Part shown: positions 1-64,000 of the stretch, in pieces | Layout of the letters: every line of letters begins with the position of its first letter | Position numbering within the stretch: the stretch's first letter is position 1 | NCBI GenBank assembly: GCA_016937995.1 | Contig: JAFGVM010000037.1 | Location: forward strand, 1-64,000 | DNA from: Candidatus Delongbacteria bacterium | GTDB lineage: Bacteria > UBA4055 | Direction: 5' to 3' | DNA length: 64,000 nucleotides | Translations under genes and position numbers: made by a program | Notes under the pieces: model-generated | Told to the model about the DNA's origin: nothing | The model's database searches: none | The model's input: only the letters and a program-made list of their open reading frames with translations

Positions 1-143
1 AAATCCGGAAGTGATAAAATGAAGAAATATTTACTACCGCGTAACACTTGGTTACTTCTCAGGGGACAAATGTCACTAATGTAAATAGTGACATGAAGTC
101 AACTAGAAAATTTTTTTTAAGAATGAACAGACACAGATACAGA

Positions 144-1142
144 TTAGAGCTCCAACTCTAAAGTATCTTTAAAGGGAAAAGACAGCGAAAAACATGCTCC
201 GCCGAGATGTGATATCTTTATCGCAATTTCGGCGTCATGCTGCTGGGCGCATATTTTTAACGAGAGTAACCCTAAACCGTTACCATCAGTTTTTGATGTA
301 TAAAAAGGTTCGAGTATCTTTTCTTTGAGGTTGTCATCTATTCCGGGACCATTATCGTGGACTTCGAGAACAACCTTATCATCAGCTTTAGCAAGCCGAA
401 TTAATATATTCCCTGCCTCGTTTGTCGCTTCGGCAGCGTTAAGCATCAGATTCATAATAGTTCTTCCCAAGAGAACGGAGTTTACATTCAATGTCAGATC
501 GGATTGAATTTCCGTCTGAATTGTGCATTTTTTCAATTTTTTGTGAATTTTAGAGAAATTTATAATTTCCTCAACAACTGAAGATATATCTTGCAGTTCT
601 TTACCACCGGGAATATAATTTTTTCCCGCGTCCATCAATCTTTGGACAAGATCGATCAGTTTTTCTGATGCGGTTGAGATCTGTTCAAGATGTTCTATGT
701 TCCTTTTATCTGACTTCACATTCAAACTTAACAGAGATGTATTTCCCACAATAATAGACATCAGATTATTAATATCATGACAAACGGATAATGAGAATTT
801 CCCAGCCATCACAAGCCTCTCTGCCAAAATTATGCTCTTATTTTGAGAAATGATAGTATTATCCCGTATTTCGACCTTTTTTAATAACACATAAACGCAG
901 AAAAATAATATCGTTGTTGTGATAAGAACATACAATAACCCCTTTACTAGTTCGATCATAGCAAGATCTTCTACAGAACTGGAGAATAATAAAGCTATCC
1001 TGCCTGAAAACCAGATATATGCTGACACGAATACCATATACAGGATCGTTATGAATATTGAAAATCTGACAGGGTTAAGATTTGATCTCTCATCTATTCC
1101 CGTTCGATAGATAGAGTTCTTCAGGATATTGCTTGTCTTCAT
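144..1142 (-). CDS. Orphan sensor histidine kinase, N-terminal TM segments
   Basis: H-box-like SVCHDINNLMSII, N-box NLMLNAAEA, G-boxes VHDNGPGID / GNGLGLLSLK; no adjacent response regulator. Confidence 0.85.
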   Translation of the reverse strand: MKTSNILKNSIYRTGIDERSNLNPVRFSIFITILYMVFVSAYIWFSGRIALLFSSSVEDLAMIELVKGLLYVLITTTILFFCVYVLLKKVEIRDNTIISQNKSIILAERLVMAGKFSLSVCHDINNLMSIIVGNTSLLSLNVKSDKRNIEHLEQISTASEKLIDLVQRLMDAGKNYIPGGKELQDISSVVEEIINFSKIHKKLKKCTIQTEIQSDLTLNVNSVLLGRTIMNLMLNAAEATNEAGNILIRLAKADDKVVLEVHDNGPGIDDNLKEKILEPFYTSKTDGNGLGLLSLKICAQQHDAEIAIKISHLGGACFSLSFPFKDTLELEL

Positions 1143-1220
1143 GTCAATTCCTTAATTTTATATCACAAAATGTTTATAACTCTTATTGATAATTAATAAT
1201 TAACGCCTCTAATGTCAATA

Positions 1221-1253
1221 AAAAAGGGAGCAGATTTTCTGCTCCCCTTTTTC
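1221..1253. terminator. Bidirectional intrinsic terminator
   Basis: aaaaaGGGAGCAGAttttCTGCTCCCcttttt. Confidence 0.8.
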
Positions 1254-1281
1254 TCTCTCCTCTCTTAACATAAAATATTTG

Positions 1282-1446
1282 CTAAAAGAATTTTTCAAGC
1301 TGCCTTACTACGGCAAAATTGAAATCTTGTACAACATTATTCTGAAAATTCTCCGCCTTAGTTTTTTCATCATCCGAAGATCTAAAAATAATATCTATTA
1401 TCTCCGTCTTTATTTCTAATTCGTTGATTTTCAGTTTTCTTTTCAA
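1282..1446 (-). CDS. Possible 54-aa small protein (TTG start), absent from the ORF track
   Basis: SD CAGGAG 8-9 nt before TTG; LKRKLKINELEIKTEIIDIIFRSSDDEKTKAENFQNNVVQDFNFAVVRQLEKFF*; followed by terminator at 1221-1253. Confidence 0.5.
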   Translation of the reverse strand: MKRKLKINELEIKTEIIDIIFRSSDDEKTKAENFQNNVVQDFNFAVVRQLEKFF

Positions 1447-1636
1447 TTTTATCACTCCTGTTTATCGCTTACATCAGTAATATAAACTATTGACCAGCAA
1501 AAAACTGTGTTGTATATCACATTCAAGAAATAAGTCAGATGTCAGAAGTCAGATGTCAGAAGTTAGAAGTTAGAAACTGACAGGTAAAATTCTCTTACTT
1601 TATCATTGATTTCGGTAATTTATGAAAAAAGTTTTT

Positions 1637-3034
1637 TTACAGACCGGCAATTTTAATGATCTTTTTAGCAAGATCAGTATTATCATAGTAGCCGTTGAAT
1701 TCCTGATTTCCATTACCAATGGCAAAGACAGGAACCGGATAAGCTGTATGTGCAAAAGTCGGCCAGCTTATTCCGGCTTTCGTATTAAGAACCTGTATTG
1801 CAGTCATAGTAAACGGATCATAACCACCATATCTCTTATACGATTCATAGTCACCATAAGCGGATTTTCCAGTCATTGTATAATTAAATGCATTCTTCAA
1901 CTGATCATTTTCATAATCTATAAGCTCAAATTCAGGATTTAACTCCTTATCTCCCAAGCCAAAATAAAATTTGATACTATCCATAGCCATTTCATAGTTA
2001 ACTTTCTTTTCTTTTTTCCATGAAGCGACCTTATCTGAGAAAAAATCCTGTGATAACTTCTGATAATTCAATAATTTGTATGAACTTTGATATCCTGTAA
2101 GAGCATTACCCATTGCCAAACCACCTGTTTCGTGATCTGCAGTTACAATTATCAGAGTTTCCTCCGGATGCAGTTTATAAAATCTTACTGCTTCAGCGAT
2201 AGATCTATCAAATTCGATAAGGTCCTGCACCATTGATGCTCCGTCATTTCCATGTGATGCCCAGTCAATACGACCTCCTTCTACCATCATAAAAAAACCT
2301 TTGTCATTGGTCAGATGGTCGATCCCGAATTTTGTGAACTCAGAAAGTGAAATATGGTCCTCCGGTCTATCAATTTCATAATAAAGAGACTGGCTATAGT
2401 CTGTAGTATGATTGTATGCCCAGATCTTCTCTGTTCCATTGCTTGAAAGCTCATCTCTTTTCGTTATGATCTTATATCCGGCTGAAACCATTTTCTCTTT
2501 GACATCACCGGGTCCGTACTTCTCACCAACCCCTTTTGCAAAACCACCACCGAAATAATCAAAATTACTTGATGCCATTTGAACTGCTATGTCATAATAT
2601 TCACTCCTGTTCTTCTGATGGGCATAAAAACTTGCAGGTGTAGCGTGATCGATACTTACGCTCGTCACGATTCCGACCTTCATTCCTTTTTGTTTTGCCA
2701 TTTCAGCCATAGTAGGAATGCTTCGGGTATGTGAACTGTCCTGACTGATGGTTCCACAGGATGTTTTTTCTCCGGTAGCAAGAGCAGTGCCTGCAGCTGC
2801 AGAGTCTGTAATATATCTGTCCTGAGCAAAAGTCGATATTGCACCGTTTGTAGGGAATTGAAGCATGGTCAACCTGTGATCAGTTACAGCATCAGTCAGT
2901 GCGACATGTGATAATCCCATTCCATCACCTATGAAAAGGAAAATATATTTAGGGGTATTCTTCGTCTGTTTTACACTACAACTGTTGTAAACCATTAATG
3001 TAAGGAATAATATCAAAGTGATGATCTTTTTCAA
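1637..3034 (-). CDS. Alkaline phosphatase, exported
   Basis: FLFIGDGMGLSH, TDSAAAGTALATGEKT nucleophile Ser motif, TADHETGG; lipoprotein-like signal (YNSC). Confidence 0.93.
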   Translation of the reverse strand: MKKIITLILFLTLMVYNSCSVKQTKNTPKYIFLFIGDGMGLSHVALTDAVTDHRLTMLQFPTNGAISTFAQDRYITDSAAAGTALATGEKTSCGTISQDSSHTRSIPTMAEMAKQKGMKVGIVTSVSIDHATPASFYAHQKNRSEYYDIAVQMASSNFDYFGGGFAKGVGEKYGPGDVKEKMVSAGYKIITKRDELSSNGTEKIWAYNHTTDYSQSLYYEIDRPEDHISLSEFTKFGIDHLTNDKGFFMMVEGGRIDWASHGNDGASMVQDLIEFDRSIAEAVRFYKLHPEETLIIVTADHETGGLAMGNALTGYQSSYKLLNYQKLSQDFFSDKVASWKKEKKVNYEMAMDSIKFYFGLGDKELNPEFELIDYENDQLKNAFNYTMTGKSAYGDYESYKRYGGYDPFTMTAIQVLNTKAGISWPTFAHTAYPVPVFAIGNGNQEFNGYYDNTDLAKKIIKIAGL

Positions 3035-3156
3035 AGTACTCTCCGTTTATCTTAATTTCTACTGACTGAAATATATCTCATGAACTGATAAAATCCTATA
3101 CTGGTTTTTATCTTATCTGAAAAAAAATATAATTCCCTGTTACAAATTCAAGTTAG

Positions 3157-4230
3157 ATGATTTATATTGTGAACATGGCAAAAACAAGCACTAATATTGA
3201 TCCTTCTAAACATACGATCTACTTATTAACAGGAGAAGATCGGTATTCTATTGAACAAAAAGTCGTTGAAATAATATCTCACTATATGGATGAAGATCTC
3301 AAAGACTTCAACTTCAATCATTTCAATGAGGAAAATGTTTCTCCTGAGAGTATCAGTCTCGCTCTATTTTCTCTACCTGTTATGGCTGATAAAAGGGTCG
3401 TTTACATTTCTGATATTGACAAGGCAAATTCTGAGGTGACCGACCTGCTTCTAAAGTTCCTGCAAAAAAACATAGATACAACTATCCTGATCCTTACCGG
3501 TGTTAAACCTGACAAGAGAAAAGTATTTTTTAAAGAAATTACCAAGAATCCAAATAGTTTTTCTCAGGAATTCAAACAGAAGAATGAAAAAGAGATAATG
3601 CAATGGATGAGCAATTATATTTCTTCCAAAGGAATGAAGATCAGTCATAAAGGGCTCATGCTTCTCTCAATAAGCATTTCTGCACAATTGTCAAATATCG
3701 CTTCTGAGATCGATAAACTTATCGAATATACATCCGGATCCGAGATCACTGAGGACACTATTGAGGATGTTCTGGGTATTTCTAAGGAATTCAACATATT
3801 TAAATTACAGACAAGTGTAGTTGAAAAAAAACTTTCTGTAGCTTTGAACATCTGTGATAATATTATTCGTTCAAAGAGTTCTAATAAAATGGACCCTATC
3901 GGAATAAATCTATTTCTTTCAAGAATATTCATCTCGGCTTTTGAGATCAGCTATGTTGCATTAACCAACAGGATATCCATTGATTCGGCAGCTAAAAAAC
4001 AGGGATATAATAATCCATGGAGAGATGCAGATACAATTACATGTGCTAAAAATTATAAAGCTGCTGAACTTATTAGAATACTGAGATATCTCCTGGAATG
4101 CGATATCAAACTTAAATCAAGTTATCAGGATCCAAAAACAGCTGTTTTTGTTCTTCTTGAAAAAGTGATTAAACATGGTGAAGATAAAGAATGTGAATAT
4201 TTGGAATATTTTGATACTCTGAGAGCATAA
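3157..4230 (+). CDS. holA: DNA polymerase III subunit delta
   Basis: IYLLTGEDRYSIEQKVVEI start, LFSLPVMADKRVVYI; overall delta-subunit organisation. Confidence 0.85.
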   Translation: MIYIVNMAKTSTNIDPSKHTIYLLTGEDRYSIEQKVVEIISHYMDEDLKDFNFNHFNEENVSPESISLALFSLPVMADKRVVYISDIDKANSEVTDLLLKFLQKNIDTTILILTGVKPDKRKVFFKEITKNPNSFSQEFKQKNEKEIMQWMSNYISSKGMKISHKGLMLLSISISAQLSNIASEIDKLIEYTSGSEITEDTIEDVLGISKEFNIFKLQTSVVEKKLSVALNICDNIIRSKSSNKMDPIGINLFLSRIFISAFEISYVALTNRISIDSAAKKQGYNNPWRDADTITCAKNYKAAELIRILRYLLECDIKLKSSYQDPKTAVFVLLEKVIKHGEDKECEYLEYFDTLRA

Positions 4231-4231
4231 T

Positions 4232-4612
4232 CTATTGATCAAATTTCCCTTCGATGATGAACTTACCGGTATCAGTAACCGTTAAGCTCCTAAAAACACT
4301 AATACCCTTTAAAACCATCATGCTAAGGGTATCGTCCTGAAAATTTGTCAGCTTCATGTAAAAAGAGTCTGCCTCGGTCACATTCATTACAAGTGAATCA
4401 GAAATATATTTATCTGTCAAGGAGTCAATACTTAAGGTCCCGTAAGTACTGTTCACATAGAATTCCAATGAATACAGTGATAAAGAATCAGCTTCAACAG
4501 CATAATATATCTTGAAAGTATCAGATGTTTCCCCTGAGTAATCAGAATCACAGGATATGTAGGTAAAGGATATCAACATCAGTAAGACTAAAGTAGCGTA
4601 TTTCATTTTCAA
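4232..4612 (-). CDS. Hypothetical lipoprotein
   Basis: Signal peptide with lipobox FTYISC. Confidence 0.6.
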   Translation of the reverse strand: MKMKYATLVLLMLISFTYISCDSDYSGETSDTFKIYYAVEADSLSLYSLEFYVNSTYGTLSIDSLTDKYISDSLVMNVTEADSFYMKLTNFQDDTLSMMVLKGISVFRSLTVTDTGKFIIEGKFDQ

Positions 4613-4729
4613 CTCCTTTTAGTTTTGTCAAAAACAATATAACAATAAAAACAAATTCATCAAAATTATATTTGCATTATTAATGTAAAGTAAGTTATTT
4701 TACTCAGTACAAAATAATTGAGTGGTTAT

Positions 4730-5179
4730 ATGAAATGTCCAAAATGTTCCAAGTCAGAAAATAAAGTCATCGATTCAAGGATCGTAAGAGATGATACAGC
4801 GATACGTAGAAGAAGAGAATGTACCGAATGCGGCAATAGATTTACGACCTATGAATATATTGAGAAAGCTGAGGTCCTTGTTGAAAAAAATAACGGAACG
4901 ATAGAGGAATATGACAGACAGAAAATAAAAAAGGGTATTTCCCTTGCATGTATGAAAAGGCATATAACTCCTGAACAAATTGACAACATGGTAGATGATA
5001 TATACAATTCGATAACAAGTAATTATTCAGGAAATATTAAATCAGCTGTGATCGGTGAACTTGTAATAGAGAAACTGAAAGAAACTGATGAGGTCGCCTA
5101 CATTCGCTTCGCTTCAGTTTATCGTAAATTCAAAGATGTGAAGGAGTTCATGAAAGAACTGCAAAATATCATAAAATGA
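4730..5179 (+). CDS. nrdR: Transcriptional repressor NrdR (ATG at 4730 preferred over the track start 4718)
   Basis: MKCPKCSKSENKVIDSR...RRRRECTECGNRFTTYEY zinc ribbon plus ATP-cone. Confidence 0.95.
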   Translation: MKCPKCSKSENKVIDSRIVRDDTAIRRRRECTECGNRFTTYEYIEKAEVLVEKNNGTIEEYDRQKIKKGISLACMKRHITPEQIDNMVDDIYNSITSNYSGNIKSAVIGELVIEKLKETDEVAYIRFASVYRKFKDVKEFMKELQNIIK

Positions 5180-5238
5180 TCCCACCGGGATATAACATCT
5201 TAAAACGTAGATATCAACTACGAACCCACTCTAATATT

Positions 5239-5883
5239 ATGAAAACTTTCTTTAAAAACATCTTATCCTCTTTGTCTTCCTTTTTATTTCCGGCATCTTG
5301 CCTTATATGTGAAGAGTATCTGCATGATGAACTTTTTGTATGCAGATCCTGCCTATCGAATTTAAAACTTCACAAGAATACTGAACCGGAATATATCGCA
5401 GTTTTTCAATATGATGATAAAATAAAAAAATTGATATTTGAACTTAAATACAATTCTAAACCGGAGATCGGTGAAATATTAGGTAAAGAGGCTGCAAAAC
5501 ATATTTCAGATCTTTTCCAGAACAGTAATTCTATATTATTTCCTGTTCCTTTACATAAAAAAAGGATCAAAAAAAGAGGATATAACCAGAGTCTTTATAT
5601 AGCAAAAGGATTCTCGCAGACCCTTAAATTACCGATATATGAAGATATGATAGTGAGAAGTAAAAATAATGTTTCCCAGACTACAGTTAAAAGTTCGAAC
5701 AGAAAAAGTAATGTCAGTGGTATATTTAGGATCAATACATCATCGATTGATAAAAATATTTTATTTATTGTTGTGGACGATCTGATCACAACACAGGCAA
5801 CGACAAAAGAGATATATAGAATTTTAAAAGAGAACGGGTATAACAATTACTTCGGACTGTGTATAGCTACATCGGGCAGCTAG
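5239..5883 (+). CDS. ComF-family phosphoribosyltransferase
   Basis: Cys motif CLICEEY...CRSCL, KKRGYNQSLYIAKGF, VVDDLITTQATTKE (PRPP-like motif). Confidence 0.85.
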   Translation: MKTFFKNILSSLSSFLFPASCLICEEYLHDELFVCRSCLSNLKLHKNTEPEYIAVFQYDDKIKKLIFELKYNSKPEIGEILGKEAAKHISDLFQNSNSILFPVPLHKKRIKKRGYNQSLYIAKGFSQTLKLPIYEDMIVRSKNNVSQTTVKSSNRKSNVSGIFRINTSSIDKNILFIVVDDLITTQATTKEIYRILKENGYNNYFGLCIATSGS

Positions 5884-7361
5884 AACCTATAAGAATATCT
5901 CACGTGGACCATTGATCCTGAAAAACCTTTATCCCCGGGTATCCCGATAGTGAATTGAACCTCGTTCGAACTTTTTACATAAGAAAGTATTACTCCATAA
6001 CCGTATTTTACTGAAAGATCATTTAGTTTTTTTATTTTACCCTGATCAGAATTATAACCTGCGATATCCAAAAATGAACCGAAAGCAAGATCACTTAGAG
6101 GAGAATAAATCACCTCAATTTCAGAGATCAGTTTTATATCAGTTAAAAAACTTTCGTCACTGTATCCTCTTAATCCGTATACACCACCGAATACGATCTT
6201 ATTGAAATTATCAATCTTATCCGAGCTTAAGATCTGCTCATACACACTGTTACTTATAATATATATACCATTGAAATTATTAAATACCTTTTTGAACTTC
6301 AATTCAACTTCAACAGCTGAATAGGTAGAATCGTTCTCTATAAATTCTGTATTCACACTGCTGAAACCTGCAGATATTGAATATCCCCCATATCTTGGGA
6401 TTATCATTTCATCATACAATGTCGAGTATTCAAGTCCACCTTTATAGGTATTAGTAACCACATCTGAAATTATCTCGGTATTTGCTGAATCGGGATAAAT
6501 ATTTTCATGATTGTAGCTGACAACTATATCTGTCTCGGGATCAATGCTCCAGTCAGAGTATATCTCATAATTCCTTCTAAGAAAAAGCAGATTTTTATTT
6601 TCCTGCTCAAAAGTAATTCTATTGGAGACCGGTAAAGAAAAAGTGAATGGTTCACGATACATAAAATGAAATTTTTCATTATTGTTTGCTTTCTTTGTCC
6701 ATTCGATACCGGCTTTTCTATTTGTGCCCAATATGTTATCTGCTGTAAACTGACCACTACCGTAAAATTCAGAACTTTCATCCGAATTATTTACTCCGCC
6801 AATGAACATTCCTTTGAAATATTTTTTTTCTTTTAAAACTATTTTTAATCCCGTTTTATTATTTTTACTCACTAAAGAATATTCCGGCTTCGAGTAGAAC
6901 AACCTAGTTTTATACAGATAATTTATTGCATTTTTAACTTCATTTTCATTGAACTTTGAATTCAGTATCAATCTTGATTCTTTGATCAGGTAATTTGCAT
7001 CACAGATATTGTTACCGTCAAATTCGATAAAGGATATCCTGACATACTCACCTGAATTTATTTCTAATTCACAAACTGTATTTCCATCATACTCCTTAAC
7101 ATCTTTGATCTTTACTTCACACAAAGGGAACCCTGATCTTGAATAATGATCAAGAATCCTTTGTATTGTTGTTTCTATATTTTCCTTGTCGGTATAATTA
7201 CTCCTATTTGACAGCTCAACCTGCTCTAGAACAGTATTGAGAGGAAAATACATTTTCCCGGTGAATTTATAGCTTATTGACGTTGAATAAATAGTATTTG
7301 ATAAAATAAATAAGAGTAAAACTACAAAAAATTGCGATTTAAAGATAAATTTAATTCTCAA
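5880..7361 (-). CDS. Outer-membrane POTRA/Omp85-like (BamA/ShlB-type) protein
   Basis: Signal peptide, POTRA-like repeats, C-terminal barrel ending VHVRYSYRF. Confidence 0.75.
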   Translation of the reverse strand: MRIKFIFKSQFFVVLLLFILSNTIYSTSISYKFTGKMYFPLNTVLEQVELSNRSNYTDKENIETTIQRILDHYSRSGFPLCEVKIKDVKEYDGNTVCELEINSGEYVRISFIEFDGNNICDANYLIKESRLILNSKFNENEVKNAINYLYKTRLFYSKPEYSLVSKNNKTGLKIVLKEKKYFKGMFIGGVNNSDESSEFYGSGQFTADNILGTNRKAGIEWTKKANNNEKFHFMYREPFTFSLPVSNRITFEQENKNLLFLRRNYEIYSDWSIDPETDIVVSYNHENIYPDSANTEIISDVVTNTYKGGLEYSTLYDEMIIPRYGGYSISAGFSSVNTEFIENDSTYSAVEVELKFKKVFNNFNGIYIISNSVYEQILSSDKIDNFNKIVFGGVYGLRGYSDESFLTDIKLISEIEVIYSPLSDLAFGSFLDIAGYNSDQGKIKKLNDLSVKYGYGVILSYVKSSNEVQFTIGIPGDKGFSGSMVHVRYSYRF

Positions 7362-7365
7362 TTTT

Positions 7366-8442
7366 TTAGTTCTCCATTATTAATTTGATGATATTTCCTA
7401 TATCATTTACTTTCTGCTTTGGTATTTCATCATATTTTTGCGCTTCATGAATATCAGTCTTTAAATTAAGGTCTTTCTGTGTCACATAATGAAATAATTT
7501 ATTTTTTTTGTAATATCTTGCCAAATATTCCTGCTCTGTCTGACCCGGTGTTGGAATAAATAATGCTTTTTTGCCCATTGCTGCTATTTCCATTACTGTT
7601 GAGTATCCCGGTCTTGATATTATCATTCCGGCACCTTTTATCATCCCGGAAATTTTATTTCTTGGTAAATGTGAGTAGTATTCAATATCATTATTCGACT
7701 CATAACTGTTTATTTCTGTTTTACCGAGTATAACTGTTTTTTTACCTTCGATATGTTTTATCTGTTCACTTATTATTTTCTCAAAGTTTGTTCTCTGTGG
7801 TTCAGGACCTGATATCAAAACTAAATAATCTGAAGATAAGCTTTCACAGTTCATTGTATCGGACAACAAACCGATATATTCAAGTTTTGATCTGTCGATC
7901 AGTGAAAATTCATGTGACAATTCTCCTGAAAAATTCGGTTCACCTTCAAGATCAGGGATAAGGATCTTCTTGAATTTACTAAAATAGAATTTATTGAAAT
8001 ACTCTGATAAAAATTCAAACCATTTTAATACTGCAGGCAGCTTAAATTTTAACTGATGTGTAATCAAATAAGAAGGAATCCCTTTTGAATATACTCCGTA
8101 CCTGTTATCTGAAATTATTATATCAATATTTTTTTCTTTAACTAATCTGTCTGTGAATGAGTTTTCTTTCCATAGACCCAACAATATTTTTGGTAATTGA
8201 AAGGCTAAGGACAGGAATAAAAAATTTGCATTATTAACATATTTTATAGAATAGTCAGGATAATCAATTACTTCTATCTCAGGAAATTCCGACTTCAATA
8301 ACATTAATGATCTGCCTGTGGAAAGAATGACAACCTCATTGTTCTTTATCAATTCCCTTATTATCGGTAATGATCTTGTAGAGTGCCCAAGACCCCAATT
8401 TAATACAGCATATAGTATTTTTTTTCTCAAATCTTTCCCCAT
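7366..8442 (-). CDS. Glycosyltransferase, MurG/GT28-like
   Basis: ILYAVLNWGLGHSTRSLPI N-terminus; GMIISRPGYSTVMEIAAMGKKALFIPTPGQTEQEYLA. Confidence 0.85.
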   Translation of the reverse strand: MGKDLRKKILYAVLNWGLGHSTRSLPIIRELIKNNEVVILSTGRSLMLLKSEFPEIEVIDYPDYSIKYVNNANFLFLSLAFQLPKILLGLWKENSFTDRLVKEKNIDIIISDNRYGVYSKGIPSYLITHQLKFKLPAVLKWFEFLSEYFNKFYFSKFKKILIPDLEGEPNFSGELSHEFSLIDRSKLEYIGLLSDTMNCESLSSDYLVLISGPEPQRTNFEKIISEQIKHIEGKKTVILGKTEINSYESNNDIEYYSHLPRNKISGMIKGAGMIISRPGYSTVMEIAAMGKKALFIPTPGQTEQEYLARYYKKNKLFHYVTQKDLNLKTDIHEAQKYDEIPKQKVNDIGNIIKLIMEN

Positions 8443-8477
8443 GAATTAGTCCTGTACATGAAATTACAAAAATAAAC

Positions 8478-8508
8478 TTGACTTCACAAACTAAAAATCT
8501 TATATTTG
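8478..8508 (+). promoter_or_regulatory. Promoter of tRNA-fMet, TTGac / N20 / TAtaTTTG
   Basis: TTG(8478-8480)-20 nt-TATATTTG(8501-8508), tRNA starts at 8519. Confidence 0.65.
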
Positions 8509-8518
8509 GAACTCATAT

Positions 8519-8592
<74 letters not shown>

Positions 8593-8596
8593 CAAA

Positions 8597-8628
8597 GAAA
8601 AAAAAGAGACATGAATGTCTCTTTTTTT
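8597..8628 (+). terminator. Intrinsic terminator after tRNA-fMet
   Basis: aaaaaaAGAGACATgaATGTCTCTtttttt. Confidence 0.75.
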
Positions 8629-8646
8629 ACCCTTACTTATTGCTTA

Positions 8647-10416
8647 TCACTTATTTTTCAGTATCTTATTTATATCTTTTTTTCTGTCAAGCTCATGAAG
8701 TATCCTGTGAACAGTTTTAAAATTTGAACTGCTCTTGTAATTATACAAAGCCACCATATTTTTCTTCTCACTGATCTTTTTGTTGACTTCTACTTCACCC
8801 CGTTCAAAAGGATCTTTACCAGTGAAATAATGGCATGCTGAAATTGTCATTGGCAACGGCAGAAATGGAGTGATCTGATTAATTGAAAGATCAAATTTTA
8901 TCAGTTCAAGAACATTATCTACAGTATCGTTATAATTCTCTCCAGGATGTCCTGCGAGTACATTGACCTTTAGTTCATGCTTCTTAGAATACTCTCCCAC
9001 CCGTTTTAAAAAGCTTTCAATGAACTCAACAGTTGCCTCATACTTCTGCTGTCCGGTCAAGTCATTGATCCTATCTTTTGAATTGAACAAATTCACTATA
9101 CCGTAAGTATTAACTCTTTTCATAACATACTCTTTGAAAGCATCATTGTCGCTGAGTAATAAAGCTACATCCACATCAGATGCATAAAAATTATTTCTTA
9201 TATTTTTCAGAATATCAACTTCCTTCGATATTTCGATCATTGAATTAGTACCTTTTGAAAGGTTTGAACATACCGTCGGTATTATACATGATAGTCTGTC
9301 ACATTTTTTACATTTTGATTCTGATCTTAAGCTTATTCCAAAGTAATTTGATCTTATACCGTAAAAATTGTTTACCATCTTATTAAAAACCTTGGTATTA
9401 GTGAAATAAATTATGTTACGTAAAATTGAACTTTTGGATCTGGATGAAATAAATCTTCCCTGAGTAAATATGTCCTGTGTGTAAGATAAACTGTTAATAG
9501 TTCCCCTGTGCGTGGGTATCTGATCTTTCATCCTGTTATATGCGGGAATATCCTCTTTATATTTTGGATGAGGTTTTAAAGTAAAACTTGTACTGTAAAT
9601 TGAGTCGATATCATTAGTTTCTAGAGGATATCCTGGTCTGTTGATTACAAGATAACGGTTCAGAACCCGTTGAACCAGTATTTCTGAATTATACGGGTTT
9701 TGATTTGAATGCAGTATTTTTTCGTGCTCAATGAATACGTCTTTATTTTTTTCAACTTCAAGAAATTCAGGAAGCATTCTGAATTTCTTTTTTTGAGGTG
9801 GTTCGTTAGAAATATATGCGATGCCGTCAAGAGAATGTAAATTTTTAAATTCTTTAGAGATCTTTATCTGGTCTGCTAAACTAACAAGATTATATTCCAT
9901 ATTTCCGTACAATAAGACATCTGCTTTTGAGTCAAAAAGTACTGGTTTTCTGATCTTGTCAGACCAAAAATCGTAATGGGCAGCCATTCTGCCTGCAGCC
10001 TCAACTCCTCCTACCACTATTTTTGAGTTCTTGTACATTTCCTTGATCTTGTTACAGTATCTTATCAATGCTCTGTCAGGCCTATTTATCTTTTTATTCC
10101 CGGGTAAATACTGATCTGATGTCTTAAGTTTCATATAAGGTGTATAATTGGATACCATTGAATCTTCTTCACCTGTTATTACCAGAAAAAACAATCTCGG
10201 TTTACCAAGTATTTTCCAATCCTCATCCTCATTAACCCTGGGCATATCGAGAACAGCGACTTTATAACCGTTCTTATCTAGAAATTTCCCGCAGACCGCT
10301 ACAGAAAAATTTGGATGATCAACATAAGCATCTCCTGTCACTATGATAATATCAGCCTGTTTCCATCCCAGCTTTTTAAATTCATTCGAATTATTCGGTA
10401 AAAATCCTTTTAACAT
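8647..10416 (-). CDS. YgiQ-family (UPF0313) protein lacking the radical-SAM cysteine motif
   Basis: RPDRALIRYCNKIKE, VVGGVEAAGRMAAHYDFWSD, CDRLSCIIPTVCSNL are YgiQ hallmarks; CX3CX2C position reads TINSLSYT. Confidence 0.88.
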   Translation of the reverse strand: MLKGFLPNNSNEFKKLGWKQADIIIVTGDAYVDHPNFSVAVCGKFLDKNGYKVAVLDMPRVNEDEDWKILGKPRLFFLVITGEEDSMVSNYTPYMKLKTSDQYLPGNKKINRPDRALIRYCNKIKEMYKNSKIVVGGVEAAGRMAAHYDFWSDKIRKPVLFDSKADVLLYGNMEYNLVSLADQIKISKEFKNLHSLDGIAYISNEPPQKKKFRMLPEFLEVEKNKDVFIEHEKILHSNQNPYNSEILVQRVLNRYLVINRPGYPLETNDIDSIYSTSFTLKPHPKYKEDIPAYNRMKDQIPTHRGTINSLSYTQDIFTQGRFISSRSKSSILRNIIYFTNTKVFNKMVNNFYGIRSNYFGISLRSESKCKKCDRLSCIIPTVCSNLSKGTNSMIEISKEVDILKNIRNNFYASDVDVALLLSDNDAFKEYVMKRVNTYGIVNLFNSKDRINDLTGQQKYEATVEFIESFLKRVGEYSKKHELKVNVLAGHPGENYNDTVDNVLELIKFDLSINQITPFLPLPMTISACHYFTGKDPFERGEVEVNKKISEKKNMVALYNYKSSSNFKTVHRILHELDRKKDINKILKNK

Positions 10417-10577
10417 TTTTTATCTCTTAAATTATTATAGAACATCCTTATAAAGCTATGCTTATTTAATCTTTTATACAATAAAAAAGTTCTCACACAA
10501 ATATTTTGCTTTATTACCCAACATTTCTTATTTTTTAGCAGAATGATAATAATATTAAACAAGCCGGGAGTATTGCT

Positions 10578-11933
10578 TTGTTGAGATTAATATACAACGC
10601 ATTTATCATACCTGTTCTTTACGTCTTTACTATTTTAGCAGCTGTCTTTAGTAAAAAAATTTACAAATCTCTGCAAGTGAGAGAAAATATCCTTAAAACT
10701 TTGACTAAGAAAAAGATAAGGCTTAATCCTTACAAAAGAACAGTACTATTTCATTGTTCTTCCATGGGTGAATACAAACAAATATTGCCAATAGTGAACA
10801 ACCTAAGACAAAGTTCAGTTGATTATAATATTGTACTTTCTCTGTTCTCGCCTTCGGTTTATGAAAATATCAACAGAGAAAACGAACTGTTTGATATTAT
10901 TACCTACATCCCATTCGACTTTTTTATGCAGACCCGAAATTTCATTAATATAATCAACCCTCAGCTTGTTATAATTTCCAAGCATGATGTTTGGCCCAAT
11001 TTCATATGGGAACTTGCACAAAAAGATATATCAATCTATCTTGTAAATGCTCTCTTTGCCGATGATACAAAAATGGACAAATGGTACATTAGATTCTTCT
11101 TCAGGTCAATATTTTCAAAATTATCCGGGATCATAACCATCAATGAAAAGCACAGGCAAAGATTTTTAAATATTTTTCCATATCCCGAAAAACTTTATAT
11201 CAGTGGAGATTCCAGGTTTGATACCGTTATCTTTGAAGCGGAGAACTCAGCCGGTATCGATCTGCTGAACAGGATTGAAACGAATGAACATGTTTTTGTA
11301 GCAGGAAGTACCTGGCCTGTTGCTGAAACCATCATAATCGAAACATGGAATAAGATCAAAAATAAATATCCTGATGCTTTCCTGATAATAGTTCCCCATG
11401 AAGTTGATAACGAACACATTTATAAAATTGAAACCATATGCCAGGAAAATAATCTTAAAAGCATTGTTTACACTGAATTGACAACAAGCGAAGATATACT
11501 GAAATACGACTGTATGATAGTGGATGTTATAGGGATATTATCAAAAGTTTACCGTTATGCGAATGTCGCTTATGTTGGTGGAGGTTTTTCTAAAAGTGGA
11601 CTGCATTCAGTAATCGAACCGGCGGTTTTTGGAATTCCGGTTGTTTTCGGTCCTAATCTTGATAAATCACCTGAAGCTCAGGAAATGAAGTACATGGATT
11701 GCGGGAATGATTTCAGCAGTTCCAGTGAACTTTATAAATCAATTGATACTTTATGGTCGGACAGAGACCTTTATCGGAAAATATGTGAATTGAGTACTGA
11801 ATTCATTAATAATCATAAAGGTGCGACAGATAGGATCGTGGACGTTATAACAGGGAATATTACCAAAAATGAGCTGGAAAAAGTAAAATCACTGACTGAA
11901 GAGGAAATTGAAGAATTGAGCAGATTCCAATAA
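10578..11933 (+). CDS. waaA: 3-deoxy-D-manno-octulosonic acid transferase
   Basis: VLFHCSSMGEYKQ, ISKHDVWPNFIWE, AGSTWPVAE, AYVGGGFSKSGLHSVIEPAVFGIPVVFGPN. Confidence 0.92.
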   Translation: MLRLIYNAFIIPVLYVFTILAAVFSKKIYKSLQVRENILKTLTKKKIRLNPYKRTVLFHCSSMGEYKQILPIVNNLRQSSVDYNIVLSLFSPSVYENINRENELFDIITYIPFDFFMQTRNFINIINPQLVIISKHDVWPNFIWELAQKDISIYLVNALFADDTKMDKWYIRFFFRSIFSKLSGIITINEKHRQRFLNIFPYPEKLYISGDSRFDTVIFEAENSAGIDLLNRIETNEHVFVAGSTWPVAETIIIETWNKIKNKYPDAFLIIVPHEVDNEHIYKIETICQENNLKSIVYTELTTSEDILKYDCMIVDVIGILSKVYRYANVAYVGGGFSKSGLHSVIEPAVFGIPVVFGPNLDKSPEAQEMKYMDCGNDFSSSSELYKSIDTLWSDRDLYRKICELSTEFINNHKGATDRIVDVITGNITKNELEKVKSLTEEEIEELSRFQ

Positions 11934-11944
11934 AGGATCCAATA

Positions 11945-13123
11945 ATGAAGTTAAAAGAGATACTGAACACCAGATATGAATTGATAATAAAATTCATCTT
12001 TATAGTTTTTTTCTTTGTTTTGTTCTCGTTTATTTTTGGTTATTACTGGCTTACAATGAAAGATCATAGTCAGAGAACATCATCGTTGGTAAAAAATTCT
12101 TTACAGGAATATTTTAAATTACTTGAGAATACCGATCAGGTAACCGATGAAAATACTGCATATATTCTGAAATTACTCAGTCAGTCCGGAACAAGTATTA
12201 TAATCCTGAACGAGAAAGAGATACCGATAGTCTGGTATAACCTCCCTTATGAAGGTGATCCCGAAAGGTCACTTGAAGTAATAAAAAAATATAACGAAAA
12301 ACCACTGATCTACGGTAATGCTTATCAAAAAAGGATCATTTATTTTTTACCGGGTGATCTAATGTTCAAAATGAGGCATTATCCGATATTTCTGATCGGA
12401 TCAATCCTGTTAGTAGCTATATTGACCGCTTTGTTTTACAGGTTTATGAAATTCAATGAAAAACAATCCATATGGATTGCAATGTCAAAGGAAACAGCAC
12501 ACCAGCTGGGAACTCCGATAACTTCATTGAACGGCTGGAAAGATTATCTTGTCGAGCTTTCAAAGGATAATGAAGACCTCATTCCTGTTCACGAAGGTAT
12601 CTCTGATGATCTGACACGGATAAATATGGTTGTTAACCGGTTCTCAAAAATATCATCGGACAAAGAACTCAAAATGTGTGATCTGAAACCGCTGATAGAA
12701 GAGACAGTAAATTATATTTCTGCAAGAATTCCAAGCGGGGGATCAAAATTTAATATAGAAATGGATCTTTCTGCTACTTCCAATATTTACATTAACAAAC
12801 TGCTTTTTGTATGGACGATAGAAAATTTGATCAAAAATTCTATTGAAGCTATCCCCCATAACATTGACGGAAAGATAAAAATAAAACTCTTTGAAGAGAA
12901 AAATGTTCTCGTAGTTGAGGTCTGTGACAACGGACACGGAATATCTATCTCAGATAAAAGCAATATTTTCAAGACAGGTTTTACTACAAAGAACAGAGGA
13001 TGGGGTCTTGGTCTGTCACTGGCAAAAAAAGTAATTGAGCAATATCACAACGGAAAACTATTTGTAAAATCAACTTCTGCAAAAGGATCAACAATAAGAA
13101 TCGAATTGAATAAGTACGTATAA
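11945..13123 (+). CDS. Orphan sensor histidine kinase
   Basis: KETAHQLGTPITSLNGW H-box, VCDNGHGIS, GWGLGLSLAKKVIEQY. Confidence 0.9.
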   Translation: MKLKEILNTRYELIIKFIFIVFFFVLFSFIFGYYWLTMKDHSQRTSSLVKNSLQEYFKLLENTDQVTDENTAYILKLLSQSGTSIIILNEKEIPIVWYNLPYEGDPERSLEVIKKYNEKPLIYGNAYQKRIIYFLPGDLMFKMRHYPIFLIGSILLVAILTALFYRFMKFNEKQSIWIAMSKETAHQLGTPITSLNGWKDYLVELSKDNEDLIPVHEGISDDLTRINMVVNRFSKISSDKELKMCDLKPLIEETVNYISARIPSGGSKFNIEMDLSATSNIYINKLLFVWTIENLIKNSIEAIPHNIDGKIKIKLFEEKNVLVVEVCDNGHGISISDKSNIFKTGFTTKNRGWGLGLSLAKKVIEQYHNGKLFVKSTSAKGSTIRIELNKYV

Positions 13124-13143
13124 CAAAATTACAGGGTCTATAA

Positions 13144-15498
13144 ATGCTAAGGAACATAAACGTAAACCATGATATTTCAAATTTAAAAACAGGATTAATG
13201 CTAAAGGTAGTCCCTTGTAAAGATAAGATCCCGATCCCGGGAAATATCATTTCATTGAACATTGATTCACATCATCTTACAAATATTCTTGAAGATGCTG
13301 AACTGACTGACTCACTTATTATCCTGATAGGCAAGAAAAATAAACTTGCTTCTGATCATACAAGCGAATCATACTTTACAGTCGGTTCTGTTGGAAAAGT
13401 AATGCAGGTCGTAAAAATACCAGGTATGGGAACAAAGGCTGTTGTAAGACCTGTCAAAAGAGCAAAGATCATCGAATTTGTAATGTCCAACGAAACATTA
13501 TACGGCAGGATCGATCCTATTGAAATTAAACCTGAGCTCAGTAGACTGACTTTAGCAACTCTAAGAATAATCAGGAATCTGTTCAAACAATATCTGGAGC
13601 TGAATCCGCAGATAGATGACAATGCTATTAATCTGGATGGTGATAACGAACATTCTGTTTATATAGATACGATCCTTGACATTCTTAATATCAGCTATAA
13701 CAGAAAACAGAAACTTCTTGAAATAACCGACTTTTCAGTGTTGATCGATGAGATACATATGCTTCTGATAAATGAAATAGAGTTCTCTAAGCTTGAAAAA
13801 AAGATCGAAGCAGAAGTGACAAAAAAAACTATAAAGGACCAGAAAGAATACTTTCTTAAAGAAAAATTGCGCGGATTAAGTTCTGAACTCGGTACAGATT
13901 CGGTTGAGATCGGAGAGGTCAGTAAAATTTATGAGCTTCAGAAGGAAAATAAATTATCAAAATTAGCTGAAGAAAAAGCTATTCATGAAATTGAAAAACT
14001 GAAGAAAATACACTCTATGTCACCTGAGTACGGACTGATCAGAGATTATCTGGAGCTAATTGCATCTTTACCATGGAAAAAGAAAAGCAGGATCAATATT
14101 GATATTGAAAAAGCAGAGGCTATACTTGAAGAAGATCATTACGGACTAAAAAAACCTAAAGAAAGGATAATTGAATACCTTTCTATTCTGAAATTGGTCA
14201 AGAAGCTGAAAAGTCCCATTTTATGCCTTGTGGGACCTCCGGGAACGGGTAAGACCTCTCTGGGTAAATCAATTGCAAGATCACTTGGAAGAAAATATAT
14301 ACGTATGGCTCTGGGTGGAGTGCATGATGAAGCAGAGATCAGAGGCCATAGAAAGACCTATATCGGAGCTATGCCGGGAAAGATCATTCAGTCTATCCGC
14401 CGTGCAGGTGTTAATAATCCTCTGTTCCTTTTAGACGAGATCGATAAAGTATCTTCTGATTTCAGAGGAGACCCTTCTTCAGCTTTACTTGAGGTACTTG
14501 ATCCTGAGCAGAACCATTCCTTCAGAGATAATTATCTTGATGTTGAGTTCGATCTTAGCAATGTACTTTTCATAGCCACAGCAAATGATCAGTCAAGGAT
14601 ACCTGCCCCGCTACTTGACAGAATGGAAATTATAAGACTTGACGGATACCTTGATATTGAAAAATATAACATTGCAAAAAATTTCCTTATACCGGAGCAG
14701 ATAAAAGTTAACGGGTTGAACGAAAAAAATATATGTTTCAGTGATAACTGTATTTACAGGATCATATCCGAATATACTATGGAGGCCGGAGTAAGAGAAC
14801 TTGAAAGAAAAATTGCAAAGATCTGTCGTAAAGCAGCAAGAATGACCATTCAGGACAAGAGTACACAGATCCATGTCACTACAAAGAACCTTCATAATTT
14901 TTTAGGGACAGAAGAATATAAAGATTTTTCTCAGACAAAAGGCAAAAAGGTAGGTGAAGTGAACGGTCTTGCCTGGACAATTTCAGGAGGTGCTGTTCTT
15001 AAGGTCGAAGCAAACTTAATGAGTGGAAAAGGTCAGCTGAATCTTACAGGTAAACTGGGTGATGTTATGAAAGAGTCCGCTCAGGCTGCTTTAAGTTATA
15101 TTAAGACCTTTGCTTTAACATACAGTATCGAAAACACGATTTTTACTGAAAATGATATACATTTACATTTCCCTGAAGGTGCTACTCCAAAGGACGGACC
15201 GTCCGCAGGAAGCACTATCGTAATATCATTGCTTAGTGCGATAAAGAATATTCCTGTTGATCAGAGTATCGGTATGACCGGAGAAATAACTATCCATGGA
15301 GAGATCCTTGCGATCGGAGGTTTGAAAACAAAATTAATGGCTGCAAAAAGATCAAAGATATCAACTGTTTTCATTCCAAAACAGAACATTAAAGACCTTG
15401 ATGACATTGATAAACAGATCAAATCAGCTTTAAAAATAATACCTGTCTCTCATATTTCTGAGGTGATAAAATATATTCTTGGAGATCTCGGTAAATGA
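13144..15498 (+). CDS. lon: ATP-dependent protease Lon
   Basis: GPPGTGKTSLGKSIARSLGRKYIRMALGGVHDEAEIRGHRKTYIGAMPG; catalytic PKDGPSAGSTI. Confidence 0.97.
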   Translation: MLRNINVNHDISNLKTGLMLKVVPCKDKIPIPGNIISLNIDSHHLTNILEDAELTDSLIILIGKKNKLASDHTSESYFTVGSVGKVMQVVKIPGMGTKAVVRPVKRAKIIEFVMSNETLYGRIDPIEIKPELSRLTLATLRIIRNLFKQYLELNPQIDDNAINLDGDNEHSVYIDTILDILNISYNRKQKLLEITDFSVLIDEIHMLLINEIEFSKLEKKIEAEVTKKTIKDQKEYFLKEKLRGLSSELGTDSVEIGEVSKIYELQKENKLSKLAEEKAIHEIEKLKKIHSMSPEYGLIRDYLELIASLPWKKKSRINIDIEKAEAILEEDHYGLKKPKERIIEYLSILKLVKKLKSPILCLVGPPGTGKTSLGKSIARSLGRKYIRMALGGVHDEAEIRGHRKTYIGAMPGKIIQSIRRAGVNNPLFLLDEIDKVSSDFRGDPSSALLEVLDPEQNHSFRDNYLDVEFDLSNVLFIATANDQSRIPAPLLDRMEIIRLDGYLDIEKYNIAKNFLIPEQIKVNGLNEKNICFSDNCIYRIISEYTMEAGVRELERKIAKICRKAARMTIQDKSTQIHVTTKNLHNFLGTEEYKDFSQTKGKKVGEVNGLAWTISGGAVLKVEANLMSGKGQLNLTGKLGDVMKESAQAALSYIKTFALTYSIENTIFTENDIHLHFPEGATPKDGPSAGSTIVISLLSAIKNIPVDQSIGMTGEITIHGEILAIGGLKTKLMAAKRSKISTVFIPKQNIKDLDDIDKQIKSALKIIPVSHISEVIKYILGDLGK

Positions 15499-16172
15499 GC
15501 GAAAACTATAAAGTAATAAATGAAAATGATTCATACAACCGGAATGAATTTAAAATCAGATCATCTGATTTCATAACAAGCGCTTCTGACAGGTCAGGTT
15601 TTATCATTGATGAAAAAGAACAGCTTGTATTTGCAGGCCGTTCCAATGCAGGTAAATCTTCACTGATAAACTCCCTGCTGAACAGAAAAAAACTTGCTAA
15701 GACAAGTAATACTCCCGGAAAGACCAGATTAGTCAATTACTTTCTTATCAATGAAAATTTTTATTTCGTAGACCTTCCCGGTTACGGTTATGCATCAGTA
15801 CCCAAGACTGAAAGAGAAAAATGGAGAAAATTAACTGAGTCGTTCTTTGAAGGTAATAATAAACTTAGACTGGCTTTTTCAATAGTTGATATCAGGCATA
15901 TACCAACAGAAAATGATATGATGCTTATTGAAACCTTTGATTTTTTCAGAATACCTCAGATAGTGATCCTTAGTAAAAAAGACAAGCTTTCGAATAATAA
16001 AGTATTCGTTCAGTTGAGGATGTTCAAGAAGTTATTAGCGGATAAAAATTCGATCATAGATATTATTCCTTACAGCTCAGTGAACCACTTCAACAGGGAA
16101 AAAGTTATAAAGATCATGGGTGATCACCTTACCAACCTAGAACTTGAGGAATATGATGATAGAGATAAATAG
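15495..16172 (+). CDS. engB: Ribosome biogenesis GTPase YsxC/EngB
   Basis: FAGRSNAGKSSLINSL, NTPGKTRLVNYF, DLPGYGYA, LSKKDKL. Confidence 0.94.
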   Translation: MSENYKVINENDSYNRNEFKIRSSDFITSASDRSGFIIDEKEQLVFAGRSNAGKSSLINSLLNRKKLAKTSNTPGKTRLVNYFLINENFYFVDLPGYGYASVPKTEREKWRKLTESFFEGNNKLRLAFSIVDIRHIPTENDMMLIETFDFFRIPQIVILSKKDKLSNNKVFVQLRMFKKLLADKNSIIDIIPYSSVNHFNREKVIKIMGDHLTNLELEEYDDRDK

Positions 16173-16338
16173 AAACCTTTGCGATAGATGCGGGACATGT
16201 GTAGCAGTTTGCGAGACTGATTGTATAACTGTTTATGAAGCCTACATTGAAATTGATGATGACAAGTGTATCAGTTGTAAAAAATGTGTCTGGATATGCC
16301 CTATGGATGCCTTAAATCTAGTCATGAAGGAGAAATAG
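16153..16338 (+). CDS. 2x[4Fe-4S] ferredoxin
   Basis: CDRCGTCVAVC and CISCKKCVWICP; overlaps the engB 3' end. Confidence 0.88.
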   Translation: MMIEINRNLCDRCGTCVAVCETDCITVYEAYIEIDDDKCISCKKCVWICPMDALNLVMKEK

Positions 16339-17136
16339 TTGAAACAGTTTATACTTCGGATCTTAAGAAAGCTTGGACTTTTAGAACAGGCTGATCATGT
16401 TAATTTTATCCTCAGTTATTTTTCATACTTTTCAAAGAACAGCAGATTTAAAAAACTCAATCCTGATATTTTACTTCCACCCCATTATATGCTTTTTGAA
16501 TCATTTGGAAAAATGGATTACACTTCTTACTACAAAAAAGGCAAAGAAAGTGCTGTTGATATTCTTGACCTTCTGAAAAAACATCATTCACTTGAAAATA
16601 TCGATCTGCTTGAATGGGGTTGCGGTCCGGTAAGAATATTAAGGCATATCCCTGAAATTCTATCCGGAAAAAATGCAAATATATTCGGATCAGATTATAA
16701 TCCTGAGACGATCAAATGGGATAAGAACTCATTTGTTAATATCAGCTTCTCTCAGAATGAACTACTCCCCCCTCTTGAATATGATGATAATTTTTTCGAT
16801 ATTGTTTATTGTATCTCTGTTTTTACGCATTTGGATGAAGTGACAGAATTGAAATGGTTCAATGAAATTATCAGAGTTTTAAAACCTGGTGGTGTTTTTC
16901 TTTTGTCTATTCACGGTGAATCAAGCAAAGACAGGCTCAGTGATGATGAGAAAAAGATCTTTGATGAAAAAGGATGTGTGATCAGAAGTAATGTTACCGA
17001 AGGTAAAAGAAGTTTTACTTCCTATAATTCAGAGAAATTCATGCGAGAAAAAATACTCAAAGATGTTGAGATCCTTGAGTTCATTCCAGGCAAGAAAAAT
17101 GAGCAGGATATCTGGATCGTTAGGAAGTCAGTCTAA
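16339..17136 (+). CDS. Class I SAM-dependent methyltransferase
   Basis: LLEWGCGPVRILRHIPE, FDIVYCISVFTHL, RVLKPGGVFLLSIHG. Confidence 0.85.
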   Translation: MKQFILRILRKLGLLEQADHVNFILSYFSYFSKNSRFKKLNPDILLPPHYMLFESFGKMDYTSYYKKGKESAVDILDLLKKHHSLENIDLLEWGCGPVRILRHIPEILSGKNANIFGSDYNPETIKWDKNSFVNISFSQNELLPPLEYDDNFFDIVYCISVFTHLDEVTELKWFNEIIRVLKPGGVFLLSIHGESSKDRLSDDEKKIFDEKGCVIRSNVTEGKRSFTSYNSEKFMREKILKDVEILEFIPGKKNEQDIWIVRKSV

Positions 17137-17160
17137 GTTATTCGAAATCTAAGATCTAAT

Positions 17161-17203
17161 AAAAAAAGTCTTACATTTCAATCAACTCAATGTGACTTTT
17201 TTT
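17161..17203. terminator. Hairpin with A/T-tract (copy A of the GTC-hairpin family), likely a terminator
   Basis: AAAAAAAGTC-tt-ACATT-tcaatcaactc-AATGT-GACTTTTTTT. Confidence 0.65.
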
Positions 17204-17226
17204 CTCATAACCCATAACCCACAACT

Positions 17227-17874
17227 ATGAAAACAATGTTTTCAAAATACAAAGCAATCATCTTCGATATGGACGGTCTTCTTCTCGATACAGAAAAGAT
17301 CTGCTGGGAATGTTTTAGATCAGCCTGTAAGCAGTTCAACTATGATCCTGATTTCAATATCTATAAACGAATTATCGGAAGAAGTGCTACCGAAGGTAAT
17401 AAGATACTCTCTGAAGCTCTCAAAGATTTTATACCTTACGAAACAGTAAATCCTATCTGGAATAAGCTTTATCACGATGCAATAGAGAATAATCCTATAC
17501 CTTTGAAAAAAGGAGTCAGAGAATTCCTTGAGCATGTTTCTAAACTTGAACTTAAGTTGGCTGTAGCAACATCGACTGGCTATGATCTTGCTGTAAAGAA
17601 ACTCAAAAACACTGACCTGTATAAATATTTTGAAGTAGTTGTAGCAGGTGACCAGGTAACGAATTCTAAACCTGATCCTGAGATATATCTAACTGTAGCT
17701 GATAAACTTGGTGTTGATCCTAAAGATTGCCTTGCTTTTGAAGATTCTGACAATGGAACTTTAGCTGCTCATGCTGCCGGAATGACAGTCATTCAAATTC
17801 CTGATATGATAGAAGTAAGTGATGAAGTGAAAGCACTTGGGCATCGGATCGTGGGGAGCTTTGAGGAAGTGTAG
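17227..17874 (+). CDS. HAD-superfamily hydrolase, beta-phosphoglucomutase-like
   Basis: IFDMDGLLLDTE, VATSTG, KPDPEIYLTVADKLG, FEDSDNGTLAAHAAGM. Confidence 0.9.
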   Translation: MKTMFSKYKAIIFDMDGLLLDTEKICWECFRSACKQFNYDPDFNIYKRIIGRSATEGNKILSEALKDFIPYETVNPIWNKLYHDAIENNPIPLKKGVREFLEHVSKLELKLAVATSTGYDLAVKKLKNTDLYKYFEVVVAGDQVTNSKPDPEIYLTVADKLGVDPKDCLAFEDSDNGTLAAHAAGMTVIQIPDMIEVSDEVKALGHRIVGSFEEV

Positions 17875-17875
17875 G

Positions 17876-18655
17876 TTATTTATTCAGCCCGTATTCTGGT
17901 TGTTTCGTTAGCGTTGATTTTTCACATTTGAAATTAAAGTTAAATTTCTTTAAAATATCATTGATAGCATCCTCTAAATATGATGGAGAATGTGGTGAAA
18001 TATAAATCAAATCTACAAGTTCATTTATATTTGCAGGTAAATATAAGCCTGTTTCATCTATAGGTCTATCATTATTTAAATGACGAACCCAATGAATTAT
18101 TCTGACTTCATTTTCAAGATTGTATTCTCTTTTTTTGAAACATGCAGGTGATATAAATTCAGTAATATCCGGATGTTCTGTTTTATAATCAATATATTTA
18201 ACTTTACAAATTCTTTGAAACTTTAGTAAATTATTTACAGTATCTTCGCCTTTCGCACAAAAATTCTCGGGGTATTGAGATTTAATTAATTTGATATTAG
18301 ATTTAATAGCTAAAGAACCATTTTTTGAACCATATCTATTCCAAAGCGTTTCAGATTCAACATCTGAAGCAAACCAACAATTTACATATAAATATTGTGA
18401 ATTATTCTCAAAATGGTTTATATCTTCTTCATTTATTTTGATTCTAGATTCTTTCATATAATGTTCAATGCTGCCTTTAGTAAAAGTTCCTTCATGATTA
18501 TCATTGAATCTATCTATTCTTGAAAAAAATAAAGCATTTCTTGTTATAATTGATAAAAATTTTGACACATCCATGTATTTCCATAATACTAGATTATCAT
18601 CTAATACTTCATTATAATGATATGTCGATTGATTATTTTGCATAACAATCTCCAA
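17876..18655 (-). CDS. DUF2971-family protein
   Basis: LWKYMDVSKFLSIITRNALFFSRIDRFNDNHEGT...YVNCWFASDVESETLWNRYG. Confidence 0.75.
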   Translation of the reverse strand: MEIVMQNNQSTYHYNEVLDDNLVLWKYMDVSKFLSIITRNALFFSRIDRFNDNHEGTFTKGSIEHYMKESRIKINEEDINHFENNSQYLYVNCWFASDVESETLWNRYGSKNGSLAIKSNIKLIKSQYPENFCAKGEDTVNNLLKFQRICKVKYIDYKTEHPDITEFISPACFKKREYNLENEVRIIHWVRHLNNDRPIDETGLYLPANINELVDLIYISPHSPSYLEDAINDILKKFNFNFKCEKSTLTKQPEYGLNK

Positions 18656-18709
18656 TTTATAACATTTTCTACTTATCTAAAAAACAATTCCGTGTGATCC
18701 TTCCAAACC

Positions 18710-20878
18710 CTACCGATCAATCCCCATATGATGAAGAATGAATGAGTAAGTATTAGCTATCTCACGATACAGATCATATTTCCCTGAATACCCGCTGTGA
18801 CCAGTCATTCCAATATTCAAAAGCACTTTCGTTGCTGCTGTATTGTTTTCCCTAATCTTTGAGACCCATTTAAGCTGTTCCCAATAGTTAACTCTAGGGT
18901 CGTAAAAACCTGCCCTGACGAAGATCTCAGGATATGGCTGCTTAACTATGTTATAATACGGATCATATGAAAGCATATATTCAAAATCTTCTTTCACCCC
19001 TGGATTACCCCATTCATCATATTCAGCCACAACCGCTGTCAAAGTCGGGTCAGACATAGTATTTATCAGATCAACAAATGGAACATCAAGAACAGCAGCT
19101 TTACAGATATCCGGTCTTTCGTTAAGTACTGCTCCAACAAGAAGACCTCCTGCACTCGCTCCGGTGATAACAAGCTTCTCAGAAGATGTATAACCTTTTT
19201 CAATAAGGTATTCAGCACAGGAGATAAAGTCTTTAAATGTGTTTTTCTTATTTTTCAGCATTCCTTCTTTATGCCACTTCTTACCTTTTTCAAGCCCTCC
19301 CCTAACATGAGCTATCGCGTAGATAACACCTCTGTCTAGAAGACTGATCCTTGGTATCGAAAAATCCTGATCAAAGAACGATCCGTAAGCTCCATAACCA
19401 TCGAGAAGCATGGGGTTACTAACGTCATTTTTTAACAAGGATTTTTTATAAACAAGTGATATCGGGATCTTTTTATTATCATGAGATAGTGCATAGATCA
19501 TTTCAGTATTATATTCTGCCTTGTCGTAACCACCGACGACTTTCTCCTGCTTGACCAACTCCTTTTCTCCCGCATTCATATCATAATCCACAACCGAAAT
19601 AGGTGTTATCGGTGACTCATACATAAATCGAAGCTTTTCTGTATTGTATTCCGGATTTTCACCGAGATATACATTATAGCAGTTGTCATCAAACTTTATT
19701 TCTTTACTGCTCAAAGAAAGATAGTCGATTATATTGATCACCTTCTTCCCATCCTTTATCTCACTCAAAACCATGTATTTATCAAATATCTCGAAATCTT
19801 CAATATAAGTATCTTCACTGTGCTCTACATACTCCTTCCATTCACTTCTATGCGGAGATGTGTCCTTTGTTTTCATTATCTTGAAATTATATGCCTGATC
19901 GGCATTAGTATGGATTAGGAAATCAGTCCCCTGGTGTTCAACATAATACTCCACTCCTTCTTCCCTCTCAGATATCAGTTCGAAGGTTCCGATAGGATCT
20001 GTGCTATCAAGATAATACATCTCTGACGTAACGTTGTTAGCCGTTCCAATAAGAATAAATTTTTTATCTTTAGTTTTTTGGATCCATACAAAATAAGATT
20101 CGTCAGTTTCGAGGTAAATGTTTATATCATTGTCCTTATTGGTTCCGACAATATGCATGAATACACTATTGGTCCTGTTGGATTTGTCAACAAGCGTGTA
20201 AAAAAATGTGTCGTCTGATTCTGCCCAGACAACTTCACCGACATTTTCGATCACTTCACCAAAGTGCTTCCCTGTCTGAAGATTTTTCACATACAATGTA
20301 TAGTTTTCATCACCGGTATTATCAACAGAATATGCCAGATATCGATGGTCGGGACTGATACAGTACTCACCAAGCTCAAAATAATCGTTACTTTTAGCGA
20401 TCTCATTAAGATCGAGGATCACCTCTTCTTCAGCATTCAGATCTTTGTATTTTCTGCATTGAATTGGATACTGCCCTTCTTTTATATTTCTTGAGTAATA
20501 ATAATAATCACCGTCTTTTACAGGAACTGACATATCTGTAAAATCTACCCTTGAGATAATTTCTTTAAGAATTTCATTCTCTAATTCAATCATAGACGAC
20601 ATGCTGGCCATAGAATATTCATTCTCAGCTCTTATTTGGTCCATGACTGTTTTGTCTTTTCTTGAATCATCCCTCATCCAGCTATAATCATCATAGAGTT
20701 CAGTACCGTGAAATTTACTCATTTTTCTAATTTTTACAGGTACAGGAACTATGACCTCCCCGGAATACTTATCGTTCTCGCGATTTTCACGTAGCTGACG
20801 TTCCCGTTTAGGTTCCTGCCCCATAGTACTGGATATAAACACCAACAGACCTATAATAAATATGGATTTTATTTTCAT
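18710..20878 (-). CDS. Prolyl oligopeptidase family serine peptidase (oligopeptidase B-like, S9A), exported
   Basis: VITGASAGGLLVGAVLNERP (GxSxGG), YDPRVNYWE, TGHSGYSGKYD; signal peptide. Confidence 0.92.
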   Translation of the reverse strand: MKIKSIFIIGLLVFISSTMGQEPKRERQLRENRENDKYSGEVIVPVPVKIRKMSKFHGTELYDDYSWMRDDSRKDKTVMDQIRAENEYSMASMSSMIELENEILKEIISRVDFTDMSVPVKDGDYYYYSRNIKEGQYPIQCRKYKDLNAEEEVILDLNEIAKSNDYFELGEYCISPDHRYLAYSVDNTGDENYTLYVKNLQTGKHFGEVIENVGEVVWAESDDTFFYTLVDKSNRTNSVFMHIVGTNKDNDINIYLETDESYFVWIQKTKDKKFILIGTANNVTSEMYYLDSTDPIGTFELISEREEGVEYYVEHQGTDFLIHTNADQAYNFKIMKTKDTSPHRSEWKEYVEHSEDTYIEDFEIFDKYMVLSEIKDGKKVINIIDYLSLSSKEIKFDDNCYNVYLGENPEYNTEKLRFMYESPITPISVVDYDMNAGEKELVKQEKVVGGYDKAEYNTEMIYALSHDNKKIPISLVYKKSLLKNDVSNPMLLDGYGAYGSFFDQDFSIPRISLLDRGVIYAIAHVRGGLEKGKKWHKEGMLKNKKNTFKDFISCAEYLIEKGYTSSEKLVITGASAGGLLVGAVLNERPDICKAAVLDVPFVDLINTMSDPTLTAVVAEYDEWGNPGVKEDFEYMLSYDPYYNIVKQPYPEIFVRAGFYDPRVNYWEQLKWVSKIRENNTAATKVLLNIGMTGHSGYSGKYDLYREIANTYSFILHHMGIDR

Positions 20879-20963
20879 AGTATATTACTCCCGAATGTAT
20901 TTTCATACAAAATAAAGAATACATTGATCTTTTTCAACATTAATTATGATATAGTATTCACAC

Positions 20964-20994
20964 TTGCCTAAACCAAAATTATTTTGTATAATAC
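20964..20994 (+). promoter_or_regulatory. Candidate promoter TTG-N20-TATAATAC
   Basis: Same 20-nt spacing as the tRNA-fMet promoter; ~40 nt upstream of an SD-preceded mini-ORF. Confidence 0.4.
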
Positions 20995-21465
20995 TAACTG
21001 ACAACAAAACAACTAAAACCAAAAATTGGAGGAATTATGACTGAGATATATTTAAAAACTACGGATTTGAGATTGTAGCGTAAGTTAGAATAACCGTTTA
21101 CATATAAGAATAATCTCTCATACGATATGATCCGTTCGGATCGGTCTACAAATTCAATTCCGCAGTATTTCCCCTAAATATTTATGTCAGAAGTAAGATA
21201 TCAGAAGTTAGAAGTCTGATTTAGTTTGTCTTTCTAAACTTGATTCTCCCGATAAATCGGATTCAAATAAATAAGTCTTAGACTTCAATTAACTCAGTCT
21301 GACTTACACCTCTGACTTCTAATTTTTAACTTCTGACTTTAAAATCTCACAGAGATCCCATCGCTCATCTCTTTAAACATGGCAGCGATACGTACTAACT
21401 AAACAATAGGAGGTGCATATGAATAACTTAATCGAAGGAAGTTGCATTAGTTAGCAGCTTCTACG

Positions 21466-21859
21466 TTGAGAGGGAAGCTGGTAACTTCCCTCTCAATAAT
21501 TGTGCGAGAAAATAGAAAGTGATGTATTCCGTAGGGGAAGGTCTCCGCACCTTCCCGTAAACGGAAAACAAGATTGCCACTCCCGATAAATCGGGATCGC
21601 AATGACAGAATGTAAGCGCTAAACATCTTGAGCCCACTACGATAGAAGAGAGACGCTCGTGTAGAGCGTCTATACGGGAATCCGTAAAGACGCCCAACCT
21701 GGGCGTCTCATAACTTACATAAACAACGGAGGCAACGATGATTGTAACAAACAAAGAACAAAGACGAACAAGGAGCGTATAGCTATAATTCAAATATACG
21801 TCTCCTTTGTTGTACAGACACATCACCATGTGTCTCTGAGTCACAATGTGTTGTGACTC
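21466..21859. repeat. Array of seven hairpins upstream of rsgA
   Basis: TTGAGAGGGAAG/CTTCCCTCTCAA (21466-21496), GGGAAGGT/ACCTTCCC (21535-21556), TCCCGATAAATCGGGA (21581-21596), AGACGCTC/GAGCGTCT (21651-21671), GACGCCCA/TGGGCGTC (21689-21707), AGACACAT/ATGTGTCT (21816-21835), GAGTCACAA/TTGTGACTC (21838-21859). Confidence 0.85.
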
Positions 21860-21894
21860 TACGAATACAATCAAAAAACGGAGACAAAATTATA

Positions 21895-23028
21895 ATGACA
21901 ACATTAGAACAATACGGCTGGAATGAATTCTTTGAAAACAACTTTCAAAAATATAAAGAATTAAACTATGAACCGGCCAGAGTAACAAAAGAAAGTATAA
22001 ACCAGTATTGGTTAATGACAGAGTCAGGTGAAGTTAAAGCAAAACTGTCGACTAAATTCTTCATGGATACATTCGGGAAGGAACAACTACCTGTCGTAGG
22101 TGACTGGGTGGCTGTTCAGAAGCCTGTGGAAGCTGAGGAATATTTTATAGAAGCTGTTCTACCGAGAAAAACAAGACTGATACGAAAAGGTAAAGATACC
22201 TACGGGAGGAATTTCGTCAAAGCAGGTGATGGTGGTATCAGGATCATTTCCAGCAATATAGATACTGTATTCTATGTGGCATCACTTGATCATAGAGATT
22301 TCAATATTACCAAGATAGAACGATATCTCGTAATGCTCTATGAAAGCGGTGCTCAACCTGTACTGATATTGAATAAGAAGGATATCTGTCCTGAGTATGA
22401 AGAATATATTGAAAAGGTGAAGAACATAGCCGGTGAACTTCCGGTTCTTGCAGTAAGTGCAATTAACTATGATGGATTCGAGGAATTATTCGATTACCTT
22501 GAGGAAGGTAAGACCGTAGCATTCATAGGATCATCCGGAGTTGGTAAATCTTCTATAGTGAATGTATTAATGGGTGAAGATGTAATGTATGTAAGTAATA
22601 TCCGTGAATCTGATAAAAGAGGAAAGCATACAACTACTCATAGAGAAATGATACTTTTCCCTGAAGGTGGCATTCTTATTGATAATCCTGGGATCAGAGA
22701 TCTGAAACCCGTAGCATCTCAGGAAGCATTGGAATCTACTTTTGAAGATATCGTTGAACTTGAAACAATGTGTAAATTTTCAAACTGTACACACAAAAAC
22801 GAACCTGATTGTGCAATAAAAGAAGCACTGGAAAGTGATGAACTTTCAGCGAAGAGATATGAAAACTACCTGAATTTGAAACGAGAAGCTCAATTCTTTG
22901 AAAAACGTGCTGCACAGAGAGAAGAAATTTTGAAAAAAGCTGCTGAACGGGAACAAAAAGGTGGCAAGAAAACAAAGAAACACATGCGTGGCAAAAAGAA
23001 CCGTGACAAATATGTCTATGAACACTGA
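21895..23028 (+). CDS. rsgA: Small ribosomal subunit biogenesis GTPase RsgA (start at 21895, not 21853)
   Basis: LNKKD, GSSGVGKSSIVNVLMG, GKHTTTHREM, DNPGIRDL, zinc motif CKFSNCTHKNEPDC. Confidence 0.94.
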   Translation: MTTLEQYGWNEFFENNFQKYKELNYEPARVTKESINQYWLMTESGEVKAKLSTKFFMDTFGKEQLPVVGDWVAVQKPVEAEEYFIEAVLPRKTRLIRKGKDTYGRNFVKAGDGGIRIISSNIDTVFYVASLDHRDFNITKIERYLVMLYESGAQPVLILNKKDICPEYEEYIEKVKNIAGELPVLAVSAINYDGFEELFDYLEEGKTVAFIGSSGVGKSSIVNVLMGEDVMYVSNIRESDKRGKHTTTHREMILFPEGGILIDNPGIRDLKPVASQEALESTFEDIVELETMCKFSNCTHKNEPDCAIKEALESDELSAKRYENYLNLKREAQFFEKRAAQREEILKKAAEREQKGGKKTKKHMRGKKNRDKYVYEH

Positions 23029-23141
23029 TATCGTAAAGACGCCCAACTCGGGCGTCTCTACAACACAGAATGATCAATTTTCAAGGATTCCAGAACCCGC
23101 CTGGATCCCCGTGTCAAGCACGAGGATGACAACGTAATCAG

Positions 23142-23227
23142 CAGGTCACATTGAGCGGAGTCGAAATGTAGGACCTGTTGATTATGAAAAGTCTTACACT
23201 TCGGCTCCGCTCAGTGTGACTTTTCAT
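23142..23227. repeat. Two opposed copies (E and C) of the GTC-hairpin family
   Basis: CAGGTC-ACATT-gagcggagtcga-AATGT-ag-GACCTG (23142-23177) and ATGAAAAGTC-tt-ACACT-tcggctccgctc-AGTGT-GACTTTTCAT (23184-23227). Confidence 0.8.
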
Positions 23228-23338
23228 AACTTTCCCCTTTCCCCTTATCCCTACGTTTTTCAATTCTCAATTTTCAATTATCAATTATCAATTAATTTCC
23301 TTATATTTCGAACTTTCCTTAATAAAACAGGAAGTACC

Positions 23339-24709
23339 ATGAATGTATTGATAGCCGGTGGTGGTGAAGTTGGTTATATAATTGCGGAAAGATTGATCAC
23401 GGAAGGGCACAATGTAACGATCATTGAAAGAGATGAAGACAGGGTTGCAACTCTGAACAATGAACTGGATGCTTATGTTGTACATGGAAGCGGGATATAT
23501 GTAAAACGATTAAAACAGGCTAAAATTGAAAAAACAGACTTGTTCTTAGCTTTAACAAATGATGATAATAAAAACATAATATCCTGCTCTCTGGCAAAGA
23601 AATTAACTAACGGACATGCAACTACTATTGCTAAAGTAGAAAATTATATCTATTATTTTTCCGATGACAGAATTTCACCAAAGTACTATGGTATAGATGA
23701 AACTATAGCTTCAACAAGACTTACAATTGACAAACTGCAAGACCTGATCAAAGAACCTGATGCTATTGAAAATATGTACTTTTATGATGATAAAATTCAG
23801 ATAATCGGTGTGAACATCCCAAGAGATTTTTCTCTATCCGGTAAAACCTTTCGGGAAATTGCGATAGAACACCCTGAATGGCAAAAGTCAAAAGTTATCG
23901 CAATCAAGTATGATGAGGGCGTAATGATTCCTACAGGAAATGATACAATTCAACCCGGTGATAAGCTTTACATTATAGGTACAAATGAAATTTTACAGGA
24001 TCTATTGACTCAATATTTTACTTCAAATAAAAAAATAAATGATATTGTGATTTTTGGCGGGAACAGGATCGGAAAGGAATTTGCCCAACTTCAAGCAGCT
24101 AAGGGTAGAAAAGTCACTATCTTTGATGATGACATAAAAGTATGTAAACAACTATCTGAAGAGTTGGAAAACATCCTGATCGTTCATGCTTCAGGAACTA
24201 ATCAAAAAGCTCTTGAAGAAATTAACATGAAAAATGCCTGTGTAGTTTGTGTATCAAATGATGATGAATATAATATTATCTCAGCAGTTTTAGCAAAACA
24301 GAATGGGGCCACAAAAGCAATTTGTAATATCAGGAATCTATCTATAAGTAAGATCGTTAATCAAATATCCGACATTGATTCAGTTTTCTCACCTGAAGAA
24401 TTAACATTGGCAGAAGTACTTAAATATTGCAGAAAGGGAAATATAGTATCGATCACACATATGCCTAACATCAATGCTGAGACTATACAAGCTCAAATAT
24501 CTGAAAAAATATCTATTATAAACAAACCTTTGAAAGAAGTCAAATTTCCAAAAGGTATGATAATAGGAGCTATAATTCGTAATGGTGAAATAATAATACC
24601 AAATGGTAATGATTCAATTAAATTAAATGATATCGTAATAGCTTTCGTTTTACCTGCAGCAAAAAGCTATGCAGAGGATATATTCGCAAAAAATTTGAGC
24701 AAGAGGTAA
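23339..24709 (+). CDS. trkA: Trk system potassium transporter TrkA (start at 23339)
   Basis: MNVLIAGGGEVGYIIAERL and second NAD-binding domain IVIFGGNRIGKEFAQL; followed by trkH. Confidence 0.92.
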   Translation: MNVLIAGGGEVGYIIAERLITEGHNVTIIERDEDRVATLNNELDAYVVHGSGIYVKRLKQAKIEKTDLFLALTNDDNKNIISCSLAKKLTNGHATTIAKVENYIYYFSDDRISPKYYGIDETIASTRLTIDKLQDLIKEPDAIENMYFYDDKIQIIGVNIPRDFSLSGKTFREIAIEHPEWQKSKVIAIKYDEGVMIPTGNDTIQPGDKLYIIGTNEILQDLLTQYFTSNKKINDIVIFGGNRIGKEFAQLQAAKGRKVTIFDDDIKVCKQLSEELENILIVHASGTNQKALEEINMKNACVVCVSNDDEYNIISAVLAKQNGATKAICNIRNLSISKIVNQISDIDSVFSPEELTLAEVLKYCRKGNIVSITHMPNINAETIQAQISEKISIINKPLKEVKFPKGMIIGAIIRNGEIIIPNGNDSIKLNDIVIAFVLPAAKSYAEDIFAKNLSKR

Positions 24710-24712
24710 TAT

Positions 24713-26227
24713 TTGAACTGGAAAGCGATCCTTAAAATACAAGGTTTACTTTTAGTAATACTGTCTGTTTCTATGCTTTTCCCAATTGCATTTTCTATTT
24801 ATTACGGATCTTCAGATTTTATAGAACTTTTTTCAGGAATGGCTATAACACTTGTTTCAGGTATTATACTTTCAGTATCTTTCAACTCAAATAAACCCTT
24901 AAAACCTAGAGAGGGTTTTATTATAGTAGCTACAGGTTGGATCATAGCATCCGTTTTTGGAGCTCTTCCCTTTTATTTTCATGAGGCTTTTAACGGGAAT
25001 TTTATAGACTGTGTTTTTGAAACAATGTCTGGATTAACAACAACCGGATCATCTATTTTAGTCGATATTGAAATTCTTCCAAAAGGGTTGTTGTTTTGGA
25101 GAAGTTTTACTCATTGGCTAGGCGGGATGGGAATTATTTTATTGGTTGTAGCGATATTACCTATTCTAGGATTTAATTCTACCAATCTTTACAAAGCTGA
25201 AGTTTCAGGACCTACAAAAGATAGAATAAGCCCAAAGATAAAAGATACTGCAAAAATACTATGGTATATTTATTTCGGTATGACTATCCTACTAACTGCA
25301 CTGCTGATGATCGGTGGAATGGACCTGTTCAATGCACTTTGCCACACTTTTGGAACTTTAGGTACAGGCGGTTTATCGACACTAAACAAATCTGTCGGTG
25401 GATTTAATAATTTATATTTTGAAGTAGTCATTATTATTTTTATGTACTTATCCGGTATGAATTTTTTTCTTCATTACAGTTTGATCAAGGGTAAATTTAC
25501 AGATATATTTTCAAATAGAGAATGGAGATTTTATACGATTTTACTTATCGGATCTACCTTTTTAATATCGCTGAATATTCATTACTACAATTATTCAGCA
25601 GAAATCTTAAATAATAATTCGATACTTTTGTTATACAAAGAAAGTTATGGATTATGTTTAAGACATTCATTCTTTCAAACTATTTCATTGGGAACTTGCA
25701 CCGGTTATACAACCACTAATTTTGATCTATGGCCAAGTTTTTCAAAAATACTTCTCATATCATTGATGTTTATTGGTGGGAGTGCAGGCTCGACTTCAGG
25801 AGGTATTAAACAGATCAGAATAATTATTTTAATAAAATTTGTAATTGTCGAGATAAAAAGATTAATTTACCCTAAAGCTTATTTTTCGGTCAAGGTTGGA
25901 AATCAAGTATATCAAGATCCGGTTTTAAAAAATGTCATCGCATATTTTATAGTTTTTTTATTAGCGTTTGCATCAGTTACTTTAATTCTTACTTTCAGAG
26001 GCTACGATATTGTTACTTCATTTTCTGCTTCTATAGCTACTTTATCAGGAGTTGGACCTGGCTTGGCACGAGTAGGTGCAATAGGAAGTTTTGCGTTTTT
26101 TGATAATTTCTCTAAATTAGTGCTCATATTCAATATGTTAATAGGCAGACTTGAAATTTATTCTGTGCTGATATTGTTTTATACATTGTTTTATCCGGAA
26201 AGATTATTCGTGAAAATGAAAAGGTAA
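24713..26227 (+). CDS. trkH: Trk potassium uptake protein TrkH (TTG start)
   Basis: ETMSGLTTTGSSIL, FWRSFTHWLGGMGIILL, GTGGLSTLNKSVG, GGSAGSTSGGIKQIR. Confidence 0.93.
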   Translation: MNWKAILKIQGLLLVILSVSMLFPIAFSIYYGSSDFIELFSGMAITLVSGIILSVSFNSNKPLKPREGFIIVATGWIIASVFGALPFYFHEAFNGNFIDCVFETMSGLTTTGSSILVDIEILPKGLLFWRSFTHWLGGMGIILLVVAILPILGFNSTNLYKAEVSGPTKDRISPKIKDTAKILWYIYFGMTILLTALLMIGGMDLFNALCHTFGTLGTGGLSTLNKSVGGFNNLYFEVVIIIFMYLSGMNFFLHYSLIKGKFTDIFSNREWRFYTILLIGSTFLISLNIHYYNYSAEILNNNSILLLYKESYGLCLRHSFFQTISLGTCTGYTTTNFDLWPSFSKILLISLMFIGGSAGSTSGGIKQIRIIILIKFVIVEIKRLIYPKAYFSVKVGNQVYQDPVLKNVIAYFIVFLLAFASVTLILTFRGYDIVTSFSASIATLSGVGPGLARVGAIGSFAFFDNFSKLVLIFNMLIGRLEIYSVLILFYTLFYPERLFVKMKR

Positions 26228-26229
26228 TT

Positions 26230-26424
26230 TCAATAATCAATCGGATTGTTCCTTATATATTGCCTGATATTATATAATTCTTTTTCATTTCTGATTATTC
26301 TGTCATGGAACGACCGTTGCCATTTGAAATTAATATTTTTGTTTGTTTGATTAATATTTTTGGTTACATAATGTTTGAATGATCGGATGAATTCTGTTAA
26401 ACCATGTAAATTATTAACCCTCCC
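26230..26424 (-). pseudogene. Remnant of REP-associated tyrosine (Y1/IS200-like) transposase, C-terminal part
   Basis: Minus-strand translation RVNNLHGLTEFIRSFKHYVTKNINQTNKNINFKWQRSFHDRIIRNEKELYNIRQYIRNNPIDY*; in-frame stop at 26425-26427 and no N-terminal HUH region. Confidence 0.82.
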
Positions 26425-26449
26425 CTACGGATACGGAAAAAATAATTTT

Positions 26450-26475
26450 TAAAAAAAAGGTGCTCGTACGAGCAC
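26450..26475 (-). terminator. Terminator for the minus-strand GNAT gene
   Basis: Perfect palindrome GTGCTCGTACGAGCAC (26460-26475) followed on the minus strand by a T-tract. Confidence 0.65.
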
Positions 26476-26530
26476 TCAAACTTAATCACTAAAAAAATAT
26501 AAATATATATATGAAAAGGTTTTTTTAAGG

Positions 26531-27121
26531 CTACATGAATAGCTCATGATACTCTGTATTCTTATTGTTCAATAGAGCAAATAAATAATTGTCATCAAAT
26601 TTCTGATTTACAAAGTTATAGGAATAATCTTTTAACAAAGCTTCCTGAAAGAATCCGAAATTCCGTACCAGCTGCACTGAAAGATCAGCCTGGGGATTCA
26701 CAATAGACTCAATTCTGTGTAGCTTCATTTTATTAAACCCGAATTCAATTACCGGTGGAAATATCTCTGTCAAATATCCCTGATCCCAGTATTCTCTTTT
26801 TAAAGAATGCCTGATCCCGCACCTGTAAAACCTTCTGAACCAGCATGTATAATTTATCAGACCTATCATTTTATTATTTTCCTTTAAAGCTATGACCCAG
26901 GCAAATCCAAGCTTTTTATCAAATAAAGCTTTTAACTGCTGTAATGTCTTATTTGCTTCTATTATATCTTTCATAATGTCAAGGCCGAAGCATTTTACAT
27001 TATCCTTGTCTGAAAAAAGTTCATGTAGATTTCCCAGGTCAGACTGTTTAATTTGTCTCAATATGCATCTGTCCGTTTCAAATTCCGGGAATCTTTCAAA
27101 TAAATGATCAAAGCACTTCAT
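26531..27121 (-). CDS. GNAT family N-acetyltransferase (RimJ/RimL-like)
   Basis: FETDRCILRQIKQSDLGNLHELFSD, GLINYTCW, HRIESIVNPQADLSVQLVRNFGFFQEALLKDY. Confidence 0.85.
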   Translation of the reverse strand: MKCFDHLFERFPEFETDRCILRQIKQSDLGNLHELFSDKDNVKCFGLDIMKDIIEANKTLQQLKALFDKKLGFAWVIALKENNKMIGLINYTCWFRRFYRCGIRHSLKREYWDQGYLTEIFPPVIEFGFNKMKLHRIESIVNPQADLSVQLVRNFGFFQEALLKDYSYNFVNQKFDDNYLFALLNNKNTEYHELFM

Positions 27122-27141
27122 AATTAACCTCTTAATAAATT

Positions 27142-28305
27142 TTATATATAATATTCAAATTTTCTAATTTTTATTTCATCATTGTTATCTATTATGTATA
27201 AATGATCTCCAAGAAATCTGATCGTCATGTTTATACCAAGATCAGTTTCTGTTTTAAACATATCAAGCATTATACTATTTATAAAAACACCATTTTCAAA
27301 TATATCAAAATACAGATCCTTATCATCATCCGTATGTTCTCTTGCGCTCAAAACCCATAATCTACCGAATTTATCTTCCCAAAGTCCATGAACAGCTTTT
27401 CTATAATGAACTTCCGACTTATTTTCTGATATTGTATCATCATTTCTGACAGTTATCTGCCTATTAAGTTTTTGGAGCTCCTGTTCTGTCATTTTAATTT
27501 TTCTATAATGTTTTGATATATCATATTGATCTTTGCCTGAATAGTCATAAACTTTAATTTTATAGTTATCTTCACTAATATCAGCTATATATATATTATT
27601 TTCTGACACTGAATATATCTGCATAAAATCCATCGGGTTAAGTTTGGGTTCTGCAGGATTAAATTCCATCTTTATAAATGTAAGGTCATTAATTTTGTTC
27701 ATTTCAGGATCAAATTTAGAGATCGAGCTTTTCAAGAATACTCTACCTTCTTCTACATCTGCGGTCAGGTCAGTTCCAACCATAAAATTATTTTTGTTTG
27801 ACGGCAAAATAAATTCTGGAGTTCTGTTCCCACATTGTTTACTGTCAATAAAATTACCATCTATATCAAATTTAATTATCTTAAATGTCGACGGATCAGA
27901 TATATATACAATGTCATTTAAAATTACTAAATTCTTTGCCTGTCCATATTCACCCGGACCTGTACCGACATTTCCGAAACTTGTAATGAATTTCCCGTCT
28001 TTGTCGAATTTTTTGATTTTCTGACTGTTATTGTCAACAATGTAAATATTATTTTTGCTGTCTATTGACAAATTTTCAGTTGAGTAGAAAGAACTAAGAG
28101 AATTATCTGACCCATTTTCACCTTTTATTGTAAGAACTTCATTGAATTTGTAATTAAAATCTTTGTTTGCAGGTTCCATTTTATTAATGAAATTTTTTAT
28201 ACCGTTAATTTCTTTTACAGTATAATTTAACTTCTTCTCTTCTTTGTTACTGCAACTAACCAATAATAGTAGTGCGATCATTGTTAATAGTAGATTGTGT
28301 TTCAT
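27142..28305 (-). CDS. 6-bladed beta-propeller lipoprotein (probable start at 28305)
   Basis: MKHNLLLTMIALLLLVSCSNKE lipobox; IYIVDNNSQKIKKFDKDGKFITSFGNVGTGPGEY. Confidence 0.75.
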   Translation of the reverse strand: MKHNLLLTMIALLLLVSCSNKEEKKLNYTVKEINGIKNFINKMEPANKDFNYKFNEVLTIKGENGSDNSLSSFYSTENLSIDSKNNIYIVDNNSQKIKKFDKDGKFITSFGNVGTGPGEYGQAKNLVILNDIVYISDPSTFKIIKFDIDGNFIDSKQCGNRTPEFILPSNKNNFMVGTDLTADVEEGRVFLKSSISKFDPEMNKINDLTFIKMEFNPAEPKLNPMDFMQIYSVSENNIYIADISEDNYKIKVYDYSGKDQYDISKHYRKIKMTEQELQKLNRQITVRNDDTISENKSEVHYRKAVHGLWEDKFGRLWVLSAREHTDDDKDLYFDIFENGVFINSIMLDMFKTETDLGINMTIRFLGDHLYIIDNNDEIKIRKFEYYI

Positions 28306-28615
28306 TTTACTCCCTCTCCAGGTTTTTATTTTTTGACACACAATTTTGAATAAAGTTGTCATATAATTTATCAGACAATTTAAATTTAGACACAAACATT
28401 AAATATTTTAATATATTTTCTACCAAATGTTAATTTTATTGATCAAAATGTATTATATCTTCGCGAATTGTTCTGACTCACAGATAATGAAATTTAAAAT
28501 TTCAATTTTATATCTTTTAAACTCTTGATTTTGAATTCTTTTTTATATAGATTATTTCAAAGACTTAAATAATAACTAAATATCAGAACGTATTTTTAAT
28601 TAATAAGGAGTTCGT

Positions 28616-29161
28616 ATGAAAAAACAGAGTATGATCATTGTTATTATCCTTTTCATGAGCACTTTTCTTTATTCGCTTGATTTAAAAAGTAAAGAATATG
28701 ATCTAGGATTTATGGTAGGACTGTGGATGGGAGGAGATGTTAATATTGAAGGCTATTCTGCAGATAAAGATGGGTGTTTACTGATAAGAGGGTTCGCTGA
28801 TGCTTACCTGATCCCCAAATTAGCAATGGGGGCTTATTTCAATTTCTCACCAGCAACGATCGAAACTGAAGATATTACTGTATTCGAATTTGGAGGTTCT
28901 ATCAAACCACGCTTTCTCATTAGAGAAGATCTCGCAATAAAACCAGGTTTGAACATCGGTTACAGAACTGCAAGCGGTGATGAACCTGAAATAGAGATGG
29001 ATGGATTTGCACTAAATCTCAGTATTGAAGTACAAAAAGCTATGGAAACTATGATCCTTAGTTTCGAGGGAGGTTTTTTATCACAACCTGCTGGAGGAAA
29101 CGAGTGGGTTGAAATTAGCTGGGCACCGATCATGTATCTTGGAGCAGGATTAACTTTCTAA
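28616..29161 (+). CDS. Putative outer-membrane beta-barrel protein
   Basis: Signal peptide; alternating beta-strand pattern; C-terminal YLGAGLTF. Confidence 0.55.
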   Translation: MKKQSMIIVIILFMSTFLYSLDLKSKEYDLGFMVGLWMGGDVNIEGYSADKDGCLLIRGFADAYLIPKLAMGAYFNFSPATIETEDITVFEFGGSIKPRFLIREDLAIKPGLNIGYRTASGDEPEIEMDGFALNLSIEVQKAMETMILSFEGGFLSQPAGGNEWVEISWAPIMYLGAGLTF

Positions 29162-29190
29162 AAAAAAACGATCTTACGATCGCTTTTTTT
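29162..29190. terminator. Bidirectional terminator
   Basis: aaaaaaacgatcttacgatcgcttttttt. Confidence 0.7.
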
Positions 29191-30159
29191 CTATGGAAGA
29201 CGCTCTTCCAACGACTTTACATAGACCCTATACCTGCTGTTGACACCTGACGAGTTTGCTATAGTAAAAAGTCCAAAACCATTTTCAACATTAGAATAAA
29301 TATCATTCCCTCCATGAGCTCCGCTGGCCTGAAATTCTCTCATAACATTATCAGTTGCAGAGAATACTATAGTATGCAGACCCTCATGGTAAAACTGCCT
29401 CCAGTATAAAGTAAGATCAAGTATATTATAATCAACAAGGTCTTCCCCATACTTTTTCTTGCTTTTAAACATTTTTGTATAAAGTTCATATTCATCCCAA
29501 TAAACTTTTGTGGTATCTTCCAACCAGAAATTCTGATCAGATTTTAATGTATCATCCGGAACTATCATAAATGAAGCCAATCTATCTTCTTCTAATAAAA
29601 TTTCGGGATCGAAATTGCATTTCAACATCTCATTATCGAAAATACTCTCCCCTCTCCTATATAATAATGTATCTATAACAGTAGGAGCTTGATCTATAGA
29701 AAGAATTGGCAATGAGGTCTCAGGATTAGTGGCAAATATATTGGTCAAAGGCGGAGGACAAACGGTCTGTGCTGAAACAGATATAAAACCGCTATGATAT
29801 GCTTCCAGTTTATACTCGAAGCCAGGTTTAAATCCTCCTGAAAATATCATTCTGTCCAAATAATAAACTCCGGGAGTATCTTCAAACTCCTGAAGTGTTC
29901 CGACCTCTGTAAATAATAGAGAGTCCGGTGCTTTTTCATAAAGTTCAACTGTAGCTCCAGTTATGCCAAGATTATCCATAGTGACCGATTCATTTACAGT
30001 TGCTGTTCTTGAAAGATATAGTTCTGAAATAGTTGAATCTGCCTGAGCAAACAAGTACATGACCATTGTTTCATCATATTCAGTCGATTCTCCATTCTCA
30101 CAGGAAATAAAAGTGAGTAGTAATATTATTGATAAAAGTGTTATAATTGTTTTTTTCAT
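29191..30159 (-). CDS. DUF4249-like lipoprotein
   Basis: FISCENGE lipobox; TVNESVTMDNLGITGATVELYE; adjacent to a TonB-dependent receptor. Confidence 0.65.
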   Translation of the reverse strand: MKKTIITLLSIILLLTFISCENGESTEYDETMVMYLFAQADSTISELYLSRTATVNESVTMDNLGITGATVELYEKAPDSLLFTEVGTLQEFEDTPGVYYLDRMIFSGGFKPGFEYKLEAYHSGFISVSAQTVCPPPLTNIFATNPETSLPILSIDQAPTVIDTLLYRRGESIFDNEMLKCNFDPEILLEEDRLASFMIVPDDTLKSDQNFWLEDTTKVYWDEYELYTKMFKSKKKYGEDLVDYNILDLTLYWRQFYHEGLHTIVFSATDNVMREFQASGAHGGNDIYSNVENGFGLFTIANSSGVNSRYRVYVKSLEERLP

Positions 30160-30302
30160 AGTTGTTCTCTTTTTCTTCTCTTCTTTTATGTCATGCTGAT
30201 CCCGATTTATCGGGACAATATCTATCTTTTTATCTTTTTTTGACCCTGTCCCGATGAATCGGGATCAGGGTGACGAACCATTCCTTTGACCCTATACCCT
30301 AA

Positions 30303-32546
30303 TTAAAACGAATAACTCAGCCTTATCGATGGTAATCTAGGCAGCATCGGGAATACAGACCGTTCTATTACATTCGTAGCCTCATTCTCTTTATAAATAT
30401 AAGACTGTACATTCTCTCTGTCTGTCAAATTGAGAATACTTAAATTCAGCAACAGTTTTCTGTCGTTTTTAAAGAACCATATGTAATTTCCTGAAATATC
30501 CAATCTGAAATAATCGGGATATCTCTGAGCATTATAATCCCCTTTTATCGCATTTATCGTCTCTTCACCGTTTGCCTGGATCTCAGTATAATAACCTATG
30601 TTCTCTGTGAAAGGTTTTCCTGAAGTATATGTCATTGTAGTCCCAAAACTCATATTCTTATTTACATGATAGTTTACCGTAGTTTTAAAACTGTGCGGAA
30701 CATCCCAGTAGGCATCAAAAGTATTCTCATCTTCTTTACTGTCATCGATAGTCTTTTCAACCTTTCCGTAAGTATATGACATGTTTCCATTGAACTTACC
30801 GACCTGCTTTTCGATCATAAATTCGATACCGTATGCCTGTGCGTTGCTGTTAACAAAGAAACTGTCGACAATCATTTCCTCAATTGCATCATCCATAGTT
30901 GCTCTGTCCTCTTTCCAGTTCTGAAGATTCTGCATGTACTTGTAATAACCTTCTATTGTGAACTTAAGATCCTGTCCAAATATTTTCTCAGTAAGTTCCC
31001 ATCCTAGCGACAAATTATCACAAATTGCAGGTTCTACAGAATCATCTATTACGAACCAGTTATCAACAAAGGATAAACTCTGCTCTTCCGATTGTACTGT
31101 AAAAAGATACTGGTAATATCTTCCTCCGCTTAATGTAAGCGAATTATTTACATCGAGCATATATTTCAGGCTTAATCTTGGAGAGATCAGGAATTTATGA
31201 TCATTCATCAGATCATCATTATAATTTAACCTGATACCTGGTTTTAGAGTAAATACTGAATTCCAGGTATTTGAAGATTCTAAGAAAAGAGATGTTATAT
31301 AGCTTTTTGAATCAATATCCATAAGAACATTGTCAACTACTATCTGTTTAAATGTTGTACCGAATTTCTGTATTTCAAATCCTGCTTTGATCTTGTTGTT
31401 ATTGGTTATAAAATATTCGTAAGTGTTTTTAAAAGATATATCCTGTACTTCATTAACATAGGAGAACGCATCGAAACTTTCCATATCTATATTAAATTGC
31501 GAATAGGAGAGTTTGAATACAGAGAATATTTTTGGAGAGAAAATATGTCTCCACCTGAGTGCATAGGTATCATTTCCCCATCCCAGGTTCATGTTAAAAG
31601 CATCAAATGCCAGATCGTCTGAGCCCATATAAGTGCTGAAAATAACTCTGTCATCTGTTCCGAAGTCCTGATAGATCTGCCCCTGACCATCCCAGAAATA
31701 ATAAGTCGGGTATTCATCACCAAGCATATTTAAGATCGGGTCGATATGGCTTCTTCTGGCAGCCAACAAAAATCCTCCACTGAAAACAGGACCTGTAACC
31801 ACCGCTTCACTTGCAAATAAGGACAATGACAGATTTCCTTCAAATTTCTCTCTGTTACCGTCCCTGCTGCGAATATCTAGTACTGCACCTAATCTGCCGC
31901 CATATTCAGCAGGATACGCTGATTTGATCAGTTTTGAGTCTCTGAGAGCGTCTGTAATAAATGTTGAGAAAACTCCGAACAGATGAGAAGGGTTGTATAC
32001 CGGTATTTCATCGTACAATATCAGATTATGATCGTTATTGCCACCTCGAACATACAGTCCAGTGGAGTAATCTGAAACAGAGACAACTCCGGGTAAAGTT
32101 TGTATAGACCTGAAAAGGTCCGGCTGAATAAAAGTTGTGGAAGTTTTTATCTCTCTGGGTTTTAACTTAAGCTGACCGCTTCGGATATTCATTACTTCAT
32201 CCGCAGCTTCATCAGCCTCGACTTCGACCTGAATAGCATCTATCTCTATTTCAACTGGTTTTAATTTGATCTCTTTCTTTAATGACTGATACTGAAGAAT
32301 GGTTATCTCCTCTGAAAATGATGAATATCCCATGAACTTGACCAGCAGTGTAAATTTTCCACTTGGGATATTCGATATGACAAAATAACCGTTATTGTTT
32401 GTCGCTGAACCCAGTTTTGTACCATCTATATAAACATTTACATCACTGATAGCTTCACCGTCAGATGCATCTCTGACAAAACCCGATATCGTAGCTGAAT
32501 AAATTATAGATAATATTGCAAGTAATATAAATAAGGTATATTTCAA
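30303..32546 (-). CDS. TonB-dependent receptor with N-terminal carboxypeptidase-like domain
   Basis: ISGFVRDASDGEAISDVNVYIDGTKLGSATNNNGYFVISNIPSGKFTLLVKFMGY; plug domain; C-terminal barrel. Confidence 0.92.
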   Translation of the reverse strand: MKYTLFILLAILSIIYSATISGFVRDASDGEAISDVNVYIDGTKLGSATNNNGYFVISNIPSGKFTLLVKFMGYSSFSEEITILQYQSLKKEIKLKPVEIEIDAIQVEVEADEAADEVMNIRSGQLKLKPREIKTSTTFIQPDLFRSIQTLPGVVSVSDYSTGLYVRGGNNDHNLILYDEIPVYNPSHLFGVFSTFITDALRDSKLIKSAYPAEYGGRLGAVLDIRSRDGNREKFEGNLSLSLFASEAVVTGPVFSGGFLLAARRSHIDPILNMLGDEYPTYYFWDGQGQIYQDFGTDDRVIFSTYMGSDDLAFDAFNMNLGWGNDTYALRWRHIFSPKIFSVFKLSYSQFNIDMESFDAFSYVNEVQDISFKNTYEYFITNNNKIKAGFEIQKFGTTFKQIVVDNVLMDIDSKSYITSLFLESSNTWNSVFTLKPGIRLNYNDDLMNDHKFLISPRLSLKYMLDVNNSLTLSGGRYYQYLFTVQSEEQSLSFVDNWFVIDDSVEPAICDNLSLGWELTEKIFGQDLKFTIEGYYKYMQNLQNWKEDRATMDDAIEEMIVDSFFVNSNAQAYGIEFMIEKQVGKFNGNMSYTYGKVEKTIDDSKEDENTFDAYWDVPHSFKTTVNYHVNKNMSFGTTMTYTSGKPFTENIGYYTEIQANGEETINAIKGDYNAQRYPDYFRLDISGNYIWFFKNDRKLLLNLSILNLTDRENVQSYIYKENEATNVIERSVFPMLPRLPSIRLSYSF

Positions 32547-32657
32547 TTAATTTCCTTTATTTTATTGTCAACCTGAACTTGGCTTGTCCCGATTTGTCGG
32601 GAATTCAGGATCTTTTTTATGATTTGGATATAGTATAGGAACGCAATCCTGCGTTCC

Positions 32658-35600
32658 TTACATATCATACCCTTTTTCAACCCGAATTTCTAATGCTTCG
32701 TTCAATGTTATACCTTTTTTTCTTTTCATTTTACAAGTAAGACTGTCTATTAACGAATAAACTACAGGAAGAACCAAAAGAGTAAGGATCGTCGCGAATG
32801 CCAGTCCAAATGAAATACTCACTGCCATAGGTTTCCACATTTTAACAGATTCCGAGGTCGATATGATCATTGGAACAAGTCCAAAAATAGTTGTAATTGT
32901 AGTCAAAATGATTGGTCTGAGTCTGGTCTTTCCCGCATTGATAAGACTATTCCATCTATCTGTTCCTTTGTCTCTTTCCTTATTAATAAAATCAACAAAT
33001 ACAATAGAATCGTTAACAACAATTCCGGCAAGTGCCACCACTGCTATCATGGATAATATAGAGAAAGGAGTTGCAGTACTTATAAGGCCTATAATTACCC
33101 CTATGAAAGCAAATGGTATAGTTATCATGACTATTAGAGGCTGAATATAAGATTTGAATTGCGTTCCCAATATCATATATATAAGTATAATTGCTATTAA
33201 AAATGCTACATAAAGTGATTTAAAACTCTTTGATCTCTCATCACTTACTCCGCCGACCTCGATCTTATATCCGGGATTTTCCTTTTCAAAATTTTCAAGA
33301 ACTCCTGTAATATTCTTTACTTTACTGCCGAACAGTATTTCATTTACTTCACTTGGAGTTCTCATTGCTTTCTTACCGTTCTTATTATACGCTCCTGTGG
33401 CAGCTGTAATTGATACTGTCCTGTTACCGTCCCTGTGTGAAATTCTTGAAATCGTATTGGATATCTCAAATTTAGCTATATCATTCAAAATTATCTTTTT
33501 TCCGGTTCTGGTAGATATTTTCATATTCTCTATCTGATCAATAGTGCTCAGACTGTTTTCAGACAATTTCAATCTGATATTAAATTTATCTGATCTCTCA
33601 TTAAGTTCAGATATCACTTTACCTGTTGAAGCAGTTCTGATTATACCAGCTAGTTCAGCTACAGACAACCCGTAAATGGCCAGTTTTTCATAATAAGGAT
33701 ATATTTTCAATTCCTTCTTACCAACATCAAGATCGTCATCTATATCGTCAACACCTTCAATATCAGCCAGTAATGATTTGATATTCTCGGAATGATCTTT
33801 TAATTTCTTCATATCATCACCAAGTATTCTCAATTCTACATCCTCACCTGTCGGTGGTCCACTTCTTCCGGTGGATATTTTATAGCTGACTATTTCAGGT
33901 ACTTTATTCATGAATTTTCTTACATCACCCATCATTGTGTTAACATCAATTGTCAAGCTGTCAGCATCAATCAGGTCTACTCTCAACTCGATCATGTTAG
34001 TTCCTTCGTTCCAGAAAGATCTGTCAGACTGCTGACCAACATTTGAATTCAATGACTGAAAATTTTCCTGATAAGGTAAAGACATTATGAAATTTTCAAG
34101 GATTGTAGTAAGTGAATCTGTTTTCTCTAGATATGTACCGGCAAAAGTTTCAGCTTTTATAGTTAATGTTGTTGGAGCTGATTTCGGAAAAAATTCAAAT
34201 TTCACATAACCTTTGACAACTGCTGTAAATGATATTATCAATGCAATAGTCACTGTTGAGATCACAAGCGATCTACGTTTCAAAAAACCTACAAGAAGGT
34301 TACCGTAATTATTGACCAGTTTTTTGTAAAAATGTCCCTCAGATTTAGATTTATCATGTGGTTTGGAAAAATCTGCAAGGTGGGATGGTAATATGAAAAG
34401 TGCTTCGAATAATGATGCAAATAATGCAAGTGAAACAACTTTTGGAAATACTCCGAGAAATTTTCCCATATTGCCCTCCATCATGAGTAATGGAAGAAAA
34501 GCAGCGATAGTTGTCATCACAGCAGCGATTACAGGCCACATTACCTCCTGAGATCCTTTTATCGCAGCTTCTTTAGGAGTCATCCCGTCCTCAATATTCC
34601 TGTGAACATTCTCTATTACAACTATTGCATCATCCACTACCATACCGAGGACCAGAACAAGCGCAAAAAGACTCAAGTTGTTTATTGTTATTCCAAAATA
34701 CTTCATCAACCAGAAGGTCATCATAAATGAAAAAGGGATCCCCATTGCTGCAAATATTGCATTTCTCCATCCAATGAAGACCAATAAAACTATAAAAACA
34801 AGAACTATGCCGAATAGCGCGGAATATGAAAGAGTGGAAATATTACTTTTTACAGCTATAGATTCATCATTCACGATCCTGGCTCTAATGTCATTATAAT
34901 TCTCTGGTACGGTCTTAAGATATTTCTTTATGTTAGAAATTATATCAAGAATGTTACCATCTGTATTTTGGTATAGATAAAGATTTATGCTCTCCTTGCC
35001 GTCAAGTCTTGTTTTTATATTTACATCTTCATATGTATCAACAACCTGGGCAATATCTCTGATCCTGATAATGTTTCCGTTCTCAAAAGTCTTAAGAATT
35101 ACATATTTGATCTCATCAACAGTATTAAATTCGCCCATGGTCCTTATAAGAACTTCTGACTTGCCTGCAACAATACTGCCACCAGGAAGGTTTAAATTCT
35201 TAGCTACGACAGCATTCTCAATATCTGAGAATGAAATATTAAAATATTCCATTTTTGTCTTATCAGGCTCAATCCTGATCTCTCTGTTCTTCGCACCTTT
35301 AAGCTCGACTTTTGATACATACTGGATCTTCGCAAGATCATCTTTAAGGTTCTCTGCTATTCTCTTTAGACCATCCGGAGTATATGTTGCTCCCTCTATT
35401 GCAACCGTACAAATAGATTTAAGGTCTTTAATACTGATATTCTGCATATAAGGATCACTTGCGTCTTGTGGTAAGGATCTTAATTTGTCAAGTTCCCTTG
35501 ATACGTCTGTCCACGCTTTATCAATATTTGCAGTTGTTGTAAGGTTAAGATTAATGACAGCTCTGCCCTCGTAGGCTGTTGATGTTATATAATCTATATC

Positions 35601-35825
35601 GGTAATATCAGCTAGCTCATCCTCGATCTCTGAAATGATAAGTTTCTCAATCTCTTCAGGTGCAACACCCGGATAATTCACTGTAATCATGAATCTGCCC
35701 CATTCTATCTGAGGCATGGATTCCTTAGGTATATTTATGGTAGTATATATTCCCAGTATGAAAATGATTATCATTGTCATATTAACAAGAACGGGATTAT
35801 TTACTGAAAACTTAGGTAAATTCAT
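32658..35825 (-). CDS. RND efflux transporter permease (AcrB/HAE1-type)
   Basis: 1055 aa; VNNPVLVNMTMIIIFILGIYTT; LGMVVDDAIVVIENVHR; ALAGIVVNDSIVFVDFIN. Confidence 0.95.
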   Translation of the reverse strand: MNLPKFSVNNPVLVNMTMIIIFILGIYTTINIPKESMPQIEWGRFMITVNYPGVAPEEIEKLIISEIEDELADITDIDYITSTAYEGRAVINLNLTTTANIDKAWTDVSRELDKLRSLPQDASDPYMQNISIKDLKSICTVAIEGATYTPDGLKRIAENLKDDLAKIQYVSKVELKGAKNREIRIEPDKTKMEYFNISFSDIENAVVAKNLNLPGGSIVAGKSEVLIRTMGEFNTVDEIKYVILKTFENGNIIRIRDIAQVVDTYEDVNIKTRLDGKESINLYLYQNTDGNILDIISNIKKYLKTVPENYNDIRARIVNDESIAVKSNISTLSYSALFGIVLVFIVLLVFIGWRNAIFAAMGIPFSFMMTFWLMKYFGITINNLSLFALVLVLGMVVDDAIVVIENVHRNIEDGMTPKEAAIKGSQEVMWPVIAAVMTTIAAFLPLLMMEGNMGKFLGVFPKVVSLALFASLFEALFILPSHLADFSKPHDKSKSEGHFYKKLVNNYGNLLVGFLKRRSLVISTVTIALIISFTAVVKGYVKFEFFPKSAPTTLTIKAETFAGTYLEKTDSLTTILENFIMSLPYQENFQSLNSNVGQQSDRSFWNEGTNMIELRVDLIDADSLTIDVNTMMGDVRKFMNKVPEIVSYKISTGRSGPPTGEDVELRILGDDMKKLKDHSENIKSLLADIEGVDDIDDDLDVGKKELKIYPYYEKLAIYGLSVAELAGIIRTASTGKVISELNERSDKFNIRLKLSENSLSTIDQIENMKISTRTGKKIILNDIAKFEISNTISRISHRDGNRTVSITAATGAYNKNGKKAMRTPSEVNEILFGSKVKNITGVLENFEKENPGYKIEVGGVSDERSKSFKSLYVAFLIAIILIYMILGTQFKSYIQPLIVMITIPFAFIGVIIGLISTATPFSILSMIAVVALAGIVVNDSIVFVDFINKERDKGTDRWNSLINAGKTRLRPIILTTITTIFGLVPMIISTSESVKMWKPMAVSISFGLAFATILTLLVLPVVYSLIDSLTCKMKRKKGITLNEALEIRVEKGYDM

Positions 35826-35829
35826 AATA

Positions 35830-36915
35830 TTATTTCCCGTATATTTTAACTATAGTTCCGTTCGATAAAGCTTCTGTACCCGACACAACGATCTTTTCGC
35901 CCGGCTCAAGACCACTCAGGATAACAACACTGTTCCCGTATTTTTTTCCGATAGTAACTTGTCTTTTATTTGCAATATTCTCACTGTTGACTGTATAAAC
36001 AAAGTATTTCCCATACTCTTCAATTACATTATCAAAGTCTGTATATATCAAATTTTCAAGTTTTTCAGCAACTATTTTACCCTCAACTATCATACCGGGC
36101 AAAAGGTACTGGTCCTGATTTTCTATCTCAACCTCTACAGGATAAGTTCCCGAAGCATCAGGTTTTTTGCCGATACCTTTCACTTTACCTTCAACTTTTT
36201 TTTCAGAACCGTTGTGCTTTACAAATACTGAATTCCCGTTCTTTATACTTACTATATCATTCTCGGAAACTCCTGTTTTGATCAATAATCTTTCACAGTT
36301 AACTATTGAGGCGACAGGCTGTCCCATTCCGACAAATTGCCCCTCTTTAATATTCAACTGAGTTATTGAACCGTTTACAGGAGAAGTAAATTTTGAATTG
36401 TCGTAATTTAATTTAGCCTTTTCAACGTTTGCTTTTGCACCTTCATAAACAGCTTCAGACTTTTTAAGAGCACTTTGATCATTTGTTAACTCATACTTGG
36501 ATACCTGTCCGTTCTTAAATAGTTTCTCAGTAGTTTCCAATTTGATCTTTGCGGCATCCAGCGTTGCTTCGGCAGACTTCATATCAGCTTTTGCCTGATC
36601 GTAGCTGATCTTGTAATTCTGTGCATCAAGAGTGGCGATCGCTTCGCCTTTTTTCACAAAATCACCAAGCTTCTTTTCTATTGTTCTTACCTTGCCAGAA
36701 ACTTCACTATAATAAACTATATCAGTAATACCTTCGAGTTTACCTGTGATATCAGCAAATAACTGCAGATCATTGCTCTTTACATTCTCAACTTTTACAA
36801 CAGTTATTTGAGCTTCGGGTTTAGCTTTTTTCTGTTGCTGTCCTGAATTATCATTTGAGCATGAACTTAGAACCAGTATCATGATCATTGCTGCTGTTGT
36901 TAATAATTTCTTCAT
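35830..36915 (-). CDS. RND periplasmic adaptor (MFP) lipoprotein
   Basis: LSSCSND lipobox; KKGEAIATLDAQNYKISYDQAKAD; barrel/MP domain. Confidence 0.92.
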   Translation of the reverse strand: MKKLLTTAAMIMILVLSSCSNDNSGQQQKKAKPEAQITVVKVENVKSNDLQLFADITGKLEGITDIVYYSEVSGKVRTIEKKLGDFVKKGEAIATLDAQNYKISYDQAKADMKSAEATLDAAKIKLETTEKLFKNGQVSKYELTNDQSALKKSEAVYEGAKANVEKAKLNYDNSKFTSPVNGSITQLNIKEGQFVGMGQPVASIVNCERLLIKTGVSENDIVSIKNGNSVFVKHNGSEKKVEGKVKGIGKKPDASGTYPVEVEIENQDQYLLPGMIVEGKIVAEKLENLIYTDFDNVIEEYGKYFVYTVNSENIANKRQVTIGKKYGNSVVILSGLEPGEKIVVSGTEALSNGTIVKIYGK

Positions 36916-37027
36916 TTTATATTCCTAGTTTTAAATTTCTCTGTTATTTGTCATCCTCGTGCTCGACACGGGGATCCACTCTTTTATGGATATCCGGATC
37001 AAGTCCGAATATGACGTCCATGTTTAA

Positions 37028-38377
37028 TCAGAATAATTCCACCAATTCTTTTTCATCACTAATTCCAAGCACTTTCATCAATTCAGATTTTGTCTTTAGT
37101 ATAGAATAGTATGATGATACCTGATTGTATTTCGCCTGAACAAGTGATAATCTTGCAGTATTAAGTTCATCTTCAGTAGATATACCGGATTTTGCTCTTT
37201 CCTCAACATTGAAATAAGTTTCTTCTGCAAGTTCAACTGCTAAGATCGAACTGTATAACTGCTTTGAGCCTGAGATCAGCGAATAAAGTGATGAATTTAT
37301 CATTGTTGCAAGGTTATCCAGCATCTGCATCTCGGTGATCTCCATTTTTTTTAATTCTATCTTACTTTTCTCAACGACGATGTAGTTATCATAAAACGGT
37401 AATATAGGCATCGAAGCAGACAGAACCAGACTCCCGTTATTATTATATTCATCATCTAAGTTTGACTTTGACCATTCTGTTGAATAAGAAAGATTCACAG
37501 AAGGCAGGAAATTACCTTTAGTCATCTTAATTGACTTTTCATTTATCATTTTAGTTAAATGAATGTTTTTCAGATCATTATTATTCTTCAGTGCTATATC
37601 TTTTAAAATATTTGCCTTATCATTTATTTTTGATAAATTAACATCCTTCAATTTATCTATGAAACCCTGATAAGTCGCTAATTCTATTTTTTCAAGATCA
37701 AAATCATTAAGACCTGTTAAATTTGTAAAACTTATCTTAGCAAGCTCATACCCTCTTTCCGAGTTAACTACATTCACTTCGCTGGAAGCCCTTGCTGAAG
37801 AACTTTTTAAAAAATCTGCTCTGGAAGTTAAACCTGACTCGAATTTTATCTTTGCGCTTTCTTCATTTCTCTTAGATAATTCCAGTGATTCTTTTGATAT
37901 ATCGAACAATTCCTTCATTTCTAGAACATTTATATATTGTGCTTCAACATCAGAAAGTAAGCTTATCATTTCAGCTGAAAGTTTATTTCTACTTATAGAC
38001 TCGGAATCTTTGCTTATCTGGTATCCATAATATTTTTTACCTCCCAGAAATAATGGTTGAGATATTTGAATGCCGAAAGCCGTTCTGTCCTCCTGAGTAA
38101 AATTCACTGAGGACATAGTTAAAGGATTAAAAGAACTACCTTCAACTTCAGGAACATACATCATATATGAAGATGAAAGGTTCGCTGTCGGGAAAAATCC
38201 CGCAAATGCACTTTTAGTTGAAAGCTCACTTGAAATAACGTTCTGCTTTGTAATAGCATAGTTATAATTTTTTTCAAGGGCCGATTCCTGTGCCTGATTA
38301 AGATCGATCTTTGCAGAACTTGCAACAGTGATAATTGTAACTAACATGATGAATACTTTTTTCATATTTATCTCCAT
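37028..38377 (-). CDS. TolC-family outer-membrane efflux protein
   Basis: Signal peptide; IDLNQAQESALEKNYNYAITKQN; two OEP repeats. Confidence 0.9.
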   Translation of the reverse strand: MEINMKKVFIMLVTIITVASSAKIDLNQAQESALEKNYNYAITKQNVISSELSTKSAFAGFFPTANLSSSYMMYVPEVEGSSFNPLTMSSVNFTQEDRTAFGIQISQPLFLGGKKYYGYQISKDSESISRNKLSAEMISLLSDVEAQYINVLEMKELFDISKESLELSKRNEESAKIKFESGLTSRADFLKSSSARASSEVNVVNSERGYELAKISFTNLTGLNDFDLEKIELATYQGFIDKLKDVNLSKINDKANILKDIALKNNNDLKNIHLTKMINEKSIKMTKGNFLPSVNLSYSTEWSKSNLDDEYNNNGSLVLSASMPILPFYDNYIVVEKSKIELKKMEITEMQMLDNLATMINSSLYSLISGSKQLYSSILAVELAEETYFNVEERAKSGISTEDELNTARLSLVQAKYNQVSSYYSILKTKSELMKVLGISDEKELVELF

Positions 38378-38434
38378 TTTTGTAATATCTAGTCAGAATT
38401 TAAACTATGAGTGTATAAAATATTCGATTTAATT

Positions 38435-38449
38435 GTAAAAAATTGTAAA
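38435..38449. promoter_or_regulatory. CpxR-box-like direct repeat GTAAA-N5-GTAAA upstream of the tolC/RND operon
   Basis: GTAAAAAATTGTAAA, identical to 40986-41000. Confidence 0.45.
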
Positions 38450-38474
38450 AAATACTTAACTTTTAAAAAAATTG

Positions 38475-38639
38475 TTAAAAAACAGCGGCAGTTCTGTCTT
38501 TTTCTTTATCAGTGCTGATTGTAAGCATTCCGGACGTTTTGTTAATGACCAGAATATTCAGATCTTCATAAAGAATAGTAAGTCCTCTGGGCTGATATCG
38601 GCTGGGTGGTTGTTTAAATGTCTTTGGATCTGATGTCAT
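38475..38639 (-). pseudogene. Truncated RluA-family pseudouridine synthase (N-terminus only)
   Basis: MTSDPKTFKQPPSRYQPRGLTILYEDLNILVINKTSGMLTISTDKEKDRTAAVF*; stops before the catalytic Asp region. Confidence 0.72.
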
Positions 38640-38737
38640 GTGGAAAAACCTCTTCCTTATCTTCCCGCTTCCTGCAAAATATATTAAAACCGTTTTAGGA
38701 ACGCATTCCTGCGTTCCCTACTGTTTATTATCAATCG

Positions 38738-40405
38738 CTACAACAAACTCTTAAATCTCGGTCTTTTTGGTGTTATATCACCCAGTCTTGCTTTCTTATT
38801 CGCTTCATAATCCTCGAAATTTCCTTCAAAGAACACGACCTGTCCATCATCCTCAAAAGACAAGATATGAGTCGCTAAACGGTCTATAAACCACCTGTCG
38901 TGAGAAATAACTAATACACAACCGGAGAAATTTTCGATCCCTTCTTCAAGTGCCCGCAATGTATTAACATCGATATCATTTGTAGGCTCATCAAGAAGGA
39001 TCACATTTCCACCTTCTTTTAAAGTTATCGCAAGATGAAGTCTGTTCCTTTCTCCACCGGATATCATAGCTATTGTTTTCTGCTGATCTGTTCCTGCAAA
39101 ATTAAATTTATTCAAATAAGCTCTGGCATTTATATCACTATTACCTATAGTTAATATCTCCGCACCCTGACTGATCGTTTCATAGATCGTTTTATCAGGA
39201 ATAAGATCCTTATGTGATTGGTCAACATAAGCAAATTTTACAGTTGCACCAATGTTAATTGTTCCACTATCAGGCTTTTCTTCTCCCATCAGCATTCTGA
39301 AAAGAGTGGTTTTACCGACCCCGTTAGGACCAATGATACCTACGATCGCATTCTTTGGGATCTTCATAGATAAATTATCAATAAGGGCTCTGTTCTCGAA
39401 GCCTTTCTTTAAATTTTCGATCTCGATCACAGAATCACCAAGTCTTGGACCTGAAGGAATAAAAAGTTCAAGTTTCGCTTCCTGTTCCTTTGCTTCAACA
39501 CTGCTGAGTTCTTTATATGCGTTAAGTCTTGCCTTACCTTTTGCGTGACGTGCCTTGGATGATAACTTTGTCCATTCAAGCTCTCTTTTTAGGATCTTCT
39601 GTCTTTTTGATTCTGTTTTCTCCTCATTCGCCAAACGGTTGGATTTCTGCTCCAGCCATGAACTGTAGTTACCTTTCCATGGAATCCCATCTCCCCTGTC
39701 AAGCTCAAGTATCCAGCCTGCAACATTATCGAGGAAATATCTGTCGTGGGTCACAGCTATGACTGTTCCAGGATAATTTTTCAGAAATTGCTCAAGCCAG
39801 TAAACACTTTCGGCATCAAGATGGTTCGTAGGCTCATCAAGCAGAAGAATATCAGGCTTGCTCAGAAGTAATCTGCACAATGCAACTCTTCTTCTTTCTC
39901 CACCTGAAAGAATTGATATCTTTGTATCATCAGAAGGACATCTTAAAGCTTCCATGGCCAGATCAAGAGTATGATCAATATCCCAGGCATCAAGATGATC
40001 CATCTGTTCAAGAAGCTCACCCTGCTTATCAATAGCTTTCATCATTTCATCGTCATCCAGAGGTTCAGCCAGCTTTGCAGAGATCTCGTCATAAGCTTTT
40101 ACCACTTCATAGATATGAGACAAACCTTCCTGAACGATCTCTTTAACGGTCTTACTCTCATCAAGCATAGGTTCCTGAGGTAGATAACCGATCTTGTAAC
40201 CTTTGTCGAAAGTTACTTTCCCGTCATATTCAGTATCAAGACCTGCAATGATCTTCAAGAGACTTGATTTACCTGATCCGTTAAGACCGAGAACTCCGAT
40301 CTTTGCACCATAATAGAATGAAAGCCATATGTTATTTAGCACTTTCTTATTTGTATATATCTTGCTGATGCCTTCCATTGAAAATATTATTTTGTTATCT
40401 GCCAT
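38738..40405 (-). CDS. ettA: ABC-F protein, energy-dependent translational throttle EttA
   Basis: Two ABC domains: GLNGSGKSSLLKIIAG / LSGGERRRVALCRLLLSKPDILLLDEPTNHLD and GPNGVGKTTLFRML / ISGGERNRLHLAITLKEGGNVILLDEPTNDID. Confidence 0.94.
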   Translation of the reverse strand: MADNKIIFSMEGISKIYTNKKVLNNIWLSFYYGAKIGVLGLNGSGKSSLLKIIAGLDTEYDGKVTFDKGYKIGYLPQEPMLDESKTVKEIVQEGLSHIYEVVKAYDEISAKLAEPLDDDEMMKAIDKQGELLEQMDHLDAWDIDHTLDLAMEALRCPSDDTKISILSGGERRRVALCRLLLSKPDILLLDEPTNHLDAESVYWLEQFLKNYPGTVIAVTHDRYFLDNVAGWILELDRGDGIPWKGNYSSWLEQKSNRLANEEKTESKRQKILKRELEWTKLSSKARHAKGKARLNAYKELSSVEAKEQEAKLELFIPSGPRLGDSVIEIENLKKGFENRALIDNLSMKIPKNAIVGIIGPNGVGKTTLFRMLMGEEKPDSGTINIGATVKFAYVDQSHKDLIPDKTIYETISQGAEILTIGNSDINARAYLNKFNFAGTDQQKTIAMISGGERNRLHLAITLKEGGNVILLDEPTNDIDVNTLRALEEGIENFSGCVLVISHDRWFIDRLATHILSFEDDGQVVFFEGNFEDYEANKKARLGDITPKRPRFKSLL

Positions 40406-40985
40406 TATTTATTTTCCTTATTCATTTATTAAAATTTCAGTTAAATATGCGAATATCATATGCTTTATTCAATACAATTATTATGATATAATTTGCTACT
40501 CAGATATTTGAAGTTAGAAGTCAGAGGTTAGAAGTCAGAAGTTAGAAGTTAGAAATTAGAAATTAGAGGTTGCTTGTTAATACGCGCTTTTCCAGACTGA
40601 TATATCCTACAAATTATCATCCCCGTGAGAAAACCGGCAATCCAACACTCACGGGGAAACCTACTATACAGCAATGAACCCGCAGAAACCAAGGGGAATA
40701 AAATTTGGATTGCCTTGATTTTTTTTGTTTTCCATATCCATCGGGATATCAAGACAAAAAGATAAAAACCCGTCCGTTTGTAAAATTAATAGGTCAACCC
40801 TCTGGGATTAAAAAGCTAGACCCTGAAATAAATTCAGGGTGACGAATCCAGGCGTTTGGGAAAAAAGCCCTGCTGTTTTGTAGTTAGAAGTAAGAAATAA
40901 TTACTTCTTCCCCATTTCAATAAACAAACTTATCACTTATCACTTATCACTTAGTGTCTTTGTGAGAGATATATTCTTTTCTTCT

Positions 40986-41016
40986 GTAAAAAATTGTAAA
41001 ATTAATGTAAATTTAC
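40986..41016 (+). promoter_or_regulatory. CpxR-box-like repeats upstream of the response regulator
   Basis: GTAAA at 40986, 40996 and 41007; GTAAATTTAC palindrome at 41007-41016. Confidence 0.45.
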
Positions 41017-41076
41017 AAGGAAATATAGGTAACATGTATTACTTTACATTTATATAATTGCAAATCTGAGGCTGAT

Positions 41077-41781
41077 ATGAATATCAAAGCATTAGTGATA
41101 GATGATGATAAAGAACTTCAAAATTTACTGCACCAGTATTTTTTAACATATGCAATTGATACATTTGAACATCTCAACGGTTTGAATGTACCTGAAAAGA
41201 TCGAGGATCTAAAACCGGATATCGTAATACTGGATTATATGCTTCCTGGGAAAGAAGGATTCGAGGTCCTGAAAGAAATAAGGAATACCGGTAATAATAT
41301 ACCTGTTATTATGCTTACTGCCCGTGGGGATGAAATGGATAAAATATTAGGACTTGAACTCGGAGCTGATGATTATATTTCTAAACCTTTCAACCCCAGA
41401 GAGATCGTAGCAAGGATCAAAGCTGTTCTAAGAAGAAATAATACTACTGAGGCCAAAGACAGTGCTTCAGATGACATAATAGTTGACGGTATCAGTCTGG
41501 AACAGTCAACTTACCGTTTGATCAAAAATGATAAACATGAGGAACTGTCACTTACAGAATTTAAAATCCTTAAAGTTTTAATGACAAGACCGGGAATGAT
41601 ATTTTCCAGAGATGAACTTATGAATTACGCAAGAGGAAGGGATGCTGCAGCTTTTGACAGAAGTATTGATATGCATATAAGTAAGCTTAGAAATAAACTT
41701 GTTTCTATCGGAGACGATAAGGACAGGATCAAGACCAGCTGGGGATCAGGCTATATGTTCAAAAAGAAGGTAACCCAATGA
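41077..41781 (+). CDS. OmpR/CpxR-family response regulator
   Basis: VIDDDKELQ, VILDYMLPGKEGFEVL, ISKPFNPREIVARIKAVLRR; winged-helix C-terminus. Confidence 0.94.
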   Translation: MNIKALVIDDDKELQNLLHQYFLTYAIDTFEHLNGLNVPEKIEDLKPDIVILDYMLPGKEGFEVLKEIRNTGNNIPVIMLTARGDEMDKILGLELGADDYISKPFNPREIVARIKAVLRRNNTTEAKDSASDDIIVDGISLEQSTYRLIKNDKHEELSLTEFKILKVLMTRPGMIFSRDELMNYARGRDAAAFDRSIDMHISKLRNKLVSIGDDKDRIKTSWGSGYMFKKKVTQ

Positions 41782-43133
41782 AACCAAAAAAGATCACGAT
41801 CAAATTGATTATTGCATTCTTTTTCTTAATGCTGTTCACACATTTATCAATCTTTCTTATAATGCGTACCTCGAAGATCGAACAGGCAAAAAAAGATCAT
41901 GAATATTATAAACAGATAAGTTTATTTGCATTTAAAGAACTTATCGAGACACGATTTAAGCCTTATGATCTGAATGAAATAAATGACAATAAATATTATA
42001 AGGATATTCTGAATGATGTATCGTTGATACACAACCTGAATGTTGTTATTACAGATGATAAAAATAATATCCTTCTGTTTCCTGATTGTGAAAAATCTTT
42101 AGAAAAATTCAACAGGCTCCTGAAAGAACAAAAAGACGATATAGAAAAACTCCGCGATCCGTTCCCGATAAAGATACCATTTACCACTAGTAAGAATGAG
42201 AATGGATATATTTACCTTTTCCACGAATATGACACCTCATCCTCAGATACATTGTTTAACTTACTTCTGAGTGGACTCTTTGTGTTAAATCTGATACTTC
42301 TGATATTTATTTCAAGAAGATTAACAAGACCTCTTGATAAGTTCGATAAAGCTATCAAAGCTATCTCGGAAGGAGACTTTTCTTCGAGGATCGAGATCAA
42401 CGGTCATGATGAATTCAAACAGCTTGCAGATACTATAAATACACTCGCCTGCAGGATAAAACAAACCATTGTAGACCAGAAAGAAACTTCCGCAAATATT
42501 TCCCATGAATTAAGATCACCTTTGACCCGAATAAGAGTTGCTCTTCAAATATTAAAAGATACAACATCTGAAAAATGCAGTGAGAATTTACACTATTTCG
42601 AATCTATTGACAAAGAAATAGAAAGTATGGACCTTCTTATTGACGGAATCATGAAATACTACAGGATAGATAATGACAGTTCTCAGGCACTTGAGAATAT
42701 TGATATAATTGATATGCTGAAAAATGAACTCAACAAACAATCAAATCATTTCGATCTTCTAAATATTAACTCAGTGAACAAAATTGATATTGAAAGCTTC
42801 AAAGTAAAAATTTTGCCTTCTATCAGATCCGCTTTTGAGAATATCATTTCCAATGCATCAAAATATACGACCAAAGATGGAAATTTCACTGTAACAGCCA
42901 TAAAAGAGAATAATGTGCTTAAAATTACTTTTGAGAACTCAATAGAAAAAGCATCTGATATAGATTTAGAAAAGATCTATCAACCATTTTATAGAGGAAA
43001 TAATAAGGACGATGTAAAAGGCAGTGGAATGGGTTTAACTATCGCTAAGAAGATAGCAGCCTCTAATAATTGTGATCTGTCGGTGGATGTTAGCGGAAAT
43101 GTATTCAGTGTTTTACTGGTGGTAAAGAGTTAG
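41778..43133 (+). CDS. Sensor histidine kinase with HAMP (CpxA-like)
   Basis: SANISHELRSPLTRIRVALQ, HAMP RRLTRPLDKFDKAIKAISEGDF, GSGMGLTIAKKIA. Confidence 0.93.
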   Translation: MKPKKITIKLIIAFFFLMLFTHLSIFLIMRTSKIEQAKKDHEYYKQISLFAFKELIETRFKPYDLNEINDNKYYKDILNDVSLIHNLNVVITDDKNNILLFPDCEKSLEKFNRLLKEQKDDIEKLRDPFPIKIPFTTSKNENGYIYLFHEYDTSSSDTLFNLLLSGLFVLNLILLIFISRRLTRPLDKFDKAIKAISEGDFSSRIEINGHDEFKQLADTINTLACRIKQTIVDQKETSANISHELRSPLTRIRVALQILKDTTSEKCSENLHYFESIDKEIESMDLLIDGIMKYYRIDNDSSQALENIDIIDMLKNELNKQSNHFDLLNINSVNKIDIESFKVKILPSIRSAFENIISNASKYTTKDGNFTVTAIKENNVLKITFENSIEKASDIDLEKIYQPFYRGNNKDDVKGSGMGLTIAKKIAASNNCDLSVDVSGNVFSVLLVVKS

Positions 43134-43179
43134 AAAATCTATTTTGTGATCTTAATTAATCTTGCATTTACGGAATCTT

Positions 43180-43204
43180 AGGGGACGAAAATAAATCGTC
43201 CCCT
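43180..43204. terminator. Convergent-gene hairpin
   Basis: AGGGGACGAaaataaaTCGTCCCCT between converging genes; lacks a strong T-tract. Confidence 0.4.
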
Positions 43205-43213
43205 GATTATGTT

Positions 43214-46200
43214 TTAGATATCTGATGATATATCTTCTTTTATCGCTTCTTCGAAGGTGATATGCGACTTGAAACGCGTAAACCCTATCCTGCCGAAGAA
43301 CGAATCAACCAGTGAATAAATAACCGGTATGACAACAAGTGTCAGAACAGTGGCAAAAGCCAGACCGAAAACAATACTTACAGCCATAGGTTTCCAATCC
43401 TTTGTAGCACTCGAAGTTGATAATATCATGGGCATTAAACCAAAGATAGTAGTAACAGTGGTCAATATAATAGGTCTTAATCTTGTCATACCTGCTTCTA
43501 TCAGTGAATTCCACCTGTCCTTACCTTCATCTCTGAGAACATTTACAAAATCAACAAGGATCAAAGAATCATTTACGACAATTCCTGCCAAAGCCAGTAC
43601 TGCTATCAAAGAATTCAAAGAGAAAGGTAATCGTGTAACCAGCAATCCTACAATAACACCGATAAAAGAAAATGGTATCGTAAGCATTACGATCAAAGGC
43701 TGAACATAGGATCTGAACTGAGCAGCTAACACTGAGAATATCAGTAGTACAGCGATCAGGAATGCAATATATAAAGATGAGAAAGATTTTCTCTGCTCCT
43801 CAGCTACACCTCCAGCTTCAACAGCATAACCCGGATAATCACTCATGATATCCTCAAGAAATCCTTTTTTCATAGTAAGTTCATTGCCAAATATATATTC
43901 ATTGACCTCGTTAGGCGATCTTTTTAGTCTCTTACCATCCTGTTCATAAAAAGATACCTCAGCCGATAAAGTGATCGTTCTTTTTTTATTCCAGTGAGAA
44001 ATACCGTTTATTCCCGGTTCAACCTTAAATTCAACAATATCTTTTAAAGGCACAGAGTAACCCCGTGGAGATGCAATTCTCAAGTTCCTGATATCATCTA
44101 TTTCATCTGCCTGATCGGATTTGATCCGAAGTCTGATATCTGTCTCCTGATTCCCTTCAACATACTCCGCGATCTCTGTACCTGTTATACAGGATCTTAT
44201 GAATGAAGCTACATCCATAGCTGTTAAACCGTGAAAAGCCATTTTATCTGGTACCGGGTAAATTTTAAATTCCTCTTTCCCTGCATTATAATTATCTGAG
44301 ATCGCAGTTACTCCCGGCATTTCCTGCAGCTTACTGTTTATATCGTTAGATAATCTTTTCAGAATTACAAAATCATCTCCCTTTATTCTCAACTCCACAT
44401 CCTTCCCAGTAGGAGGTCCAGCCTGCACATTACCGAATTCATAGAATATTACATCCGGTTCATTATCCAGAAAAGTTCTAAGGCTGGCCTTGATCTCCTC
44501 GTTTGAAAATTTCATATCTTCAGGGTCTTCCAGATCTATCCTGAGTTCTGAGAAACTTGTCTTTTGATCTATCCTGTGATTCTTCATCATCTGACCGACC
44601 GTAGTTACTACAGACTGAATATCTTCACTTTCTCTCATCGAACTTATAAAACCCTCTATCTTGTCGGTCATTTCCGCAGTTTTATCCAGCTGAGTTCCGT
44701 TAGGTAATTCAACCCTCAGGACAATGGTCTGCTGATCTTGCGGAGGAAAAAACTGGAACTTTATCAGATCCGAAAATAATACTCCTATCGATAAAAAGAA
44801 TGCAAAAATTACCAGCATTGCTGTTTTAATTCTATTTTTCAATGCTTTCAATAAAAGCTTACGATAATATTTCTTCAAAAAATTAAGGAATTTACCGTCT
44901 TTATTACTGTTCTTAACCTTCTTGCTGTTAAATTCTGCAAGATGTGAAGGAAGGATCACGAGTGCTTCAAAAAGTGAAGCAAGCAAAGCAATACTGACAA
45001 CGATCGGAAAATATCTCATGAACTTACCCATCATTCCCTGCATCAGTATCATTGGTATAAAAGCGAAGGCTGTCGTTAACACAGCTGATATCACAGGCCA
45101 TGTTATCTTCTGAGTACCCAGGATCGCCGCTTCTCTCGCGCTGTAACCGTTCTCCCGGTATCTGTGAACATTCTCAATAACTACGATCGCATCATCGACT
45201 ATCATACCCAAAACAAGCAGTAGGCCGAAAAGTGTGAGATTATTCATGGTAATGTCAAAGTAATCCATCAGAATGAAGGCGAGAAGAAAACTGAAAGGAA
45301 TACCGAAAGCTGCAAGCAAAGCATTTCTCCATCCTATGAAGAACATCAAGGTAAGGAATACAAGCACAACTCCCATGATCGCATTATTAGTCAGCGTATT
45401 CAAGCTCCTTTTAACATTGATAGAACCATCATTACGAAGCTTTATATCAAGACCGTTTATCCGTTCTCTATATTCATCGATCTTGCTTTTAACTACCTTT
45501 ATAACATCTATTATATTTCCATCAGATTTTTTATAAACATACAGGAACACACCGGGTTTCCCGTTCAACCTTGAATAGACGATCTGTTCCTTCAGTGTAT
45601 CTTTTACCGCAGCAACATTTGACAATCTTATTATATTACCGTAGCTGTCAGTTTTAACAGGTGTTTTTTTTATATCTTCAATTGAGGTGTATTCTCCTGT
45701 TGAAGTCACAAGGAATTCAGCCTCTCCCTCTTTGATCCTTCCTCCAGGGAAACTTACATTTCGGCTTCTGACTATCCTTGAGATCTCATCAAGAGTTATA
45801 CCATACTGAGTTAATTTATTCACGTCACAGTCAATACTGATCTCTCTTTCTGATGCACCTGAAATATCCACTTTTGAGATATGATCTATCTCTAGAACCT
45901 CTTCCTGCAGGTTCTCTGCGATCTCTTTCAGGGTCAAAGGTGTGTAATTACCTGAAAGACTTATTGTACATATTGGATTGATCTCTCTCATGTTCAATTT
46001 AATTACTATAGGGTCCAGTGCATCTTCAGGCAGATCTCTTACTTTATCCAGCTCTGTGTTCACATCACTCCATGCCTGGTCAATATCTGCATCAGGTTCC
46101 ATGCGAATAACTATTACTGCCTTACCTTCTGTAGCTTCTGATTGAATAAAGTCTATATTCTGAACATCATATATTTCTTTCTCGATCTTATCAATTATAA

Positions 46201-46384
46201 GATTCTCGATCTGATCCGGAGTGACACCCGGATAAATTACAACTATAACGAACGAGCCGAAATCAACTGCGGGCATTTCCTCTTTCGGAATTGTATTTGC
46301 AACATATATACCTAAAATAAATACGATAACAACTATCATATTTACTAAAACTGAATTTTTAACTGAAAATGAAGCCAAAGACAT
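43214..46384 (-). CDS. RND efflux transporter permease (second paralogue)
   Basis: 1056 aa; LGMIVDDAIVVIENVHRYRENGYSAREAAI; ALAGIVVNDSLILVDFVN. Confidence 0.95.
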   Translation of the reverse strand: MSLASFSVKNSVLVNMIVVIVFILGIYVANTIPKEEMPAVDFGSFVIVVIYPGVTPDQIENLIIDKIEKEIYDVQNIDFIQSEATEGKAVIVIRMEPDADIDQAWSDVNTELDKVRDLPEDALDPIVIKLNMREINPICTISLSGNYTPLTLKEIAENLQEEVLEIDHISKVDISGASEREISIDCDVNKLTQYGITLDEISRIVRSRNVSFPGGRIKEGEAEFLVTSTGEYTSIEDIKKTPVKTDSYGNIIRLSNVAAVKDTLKEQIVYSRLNGKPGVFLYVYKKSDGNIIDVIKVVKSKIDEYRERINGLDIKLRNDGSINVKRSLNTLTNNAIMGVVLVFLTLMFFIGWRNALLAAFGIPFSFLLAFILMDYFDITMNNLTLFGLLLVLGMIVDDAIVVIENVHRYRENGYSAREAAILGTQKITWPVISAVLTTAFAFIPMILMQGMMGKFMRYFPIVVSIALLASLFEALVILPSHLAEFNSKKVKNSNKDGKFLNFLKKYYRKLLLKALKNRIKTAMLVIFAFFLSIGVLFSDLIKFQFFPPQDQQTIVLRVELPNGTQLDKTAEMTDKIEGFISSMRESEDIQSVVTTVGQMMKNHRIDQKTSFSELRIDLEDPEDMKFSNEEIKASLRTFLDNEPDVIFYEFGNVQAGPPTGKDVELRIKGDDFVILKRLSNDINSKLQEMPGVTAISDNYNAGKEEFKIYPVPDKMAFHGLTAMDVASFIRSCITGTEIAEYVEGNQETDIRLRIKSDQADEIDDIRNLRIASPRGYSVPLKDIVEFKVEPGINGISHWNKKRTITLSAEVSFYEQDGKRLKRSPNEVNEYIFGNELTMKKGFLEDIMSDYPGYAVEAGGVAEEQRKSFSSLYIAFLIAVLLIFSVLAAQFRSYVQPLIVMLTIPFSFIGVIVGLLVTRLPFSLNSLIAVLALAGIVVNDSLILVDFVNVLRDEGKDRWNSLIEAGMTRLRPIILTTVTTIFGLMPMILSTSSATKDWKPMAVSIVFGLAFATVLTLVVIPVIYSLVDSFFGRIGFTRFKSHITFEEAIKEDISSDI

Positions 46385-46399
46385 TTATTTTCTCTCTTT

Positions 46400-47470
46400 T
46401 TACTTAATCTTTACCTGTATACCATCCTTTAACCTGTCTAAACCGCTCGTGATAAGTATATCACCCTTTTTTAATCCGGCTGTAACTATATAATTCGCTT
46501 TCTGCTTTTTTCCGAGTTTAACTACTGTTCTTTTTGCTTTTGAATCTACAACTATATAAACAATATGCTCATCAAGCTCTTTGATAAGGTCATCTGTGGA
46601 GATTATTACAGCATCGTTTATTTGGCAGCACAAGATCTTACATTCAATTACCATACCTGGAAATATTTTGGAATCAGGATTATCAAATATTATTTCGACA
46701 GGATAATTTGAGGAATTGGCCAAAGGTTTCATTCCAATACCCAGGACTGATCCTTTTAAAGGCTCAGATAAGCTGTTATGATAAATACTTGCTTCCTGTC
46801 CTTTGAAAAGTTTTGTTATATCTGTTTCACTGACACCTGTCTTGATCTTCAGTTTTTTTGTATTCACGATATTACAGATAGGCTTACCTGCAAACAAATT
46901 CTCCCCCACTTTCAGGTAAATATTGGTGATCGTACCTGAAACTGGAGATAGCATTCTTGTATTATCGTAAGCTTTCTGAGCCTGTTCAAGAGATGCTTTT
47001 GCACCTTCAAGGTTTGACTGAGCACCTTTAAGTCCGGACTTGCTTCTCAGATACTCTATCTCTGATATATGTTTTTCATTATATAATTTCTCTGAAGATC
47101 TATTTTCAACTACAGCTGCATCATAACTTGACTCAGCACCAAGAACACCAGCTTTGGCCTGTTTTAATCTGATCGCGTAATCTTTATTATCTATTACTCC
47201 GATCTCCTCACCTTTTTCGACCCATTCACCGATATTTTTATTCACTTTGATAACTTTACCGGCTACCTCGGAAGTGACCTCCACATCAGTTATACCCTCA
47301 GGTCTTGCAGTAATATCAATATATTCTCTAAATATCTCTTGATCGATCGTTTTGACAGCAACAGTAACAGGATTATTCTCTTCAATATTAGAAATTTTAT
47401 CCTCTTTCTTTGTGCATGACGATACTGCTAATATTACTAGAATTAAACATAAACTGACAATATTCCTCAT
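46400..47470 (-). CDS. RND periplasmic adaptor (MFP) lipoprotein, second paralogue
   Basis: AVSSCTKKE lipobox; ITDVEVTSEVAGKVIKVNKNIGEWVEKGEEIGVID. Confidence 0.92.
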   Translation of the reverse strand: MRNIVSLCLILVILAVSSCTKKEDKISNIEENNPVTVAVKTIDQEIFREYIDITARPEGITDVEVTSEVAGKVIKVNKNIGEWVEKGEEIGVIDNKDYAIRLKQAKAGVLGAESSYDAAVVENRSSEKLYNEKHISEIEYLRSKSGLKGAQSNLEGAKASLEQAQKAYDNTRMLSPVSGTITNIYLKVGENLFAGKPICNIVNTKKLKIKTGVSETDITKLFKGQEASIYHNSLSEPLKGSVLGIGMKPLANSSNYPVEIIFDNPDSKIFPGMVIECKILCCQINDAVIISTDDLIKELDEHIVYIVVDSKAKRTVVKLGKKQKANYIVTAGLKKGDILITSGLDRLKDGIQVKIK

Positions 47471-47802
47471 AAATTCCCTCTCGCATGTGCGTTCTTCTAA
47501 ATTAATGTTTAGTCAAATATAAGGCATAAATATACACGTGGGTATTATAAAAAACATATTTTTAAATTTTTTGTTTGTTACCTAAGGGGCGAACCCTTGT
47601 GGTCGCCCTTTATAATTAAAATAAAAAATTTAAAAAGGCATGTACAGGACAAGCCCCAACGGTAACATTTTAAAAATATGAAAATAAATTTCAAAAATAA
47701 TAGCAAAAGGTCACTATTTGACCGGGTGAGTTCATTATATTACCATTGAGCGAGTTAACTAAGCATAAATTAAAACCTAAAATAAAAAAAAGGAGAACCA
47801 TC

Positions 47803-48234
47803 ATGGAAAACTCAAACACACAGAACGCGATCTTCACCACTAACTTCAAAGCTGGACAGAGAATGTTCTATCTTGACATGCGTGAAGCAAAGAACAACAG
47901 TAAGTATCTGAAGATCACTGAAAGAAAATTTACAGAAGATGGTGATTTTGAAAATCACGGCATCATGATCTTTGAACAGGATTTTGAAAAACTCAGCAAA
48001 GCGATCAGTGAAGCAATGTCAAAAGTTGATTTCAAAGAAGTTGCAAAAAAAGAAAGTAAAAAGACCGGCAGTGAATTTCCTAACCAGGGTCTTAAATGGT
48101 CAGAAGAGGATGAAGTAAAGCTTGAAAAACTTTTCAAAAAAGGTAATTCAATAGAAGCCATGATGAAGGTCTTCGGAAGAAGTGAAAAAGGCATTACTTC
48201 TCGTCTCGAAAAACTCGAACTCATAGAAGCATAG
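47803..48234 (+). CDS. PUR-alpha-like (DUF3276-type) protein fused to a C-terminal Myb/SANT-like HTH
   Basis: IFTTNFKAGQRMFYLDMREAKNNSKYLKITERKFTEDGDFENHGIMIFEQDFEKL; C-term LKWSEEDEVKLEKLFKKGNSIEAMMKVFGRSEKGITSRLEKLEL; SD aaaGGAG before ATG 47803. Confidence 0.75.
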   Translation: MENSNTQNAIFTTNFKAGQRMFYLDMREAKNNSKYLKITERKFTEDGDFENHGIMIFEQDFEKLSKAISEAMSKVDFKEVAKKESKKTGSEFPNQGLKWSEEDEVKLEKLFKKGNSIEAMMKVFGRSEKGITSRLEKLELIEA

Positions 48235-48296
48235 GATAGATACCTATGGATTCCCGGGTCAAGCCCGAGAATGACATATTATATTCAGCTTATATG

Positions 48297-48326
48297 AAAA
48301 AAAAAACGGGCTAATGCCCGTTTTTT
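48297..48326. terminator. Bidirectional terminator
   Basis: aaaaaaaaaACGGGCtaatGCCCGTttttt. Confidence 0.8.
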
Positions 48327-48414
48327 ATTTCTTCTTGTGTCTGTTCTTTCTCAATCTCTTCTTTCTCTTGTGAGTGTTGATCTTATGTCTCTTTCTTTTC
48401 TTACCACTTGGCAT
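48325..48414 (-). CDS. 29-aa AURKAIP1/COX24-domain (DUF1713, mS38-like) ribosome-associated protein; missing from the ORF track
   Basis: MPSGKKRKRHKINTHKRKKRLRKNRHKKK*; SD GGAGG upstream; 17 nt after the HU gene. Confidence 0.88.
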   Translation of the reverse strand: MPSGKKRKRHKINTHKRKKRLRKNRHKKK

Positions 48415-48431
48415 GATCGCCTCCGATTATG

Positions 48432-48743
48432 TTATTTTTTTGAATTTTTATTTACAGAATCTTTCAAACTTTTCACCGGTCTGAATACGGGTACGTTCTT
48501 CTCAGGAATTTCAAGTTTCTCTCTGCCTTTTGGTTTATAAGCAATTCTTGCAGCTCTTTGGACTACTTTGAATGTTCCGAAACCTCTCAGCTCTACAATA
48601 TTATCATCTTTAAGGCTGTCCTTCAAAACTTCCAGCATGTTGTTTATAACACTGCCTGTTTCTTTGTAAGAAAGCCCCGTTATCTCGTGAACTTTTTTGA
48701 TGATGTCAAACTTCGTCACTTTGTTTTCGTTATTTTTTCCCAC
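48432..48743 (-). CDS. HU/IHF family DNA-binding protein
   Basis: TKFDIIKKVHEITGLSYKETGSVINNMLEVLKDSLKDDNIVELRGFGTFKVVQRAARIAYKPKG. Confidence 0.93.
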   Translation of the reverse strand: MGKNNENKVTKFDIIKKVHEITGLSYKETGSVINNMLEVLKDSLKDDNIVELRGFGTFKVVQRAARIAYKPKGREKLEIPEKNVPVFRPVKSLKDSVNKNSKK

Positions 48744-48823
48744 TTCGTTTTCTCCTATGGTTTAATTATTTATGCTTAATTTAATTATTTTCACTTCTAA
48801 CTTTTCACTTCTAACTTTTAACT

Positions 48824-50371
48824 TTAAAGGTATATAACCAGATTCTGCCCCGGTTTAATAATATTTCTGTTGTCTATCTTGTTCCATGCCTTTAATTTAT
48901 TATGATTAACTTTAAATTTTCTTGAAATACCCCAAACACTATCACCGCTTTTTACTCTGTAATTAACTTTTTTGCGACCATTAAGATAATATTTCTCATC
49001 ATCGTAGTATGATAAATATTTATTGTTAAAGTCCGTGAACCACTTTTCACTCGTAGGAGGTTTTATAACTTTAATTATATCACCGGCAGAAATGTCCCTG
49101 CTGTTGTTCAGATCTTTGATCCCCTGTTTTTTCACATTGAGATCATTTGCGATCTTATCATAAGTATCATCTTCCTTTACAGTATAAACATCAACCGAAT
49201 AAATATCACTTTTTTCCAACTTGTTGAATTTTTCTCTGAACCCCATTTTTGACATAACAGGTATTACTACCGGGTAATTCTTTGCATAAGGAGGTAAACA
49301 CCATTGTCTGAGCTGAGGGTTGTTCTTCTTGATCTCTTCGTAAGTAATATTTGCAAGATCGGCTATTATCTTTAAATTTACACAGCTGTCTAATTGTACA
49401 GTGTCATATAATGCTTTTTCTGACTTGTATTTAAATCCGTATTTTTCAGGTTCTTTTCCGATCTTGATCAAAGCTCTAAGTTTTGGAACGTACTCCCTGG
49501 TTTGTTTAGGAAGAGTTGTCAATTGCCAGAAATTGTTTGTCTTATGTTTTTTTACTCTTTTACTAACACCACCTTCACCACAGTTATAGGCTGCCAGTAC
49601 AAGATTCCAGTCTTCAAATCTTTTGTAGAGAACTTTGTAAAATTTTGCGGCTGCAATAGTGGATTTTATGACATCTTTCCTTTCATCTTCCCACCAGTTA
49701 ATGTTCAGACCAAAATTCTTTGCCGTAGATGGGATGAACTGCCATAATCCTGCAGCTTTAGCGTAAGAATGTGAGAATGGAACATATCCTGATTCCGCCA
49801 TCGGAACATATGCTAATTCTTCAGGAAGTCCAAAAGCTGTAAATACTTTCTTCACATCATCAACATATCTTGCTGCTCTGTGTAAATAAGTTTGAGCTGT
49901 TTTTCTTCTCTTTCCATTATAAATTTCAAGAAAATATTTTACGAGATTAAGTTCTTTGTCAGGAAAAGGTGCATATTCGATTTTTTCATCGCTAACAAGA
50001 TCAAGATCGATCTTGTCCAGATGAAATACCTTTTCCTCATTTGAATCATAGTCAATGTTCTCGACTATACATTTAAGGTTGTTGTAGTGGTCAAATATTT
50101 CTGTTTTTATGGAATTAAATTCTTGGGATGTTTCGGTATGTGCAGCTTCAACTGAATCGATGTATGCTATAATAGAATCATAAAAATATAATGAACCTTC
50201 AAAATTATTCTCTCTGACCAGCTTGTTTGCATGAACGCTCAATGATTCAAGATAGGCGATATCTTTCTCGAAAACATTGTCGCAAAACAGAGAAGCCTCT
50301 GACATAAGTATTGTCAGGATCAAAGTATTTATTACATTTTTATTCATTCTGCTATAGTGCCTCCCTGGCAT
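48824..50371 (-). CDS. Lytic transglycosylase (MltD-like) with two C-terminal LysM modules
   Basis: VPMAESGYVPFSHSYAKAAGLWQFIPSTAKNFGL, AAYNCGEGGVSKRV, LysM YRVKSGDSVWGISRKFKV. Confidence 0.92.
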   Translation of the reverse strand: MPGRHYSRMNKNVINTLILTILMSEASLFCDNVFEKDIAYLESLSVHANKLVRENNFEGSLYFYDSIIAYIDSVEAAHTETSQEFNSIKTEIFDHYNNLKCIVENIDYDSNEEKVFHLDKIDLDLVSDEKIEYAPFPDKELNLVKYFLEIYNGKRRKTAQTYLHRAARYVDDVKKVFTAFGLPEELAYVPMAESGYVPFSHSYAKAAGLWQFIPSTAKNFGLNINWWEDERKDVIKSTIAAAKFYKVLYKRFEDWNLVLAAYNCGEGGVSKRVKKHKTNNFWQLTTLPKQTREYVPKLRALIKIGKEPEKYGFKYKSEKALYDTVQLDSCVNLKIIADLANITYEEIKKNNPQLRQWCLPPYAKNYPVVIPVMSKMGFREKFNKLEKSDIYSVDVYTVKEDDTYDKIANDLNVKKQGIKDLNNSRDISAGDIIKVIKPPTSEKWFTDFNNKYLSYYDDEKYYLNGRKKVNYRVKSGDSVWGISRKFKVNHNKLKAWNKIDNRNIIKPGQNLVIYL

Positions 50372-50468
50372 CGCAGTATTATTAAACTGTGTATCTATTT
50401 TACAAGATCGAATAACTTTTCTTTATCATTCCTGGATCTCAATAATTAAAAATCTCAAGAATGCTGTT

Positions 50469-51842
50469 CTACAAACTGTCTTCTATTTCTTTCAGTTTTA
50501 ACTGAATGAGCTGCATTATCTCATCAAGTCTTTCCTGTGTCTGGGCTTCATATCTCTGTACTAAAGCAGGTTGTGTATTTGATGCTCTAAGAAGTCCGAA
50601 ACCATCATCAAAGATAACCCTTACTCCATCAACATCATTTACTTTATATCCTGCATTCTTAAAATATTCTACCGCTTTTTTAACTATCTCAAATTTCTTA
50701 TTGTCATCACTATCTAATCTTATTTCAGGAGTCATAATAGTTTTAGGAACATCTTTCAATAATTCAGAGATCGAACTTCCGGTAGTTGACATAATTTCAA
50801 GCAACCTTAAAGAAGCATAAAGTGCATCATCATGTCCAAAAAATCTGTCTTTGAAGAAAATGTGCCCACTTACCTCTCCACCTAATTCTGCATTTTCTTC
50901 TTTCATCTTAGCTTTGATCAGTGAATGACCTGCTTTCCACATAATTGCTCTTCCGCCAAGCTCTTCAATACCGTCATACATAGTCTGAGAACATTTAACT
51001 TCACCTATAATAGTTGCGCCGGGTTTTCTTGAAAGAATCTCTTTTGCAAAGATAAGCATAAGATGATCACCAAAAAGCATCTTACCTGTTTCACTTACGA
51101 TACCAATTCTGTCAGCATCACCGTCATAACCTATACCAAGATCAGCTTTTTCTTCCTCAACTTTAGCTATAAGATCGACCATATTCTTAGGAACAGTAGG
51201 ATCCGGATGATGATTCGGGAACGTTCCATCAGGCTTTGTATAAAGTTCAATAACTTCCATTCCGAAATGCCTGAATATCTCAGCTGCGACCTCTCCACCT
51301 GTACCATTCCCACCATCAACTACGACCTTTAGCTTTTTTTCGCCCATATTGATATTTTCTTTCATATAACCGAGATAATCTTCCTTAACTGAAATGGTAT
51401 CAAGTTTACCTTGTGCTCTGTCTGGTGGTTTTGCATAAAATTTATTTTCAAGAATGATATTTTTAAGAACTTGTATCTCTTGACCGAAAATAGAAGCAAA
51501 CTTTGTTGACATCTTCAGTCCATTCATATCTGAAGGATTGTGAGAACCTGTTATCATAACACTTGCATCAGCTTCAAGTTTATACTGAGCAAAATATAGC
51601 AATGGAGTTGTACATTGACCGATAGAAGTAATATTGATACCCAGTTCTATCATTGCTTTTGAAAAAGTACTAAACATATAATCAGCTGAAAGCCTTGCAT
51701 CAAAACCGATCACACAGTTATTAAGACCTTTTTCTGCCAGATATGTAGCTAATGCCCTACCGATATTAGTTACAATCTCAGGAGTAAAATCAGCCTCAAC
51801 TACTCCTCTAATGTCATATTCTCTAAATATATTTTCGTTCAC
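50469..51842 (-). CDS. Phosphomannomutase/phosphoglucomutase
   Basis: FREYDIRGVVEADFT, MITGSHNPSDMNGLK, GYDGDADRIGIV, GGEVSGHIFF. Confidence 0.94.
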   Translation of the reverse strand: MNENIFREYDIRGVVEADFTPEIVTNIGRALATYLAEKGLNNCVIGFDARLSADYMFSTFSKAMIELGINITSIGQCTTPLLYFAQYKLEADASVMITGSHNPSDMNGLKMSTKFASIFGQEIQVLKNIILENKFYAKPPDRAQGKLDTISVKEDYLGYMKENINMGEKKLKVVVDGGNGTGGEVAAEIFRHFGMEVIELYTKPDGTFPNHHPDPTVPKNMVDLIAKVEEEKADLGIGYDGDADRIGIVSETGKMLFGDHLMLIFAKEILSRKPGATIIGEVKCSQTMYDGIEELGGRAIMWKAGHSLIKAKMKEENAELGGEVSGHIFFKDRFFGHDDALYASLRLLEIMSTTGSSISELLKDVPKTIMTPEIRLDSDDNKKFEIVKKAVEYFKNAGYKVNDVDGVRVIFDDGFGLLRASNTQPALVQRYEAQTQERLDEIMQLIQLKLKEIEDSL

Positions 51843-51981
51843 AACTTATCTCCTTATGTTTTACACTCGCCTAAGATACGAAATGATTAACTGATACACA
51901 ACTGAAAAATACGTTTTTTATTAAAAGATTATATTCTCTCACAAAGGGCACTAAGACATGGAGAGTGTTTGTCAGATATGA

Positions 51982-52749
51982 CTATGCACTAGAAAGAGTT
52001 AAAGATTTTGTGATAGGATCTAGGGGAACTTTTGGAGTAGATGTATCACTACGGATTAATCTGTTAATAAATTTATTTTGAAGTTTTTTATACTCATAAT
52101 ATGTTTTTTCATATTCATCAATCTTTTCTATGTTTTTATAAAAATTTTTCAGATTAAGAATTCCTACTTTCCTTAATCTACCAATTTTAACAGCATATTT
52201 CCTGATGTATTTATATCTATCATTCTCAGGAAAAGTAATTCTAAATTTGTTTTTTTTAATCGCCCAAGCGATTAGCCTTTGTAAAAATTCCCTATCATCG
52301 TCTTTAACGTTGAAGAAATCACCTATTGATTGGTAAATGCCTTTAGCTCCATGAGCCCTATCACCATAAATGTAATTGCCAGTTTTTATGTAACTTTCAT
52401 GGGATATAAAATATGGAATTAAGAACTTATTAATATAATCTGCAATACTTGTTGAATTGCTTAATTGTAGTAATAAATCAAAATGTGTGGCAACACATAG
52501 TGCTTTATTACTTAATTTATGTTCATTTCTAACTTTATTTTCAGTTTCATATACTATTGGAGGTACCGTTGGGTAAGTTTTTGCAAATATTATCTTTAGC
52601 TTTGGAGCAGAATTTACAACAATATCTTCGTATCTAGCTTTAATAATAAATCTACCTTTTATCTCAAGATAATCACCTTTATCCACTATTTTCATCTCAG
52701 GATAGATCTGTTGAATATATTTGATACTTTTACATATTATTTCCCCCAT
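51982..52749 (-). CDS. CBASS type II-short-like E2-like (Cap2-type E2 only) protein, start at ATG 52749
   Basis: E2 fold signature KIIFAKTYPTVPPIVYETE...HKLSNKALCVATHFDLL (candidate catalytic Cys in ALCVA), YGDRAHGAKGIYQSIGDFF; directly downstream of the CD-NTase. Confidence 0.83.
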   Translation of the reverse strand: MGEIICKSIKYIQQIYPEMKIVDKGDYLEIKGRFIIKARYEDIVVNSAPKLKIIFAKTYPTVPPIVYETENKVRNEHKLSNKALCVATHFDLLLQLSNSTSIADYINKFLIPYFISHESYIKTGNYIYGDRAHGAKGIYQSIGDFFNVKDDDREFLQRLIAWAIKKNKFRITFPENDRYKYIRKYAVKIGRLRKVGILNLKNFYKNIEKIDEYEKTYYEYKKLQNKFINRLIRSDTSTPKVPLDPITKSLTLSSA

Positions 52750-53669
52750 AGTTTTGCACCTGTTGTGTACTCTTTTATTTCTTCTTGCTCCTGTTCTTTC
52801 TTTAATGGGAAACATTCTCCAAATAGCTCTCTAAATACAAGAGAAGCTCGATTACCACTATTATTATTTAGAGCTGTATTAATATCATCTAAAAAATCTT
52901 CTAGGTTTGAAATTCTTTTACTTTTCTGATAATCGGACAAATCTTTCCACAAATCCTCATATGGTGATACCGGTTTAGAAATACTGTTCTCAGATTTCAA
53001 TGTATTAATAATTTTATACAGAGTGTTATATAGTGATTTGTCGTCTCTATCTTCATTCGGAACAAAGCAGTTAATACCTAAAATAGTTAATTCAATGCTA
53101 GTAAAATCAATATCTAAATAATCACGCCATGATTTTAAGTATCTAATAATCCTTGAATTTTGTTCATTGAATCTATTTTTGTAAAACCAATCCTTAAACT
53201 CTTTTGAATCACTATTAATCCATGAATTATCATTTGTCCTAGCCAAATATGCTTTTCCATCCTTTATAATATAAACCGGGATATCTAAATGATAGTATTT
53301 TCTATAATAAACTCTAACACAGCTTGTTTTACTTTCACAACCATCCTGAGTATGTCCTACTAATGACTTTAAAATATCCTGATGGATTTCATTAGGTTTA
53401 GGCCAAGAATCTGAGTCCTCATCAACATGTCTTAAATATAATCCATCGTCAATATCAACTTCAATATCTTCTTTAGGATTCAAAGCGGTATTAATTACAA
53501 ATGAACCTTGGGATTTAAACAGAGGAATATTAATTTTCAACTCATCTTTAAAATATGTTCTTATTTTATCCCTTACAGCATTTCGACTTTTTAAAATTTT
53601 TTCTTTTTTGGTTTTTGTAAGCTTAATCTTCTTGTTGAAATCACAAAATTCTTTATGAAAGTTTAACAT
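52737..53669 (-). CDS. CBASS CD-NTase (cGAS/DncV-like nucleotidyltransferase)
   Basis: GSFVINTALNPKEDIEVDIDDGLYL (GS...DxD), later acidic residue YYHLDIPVYII; C-terminal tail AKLWGK. Confidence 0.88.
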   Translation of the reverse strand: MLNFHKEFCDFNKKIKLTKTKKEKILKSRNAVRDKIRTYFKDELKINIPLFKSQGSFVINTALNPKEDIEVDIDDGLYLRHVDEDSDSWPKPNEIHQDILKSLVGHTQDGCESKTSCVRVYYRKYYHLDIPVYIIKDGKAYLARTNDNSWINSDSKEFKDWFYKNRFNEQNSRIIRYLKSWRDYLDIDFTSIELTILGINCFVPNEDRDDKSLYNTLYKIINTLKSENSISKPVSPYEDLWKDLSDYQKSKRISNLEDFLDDINTALNNNSGNRASLVFRELFGECFPLKKEQEQEEIKEYTTGAKLWGK

Positions 53670-53677
53670 TTTACCTC

Positions 53678-54268
53678 CTAATATGTACCTTTTAATTTTT
53701 TACCTACAAATTTAGTTTCAATGGTTCCTTTTGTAGGTTCTTCTCTATTACTAAAATAATATCCTTTTAAATCGTTTTTTCCAATTGAGCAGTTTAATAC
53801 ACAAAAACCTTTATGCTCATTAATAGTATTTGAATTTTCAATCCCATCATTTTTATAAGCAAAACTAATCTCTATAGATCCGTCAGGTTTCATTATTAAA
53901 TGTTCATTGATACTTTCAGAACATGATATCAATTCATTATCATAGCTAAATTGTCTTATATATACGTAACTTGATGTTTGGGAAATTTCTATTATAATAT
54001 GAATTTCTTTACCACCGTTGTAGTTTGATTTTAATGTCCCTTCATACCTTCCAGAAACATCTTTAATATTTAATAGATATGGAAAATATTTCCATAATTT
54101 TTTATCGTATGCGATCAATACAAAGGAAATAAAAGCTATAGCTGATACAGAAGGTATCCAGTTAAACGTTTCAGGAATTAATGATACAATAATCGAGTGT
54201 ATAGCTATCAACGCAACAATAAAAAATATTAAAGTATTAACTTTATAGTATTTAAATGACAATTTCAT
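53678..54268 (-). CDS. cap15: Cap15-like CBASS effector (two TM helices plus beta-barrel)
   Basis: Two N-terminal TM segments; DVSGRYEGTLKSNYNGGKEIHIIIEISQTSSYVYIRQFS...LKGYYFSNREEPTKGTIETKF; adjacent to the CD-NTase. Confidence 0.8.
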   Translation of the reverse strand: MKLSFKYYKVNTLIFFIVALIAIHSIIVSLIPETFNWIPSVSAIAFISFVLIAYDKKLWKYFPYLLNIKDVSGRYEGTLKSNYNGGKEIHIIIEISQTSSYVYIRQFSYDNELISCSESINEHLIMKPDGSIEISFAYKNDGIENSNTINEHKGFCVLNCSIGKNDLKGYYFSNREEPTKGTIETKFVGKKLKGTY

Positions 54269-54285
54269 AAATTACCTTTTTGTAT

Positions 54286-54486
54286 TTAACAATGATATTT
54301 TCCCTCAATATAGCGATTGTAAAAAGTTCCTTTTGATCTAGAATTTATAAATCTTTCAAATACTTCTTGCGGAACTCTACAAAAATCATAAGTCCGTCCT
54401 TGTTTAAATGTGATCTTCAATCTCATTATGTCAGGCTCGTAACCAATTTTCCTGATTGCTCTAGATCTAACTGGAATCATTTCCAT
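54286..54486 (-). CDS. KTSC-domain small protein (66 aa)
   Basis: VRSRAIRKIGYEPDIMRLKITFKQGRTYDFCRVPQEVFERFINSRSKGTFYNRYIEGKY. Confidence 0.82.
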   Translation of the reverse strand: MEMIPVRSRAIRKIGYEPDIMRLKITFKQGRTYDFCRVPQEVFERFINSRSKGTFYNRYIEGKYHC

Positions 54487-54487
54487 T

Positions 54488-55090
54488 CTATTTTTTCCCC
54501 ACTATCTTCTCAACCACCTTATAAACCGTACTCCCAGCACTCTTCAACCTCTCCTCAAACGATCCTTTATCCTTATCCTTTGCCCTTTTCACAGCAGCAT
54601 GAATCATTTTATCTGTGATCTGATTTACATCAACACCTTTATCATAATTTGGAAGATATTTCTTAAGCTTCTTTGTACAATCCTTAGAATTCTTAACCCC
54701 TTTCCCATCTTCAAAATGCAGAAGCAACCAATACTCAAACTTAGGATTGCTCAAAGCAAAACCGTAATTCTCTTTCTCCTCTGCCCAATCGTGCAATTGC
54801 TTCAACTGCTTATCAGTCCACTCATCCCTGTCAACAACAAGCCAGGCTTCATCTGTTTCTAAAAGGTTTTCCTCTTTTATATAATCCTTCATTCTCTTTA
54901 AAACACTAAGCGGTGAACTCTTTTTCTTACTTTTAAGACATTTCACTCTGATAATTGAACCTCTATTATCAAAGATCGAGAAATATTCCTGTTCAGTCTT
55001 TTGACCTTCAGTAGAGATGATATAAAGCTTTTTATACCTCCTCGTTCCTGTCTTACGTTTAAACGATCTTCTTTTAGGCGGCATTAACAA
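54488..55090 (-). CDS. rloB: RloB-like (Toprim-like) protein
   Basis: [41 protein letters not shown]. Confidence 0.88.
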
Positions 55091-56412
55091 TTACCTTTTT
55101 TATTTTGCAATGTCTTCTTCAAGTTTATCTTAGGAGTACCACCTAATCTGCCCTGCAGATAGCTTTTTCTGATATCCTTATCGTATCTGATCTCTTTATA
55201 TTCAATAAATGAACGTAAACTTGACATACCTTTCTCATCTCTTTCAGCGATCCACATCTCATCTCTGCGAAGCAGTTCCTGATCCATCAAAAGAAGATCA
55301 TGAGTAGTGAACAACAATTGAGAACGGCTATCCTTGCTACAATTACACAAAAACACTTCGATCAGCTGTTTTGTCAAAGTAGTATGTAAACTTCTGTTCA
55401 CTTCATCTATTATATAGACCTTATTATTTTTAGTCATTGACAGATCCAGAAATGCAGGTAAAAGATCAATTACTCTGAGTGATCCATCTGATTCCTGATG
55501 TAATTCAAACTTTTCTTCATCACCATCCGTTTTGGAATGATATGCAACTAACTTTTTTGCCTGCAATTCATTCTTCTCTCTTGAAATAATATATCTTTCG
55601 TTCGTAACCATTGAATGCAAACGAACCGCTGTGTTTTTTGTAACGTCCTCTCTTAGTTTATTCCTAAGATCTTCCGGTAACGGTATATTTTCAAAAGGAA
55701 AACTGATATATTCAATATGTTTTATGCCTGTATCAAGTGTCGCAAGCATATCATTCATTCTTTTAAACAGAGGATTTTTATCGTCAAGAAACTGTTCATA
55801 TTGGCCAAATCGTGTATCCGGTGCAATAAGTACAAGAGTATATTTGAACCAGTTATAAACAGGTGCAAATGTATTAACATTCTGAGAAACACTGTTAGTT
55901 AAAAATAACTGATTCGCTCTTGTACCTTTAAATGCAAATTGCAACAGTCCATCTTTCGTAAGAGGAATATGCATATTAGCTTTATCTTTCTTTCGATGAT
56001 ACAGCATTTTCTCACTGGTACTTGTAATCTGAACCAGTTTTTCTTCAAGTACTTCTTTTTGAGAAACAGAAAAACTAAATTCATATATTTTTTCATCGAT
56101 CAGCATTTCAAGTTTAAATTTTGACGGCTTTTTAATACTTTGTTTATCAAGTCTGAACGGTTCAGTAAGGATCATACTTTCAGGTCTAGTTCCATCAACT
56201 ACAAAATCTTTTATAAAAGATAGTGCCTGAAACAGATTTGTTTTACCTGATGCATTACCGCCATAAATAGAAGCAACAGGTAAAATTCTTGTCTGATATT
56301 TACTTAATTTCGGTACTCTGTCCCCATGTTGTCTTTCCTTGCTCGCTACCATCGAAAATTCAGAAGATTCTTTAAATGACAACCAGTTCTCCACTTTTAA
56401 ACTTATAAGCAT
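55084..56412 (-). CDS. rloA: AAA/ABC-type ATPase, RloA-like (AAA_15/AAA_21)
   Basis: [30 protein letters not shown] (Walker A), [16 protein letters not shown] (Walker B), [12 protein letters not shown]. Confidence 0.85.
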
Positions 56413-56451
56413 TTTTCCAATCCTTTATGTTATTTTTTCTCCCCCAATTTC

Positions 56452-56482
56452 AAAGATACAATATTATTTTTCTTTTGTCAAT
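56452..56482 (-). promoter_or_regulatory. Candidate promoter for the RloAB-KTSC-CBASS operon
   Basis: Minus strand TTGACAAAAGAAAAATAATATTGTATCTTTG: TTG-N20-TATCTTTG, ~40 nt upstream of the rloA start. Confidence 0.6.
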
Positions 56483-57000
56483 TGTTTAATGAGATTATTT
56501 CTCTTAATTCATTATTTTTATTCAGTCGCATGCCTATTTTACAATACTTTGCAAGCCATACAGCTTTGCGTTCCTCTTATCATATATTTTTCGAACGGTA
56601 TGAGATCAAGTCTTAGTGAGTTAATCGAAGACTTAGACTTGATTATTTTTACTTACTTTGCACTTAACGTAATTTTGGTTACCTGACGAAAGTGACTTTT
56701 GATTGTTGTGCAAAATACATTTCTTGATATTTGGGTAGACATGGATTTTGAAATGAAAAGTACCGGAAGTCCCAAAATTAGCGTTCGTGCTGCCCTTTTC
56801 TTTCCTCCCGATTTATCGGGATTTTGGGCAAGCAAAAGAAAGCTGAAGACATCATTTAATACTCCTAGATACCCGGATCAAGTCCGAGAATGACATTTAT
56901 CCTAGCGGGATATAACTCCCCTAACCACAGGTTTCAACCTGTGGGATAAAAAAAAGGGCGTAATAAATTACACCCCTACATCAACAATATTTGACCAAAA

Positions 57001-58026
57001 TTACCTTGCAGGTGCAACCAACCCAACTTTCTTATATACCTTCGAAAGTAACTTGTATGCCGAACTCTGTACGTTCGCAGCTCCCTGCTTAAGAATCTGA
57101 TCAAGATATTTTTTATCCTTTAGAAGTTCATCGTGCTTTTCCTTGATAGGTCTGAGAGTCTCAACAACAATTTCAGAAAGGTCTTTCTTAAAATCTCCGT
57201 ATCCAGAATTAACATATTTCTTTTCGATCTCAGAGATCTCTGTATCAGTCAATGTAGAATAAATTGTGAGCAGGTTATTGATCCCGGCTTTTTCAGGATT
57301 ACTTTGATCATATCTGATCTCCATATCTGAATCTGTAACAGCACTTTTGATCTTTTTAGCTGTAATATTAAGATCCTCTGTAAGGATAATAGTTCCTTTA
57401 GGTGATTCAGCGGATTTACTCATTTTATTCTCAGGATGCTGCAGGTCCATTATCCTCGCTCCCTGCTTAGGAATGATAGCTTCCGGAATATTAAAAGTAG
57501 GTGAGTAAGTATAGTTGAATTTTTCAGCAATATCTCTTGACAGTTCAAGATGCTGTTTCTGATCATCTCCGATAGGAATCAGATTTGCATTATATAACAA
57601 TATATCAGCAGCCATTAAGACCGGATAAGCAAAAAGTCCAACATTTATAAATGTTCCTTCCTTTGCAGACTTATCTTTATACTGTGTCATTCTGTTCAAC
57701 TGACCCATTCCGGTCAAAGTGTTCAATATCCAGGTGAGTTCAGTATGTCCTGTAATATGAGACTGAACAAATATATTAGATTTCTCAGGATCCAGACCTA
57801 CAGCAAGATAAAGTGCCAGCATTGAATAAGTTCTTTCCCTCAATTCACTTGGAACCTGAGGAACAGTCAGAGCATGAAGATCAACGATTATATAATTTTT
57901 TGTATAATCCTGATATTTATCCTGCATATTCACAAAATTCTTCATTGCTCCGATATAATTACCCAGAGTCAGATTATTTGTAGGCTGAATACCGCTTAAT
58001 ATTGTTTTCTTTTCTGTATTTTCCAT
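57001..58026 (-). CDS. trpS: Tryptophan--tRNA ligase
   Basis: SGIQPTNNLTLGNYIGAMKN, QKQHLELSRDIAEKFN, KMSKSAESPKG. Confidence 0.96.
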   Translation of the reverse strand: MENTEKKTILSGIQPTNNLTLGNYIGAMKNFVNMQDKYQDYTKNYIIVDLHALTVPQVPSELRERTYSMLALYLAVGLDPEKSNIFVQSHITGHTELTWILNTLTGMGQLNRMTQYKDKSAKEGTFINVGLFAYPVLMAADILLYNANLIPIGDDQKQHLELSRDIAEKFNYTYSPTFNIPEAIIPKQGARIMDLQHPENKMSKSAESPKGTIILTEDLNITAKKIKSAVTDSDMEIRYDQSNPEKAGINNLLTIYSTLTDTEISEIEKKYVNSGYGDFKKDLSEIVVETLRPIKEKHDELLKDKKYLDQILKQGAANVQSSAYKLLSKVYKKVGLVAPAR

Positions 58027-58106
58027 AATGTTGTCTTCTATTTTTTATAACGCTCTGGGCTTATAGTAATAAGCCCCTACTTCTGACTTCTAACTTCTGA
58101 CTTAAC

Positions 58107-58919
58107 CTACGGTATCTCCACAGAGCACGAATTGAAAACCGGTCCATCTACACAGGTCAAGAAATATCCGTCTTCCTTTTTCTTTTTCACAGCACATCCC
58201 TGACAAACACCGATACCGCAAGCCATCGGAGTCTCAAGAGATACCTGACAGTAATGATCCATTTCTGTGCAATAATCAGCTACAGCCTTCATCATTGGAC
58301 CAGGTCCTACTACGTATATATTGTAATCATTTATCTTCTTAAGATTGTTGTTTTTTATCTCAGCTTTTAATATATCAAGCACATTACCTTCAAAACCCAA
58401 TGATCCATCATCTGTGGCAACAAAAAGTTTAATATTCTGGTCCATAAAAAAATCTATATCGAAGAAGCCTGATTTATCCCTGTTCCCCCAAATAAGAGTT
58501 ACCTGATCACCTTTTTCAGTAAAATGCTGCATCAGTTTTTTGATCGGAGCAATACCGATACCACCTGCTAATAATAATTTCTCTTTTCCGTTAACCTTTG
58601 TATTAAAACCATTTCCCAAAGGTCCGAGGACATTTATTTTTTTACCTGCTTTGAGCATATCTTTGAGAATATCAGTACCTCTACCCACTACATCGAATAT
58701 TATCTGAAAATCATCTCCTTTAGTGTATGATACTGCGAACGGTCTTCTGAGAACAGGAACCGATTCATCCTTATTGGTCACCTGAATTGTAATGAATTGT
58801 CCGGGTTTTGTATTTTTTGCAATTTCTTTTGATCTTAAAACTGCTTCAATTACATTGTGTTTCAACTCTTTTACTGAAACCACTTCTGCTTGTACTTCAT
58901 GATATTTTGATTCTGTCAT
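58107..58919 (-). CDS. pyrK: Dihydroorotate dehydrogenase electron-transfer subunit
   Basis: RRPFAVSY, LLAGGIGIAPIKKLM, ETPMACGIGVCQGCAVKKKKEDGYFLTCVDGPVF. Confidence 0.9.
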   Translation of the reverse strand: MTESKYHEVQAEVVSVKELKHNVIEAVLRSKEIAKNTKPGQFITIQVTNKDESVPVLRRPFAVSYTKGDDFQIIFDVVGRGTDILKDMLKAGKKINVLGPLGNGFNTKVNGKEKLLLAGGIGIAPIKKLMQHFTEKGDQVTLIWGNRDKSGFFDIDFFMDQNIKLFVATDDGSLGFEGNVLDILKAEIKNNNLKKINDYNIYVVGPGPMMKAVADYCTEMDHYCQVSLETPMACGIGVCQGCAVKKKKEDGYFLTCVDGPVFNSCSVEIP

Positions 58920-58944
58920 TTCGTTAAAACCTTATGATTAAAAT

Positions 58945-59940
58945 TTACTGCTTTTTATATTTTTCCAGATTTATACCGATCTTTTCTAATTTATTATCAT
59001 CAGTTCCACAGACCAAAAGACCGCTTATATTATTTTGTATCAGGAACTTTTTACCTGCTTCTTTTCCCATAACAAACACAGCAGTGGCAAAAGCATCACT
59101 TAAATATGCCTTGTCGGTTATTATTGTTACACTCATTAGATCAGAAACACCGTATCCTGTTTTTGGGTCGATTATATGACAATATCTGGTATCATCCTGA
59201 ATAAAGAATTTTTCATAGTCTCCGGAAGTTGCAACTGCACCATTTTTTACGAAAAGTGTATCTATCAAAGCACCCTGAATTCTCGGATGTCTTATACCTA
59301 TAATTTTTTCTGTCAATGAATTCACCAGAAGATCTCCTCCAGCTTCAACAATATAGTCCTTTATACCGTTTTCATTGAGAAAGGCAGCAACAGAATCCAC
59401 TGAATAACCTTTAGCGATTCCTCCAAGGTCCAGACCACAATTCTTATCAGGAAAATATATAGAATCAATATTGTAACTGATCGCATCAAATGATGATGTC
59501 TTAAGCAAATTTATAAGTTTGATCGGATTCGGCAACTTTGGCTCTGACAAATAATTGAAACCCCATAATTTTATTACAGGTCTTAACGCAATATCAAAAT
59601 TTCTGTCAGTGTAGTTATATAGATTATGTGAAATTTTCAATATTTTCTTTAAAGAACCAGGTACTGACACCTTTTGTTTTGATGCCTCATCATTCAATTT
59701 ATACAATGTTGAGTTCTTATCTTCCGGACTCATTTCATTGTTAAAGTATTTCATTATACTTTCAGAACTATCCAATATTTCATTTACTTTCTCCTTATCA
59801 CTTTCATACATACCGTAAGCAGTGATCGTAACATCAGTAGTAAATTCGACAAAAGATCTGCTGATCTTGATCTTTTCTCCTTTGCTGCAAGACATGATAA
59901 AGACCAAAATCAAGATGTATATTATATATCTGATTTTCAT
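58945..59940 (-). CDS. apbE: FAD:protein FMN transferase ApbE, lipoprotein
   Basis: FIMSCSKGE lipobox; LDLGGIAKGYSVDSVAAFLNENGIKDYIVEAGGDLLV; HIIDPKTGYGVSDLMSVTII. Confidence 0.94.
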   Translation of the reverse strand: MKIRYIIYILILVFIMSCSKGEKIKISRSFVEFTTDVTITAYGMYESDKEKVNEILDSSESIMKYFNNEMSPEDKNSTLYKLNDEASKQKVSVPGSLKKILKISHNLYNYTDRNFDIALRPVIKLWGFNYLSEPKLPNPIKLINLLKTSSFDAISYNIDSIYFPDKNCGLDLGGIAKGYSVDSVAAFLNENGIKDYIVEAGGDLLVNSLTEKIIGIRHPRIQGALIDTLFVKNGAVATSGDYEKFFIQDDTRYCHIIDPKTGYGVSDLMSVTIITDKAYLSDAFATAVFVMGKEAGKKFLIQNNISGLLVCGTDDNKLEKIGINLEKYKKQ

Positions 59941-60156
59941 GGCGGGAAGATATCTATATTATAAAATAATAGCAAGAAAAATATTTTGAATAAATGATGA
60001 GAATCTCTCCTGAGTTGTTTTTATCACTGCTCTTATGCATTATCGGGTGAAGTTGTTAGACGTGATGAATCTCGTCTCTAATGGATCCTTGGACATTGGA
60101 TATTCATAGAGGAACGCATTCCTGCATTCGCAACTGTTCACTATCCACTGACCACT

Positions 60157-60182
60157 AAAAAAACAGTACTTCTGTTTTTTAT
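60157..60182. terminator. Bidirectional-type hairpin terminator
   Basis: AAAAAACAG-tactt-CTGTTTTTT. Confidence 0.65.
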
Positions 60183-60188
60183 TTCCCC

Positions 60189-60219
60189 TTGCCTTAAAAT
60201 AAATATTATATTATCTTCT
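60189..60219 (+). promoter_or_regulatory. Candidate panB promoter TTG-N20-TATCTTCT
   Basis: Same 20-nt spacing as the tRNA-fMet promoter; 48 nt upstream of the panB start. Confidence 0.4.
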
Positions 60220-60266
60220 AATACTATAAATTTAGAGAACTTAATCATAATTTTTGCAGGCAAAAA

Positions 60267-61067
60267 ATGGGAAAAAGAAAGACTGTCAAAGAAATCTTCA
60301 AAATGAAGAAAAATGATCAAAAGATCACAATGCTGACCGCTTATGATTATCAGTTCGCAAAGATCATGGACAGATCAGGTATTGATGTGATACTGGTCGG
60401 AGACTCCCTGGGGATGGTATTTCAGGGACACTCGACAACTATACCTGTAACAGTTGACCAGATGATCTATCACACAAAGATAGTCGTTGATTCAACAGAA
60501 AATGCTTTTATCATAGCTGACATGCCTTTCGGAAGCTATCAGGTTTCAGTAGAAAAAGGAGTTGAGAACGCATGCAGGATCATGAAGGAAACAGGTTGCA
60601 ATGCAGTAAAGATCGAAGGTGGGCAGAGAGTGATTCCACTGGTAGAAAAACTTATACTTGCAGGAATCCCGGTATATGGTCATTTGGGTTTAACTCCCCA
60701 GTCTATCAACAAATTCGGCAGCTACAGACTTAGAGCTCAAAAGGAAAAAGAGGCTTATAAGCTGATTGATGATGCAGTATTACTTGAAAAAGCGGGAGTT
60801 TCAGGGATCATTCTTGAAAAGATACCTTCCATACTTGCAAAAGAAGTTACTGAAAAAGTAAAAGTTCCTACTATCGGAATAGGAGCAGGTCCTGATTGTG
60901 ACGGACAGGTTCTGGTAATAACTGATCTGCTGGGAATAGATGAGGATGTAAATTTCAAATTCGTTAGAAAATATGCGAATTTAAATGATATTATTTCAGG
61001 TTCTGTCAAAAATTTTATCTCTGATGTCAAAGAAAAAAAGTTTCCAACAGAAGAAGAGTCCTATTAA
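60267..61067 (+). CDS. panB: 3-methyl-2-oxobutanoate hydroxymethyltransferase
   Basis: MLTAYDYQFAKIMDRSGIDVILVGDSLGMVFQGHSTTIPVT, GHLGLTPQSINKFGSYR, IGIGAGPDCDGQVLV. Confidence 0.97.
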   Translation: MGKRKTVKEIFKMKKNDQKITMLTAYDYQFAKIMDRSGIDVILVGDSLGMVFQGHSTTIPVTVDQMIYHTKIVVDSTENAFIIADMPFGSYQVSVEKGVENACRIMKETGCNAVKIEGGQRVIPLVEKLILAGIPVYGHLGLTPQSINKFGSYRLRAQKEKEAYKLIDDAVLLEKAGVSGIILEKIPSILAKEVTEKVKVPTIGIGAGPDCDGQVLVITDLLGIDEDVNFKFVRKYANLNDIISGSVKNFISDVKEKKFPTEEESY

Positions 61068-61082
61068 AAAACCGGAAAACAG

Positions 61083-61925
61083 ATGAAAATTCTTAAGACC
61101 ATATCTGAAGTTAAAGAATACATCAAACCTCTAAAGTTGAAAGATCAAATAATCGGTTTCGTGCCGACTATGGGAGCATTACACGATGGACATATCGCAC
61201 TTGGTGAAGAAGCAAGATATGAATGTGACTGCCTTATCTATTCAATTTTTGTCAATCCTACCCAGTTCGGACCGAATGAGGATCTTGATAAATATCCAAG
61301 GGACCTGGATGGTGATATCGCAAAATTGGAAGCAATTGATGTTGACGCTGTATTTATTCCTGATAGATCAGTGATCTATCCCGAAAATTACAAGACCTAT
61401 GTTAAAGTTGATGAACTTGGTAATATCTTATGCGGTAAAAGCAGAGTTGATCACTTTCAAGGAGTGACCACTGTTGTATCGAAACTCTTTAATATTGTAC
61501 AGTGTGATGAAGCATATTTCGGAAAAAAAGATATACAGCAGTTCATAATACTGAAGAAAATGGTCGAAGATCTTAATATGCCTGTAAAGATGATCTCTGT
61601 GGATACTGTCAGAGAAGATGACGGTCTGGCTAAGAGTAGCAGAAATACTTATCTATCTGCCGATGAAAGAGCTGCCGCACCTGTTCTGTACAGATCTATG
61701 GTCACTGCTAAAAAAAATATCGACCTGTATTTTTCACCCGAAGAGCTTATCGAAGATGTACATACTATGATATCTATGGAACCTCTAGCAAAAATTGAAT
61801 ATATAGAATTGAGAAGATACAACGATCTCTCTGAAGTTGAAGATCTGAGTGAGGAGGGCATTTTACTTATTCTTGCAGTAAGATTCGGGACTACAAGACT
61901 TATTGATAATATGTTACTAAGGTAA
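61083..61925 (+). CDS. panC: Pantoate--beta-alanine ligase
   Basis: GFVPTMGALHDGHIAL, FVNPTQFGPNEDLDKYPRDL, FGKKDIQQF, REDDGLAKSSRN. Confidence 0.96.
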   Translation: MKILKTISEVKEYIKPLKLKDQIIGFVPTMGALHDGHIALGEEARYECDCLIYSIFVNPTQFGPNEDLDKYPRDLDGDIAKLEAIDVDAVFIPDRSVIYPENYKTYVKVDELGNILCGKSRVDHFQGVTTVVSKLFNIVQCDEAYFGKKDIQQFIILKKMVEDLNMPVKMISVDTVREDDGLAKSSRNTYLSADERAAAPVLYRSMVTAKKNIDLYFSPEELIEDVHTMISMEPLAKIEYIELRRYNDLSEVEDLSEEGILLILAVRFGTTRLIDNMLLR

Positions 61926-62008
61926 TGTTAAATTGTAAGGGTGGATTGATATACGCCCCTGCATTCCTTCTCTGGTAGGTATAAAATAATAAAGGAATAA
62001 AACACTAC

Positions 62009-62752
62009 ATGAACAAATTATACACACTTATACTCGCAGCCGGAAAAGGCACAAGAATGAAATCGGATCTGCCGAAGGTCATACATAAGATAGACGGCAA
62101 AGAACTGGTAAAATACGTTATCGAACAGGCTAAAGATGTCGGTTCTGAAGAGATCTGGCTAATAACTGGTCATAAAGGTCATCTTGTTAAAGAAGCAACT
62201 GCCGATGATAATGTTTTTTACGTTGAACAGAAAGAACAGCTTGGTACAGGCCATGCAGTAATGCAGGCTGAAGATAAACTGCAGGGCAAGAACGGTGATG
62301 TACTGATACTATGTGGTGATGTGCCTGTGTTAAAGGGTGAAACCTTAAAAAAATTCAGAGATTTCCATTACTCATCCGGAGCATCCGCAACAGTTATGAC
62401 TACCAGATTTGAAGACCCTTTTGGATATGGAAGGATCATCACAAATAAGGAAGGTGAGATCTTAAAGATAGTTGAACAGAAGGATGCAACTGAAGAGGAA
62501 AAAAAGGTAAAGGAAATAAATTCAGGTGTTTATATCATTGATCTGAAGGATCTTTTCACCTCTCTGGACAGTATTACGTCCGACAATGCGGGAAACGAAT
62601 ATTATCTGACTGATGTTATAGCAATTTTGAAGAATAAAGGCAAAAAAGTATTAACTTATTTGATCAAGGACAATACTGAGATCCTGGGAATAAATACTAT
62701 TGAACAATTGAAAGAGGCAGAAAGTATAATTTTAGCAAGAAAACAGAATTAA
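62009..62752 (+). CDS. GlmU-like N-terminal uridylyltransferase domain only
   Basis: LILAAGKGTRMKSDLPKVIHKIDGKE, EQLGTGHAVMQAED, CGDVPVL; no left-handed beta-helix domain. Confidence 0.87.
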   Translation: MNKLYTLILAAGKGTRMKSDLPKVIHKIDGKELVKYVIEQAKDVGSEEIWLITGHKGHLVKEATADDNVFYVEQKEQLGTGHAVMQAEDKLQGKNGDVLILCGDVPVLKGETLKKFRDFHYSSGASATVMTTRFEDPFGYGRIITNKEGEILKIVEQKDATEEEKKVKEINSGVYIIDLKDLFTSLDSITSDNAGNEYYLTDVIAILKNKGKKVLTYLIKDNTEILGINTIEQLKEAESIILARKQN

Positions 62753-62832
62753 TTAACGTTTTAGTAGGGTGTAAAATTTTACACCCGAAATCAAAGATTC
62801 TGGATCAAGTTCAGAATTACGGGAGTAACAAA

Positions 62833-63309
62833 ATGAAAAAAATAATATTTGTGTTAACAATGATCCTGTTCGGATTTACTTTTGCCCAGTTTAAAGCTGA
62901 TGTTGAATCCTTTGATCCTAGAATGAATTTAATAACTCCTTCATCAGGTTCGTTATTTGATATGTCGAAGATATCAGTGGATCATTCATTTTCTATGAAT
63001 TATTCAACTTTCGGAAGTAACTCGACTTTCATCAATGAATATGTTGCAGGAATAAACTACCGTATCTCCGATCCGATGAATCTCAGATTGGAAGTTGGAA
63101 TGTCATATACACCTTATTCCTCATTTACTGTTCCCGGAGAGGAAGATCCTGCACAGATATATTTAAAATCTGCAACTTTTGATTATAGACCCAACAATCA
63201 GTTCCATTTACAGATCGGATACAAAACTTATAGACCGAATGATATATTATTCGAATCTCTGAACAGACCCTTCGGATCAAGTTTTTTATCACCGTCAACC
63301 GATGAATAA
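62833..63309 (+). CDS. Hypothetical secreted/outer-membrane protein
   Basis: Signal peptide MKKIIFVLTMILFGFTFAQF; beta-strand pattern. Confidence 0.6.
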   Translation: MKKIIFVLTMILFGFTFAQFKADVESFDPRMNLITPSSGSLFDMSKISVDHSFSMNYSTFGSNSTFINEYVAGINYRISDPMNLRLEVGMSYTPYSSFTVPGEEDPAQIYLKSATFDYRPNNQFHLQIGYKTYRPNDILFESLNRPFGSSFLSPSTDE

Positions 63310-63323
63310 ACCGGAAAAGGACT

Positions 63324-63857
63324 ATGCCAAGGATCAGAAAAACAAAAACACCTGTAACTGAAACAAAAGAGTCTAACTGGCTTCTATATATCATTGTGCT
63401 TCTGTTAATTTTTCAGACCGTTTTCCTTATCTACAAAAATTACGACTTCATTAGGTCCGGCTTTTTATCAAATGATACCGAATATATTTACGAGAATGCA
63501 GGTGTAGATGAGGATAATTCTCAGGCTGATACCAATTCGATCAAAACAACTGATTATTCAGACCTTGACAGACCTGTAAGAGTAAGTATATTGAACGGTT
63601 GCGGAAAATCGGGACTTGCGAGCGAGTGGAAAACCAGGCTCAGAAATATAAAATATGATATCAGAGAAACAGGAAATGCCGATAAGAATTATATCAATTC
63701 TATCATTTTAAGCAGAATTAAAAATATGAAACCGGCATTTGATCTGGCAAAGAAACTGGGTATTACTGACAACAACGTAATACTGCAGATAAATAAAGAT
63801 ATCGTGGATATAGACGTAACACTTATCATTGGAAAAGACTACAAAAACTTAAAATGA
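63324..63857 (+). CDS. LytR C-terminal-domain protein with one TM helix
   Basis: TM WLLYIIVLLLIFQTVFLIY; VRVSILNGCGKSGLASEWKTRLRNIKYDIRETGNADK. Confidence 0.75.
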   Translation: MPRIRKTKTPVTETKESNWLLYIIVLLLIFQTVFLIYKNYDFIRSGFLSNDTEYIYENAGVDEDNSQADTNSIKTTDYSDLDRPVRVSILNGCGKSGLASEWKTRLRNIKYDIRETGNADKNYINSIILSRIKNMKPAFDLAKKLGITDNNVILQINKDIVDIDVTLIIGKDYKNLK

Positions 63858-64000
63858 TAGAAAAATTCCATTCACTGAGAGAAAAATACCCGACTTTTAC
63901 ATTTGAAGGTTTTTCATACTCAAAACTTGATACTGAGCTTGTAATTAAATTCAGCTTTACCCAATCTGACGATATAAAATTCTCCCCTGAAATTATCGTA
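63854..64000 (+). CDS. Partial hypothetical CDS running off the window
   Basis: ATGA overlap with the preceding stop; open frame MIEKFHSLREKYPTFTFEGFSYSKLDTELVIKFSF... to the end. Confidence 0.6.
   Translation, partial: MIEKFHSLREKYPTFTFEGFSYSKLDTELVIKFSFTQSDDIKFSPEIIV

Follow-up and report, generated by a model that had tools for sequence, protein, structure and literature searches.

A YgiQ paralogue without radical-SAM cysteines in Candidatus Delongbacteria, probably kept for its N-terminal domain and a four-cysteine site

The window analysed here, a stretch of 64,000 nucleotides of Candidatus Delongbacteria DNA, carries at positions 8647–10416 (minus strand) a gene for a YgiQ paralogue that lacks all three cysteines of the radical-SAM motif. 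The loss of canonical radical-SAM chemistry is well supported at the sequence level, and the reading we hold with moderate confidence is that the protein is a pseudo-radical-SAM YgiQ paralogue, kept for its N-terminal Rossmann domain and a putative four-cysteine metal site and working without SAM cleavage. Its clade has given up catalytic residues and yet evolves under purifying selection, which makes it a pseudoenzyme under selection, the constraint on the window gene itself being read from residue conservation only.

The window gene and its former radical-SAM site

The gene consists of a single open frame of 589 codons with an ATG start (coding part 8650–10416, stop codon 8647–8649). PF08497 (Radical_SAM_N) matched residues 5–297 with an E-value of 1e-99, placing an N-terminal domain of predicted Rossmann fold at 9526–10404 (minus strand). 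Against the full-length equivalog model TIGR03904 SAM_YgiQ the window protein scored 487 bits, passing the curated cut-off of 462, and the full-length Cys-less relatives scored 353–449 bits, under that cut-off. Because its score exceeds the cut-off of the current NCBIfam model, the window protein would be named a radical-SAM enzyme. PF04055, the radical-SAM Pfam domain, gave no match at E ≤ 1 in the window protein and was undetected in four Cys-less copies. It did match the normal YgiQ of the window genome (E 3.6e-8), an intact copy with CX3CX2C on a different contig. A PDB sequence search with the single window protein returned no related structure, and a defence-system library gave zero matches to it.

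At the former CX3CX2C site (9478–9501, minus strand) the window protein reads HRGTINSLSYTQD, with T-INS-L-SY-T in the place of the motif, and it aligns there without gaps to the normal YgiQ of the same genome as well as to 37 normal YgiQs outside the phylum. The three cysteine positions are occupied by T306 (9501–9499, ACT), L310 (9489–9487, TTA) and T313 (9480–9478, ACA), each codon being two to three nucleotides away from the nearest Cys codon. The KIAPEH segment (approximately residues 440–449; 9070–9099, minus strand) is likewise replaced. The first-pass annotation of this DNA had proposed a YgiQ-family protein, open over 589 codons, in which C..C..C had become T..L..T without gaps at 9478–9501 and the KIAPEH-type region had been replaced. 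The PF08497 and TIGR03904 scores bear out the family, the frame and the exact motif coordinates hold, the minus strand is added here, and the KIAPEH replacement proved to extend throughout the Cys-less clade. The objection it had raised, that another alignment might place a CX3CX2C elsewhere, is answered by a search of the entire protein, in which no such motif was found.

That all three motif cysteines are gone also stands, with the refinement that it completes a loss that began earlier. Seven relatives read HRGC-LND-xxx-SQ at this site, the first cysteine alone remaining, and in G001 and G002, the members that diverge most, the motif cysteines are wholly gone; the copy in G003 ends at a contig edge ahead of the motif. 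The simplest reading is that two cysteines were lost early and that the first was lost again on the window lineage and on the G001/G002 lineage. Among the core members the window copy has degenerated furthest, with zero motif cysteines and a long branch.

Distribution, history and gene neighbourhood

The phylum was represented by 13 genomes, all in one family, and the eleven Cys-less sequences are a small sample. The Cys-less paralogue was present in 11 of the 13 (one, G003, incomplete) and normal YgiQ, at least partly, in 12, G011 holding a fragment only. In G008 the normal YgiQ (L025, C34:17582–19065) is split over two frames, probably by an assembly frameshift. G004 (95% complete) is the sole member of the phylum with a Cys-less copy and no detected normal YgiQ, reflecting either loss or an assembly gap. 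The Cys-less gene is missing from the assemblies of both congeners of the window genome, G011 and G012. This absence was treated as uninformative; the G012 contig has its first gene at the adjacent WaaA and so gives no evidence of loss.

In a maximum-likelihood tree of 59 rows, from which the motif columns were left out, all Cys-less copies formed one branch with a support of 100/100. Monophyly of the Cys-less clade, which the first-pass annotation had suggested examining, is thereby established, and the intact paralogue that it had suggested looking for is the copy on the other contig of the window genome. Within the Cys-less clade the branching of the genomes matches that of the normal copies, G001 and G002 parting first, then the window, then the others, which points to one old duplication followed by vertical inheritance. 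A profile of the C-terminal half of the clade reached at most 129 bits in about 277 other genomes, compared to 376–483 bits in the clade core. A GTDB-wide pattern scan recovered seven loci, all from the genomes already counted, using patterns that would miss divergent members like those of G001 and G002.

The surroundings of the gene are shared as well. In eight genomes the Cys-less gene is followed downstream by a GT28-like glycosyltransferase (in the window a MurG/GT28-like protein, Glyco_trans_1_3 and MJ1255-like, at 7369–8442, minus strand) and, where the contig allows, by a BamA-like gene (here coding for a short outer-membrane protein, BamA-like and with a single detected POTRA, 5883–7361, minus strand). 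On the opposite side a WaaA–HK–Lon–EngB block was found wherever the contig reaches, which in the window starts with a divergent Kdo transferase (WaaA-like; 10578–11933, plus strand) and continues with the histidine kinase, Lon and EngB. A lipoprotein-like gene stands just upstream in most genomes and is missing in the window and in G008. Conserved gene order, not an operon, explains this neighbourhood best. Converging with the 3' end of the Cys-less gene is a tRNA-Met (CAT; 8519–8593, plus strand), found at the corresponding position in all eight core genomes with a contig extending that far; it was considered as a possible substrate and given little weight, because the whole gene order is conserved. 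The tRNA itself has a mismatched first acceptor pair and a GGG/CCC anticodon stem, which is initiator-like. In G001 and G002 the neighbour is selD instead, placed directly downstream of the Cys-less copy (L066:8195–9230 and L067:8298–9330, both minus strand), and these selD genes contain an in-frame TGA (RAAG-U-AGKL) that likely encodes selenocysteine.

YgiQ was detected in 98 of the 386 genomes sampled, 86 of these outside the phylum, where CX3CX2C was intact in 37 of the 38 loci whose motif could be read. The exception, G021, reads VRGCSAPPAVCPN at the motif, has no second YgiQ copy and has mostly lost the Cys cluster; it keeps 38 of the 41 near-invariant residues of the N-terminal domain. 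Its congener G392 shows the same state at 75% identity (dN ~0.17, dS ~1.2), and the other motif-read members of their class carry normal YgiQ. The degenerate single-copy genes of the two genomes (L087/L140 on G021:C18 and L141 on G392:C24) share the form VRGC-SAPPAV-CPN and a kept N-terminal domain. This motif loss is independent of that in the phylum clade. Since the radical site has been lost recurrently and the N-terminal domain kept, we see here the strongest hint that this domain may have a function of its own.

The distribution also bears on whether the Cys-less protein might be a partner subunit that heterodimerises with normal YgiQ and aids its catalysis, in the way that Dph2 supports Dph1. 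The two paralogues occur together in 10 of the 11 genomes with a Cys-less copy, and the Dph1–Dph2 enzyme, although of an unrelated family, offers a precedent among radical-SAM-type paralogues, the Dph2 cluster being described as regulatory and not catalytic (PMC11048331). However, G004 carries the Cys-less copy alone, as G021 and G392 do their degenerate copy, wherever both genes are present they lie on separate contigs, and evolution is faster in the Cys-less copy than in normal YgiQ. Such a YgiQ partnership is hypothetical, and we consider it unlikely.

Retained residues, predicted fold and selection

Residue retention was scored at 84 positions near-invariant among 47 normal YgiQs, a residue counting as kept when present in at least seven of the eight core Cys-less members. 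By this measure the core kept 35/41 residues in the N-terminal domain, 11/20 in residues 301–365, 4/4 in the Cys cluster and 6/19 beyond residue 390, the losses including two or three motif cysteines, the KIAPEH segment and SGxR, among others. The cluster, C369-X2-C372-X4-C377-X5-C383 (9268–9312, minus strand), is the downstream group of cysteines whose persistence had been claimed at first pass, and it is indeed there: all eight core members have the full pattern, and the four cysteines are also present in G001 and G002, with a longer last spacing.

Their invariance in every Cys-less member covering the region could mean that C-X2-C-X4-C-X5-C took over the binding of the SAM-cleaving [4Fe-4S] cluster, making the protein a non-canonical radical-SAM enzyme, and non-canonical cysteine ligation does exist in Dph1–Dph2 (PMC11048331). 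Most normal YgiQs, however, carry three or four of these cysteines in addition to CX3CX2C, which makes the cluster an inherited second site. Other motifs of the catalytic half have been lost too, and constraint on it has dropped compared to the N-terminal half. A takeover of this kind seems to us improbable.

The fold of the protein was modelled from an alignment of nine sequences, one of them a normal YgiQ, a row that improved the model (mean pLDDT 70, pTM 0.75) and on account of which the model is not independent evidence for an intact barrel. An earlier model from eight rows (pLDDT 54) was set aside as too poor. Most of the N-terminal domain was confidently predicted, and the model was poor at the former active site, where residues 303–324 and 343–391 were uncertain. 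The best matches among solved structures were the B12 radical-SAM methylases MgmA and TokK, and MiaB, led by MgmA (PDB 9ccb; E 4e-10, TM 0.60 on the target). MgmA likewise ranked first when solved structures were searched with a profile of normal YgiQs, the match lying over the motif region. MgmA is a B12-dependent radical-SAM glutamine methylase of MCR that holds cobalamin on a Rossmann domain and a [4Fe-4S] cluster through three cysteines (PMC11796369). In the model, the window protein shares with MgmA and TokK a Rossmann domain followed by a partial TIM barrel; it differs from MgmA in missing the three [4Fe-4S]-binding cysteines, and the link to cobalamin is one of fold resemblance only. 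A similar two-domain fold is predicted in common with the methylthiotransferases MiaB and RimO, although the sequence relation is weak and the radical-SAM motif is missing in the window protein.

Purifying selection, which the first-pass annotation had left to be checked, was strong in the two closest Cys-less pairs (dN/dS 0.088 and 0.066; 0.083 in a comparable normal pair). These pairs are relatives of the window gene, neither congener assembly having the gene. Of the residues that do not vary among the other seven core members, the window protein for its part keeps 102 of 128 in the N-half and 46 of 68 in the C-half. The distribution of constraint is flipped between the paralogues: the N-half was the more identical in 40 of 45 Cys-less pairs compared to 5 of 45 normal pairs, the C-terminal catalytic half being the more conserved in the other 40 normal pairs, counts that are not independent since pairs share branches. 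The flip was present at both shallow and deep distances, and its exceptions were confined to one subgroup (G010/G008 versus G005, G006 and G007).

A decaying pseudogene would fit the long branch of the window copy, its lack of a close relative and its rank as the most degenerate core member. The 589 open codons, the residues it retains, the dN/dS of 0.07–0.09 in its relatives and the old vertical inheritance speak against this, and decay was rejected on the dN/dS values and the depth of the clade as highly improbable. An assembly or sequencing artefact, conceivable in that the source is MAG data, and named at first pass as a possible refutation, is hardly credible, because ten further genomes share the paralogue, independent MAGs hold it at the same locus, and the changed codons are two to three nucleotides from Cys codons.

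A possible role without radical chemistry

We thus return to the pseudo-radical-SAM paralogue as the favoured explanation. An ancient YgiQ duplicate would have lost the ligands of the SAM-binding [4Fe-4S] cluster and the neighbouring active-site motifs, so that SAM cleavage would not be expected, and the rest of the protein would keep its use. The parts in use would be the N-terminal Rossmann domain, predicted to resemble in fold the cobalamin domain found in B12-dependent radical-SAM methylases, and the four-cysteine site, a putative metal site. Most likely the protein would bind a ligand or substrate recognised by the YgiQ family and serve the same pathway in a binding or regulatory capacity, with no need for a normal YgiQ partner. 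What had been called catalytic repurposing at first pass we infer rather than observe, and the new function is putative. The protein remains a YgiQ by full-length homology, PF08497, the downstream Cys cluster and the TIGR03904 cut-off. It differs from normal YgiQ in lacking CX3CX2C, KIAPEH and a detectable PF04055, in its flipped constraint and in being a second copy beside the normal one. No precedent for degenerate radical-SAM or YgiQ pseudoenzymes was found in the open-access literature that was searched.

The co-expression of E. coli ygiQ with translation genes (PMC6412132), together with the resemblance to MgmA, MiaB and RimO, suggests a macromolecular target, perhaps the translation machinery. 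A bolder and more tentative proposal gives YgiQ two functions, one of them radical-free and residing in the N-terminal Rossmann domain, whether binding of cobalamin, substrate or RNA or a catalysis so far unrecognised. If true, the Cys-less paralogue would be a natural separation-of-function protein, at least two lineages having dropped the radical half and kept the N-terminal domain.

A selected, phylum-wide paralogue without the radical-SAM site implies that part of YgiQ is useful without radical chemistry. The Cys-less copy probably does a non-radical job and could reveal the use of the remaining YgiQ protein. It offers a natural catalysis-free comparison for this widespread and poorly understood family, and directs attention to two parts of it, the N-terminal domain and the Cys cluster.
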